Made by a program: the position numbers and the translations under genes. Under the pieces are notes generated by a model, which searched no databases, had not been told where the DNA came from, and was given only the letters and a program-made list of their open reading frames with translations. Of a stretch of DNA of 8,219 nt, positions 1-8,219 are shown one piece after another. Origin of the DNA: T1SED10-198M sp003554345 [NCBI: Candidatus Sumerlaeota bacterium] (GTDB taxonomy: Bacteria; Sumerlaeota; T1SED10-198M); assembly GCA_003554345.1 (NCBI GenBank), contig PWGE01000148.1:1-8219 (forward strand), given 5' to 3'. Numbering within the stretch: the stretch's first letter is position 1; the number at the start of each line of letters is the position of its first letter.

Positions 1-1
1 A

Positions 2-103
2 CAGACAATTAACGGGGTGGAGACCTTTCACTCCACAAGAATTGCCAGGCTTGCCTGGCGCACCATCGATGTACAGGATGAAGAGGATAAGATTTCAGAT
101 TAA
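2..103 (+). CDS. C-terminal end of an upstream gene (partial, unidentified)
   Basis: Reading frame 2 is open from the window edge to a TAA at 101-103 and gives 33 residues, beginning QTINGVETFHSTRIARLAWR and ending in an acidic tail (DVQDEEDKISD). The mix of hydrophobic, basic and acidic residues looks like a genuine protein C-terminus, and the strand agrees with every other gene here. A competing frame (3) is also open to about 146 but gives a proline- and arginine-rich peptide that looks less natural. The fragment is too short to assign a family. A GC-rich inverted repeat (GCCAGGC-TT-GCCTGGC, 44-59) lies inside it. Whether this is a gene end depends on sequence to the left of the window. 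Confidence 0.35.
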   Translation, partial: QTINGVETFHSTRIARLAWRTIDVQDEEDKISD

Positions 104-721
104 GACTACAAGAAAAGAGTGCTATTTTAATCATTGGTGGCGCTGATGTCTGCATCAGTGTGAAGAACTCCTCTGAAAACAGAATCCTTTTGAAACGCAA
201 AATGGAGCGTTCTTACCCCCAGATAATTCAATATGTCTTTCCACAAATGTGCATTTTAAACATCATTGAGGGCTTTTGTGACGTTGCATGCAACATTCTC
301 TGTCTGGTATTTTATTATCCTGGTTATTCTTTAATTTTTCTTTCTCTTAGCTATCCCTGGAACCTTCATTACGGCGAATTTTCCAGTGTCTTTCTTACGT
401 GTGACCTTTAATTTCCCATTCTGACTGCTGGCGGCTGGCTCAAAAAACACGTAAGTTCTGAATGTTTTCAGTAAAAGAAGGGGTGTACAATATAAGATCA
501 GGCATACTTGTACCCGGAAGTATTCCGCAAAACATACAGAAGACCTGACTTTGCACTGCCAACATATTTCTACTGACAAAGAGGTAAAAACGAAAATCTG
601 CAGAATCTTTCGTCTTAAAAAACGCAGAGTTGCATTGCATGTACTGAAAAGATGTTTGCTCCTTTATTATCCATGCTTGATGTTATTATATTTTGTGATG
701 CTCATTGTATTGCTTGCAAAC
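104..721. other. Intergenic stretch with no convincing gene
   Basis: Short open frames exist on both strands, but none has a good ribosome binding site together with a plausible protein. A hairpin at 141-160 (8-bp stem with one G-T pair, loop TCTG) sits about 40 bases after the upstream stop. It lacks a T-run on either strand, so it is at best a weak terminator. A perfect 12-bp palindrome, GTTGCATGCAAC, lies at 283-294 and could be an operator. TTGCA-type words recur at about 548, 630 and 713. For the riboswitch transcript the best -10-like words are TATTAT (684-689) and TATATT (687-692), but no good -35 accompanies them, so I do not call that promoter. Confidence 0.5.
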
Positions 722-906
722 AACGAGAAGTTTGGTAAAGTATCTGGCAAATTAAAGGGGACCGGCAAACGGAAAAGAGGTGCAAGTCCTCTACGGTCGC
801 GCCGCTGTGATGGATGAAAGTCCCGTTCCATTGCCACTGTGCTTTTTGAAGCATGGGAAGGTTTCGGGAACTGCTCTGCACATCCTCAGTCAGAAGACGT
901 GTCGTT
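722..906 (+). promoter_or_regulatory. Cobalamin (B12) riboswitch
   Basis: The conserved parts of the cobalamin aptamer occur in the right order. They are AAAGGGGA at 754-761; the P4 hairpin AGAGG/CCTCT (776-780 with 788-792) around TGCAAGT, giving the signature GGTGCAAGTCC; ACGGTCGCGCCGCTGTGA at 793-810; GATGAAAGTCC near 813-823; a perfect B12 box GCCACTG at 833-839; a small hairpin TGCTT/AAGCA (840-853) followed by TGGGAAGG at 854-861; and the 3' signature AGTCAGAAGAC at 888-898. AACGA (722-726) can pair with TCGTT (902-906) as a short closing stem, which sets the limits given here. I could not fold P2 by eye. In this RNA class, ligand binding normally represses the downstream gene. The first gene downstream is the propeller protein at 946. 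Confidence 0.93.
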
Positions 907-942
907 TCCTTTTATAGCAGCTCTTTCGCGTAAAAGGAGATG
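903..942 (+). promoter_or_regulatory. Riboswitch expression platform: hairpin hiding the Shine-Dalgarno
   Basis: TCCTTTTA (907-914) pairs perfectly with TAAAAGGA (931-938). The stem extends outward through 903-906 with 939-942, with two wobble pairs, to about 12 pairs, and covers AGGAG (935-939). There is no T-run after it, so control is probably translational rather than by termination. The loop carries GCAGC (917-921), which can pair with GCTGT (804-808) in the aptamer with one G-U pair. This resembles the L5-L13 kissing contact known for cobalamin riboswitches. Bases 903-906 are shared with the proposed aptamer closing stem. The pairing is read directly from sequence; its function is inferred. 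Confidence 0.75.
934..939 (+). promoter_or_regulatory. Ribosome binding site favouring a TTG start at 946
   Basis: AAGGAG at 934-939 directly touches the ATG at 940, leaving no spacer, so that ATG is poorly placed. The in-frame TTG at 946 has a 6-base spacer, which is in the normal range. An in-frame stop at 931-933 rules out anything earlier. TTG 946 is therefore the more likely start. Confidence 0.6.
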
Positions 943-945
943 TTT

Positions 946-2181
946 TTGGTTACGAAACTGTTCATTGTGGCACTATGGTGGTGTCTGTTCTTTTCCCACT
1001 CCATTGAATTCACCGATCCCGTTATTATTTCCGGTGAAGGAAAATTTACTCTTTCCTCACATGCCCGCCGAAACCTGGTGGCCACCAATAACGGAAAACT
1101 ATTTGTTACCTACTGGAGTGAAGATGGCTCTGTGTCTCCCGGTAGTCCATCGCTGGCATATGTTCAGAAAAGAACTTCTTCACGTTCCTGGTCAAACCCC
1201 ATCAGGGTCAATAAAGAATTCGGTGCCCGCCACAGTTCGCTTCTTCTGACTGACAAAGCCCTTCATGTCACATGGCATGATTATCGCCACTGTTCTTCTC
1301 ATTCTAACTGGATGGATCAGGTGGAAATATATTACAACAAATTTTGCCTGGAAGAATATCCGGACTCTCAGGGTAATATTCGAATCACTTCTCCTGAAAA
1401 ACATCATGCTGGAAACAACCGTTTTGTTCCCGTTCCTTTCCTTCTGGATAATGACGAAATCGGGCTGGTCTGGTATGATTTTTATTTCGATGGTCATTGC
1501 AGTGAAATTTTTTTCACTGGTACCTCCCGGGGAGATTGGGAAACCGATCTGGAACATTCCACCCTTAATCTGACAAAAGCTGATGAAGAGCGGCCCCCTT
1601 ATACCATGCCGGACGCTACTTTTGATGGGAAGAAAACACATATTGCCTGGACAGATACCACAAACTGGAAGGGAAATCTGTATTACGGCATCAAGGAAGA
1701 TAAATCCTTTCGATATAAAAAAGTTGCTTCCCAAACCAGCAGCTATTTTGATCCGCCTCGAATATACGTTATACACGATACTCCCTATATCCTGACAACT
1801 GCTTTCAATGAAAACAATGAATCCAGAATAGTAGCTCTGGAGATGGATTCTTCGAAGCTGGAGGTCAGCGCTTCACATGAACTGACACCCTTCGACGGAC
1901 GTTATAGTCAACCAGTAATGGCGGTATTGAATGATACTGTAACTATAAGCTGGATACATAATAGCAGGAAAGTCTTCCTGGCTCAATTCGCATATGATGA
2001 TTGGAATGAAACACAAGAGCTACTGCTGTTTGAAAAAAGCAGGAGTGATCAGTCGATGAAGGTTAGCCTGGCAACTGATTCAGAAGAGATATTGTACGCC
2101 CTATGGAATTATCAGGGAGATATTTACTTTACTTCTACAGAATTACCAACATCTGTGGAGAATTTCCAGCTGTTTCAATAA
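946..2181 (+). CDS. Exported seven-unit beta-propeller protein under B12 riboswitch control
   Basis: This protein is about 411 residues from TTG 946 (413 from ATG 940; the numbering below uses 940). Residues 5-22 form a signal peptide (VTKLFIVALWWCLFFSHS). C15 follows WW, so it is not a normal lipobox cysteine. The rest is built from about seven repeated beta units with a strand-W-x-D/E-turn-strand pattern: VTYWSEDG (56-63), VTWHDYRH (110-117), LVWYDFYFDGH (176-186), IAWTDTTNW (235-243), TTAFNENN (286-293), ISWIHNS (336-342) and ALWNYQG (387-393). This suggests a sialidase-like or other beta-propeller, but no Asp-box (SxDxGxTW) or catalytic RIP motif is visible, so sialidase activity is unlikely. 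Units 2 and 3 are rich in His, Trp, Tyr and Cys (H113, H117, C118, H121, H186, C187). The upstream cobalamin riboswitch and the downstream binding protein point to a role in corrinoid capture. That role is inferred. Confidence 0.88.
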   Translation: MVTKLFIVALWWCLFFSHSIEFTDPVIISGEGKFTLSSHARRNLVATNNGKLFVTYWSEDGSVSPGSPSLAYVQKRTSSRSWSNPIRVNKEFGARHSSLLLTDKALHVTWHDYRHCSSHSNWMDQVEIYYNKFCLEEYPDSQGNIRITSPEKHHAGNNRFVPVPFLLDNDEIGLVWYDFYFDGHCSEIFFTGTSRGDWETDLEHSTLNLTKADEERPPYTMPDATFDGKKTHIAWTDTTNWKGNLYYGIKEDKSFRYKKVASQTSSYFDPPRIYVIHDTPYILTTAFNENNESRIVALEMDSSKLEVSASHELTPFDGRYSQPVMAVLNDTVTISWIHNSRKVFLAQFAYDDWNETQELLLFEKSRSDQSMKVSLATDSEEILYALWNYQGDIYFTSTELPTSVENFQLFQ

Positions 2182-2214
2182 TTTGAAAAAAATACATGCC
2201 AGAGGAGTATTTTC

Positions 2215-3090
2215 ATGAAGTATCTATTGTTCATTGGTATCCTGTGCTGCCTGGGCCTGAGCAGCGGAGAAACATTGACTGAAGAGTTTTCTCATGACTT
2301 TAGCTCAGATCCCTATGAAGCCGGTTTTCAATATCACGGTCTCCGTTACGACCAGGGGCTTAAAGAAGAAGCTACGCCACCTGATCCCCCATCTTTTGAG
2401 TGGAACGAGGAGGCCAGTGCGCTTCTATGCACCTGGGATTCGCATGAGAATAATGCTGTTTTCGCCAGACAACTGCCTTTCTGGGTAGATGAAACCGCTG
2501 ATTTTGAGTTCACGTTTGAGTTTGAGCTGCATCATATTGACGCTCATGATTTTCACCAGATCGCTGTTGGTTTCCGCAATCTGGAAACCATGAACTTTTC
2601 TCGATCAGGCAGCAATATGGGAGATGAGGACTGCCGATTGATTTGTAAAGATATTGTGGAATGGGGATATATGCCTGCTGAGACTTCTGAATCCTCTCCT
2701 CGAGTATATCCTGTAATTGCCACCTCCCGCGGGGATGATTTTATTTTTAACTGGGTCATGGAAACTACCACGCTCCAGACTGAAAAACGCTACCGGGTAC
2801 AACAATCCTGGGATAGTTCATCACGTCTTCTTGAAACGTCGATGTTCTACCAGGAAAACGAAGAATGGGTGGAAATGACAGGAGAAGATATTAACACACC
2901 CCTGGAGTTGCCAGAGAACAGGGGTTTTCAGGTTAATGCACTGGCAGTAAGTCAGTACAAAGACTTTGCCGATTTCTGGGATTTTGGAACACCGGAAGAC
3001 AAGAATACTGTATCGGGGAAAATCTTTAACATTTCTTATTCAGTTGATCTCAACAAAACCATGATAGAAGACTGGTGTCTGTATAATTAG
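2215..3090 (+). CDS. Exported beta-rich (concanavalin-like) protein, function unknown
   Basis: This 291-residue protein starts at an ATG 7 bases after AGAGGAG (2201-2207), only 33 bases downstream of the propeller gene, so the two are probably co-transcribed. Residues 1-18 are a signal peptide (MKYLLFIGILCCLGLSSG); the cysteines at 11-12 are not in a normal lipobox. The mature part is acidic and aromatic, with alternating strand patterns: FEWNEEASALLCTWDS (61-76), DFEFTFEFELHHI (96-108), HQIAVGFRNLE (114-124), IVEWGYMP (147-154), YPVIATS (165-171) and FQVNALAVSQY (238-248). The order (F-W-N-A-L-x-TWDS, then FELxxI, QIAVGFxNL, VEWxYxP and a late LAVxxY) matches from memory a family of uncharacterised secreted, LamG/concanavalin-like proteins in Verrucomicrobia and relatives. 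Four paired or near-paired cysteines (C72, C140, C144, C288) may form disulfides. A corrinoid- or glycan-binding role is only inferred from its neighbours. Confidence 0.88.
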   Translation: MKYLLFIGILCCLGLSSGETLTEEFSHDFSSDPYEAGFQYHGLRYDQGLKEEATPPDPPSFEWNEEASALLCTWDSHENNAVFARQLPFWVDETADFEFTFEFELHHIDAHDFHQIAVGFRNLETMNFSRSGSNMGDEDCRLICKDIVEWGYMPAETSESSPRVYPVIATSRGDDFIFNWVMETTTLQTEKRYRVQQSWDSSSRLLETSMFYQENEEWVEMTGEDINTPLELPENRGFQVNALAVSQYKDFADFWDFGTPEDKNTVSGKIFNISYSVDLNKTMIEDWCLYN

Positions 3091-3261
3091 CAAGAAAATA
3101 TATCTTCTTCAGGTTTCATATTATTGATATTGCTGTGGTGTTCCCATGGTTAATAGACCTCTCCCATCAGATATCGTTGCCATCAAGAAAGAAAATAAAG
3201 CATGTGGAATGAGATGAAATGACAGGTAACAGTATGGACACAAATACAGTGAGACCGATCG

Positions 3262-3288
3262 GACAAAAAAATCGGATTTGTTTTTGTC
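3262..3288 (+). repeat. Inverted repeat upstream of the binding-protein gene
   Basis: GACAAAAA (3262-3269) is complementary to TTTTTGTC (3281-3288). AAT/ATT (3270-3272 with 3276-3278) extends the stem around a CGG loop, leaving a two-base bulge. An overlapping alternative, CCGAT (3255-3259) with ATCGG (3271-3275), shares the same bases, so two structures could compete. The right arm is T-rich, which could make this a weak terminator or attenuator, or it could be a protein operator. No cobalamin aptamer motif is present in the 3091-3397 spacer. Confidence 0.35.
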
Positions 3289-3300
3289 AGAAAAATACAA

Positions 3301-3329
3301 TTGTTCAATTGAATCCAGACTGCTAAAAT
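3301..3329 (+). promoter_or_regulatory. Candidate internal promoter for the binding-protein gene
   Basis: TTGTTC (3301-3306) and TAAAAT (3324-3329) are separated by 17 bases. A TGC directly before the -10 gives an extended -10 element that can compensate for the poor -35. Predicted transcription starts near 3336. A perfect palindrome TTCAATTGAA (3304-3313) lies between the two boxes, and an inverted repeat CTAAAAT-TT-ATTTTAG (3323-3338) covers the -10, as expected of an operator. If real, the binding protein can be expressed independently of the riboswitch. Confidence 0.35.
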
Positions 3330-3397
3330 TTATTTTAGAGGGTAGATCTGTGAAAAATATGTTACACACGAGACATAAGAATAAAGAAAAGGCCAGG

Positions 3398-4288
3398 ATG
3401 AATAAAAGAATTATTGTGAGACTCTATGCAGCTGCTGTACTCATATTACTTTCAGGAAATCTTTTAGCTGCTGATCCCGGAAACGAATATGAAAGACTGG
3501 TCATTTTCGGGCCTAATTTAGCTGAGATTGTCTATAAACTGGGAGGAGAGGATTTCATTATAGCTGTGGACAGTTTCACAGATTATCCCCCGTCTTTAAA
3601 AGAATTGCCCCGTAGCGGCACGTTGAGTCATCCAAACCTGGAGGTAATTGTTGAGGAAGAAGCAGATCTGGTCATGATTCAGGGTGATAACCAGAAGTTG
3701 AGGGATTTCTGCCGCAAACAGGGTATTGCCTACCGTGTGTATCGGTTGGAAGGGGTGGCTGGTATAAAAGAGGGGATAATGGATATCGGACGATTGCTTG
3801 ACAGGGAAGCGAGAGCCCGGGAGTTTGTTGATTCTTTGAATAAAAAATGTAAGGAACAGGAAAAGCCTGAAAAGAGGAACCGTCCCGGCATTTTGATCAC
3901 TCTGAGCGGATTGAGTCCCGAGGTCAATGTGACGACGGTTGGCAAAAATACCTTTCTGTCAGAATTGCTGGAAAAAGCGGGTGGAGAGAATGTTTTTGCA
4001 GATATTGGTATTGCGTATCCCCGGGTAACCATGGAAAAAATTATGGTGAGAAATCCCGAGATGATATTCGAAATAATGCCCGGTAAGGAGTTAAGCGATA
4101 AAGAGCGTCATCAGCGTAAAAAATTCTGGCAAAGATTTCCCTCCCTGCAAGCTGTCAGAAATGATGAAATTCATTTTTTAACTGAGGATTTTTTATTGAT
4201 TCCCGGTCCACGTATAGGGCAAACCTACGAAGTATTTCAAAAGCAAATCTCAGAGTATCAGGGCAGGAAAACACAGGGCGACCGATAA
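3398..4288 (+). CDS. Periplasmic substrate-binding protein, BtuF/FepB-type (corrinoid or siderophore uptake)
   Basis: From ATG 3398 this is a 296-residue protein. It has a clean signal peptide (MNKRIIVRLYAAAVLILLSG, cleavage near LLA-A25) and no lipobox, so it is a soluble periplasmic protein. It shows the features of the helical-backbone Peripla_BP_2 family. These are YERLVIFGPNLAEIVYKLGG (31-50), the YPPSLKELPRSGT strand-turn (63-75), HPNLEVIVEEEADLVM (78-93), then a linking helix region rich in charge (about 123-160), GKNTFLSELLEKAGGENVF (182-200), PRVTMEKIMVRNPEMIF (208-224) and a C-terminal PGPRIGQT (269-276). Family members deliver B12, iron-siderophores or haem to ABC permeases. B12 is favoured here by the riboswitch 2.5 kb upstream. 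Other possible starts are GTG 3350, preceded by GAGGG with 7-base spacing, and codons up to 3278, which lies inside a hairpin. No permease or ATPase gene adjoins it. Confidence 0.87.
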   Translation: MNKRIIVRLYAAAVLILLSGNLLAADPGNEYERLVIFGPNLAEIVYKLGGEDFIIAVDSFTDYPPSLKELPRSGTLSHPNLEVIVEEEADLVMIQGDNQKLRDFCRKQGIAYRVYRLEGVAGIKEGIMDIGRLLDREARAREFVDSLNKKCKEQEKPEKRNRPGILITLSGLSPEVNVTTVGKNTFLSELLEKAGGENVFADIGIAYPRVTMEKIMVRNPEMIFEIMPGKELSDKERHQRKKFWQRFPSLQAVRNDEIHFLTEDFLLIPGPRIGQTYEVFQKQISEYQGRKTQGDR

Positions 4289-4547
4289 TGCAGGGGGTTG
4301 TTACTCTATATTATAACCTGGCGAAAAGAATCTTTTGAACGAATATAAATGAATGTTTAGTCAGGTTTTTAACAGGAGATTAAAACAGGTTCATTTTGAA
4401 GAGATGTTCTCTAACATGTTTGTAAACTGGATTTCTGCAGTTTTTGAAGTTGATTTTACTCCAGAAAGGATTGAGAATGTGTGTTCATCGGGTTTTCTAT
4501 CAGGTAGACATTTCATGTAAAAAAATCATTTCAATGGGTCTCTATAG

Positions 4548-4571
4548 TATCTTTTCTCTTCAAAAAAGATA
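4548..4571 (+). repeat. 8-bp inverted repeat, operator-like
   Basis: TATCTTTT (4548-4555) and AAAAGATA (4564-4571) form a perfect inverted repeat around an 8-base spacer. It lies just upstream of a consensus -10 box and covers the position where the -35 would be. That placement fits a regulator binding site better than a terminator, because no T-run follows on either strand. Confidence 0.35.
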
Positions 4572-4585
4572 AAATGAGATATAAT
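4557..4585 (+). promoter_or_regulatory. Candidate distal promoter with a perfect -10 box
   Basis: TATAAT at 4580-4585 matches the -10 consensus exactly. The hexamer 17 bases upstream, TCTTCA (4557-4562), matches the -35 at only three positions and lies in the inverted repeat 4548-4571. This suggests a promoter that needs an activator or is blocked by a repressor. Transcription would start near 4592 and would include the 34-codon leader ORF at 4620. Confidence 0.4.
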
Positions 4586-4619
4586 GTAAATGGTTTCACA
4601 AAAAAACAGAAGAAAAAGC

Positions 4620-4724
4620 ATGAAAGAAAGGGATTGCAGAATCAGGGATAACTACCAGATAGATATTGACAATAGTCTGAAAATGGATACAATTTTCCAT
4701 AACAATACGCGAGGAGCACAATAA
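4620..4724 (+). CDS. Possible 34-residue leader peptide overlapping the next start
   Basis: An ATG at 4620 opens a 34-codon frame (MKERDCRIRDNYQIDIDNSL...) whose TAA at 4722-4724 overlaps the next gene's ATG as TAATG, the geometry of translational coupling. Only a weak purine-rich stretch (AGAAG, about 4609-4613) precedes it. The peptide is hydrophilic and has no recognisable family. The strong promoter at 4666-4693 lies inside it, so transcripts from that promoter would not carry it. The overlap may be chance. Confidence 0.2.
   Translation: MKERDCRIRDNYQIDIDNSLKMDTIFHNNTRGAQ
4666..4693 (+). promoter_or_regulatory. Strong sigma70-type promoter for the matrixin-like operon
   Basis: TTGACA (4666-4671) is a perfect -35. 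TACAAT (4688-4693) matches the -10 at five of six positions, and the spacer is 16 bases. Transcription should start near 4700, giving a leader of about 24 bases that just includes the ribosome binding site GAGGAG (4711-4716) of the gene at 4724. Confidence 0.7.
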
Positions 4725-5377
4725 TGAGCCTTTCGAAATATTTTCCATATGTATGGTGTTTACTTATATTTACGTTGCTTTCTTTTACAGGAGCAACGAC
4801 TTTCCGCTCGACTACTCTTGAAAAAATGGTTAACGAGAGTGACATGGTGATAGAAGGAACCTGTGTTGAAAAGTCGTCTCGCTGGGTGGGAAGCATGATC
4901 ATGACGGTGGCAGATATTGAAGTGCATTCTGTTTTGAGTGGTTCACAGAGCAGAAAAGAAAAGGAAGACGAAAAGCTCCAGCTGACGTATGTTGGAGGTT
5001 CTGTTGAGGAACCTTTACCTCTGGGACAGAAAATAGAGGGTGGTGTGAATCTGGAAAAAGGTGACCGGGCGTACCTGTTTTTGAATCGAACAAATCCTGA
5101 CAATCGGTTCTATGCAGAAACCCGCGAGGTGTTTGACCTGAAGGAGGATCCTTTAGAGGTAAAATCCATGGCGCGGGGTGTTTTTAAGATTGAAGAAGGA
5201 GAGTTGAAGTTCAACCGCTGGCAGGGCTCTTTCAAAAAGGAACTTTACGATAAATATGCTTCGGCAGAAGTGCGTCAGGAAAGAGATGAGTTGGAAGATC
5301 CCCACAAAGGATGGAAGGTTCAACCTGATAAGTTTGTCGGTGCTGTAAGAGACCTTTCCTCTGATGAAAGAGAATGA
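4724..5377 (+). CDS. Small exported protein of a matrixin-associated family
   Basis: This 217-residue protein has GAGGAG 7 bases before its ATG. Residues 1-24 form a signal peptide (core YVWCLLIFTLLSFTGA). The mature protein reads LEKMVNESDMVIEGTCVEKS (32-51), SRWVGSMIMTVADIEVHSVL (52-71), LQLTYVGGSVEE (85-96), then LEKGDRAYLFL (110-120) and a late RGVFKIEEGELKF (151-163). This follows a pattern I recall from uncharacterised small exported proteins encoded beside bacterial matrixin-family genes: 'V..SD.VV.G.V....S.W......T...V.V..VLKG', then 'GG', 'GE..LLFL' and 'G.F.V'. The C-terminal third is highly charged. Only 19 bases separate it from the next gene, which fits an operon. Its molecular role is unknown; an inhibitor, chaperone or surface partner of the downstream protein is conceivable but unproven. 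Confidence 0.88.
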   Translation: MSLSKYFPYVWCLLIFTLLSFTGATTFRSTTLEKMVNESDMVIEGTCVEKSSRWVGSMIMTVADIEVHSVLSGSQSRKEKEDEKLQLTYVGGSVEEPLPLGQKIEGGVNLEKGDRAYLFLNRTNPDNRFYAETREVFDLKEDPLEVKSMARGVFKIEEGELKFNRWQGSFKKELYDKYASAEVRQERDELEDPHKGWKVQPDKFVGAVRDLSSDERE

Positions 5378-5396
5378 ACTTATGAGGATAATAAGT

Positions 5397-8219
5397 ATGA
5401 AAAAATATGCATTCCTTTTTATTGTTGTCCTATCTTTTCTTCCATTTACCGCTTATGCTGCAGCAAACATGCAAATAATGGCGCGGCATGACGCAGGTAC
5501 CGGAGACCCTTATGATGATTATCTGAAACAGACTGACCTTAAGTGGCACTGGACGCCGGATTTTTATCTTTATCAGGCAGGCGACAGGGTTAGTTACTGG
5601 CTTGATGATTTTAGCTGGAATGAAGCCCGCGCAGAAATTCAAAGGGCTATGAATCAATGGAGTGATGTTAGTGGCTCTGACTTTAACTTTGGAGGGTTGC
5701 ATCCTCACGACTTTGCCCGTGAGCCTTCTATTCATGGTTATGCCGCTCTGGATGGGCATAATCTCATTACTTTTGCTGATAATGACTTTCCCGGTGGGGC
5801 CGATGCCTATGCCGTTACAAGTCTTTTTTATTTTGAGGAAGGGTTCGATACCCGTGAAATTGACTGGGATGACCCCCCTCGTGGGATATTAGGTAAAGTA
5901 GAAGACCGGGTGTTTGTCACACCTGATGAGGATGAATTCTGGGATTTTGAAGACCTGGTGGATGGCGATATCAGGAATGTGGCAGGTATTCCATATCGTG
6001 ATTATTATGAACCCGGGACTATCATTGACGCTGACATTGTATTTAATCCGGATCCTGAAGTAGATTTTCAGATCATCCCTGATGACCCGAGAGATCCTGG
6101 TTCTTACAGGGGTGTTCCGGATGTCAGGATGTTGGCTCTCAGGGAATTAGGACGGGCTATCGGATTGGCTGATTCTCTCCTGGAAAGAGCTGTTTTAACC
6201 TACGAACCTTTCGTTGCTGATGATTATGATAATGACGAAATACCTACCGATCCCTATGAGTTCAGGGAATTGAAACTGGATGATGAGATGGCTATAACCC
6301 TTACCTATCCCAAAGATGACTTAAAATCTGGCAACTATATAGCTGGAAATATTCTTGATGGACAGGCATACATACAGGATGATGACTTGCCTGATGATGG
6401 CGTTATTATGGCTAATCCTGTATACCTGGGTTATCCCACAGACCGACCGGGAAGACCCGACGTGGTGGATTCAGACCGTGGCCCTATACGCCTTGTGGCC
6501 CAGGTTTTTAGCGGGATAGGTAACCGCTTTCCTCTCTATGAGAACGGCGAGCTTGATTTTGCCAATAACGGAAAATATATTTTCCCGAATGTGCCGGAAC
6601 GTGACGACTGGGTTCTATATATAGAACCAATGGCAGATACAGATGCCGCAGATATCAATGAATATGTTGATGAGTACAGTGGTGATGAAGATTTTTCTGC
6701 CCAGTTTTTTGGGGTAGATGAATATTATCTGGACTATTTGCAGGGTTTTGATATTGCGGAAGCCGCTGGAGATTTTGTTTCCAATCATTTCCTGGAAATG
6801 TACGTGAATCAGTTTGGACAGTATTCTATTGGAGTCCCGGGTGGTGCTATGGCATTGGGAAATCATCCGTTTCCTTCCCGCAATTATGTCTCCATGAGGG
6901 TGGGTGGCAGCCAGAGTAATAACCGTCAGCGTGCCCTGGGAAGTGTGCCTCCTGGTGAAGCTCTTGAACTTGATGATAGTGCAAATACAGCGGATGGTAC
7001 CTGGCGTACCAACCAGGTAGAAGTTAACCAGAAGAATCACCTGGTAGGTAATACCCTTTATGTGGAATATAACCTGAAAAATACTGCCAGTGTTTCACAG
7101 AATGTTGATTTTCGTGTCTTCTGGGATATGGCAATAGGAGCTGATCCCTCTGCCGAGGTGTATAACGGCGATACTATGCAGAGATATACCTCTGCCCGTA
7201 CCCTGCAAAAAGGAGAGTATCCCCGTACCATTCATTTCCGGGATAGCAGTCCATCAACTCTTGTGCAAACTCAGCTTGATCTTGACCATACAGATGATCC
7301 ATCCAGAATTTTGCTGGGTGGTTTGCACGATATGCTTGATAGACCACATATTCCGAATGCTGTTGGTTCTTTAGACGAAAATATAGCCATGATTCTGTGC
7401 TACGATGGAATCAACCTGGCAGGGAACGAGGAAAAAAGGATACGTATCAGGTATGATATGATGGATTTTGCCGGATGGCGCGATGTTCCATATAATTCCA
7501 TTACCTTTGAAGATGAAGAGGGGGTGGAGCAGACTTATGAGATAAGTACCGATGAATCCCTTCTTTTTCTGGATAATACCGTTGGGGCTCTGGAGAATAT
7601 TAATATTTTTACCGATACCGATACCACGGTAGAATATCGTGAATTTCGGGATACTCCCACTCCACCGGTAGAATTCAGGGATGTTTCTGAATATACCCGT
7701 GATCCCCACTTGCCGGAACTGAATACTACCAGTCTCAGCGGCCGTTTTGCTGATTTAACGGGGAATGGCTACCTCGACATGGTACTGGCAGGAGGTGTTA
7801 ATAATGCTTTTAACTTCAGCGGCACCTCAAATCGCCTGATGATCAACGATGGCACCGGTAGATTTGAAGATGTGTCCGGGGAAGAGGGTCGTTTTCCCCA
7901 CTGGCAACAAGAGGCTACTTATGATGTCCTCCTGGAGGATTTTAATAATAACGGTCATATTGACATCTTTGTCTCTAATTTCGCGGCACCCGGGTTTTCG
8001 ACAGGTGCTCAAAATCGGCTTTTTATGAACCGGGGAGACGGGTCTTTTGATGATGTGACCAATGAACCTGCAGATCCCGACGATCCTGATTCTCCCACTG
8101 TTTTACCAGGAGTGCTTGATGAAGGTCCTTTTGTGGTGGGTGACCCTTCAACAAGACCGGCAGCAGCTGACCTTACCCGGAGTGGCTATAAGGATATTGT
8201 AGTGGCTAATTTTGGTTTC
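5397..8219 (+). CDS. Exported matrixin-like pseudo-protease with FG-GAP/VCBS repeats (3' end outside window)
   Basis: The frame is open for 941 codons to the window edge. ATG 5397 has TGAGGA 8 bases upstream; the in-frame ATG 5382 is less well placed. The signal peptide is residues 1-21 (MKKYAFLFIVVLSFLPFTAYA). Residues about 50-305 follow the matrixin layout: a helix with AEIQRAMNQWSDVSGSDFNF (79-98), DGHNLITF (119-126), IIDADIVFNP (209-218), the active-site helix LALRELGRAIGLADS (246-260), and LKLDDEMAITLTYP near 300. The zinc motif HExxHxxGxxH is present in frame but reads R249-E250-R253-G256-D259. The Met-turn equivalent is AVLTY (265-269). So the zinc site appears lost while the glutamate and glycine remain. 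Residues about 312-411 (YIAGNILDG through GKYIFPNVPE) resemble a carboxypeptidase-regulatory-like beta domain. About 535-735 is another beta-rich region (VEYNLKNTA, VFWDMAIG). Three FG-GAP-like calcium-loop repeats follow: DLTGNGYLD (786-794), DFNNNGHID (848-856) and DLTRSGYKD (925-933). Confidence 0.93.
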   Translation, partial: MKKYAFLFIVVLSFLPFTAYAAANMQIMARHDAGTGDPYDDYLKQTDLKWHWTPDFYLYQAGDRVSYWLDDFSWNEARAEIQRAMNQWSDVSGSDFNFGGLHPHDFAREPSIHGYAALDGHNLITFADNDFPGGADAYAVTSLFYFEEGFDTREIDWDDPPRGILGKVEDRVFVTPDEDEFWDFEDLVDGDIRNVAGIPYRDYYEPGTIIDADIVFNPDPEVDFQIIPDDPRDPGSYRGVPDVRMLALRELGRAIGLADSLLERAVLTYEPFVADDYDNDEIPTDPYEFRELKLDDEMAITLTYPKDDLKSGNYIAGNILDGQAYIQDDDLPDDGVIMANPVYLGYPTDRPGRPDVVDSDRGPIRLVAQVFSGIGNRFPLYENGELDFANNGKYIFPNVPERDDWVLYIEPMADTDAADINEYVDEYSGDEDFSAQFFGVDEYYLDYLQGFDIAEAAGDFVSNHFLEMYVNQFGQYSIGVPGGAMALGNHPFPSRNYVSMRVGGSQSNNRQRALGSVPPGEALELDDSANTADGTWRTNQVEVNQKNHLVGNTLYVEYNLKNTASVSQNVDFRVFWDMAIGADPSAEVYNGDTMQRYTSARTLQKGEYPRTIHFRDSSPSTLVQTQLDLDHTDDPSRILLGGLHDMLDRPHIPNAVGSLDENIAMILCYDGINLAGNEEKRIRIRYDMMDFAGWRDVPYNSITFEDEEGVEQTYEISTDESLLFLDNTVGALENINIFTDTDTTVEYREFRDTPTPPVEFRDVSEYTRDPHLPELNTTSLSGRFADLTGNGYLDMVLAGGVNNAFNFSGTSNRLMINDGTGRFEDVSGEEGRFPHWQQEATYDVLLEDFNNNGHIDIFVSNFAAPGFSTGAQNRLFMNRGDGSFDDVTNEPADPDDPDSPTVLPGVLDEGPFVVGDPSTRPAAADLTRSGYKDIVVANFGF

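What the first reader, a model, noticed from the sequence alone, without database searches (positions are those of the whole stretch)
722..4288. B12-riboswitch locus with a propeller, a beta-sandwich protein and a BtuF-like binder: possible new corrinoid-capture system
A well-formed cobalamin riboswitch controls an exported seven-unit propeller, not a known B12 gene, followed by an exported beta-rich protein and a BtuF/FepB-type binding protein. In Bacteroides, the surface protein BtuG is a seven-bladed propeller that binds cobalamin very tightly and hands it to BtuB (established). Here the propeller shares the fold type and the regulation but no visible BtuG sequence signature or standard lipobox. 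This could be an independently evolved propeller-based capture system. The riboswitch and gene order are seen directly; the function is inferred.
Basis: partly seen in the sequence, partly recalled or inferred. Interest (0 to 1): 0.85.

Follow-up and report, generated by a model that had tools for sequence, protein, structure and literature searches.

The report
Vitamin B12 capture operon without TonB
In a little-known bacterial phylum, a vitamin B12-sensing RNA switch stands before genes for an exported propeller-shaped protein, a lectin-shaped protein and a B12-type binding protein; their relatives keep returning beside B12 switches, B12 pump genes and a dedicated pilin, which suggests a way of gathering B12 that may not need the usual outer-membrane transporter.

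Summary
A cobalamin riboswitch (746-920) precedes an exported beta-propeller (940-2181), a legume-lectin-like protein (2215-3090) and a BtuF-type protein (3398-4288). The window is a contig of a Candidatus Sumerlaeota genome. The corrinoid link is not chance. A full-length propeller is in 19 of 40 Sumerlaeota genomes, and all 19 lie behind a cobalamin riboswitch. So do the five best copies outside the phylum (five of 14 hits examined); two of those have a TonB receptor in the same run, and one is in a run with BtuF, BtuC, BtuD, a weak lectin-like relative and a pilin. Of 54 Sumerlaeota riboswitches read, 51 are followed by this propeller, by other exported beta proteins that mostly end in W-x-x-[YWFL], or by a pilin. 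The window's genome has that pilin behind its second riboswitch. TonB plug domains are found in 4 of 40 genomes and Omp85 in 38 of 40, so most are diderm without a detected BtuB-type receptor. Best reading: a riboswitch-controlled corrinoid-capture system that works like BtuG but is not BtuG by sequence, linked to a pilin. Corrinoid binding and the pilin's role are inferred; the C-terminal motif is phylum-wide, not B12-specific.

The parts
746..920 (+). Cobalamin riboswitch aptamer (RF00174)
   Evidence: 64.3 bits, E 1.8e-14, full-length model match
903..942 (+). Predicted hairpin (903-918 with 928-942) that buries the Shine-Dalgarno sequence and the ATG at 940; fits translational control, direction not determined
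   Evidence: RNA fold of 746-960 and pairing probabilities of 0.98-1.00 for 932-939; the region's total energy is not unusual against shuffles (z -0.94), so this is a suggestion only
940..2181 (+). Exported beta-propeller protein (PROP); start may be TTG at 946
   Evidence: Open frame; no Pfam, NCBIfam or PDB sequence hit; model pLDDT 88, propeller fold; full-length homologues in 18 other Sumerlaeota genomes and in 5 examined genomes outside, all riboswitch-linked
2158..2178 (+). C-terminal tail ENFQLFQ: F in place of W, so a divergent or absent W-x-x-[YWFL] motif
   Evidence: Sequence; position aligned with the motif of its homologues
2215..3090 (+). Exported beta protein (BETA), legume-lectin-like jelly roll
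   Evidence: Model pLDDT 80, Z about 16 to legume lectins; two homologous domains each in riboswitch loci of G009 and G030, a weak one (42 bits) in G304
3067..3087 (+). C-terminal tail EDWCLYN, the motif shared with most of the other riboswitch-linked exported proteins
   Evidence: Sequence; motif counts
3091..3397 (+). Gap of 307 nt between BETA and btuF; no terminator-like site found in it on the + strand
3398..4288 (+). BtuF-type periplasmic binding protein; longer ORF from TTG at 3278
   Evidence: Pfam Peripla_BP_2 69 bits; NCBIfam BtuF model 70 bits, below its cut-off of 234; clusters with BtuF-like proteins of riboswitch loci in G006, G012, G013, G016

Best explanation
This is a cobalamin-riboswitch-controlled corrinoid acquisition locus of a Sumerlaeota bacterium, a phylum whose members mostly have an outer membrane. 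Shown: riboswitch, gene order, predicted folds, and the recurrent linkage of these families to cobalamin riboswitches and btuFCD. Inferred: when cellular cobalamin is low the riboswitch allows expression of the exported propeller and the lectin-fold protein, which capture corrinoids (free, or carried by other molecules) outside the cytoplasm; BtuF passes them to BtuCD. Most of these genomes lack a detectable TonB receptor but have a distinctive riboswitch-linked pilin (in this genome behind its second cobalamin riboswitch). The pilin is therefore the best candidate for what delivers the binders, or their cargo, across or near the outer membrane in place of BtuB. In two genomes outside the phylum the same propeller family sits in a run with a TonB receptor, as BtuG sits beside BtuB.
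For: Riboswitch. PROP homologues: 19 of 40 phylum genomes full length, at 398 bits or more, with the next hits at 52 bits apart from one 196-bit end fragment in G011; all 19 downstream of a cobalamin riboswitch on the same strand. By eye, none of the 81 weak propeller hits lies within 40 kb, on the same contig, of a riboswitch listed. Outside the phylum, 14 of 346 genomes have a hit at E<=1e-15; I examined the best 5 and all 5 are riboswitch-linked. G304 has BtuF-BtuC-BtuD-BETA-PROP-pilin behind one riboswitch. G104 and G156 have a TonB receptor in the PROP run. Fifty-one of 54 Sumerlaeota riboswitches read lead into PROP, other mostly tagged beta proteins or a pilin; the three others lead into btuFDC, NRDD ribonucleotide reductase and MetE, ordinary cobalamin-riboswitch targets. 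Pilin family in 36 of 40 genomes, 28 of 36 in a riboswitch unit. Plug domain 4 of 40; Omp85 38 of 40.
Against: No binding data. The best fold matches of both exported proteins are mostly carbohydrate-binding or carbohydrate-acting proteins. BtuF lies 307 nt downstream and scores below the curated BtuF cut-off. The pilin is on another contig in this genome. The W-x-x-Y-E motif is phylum-wide (232 matches against 42 for the reversed pattern), so it is not specific to B12. Genomes with both the riboswitch-linked pilin and TonB plug domains exist: G007 and G021 in the phylum, G182 and G319 outside, so the pilin does not strictly replace TonB. Eight of 36 pilins are not in a detected riboswitch unit. 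Omp85 and Plug were both not found in the window's own incomplete genome.
Confidence: 0.75

Rival explanations
1. The propeller and the jelly-roll protein are lectins or glycan-binding adhesins. Under B12 starvation the cell exports them to attach to corrinoid-producing neighbours, biofilm or polysaccharide; they do not bind corrinoid themselves.
For: Top fold matches include PLL-type lectins, sialidase/glycoside-hydrolase and CylK propellers for PROP and legume lectins for BETA; some homologues match BNR_4, two above its cut-off (G304, G104) and three below it; the C-terminal motif is carried by varied proteins.
Against: Linkage to btuFCD in single runs of genes and to TonB receptors in two genomes outside the phylum. 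A shared fold does not show ligand. A beta-jelly-roll fold is also that of the B12-binding BtuJ/DUF4465 family (PMC12751083 passages, PMC13398666 abstract and part of Results).
Confidence: 0.15
2. The pilin, and not the propeller, is the core. Pilin and motif-bearing proteins form a general secretion or surface-display route, and the riboswitch loci are only the corrinoid-specific cargo of that route.
For: The pilin is more widespread (36 of 40) than PROP (19 of 40); the C-terminal motif is found far beyond riboswitch loci; in G024 and G032 the pilin sits beside tagged proteins with no riboswitch detected nearby.
Against: The riboswitch-linked pilin is a distinct family among dozens of pilin candidates per genome (next hits at most 92 bits and mostly N-terminal), which argues for a corrinoid-specific role. 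This rival is compatible with the best explanation and differs in what the pilin does.
Confidence: 0.35
3. The genes serve something else that cobalamin status regulates, such as cobalt or nickel handling or a B12-independent replacement pathway.
For: Cobalamin riboswitches also precede NRDD and MetE in this phylum; a nickel-insertion (LarC-type) gene follows one riboswitch-tag-pilin locus (L124); G182 has a CobT-type gene after the riboswitch-linked pilin.
Against: Recurrent BtuF, BtuC and BtuD behind the same riboswitches; TonB receptors in the PROP run of G104 and G156; no enzyme family matched by PROP or BETA.
Confidence: 0.07
4. Chance neighbourhood of ordinary exported proteins and a riboswitch.
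For: Within the window alone this could not be excluded; BtuF is 307 nt away.
Against: 19 of 19 and 5 of 5 linkage, against none of 81 weak propeller hits near a listed riboswitch (by eye).
Confidence: 0.01

Closest known systems
BtuG (Bacteroidetes surface B12-binding propeller, PDB 3DSM; PMC6143338, passages read)
   Same: Exported beta-propeller in cobalamin-riboswitch loci with btu transport genes; in G104 next to a TonB receptor and in G156 one gene away from one.
   Different: 3DSM is not among the PDB hits of the PROP profile up to E 10; no lipobox; the paper found no BtuG homologues outside Bacteroidetes with its parameters; most Sumerlaeota genomes have no detected TonB receptor and many loci have a pilin.
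BtuH (B12-binding surface protein, PDB 7BIZ; PMC8941943, passages read)
   Same: The tagged family of about 260 aa behind Sumerlaeota riboswitches (A7) has 7BIZ as its best PDB profile hit.
   Different: E 0.19, 14 bits: a hint, not a demonstration. This family is not in the window.
BtuJ / DUF4465 B12-binding jelly rolls (PMC12751083 passages; PMC13398666 abstract and part of Results)
   Same: Exported beta jelly roll in a B12-riboswitch locus, like the window's second protein in general fold.
   Different: No Pfam match of the window protein at E<=1; best fold matches are legume lectins.
BtuFCD cobalamin ABC transporter
   Same: BtuF-type protein in the window; BtuF, BtuD and BtuC behind one riboswitch in G006, G013, G016, G015, G025, G004, G009 (second riboswitch) and G304 (BtuC cut by the contig end in G013 and G025).
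   Different: The window's copy scores below the curated BtuF cut-off; no BtuC or BtuD found among the five window ORFs scanned.
BtuB / TonB-dependent transporter
   Same: Plug and barrel domains in a gene of the PROP run in G104 and G156.
   Different: Plug domain in only 4 of 40 Sumerlaeota genomes and not in the window's genome.
Type IV / type II pseudopilins (N_methyl, TIGR02532)
   Same: The riboswitch-linked pilin has the N-terminal cleavage motif.
   Different: No Pfam family beyond the N-terminal motif for the G013 copy. Four papers of the library hold both 'pilin' and 'cobalamin riboswitch'; I saw only their listing, so whether any describes such a pilin is unread.

Membership tests
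Cobalamin riboswitch (RF00174) | Full-length covariance-model match above gathering score | tested here: met
   64.3 bits against 31.5, positions 1-189 of 189
BtuG | Beta-propeller fold | tested here: met
   pLDDT 88 model, propeller matches with Z 28-32
BtuG | Seven blades | tested here: inconclusive
   25 strands of three or more residues fit six to seven blades; best matches are seven-bladed by recall; not counted on coordinates
BtuG | Detectable sequence homology to BtuG | tested here: not met
   Profile A1 against all PDB chains: two hits up to E 10 (4jgb, 7quj), not 3DSM
BtuG | Structural match to BtuG | tested here: inconclusive
   BtuG not among the 50 rows shown; unlisted is not excluded
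BtuG | Lipobox and lipoprotein export signal | tested here: not met
   By eye, no [LVI]-[AST]-[GA]-C at the N-terminus of the 940-2181 protein
BtuG | btuB in the same locus | tested here: not met
   No Plug domain found in the window's (incomplete) genome; but met in homologous loci G104 and G156
BtuG | Tight cobalamin binding | not testable with these tools
   Needs purified protein
BtuF | Periplasmic binding protein family of the BtuF/FepB type | tested here: met
   Peripla_BP_2 69 bits
BtuF | Score above the curated BtuF equivalog cut-off | tested here: not met
   70 bits against 234; two other binding-protein models score slightly higher (80.5 and 74.3), also below their cut-offs
BtuJ / DUF4465 | Pfam DUF4465 match | tested here: not met
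   0 Pfam families for the 2215-3090 protein at E<=1
Transcobalamin-like C-terminal domain (DUF4430) | Pfam match of the X1c proteins | tested here: not met
   No such match at E<=10 in 4 proteins; the resemblance was recalled by eye
Type IV pilin-like protein | N-terminal prepilin cleavage/methylation motif | tested here: met
   PF07963 and TIGR02532 above cut-off for the G013 copy; the window genome's copy (L004) shows the same motif in alignment A3

The most novel reading that the evidence does not exclude
Sumerlaeota, and at least one genome outside the phylum (G304, which has the full set in one run of genes and no detected Plug domain), take up corrinoids across the outer membrane without a TonB-dependent receptor. 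Interchangeable exported binders (propellers, lectin-like jelly rolls, BtuH-like proteins), most with a common C-terminal W-x-x-[YWFL] tail, work with a dedicated cobalamin-riboswitch-controlled pseudopilin that retrieves or displays them, and BtuFCD completes import: a pilin-based vitamin uptake system.
Probability: 0.3. Interest if true: 0.95.

Novelty: new variant of a known kind. Interest (0 to 1): 0.85.

Why it matters
Large scarce nutrients such as B12 are taken across the outer membrane by TonB-dependent transporters in the cases I can recall. Here a diderm phylum that mostly lacks a detected TonB receptor keeps BtuFCD under cobalamin riboswitches together with exported beta-propellers, lectin-fold proteins and a dedicated pilin. 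If these proteins bind corrinoid, propeller-based B12 capture extends beyond Bacteroidetes in a second family without detectable sequence relation to BtuG, and the question of how TonB-less diderms obtain B12 becomes directly testable. The riboswitch also gives an experimental handle for finding unknown corrinoid binders: in Sumerlaeota most riboswitches read here point at a candidate.

Tried and rejected
A single-protein scan of genome contigs with the window propeller found no relatives; the relation showed against the genomes of its own phylum and by profile. A scan with A1 was impossible because no stretch was conserved enough, so I used the pilin alignment A2, which named the phylum. A viral-contig scan with the second protein gave nothing.

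I thought the X1c proteins were transcobalamin-like (DUF4430); Pfam gives no match even at E 10 and a PDB search with one copy gave none, so I dropped the idea. I thought the C-terminal motif was a B12-specific tag; the genome-wide count (232 against 42) shows it is general. Of 19 sampled places of that pattern, 15 end an open frame; many of these look exported by eye, but one (L129) resembles a DnaB helicase, so some matches are chance. The 12 of 12 tagged members of family A7 are circular, because I picked that family by its tail; without it 46 of 54 complete ORFs of the beta families carry the motif, against 1 of 59 BtuF/BtuC/BtuD/pilin ORFs and 5 of 564 unlabelled ORFs. That the pilin strictly replaces TonB is weakened by G007, G021, G182 and G319, which have both.

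Seven of the eight pilins outside a detected riboswitch unit (loci L167-L173) were searched with a permissive Rfam threshold; no cobalamin riboswitch appeared. The eighth (G011) follows a propeller fragment at a contig start. BtuG is absent from the 50 structural rows shown, which excludes nothing. The papers named under Closest known systems were seen only as passages, abstract or part of Results; other papers only as listings with the start of the abstract; two searches listed none.

Limits of counts: only a capped number of first-look candidates was scored in the riboswitch searches (81 per genome, 74, 137), eight per genome and four, so counts are lower bounds; I examined 5 of 14 out-of-phylum PROP hits; G039:C404 was not fetched; among the 51 of 54, L115 counts as a pilin at only 56 bits, L117 as an end-of-contig fragment (75 bits), L075 by its tail and a 16.7-bit match. 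The riboswitch-to-pilin pairing (28 of 36) and the 81 weak-hit comparison were done by eye; many contigs are shorter than 40 kb.
Full report
What is in the window. The 8,219-base window is a whole contig (C7) of a 2.55 Mb, 454-contig genome assembly, 87.7% complete. A full-length cobalamin riboswitch lies at 746-920 (64.3 bits, E 1.8e-14). It is followed on the same strand by an exported propeller protein at 940-2181 (PROP), an exported beta protein at 2215-3090 (BETA), and, after 307 nt, a BtuF-type binding protein at 3398-4288. A hairpin predicted just behind the aptamer (903-918 with 928-942) buries the Shine-Dalgarno sequence, with pairing probabilities of 0.98-1.00 for 932-939; the energy of the whole leader is not unusual against shuffles (z -0.94), so this only suggests translational control. 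PROP has no Pfam, NCBIfam or PDB sequence hit. BETA has no Pfam hit and one NCBIfam hit without meaning (E 0.14). The two genes after btuF (4724-5377, no hit; 5400-8219, FG-GAP repeats, cut by the contig end) are not part of the set as far as I can tell.

Folds. The AlphaFold2 model of PROP from 19 relatives has pLDDT 88 and pTM 0.89 and is nearly all-beta, with 25 strands of three or more residues. Foldseek and VIA-align place it among propellers: CylK Z 32 (rmsd 3.2-3.5 A, 336-339 residues aligned), PLL-type lectins Z 28-29. The model of BETA (5 sequences, pLDDT 80) matches legume lectins, Z about 16. Many of the best matches are sugar-related, which keeps a lectin rival alive.

Where relatives occur. 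A search of 61 genomes found PROP relatives in 18 others, all of the same phylum. With a profile, 19 of 40 Sumerlaeota genomes have a full-length PROP at 398 bits or more, and the next hits drop to 52 bits apart from a 196-bit end fragment in G011. Cobalamin riboswitches lie upstream of PROP on the same strand in all 19. By eye, none of the 81 weaker propeller hits lies within 40 kb of a listed riboswitch on the same contig; the nearest is about 48 kb away in G004.

Test outside the phylum. In 386 genomes, 346 of them outside Sumerlaeota, 14 outside genomes have a PROP hit at E<=1e-15 (four candidates scored per genome). I took the best five (136-230 bits) and asked for riboswitches afterwards: all five have one upstream on the same strand, 0.3 to 4.0 kb away. 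In G304 one riboswitch leads into BtuF, BtuC, BtuD, a weak BETA relative (42 bits), PROP and the pilin, in that order. In G104 a TonB receptor directly precedes PROP; in G156 one follows PROP with one gene between. The nine weaker outside hits were not examined.

The wider set in Sumerlaeota. I read the DNA behind 54 of 55 riboswitches listed in 37 of 40 genomes. In 51 of 54 the next genes are PROP, other exported beta proteins, a pilin, or a combination: PQQ-type propellers (X1a), NHL-like propellers (X1b; weak PDB profile hits), BETA, X1c, and a family of about 260 residues (A7). Three of the 51 rest on weak or partial matches (L075, L115, L117). The three others lead into btuFDC, NRDD and MetE. 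All 12 A7 members match NCBIfam LIC_13355-family lipoproteins, the one shown in full far below cut-off, and the best PDB profile hit of A7 is 7BIZ, the BtuH2 structure, at E 0.19: a hint only. BtuF, BtuD and BtuC stand behind the same riboswitch in G006, G013, G016, G015, G025 and G004, and alone behind a second one in G009; that they share a transcript is inferred from order and strand.

The pilin. The riboswitch-linked pilin family is in 36 of 40 Sumerlaeota genomes, clearly apart from the other pilins (187 bits or more against 92 or less), and 28 of the 36 sit in a riboswitch unit. In the window's genome the copy lies behind the second cobalamin riboswitch, on contig C92. Outside the phylum, three genomes have it above 170 bits (G304, G319, G182) and in all three it is behind a cobalamin riboswitch. 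Of the 19 PROP genomes, 18 have the pilin; G036 (66% complete) does not.

The C-terminal motif. PROP, X1a, X1b, X1c and BETA mostly end in W-x-x-[YWFL] plus up to two residues: 46 of 54 complete ORFs, against 1 of 59 BtuF/BtuC/BtuD/pilin ORFs and 5 of 564 unlabelled ones (two of these five look like exported proteins). In the window BETA ends EDWCLYN; PROP ends ENFQLFQ, a divergent form. The motif is not B12-specific: the DNA pattern for W-x-x-Y-E-stop occurs 232 times in 40 genomes against 42 for the reversed pattern. I read it as a general sorting or docking tail of this phylum.

Outer membrane. Omp85 is found in 38 of 40 genomes (20 of 20 of the best), the TonB plug domain in 4 of 40 (2 of 20). 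The four are G007, G021, G029 and G032; G007 and G021 also have PROP and the riboswitch-linked pilin. The window's own genome has neither domain detected and is incomplete. G304 also has no plug domain; G182 and G319 have two and four, G104 five, G156 eight.

How it most likely works. Shown: the switch, the gene order, the predicted folds and the repeated linkage. Inferred: at low cobalamin the switch permits expression; the propeller and the lectin-fold protein capture corrinoids outside the cytoplasm; BtuF and BtuCD import them; the pilin delivers or displays the binders in lineages without a TonB receptor. Positions kept in outside relatives (W-x-D-x-R, E-x-Y/F, a following N-x-x-P stretch, W-x-D, by eye) suggest one shared ligand site, but no ligand is shown.

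Compared with what is known. It works like the BtuG system of Bacteroidetes (PMC6143338, passages), but is not a member by sequence, lacks the lipobox and, here, has no detected TonB receptor. In the open-licence library two papers hold both 'Sumerlaeota' and 'cobalamin', each with the first word once (listing); none holds 'Sumerlaeota' and 'TonB'; four hold 'pilin' and 'cobalamin riboswitch' (listing, not read). These searches do not cover subscription journals.

Noticed in passing
L126, L128-L134, L136-L141, L143: A C-terminal W-x-x-Y-E tail is enriched across Sumerlaeota genomes (232 pattern matches against 42 for the reversed pattern); in these 15 of 19 sampled loci it ends an open frame, often of an exported-looking protein (L129 looks like a DnaB helicase, so chance): a possible undescribed sorting or docking signal.
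   Followed up: partly
L160 (G304), riboswitch at contig C75:15339-15540: A genome outside Sumerlaeota carries BtuF, BtuC, BtuD, a weak BETA relative, PROP and the pilin behind one cobalamin riboswitch.
   Followed up: yes
L165 (G156) and L166 (G104): PROP relatives in one run with TonB receptors; the G156 protein ends in a FlgD_ig-type domain (35 bits) instead of the W-x-x-Y tail, and the G104 protein looks similar by eye.
   Followed up: partly
L124:2415-4429 (G001); by eye also L116 and L118: An AIR-carboxylase-type gene and a nickel-insertion (LarC-type) gene follow the riboswitch, tagged protein and pilin: a possible link between corrinoid and nickel-cofactor genes.
   Followed up: no
L162:7098-8006 (G182): A CobT-type phosphoribosyltransferase with a histidine-rich N-terminus follows the riboswitch-linked pilin.
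   Followed up: no
L106:1585-2571 (G031): A delta-aminolevulinic acid dehydratase (HemB) gene follows the riboswitch-linked pilin.
   Followed up: no
L078:874-1896 (G030): A putative esterase ending in a W-x-x-L-type tail lies downstream of a riboswitch-linked double BETA protein.
   Followed up: no
window 5400-8219: Large exported FG-GAP protein cut by the contig end; by eye it holds LRELGRAIGL, which resembles a matrixin zinc site with both histidines replaced (recalled motif, untested).
   Followed up: no
L012:1438-1484 and L024:600-646 (G011): Acido-Lenti-1 RNAs near the propeller genes of G011.
   Followed up: no
A7 family, e.g. L114:808-1575: Riboswitch-linked tagged proteins without a Pfam family; all 12 match the LIC_13355 lipoprotein family, and their best PDB profile hit is BtuH2 (E 0.19).
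   Followed up: partly
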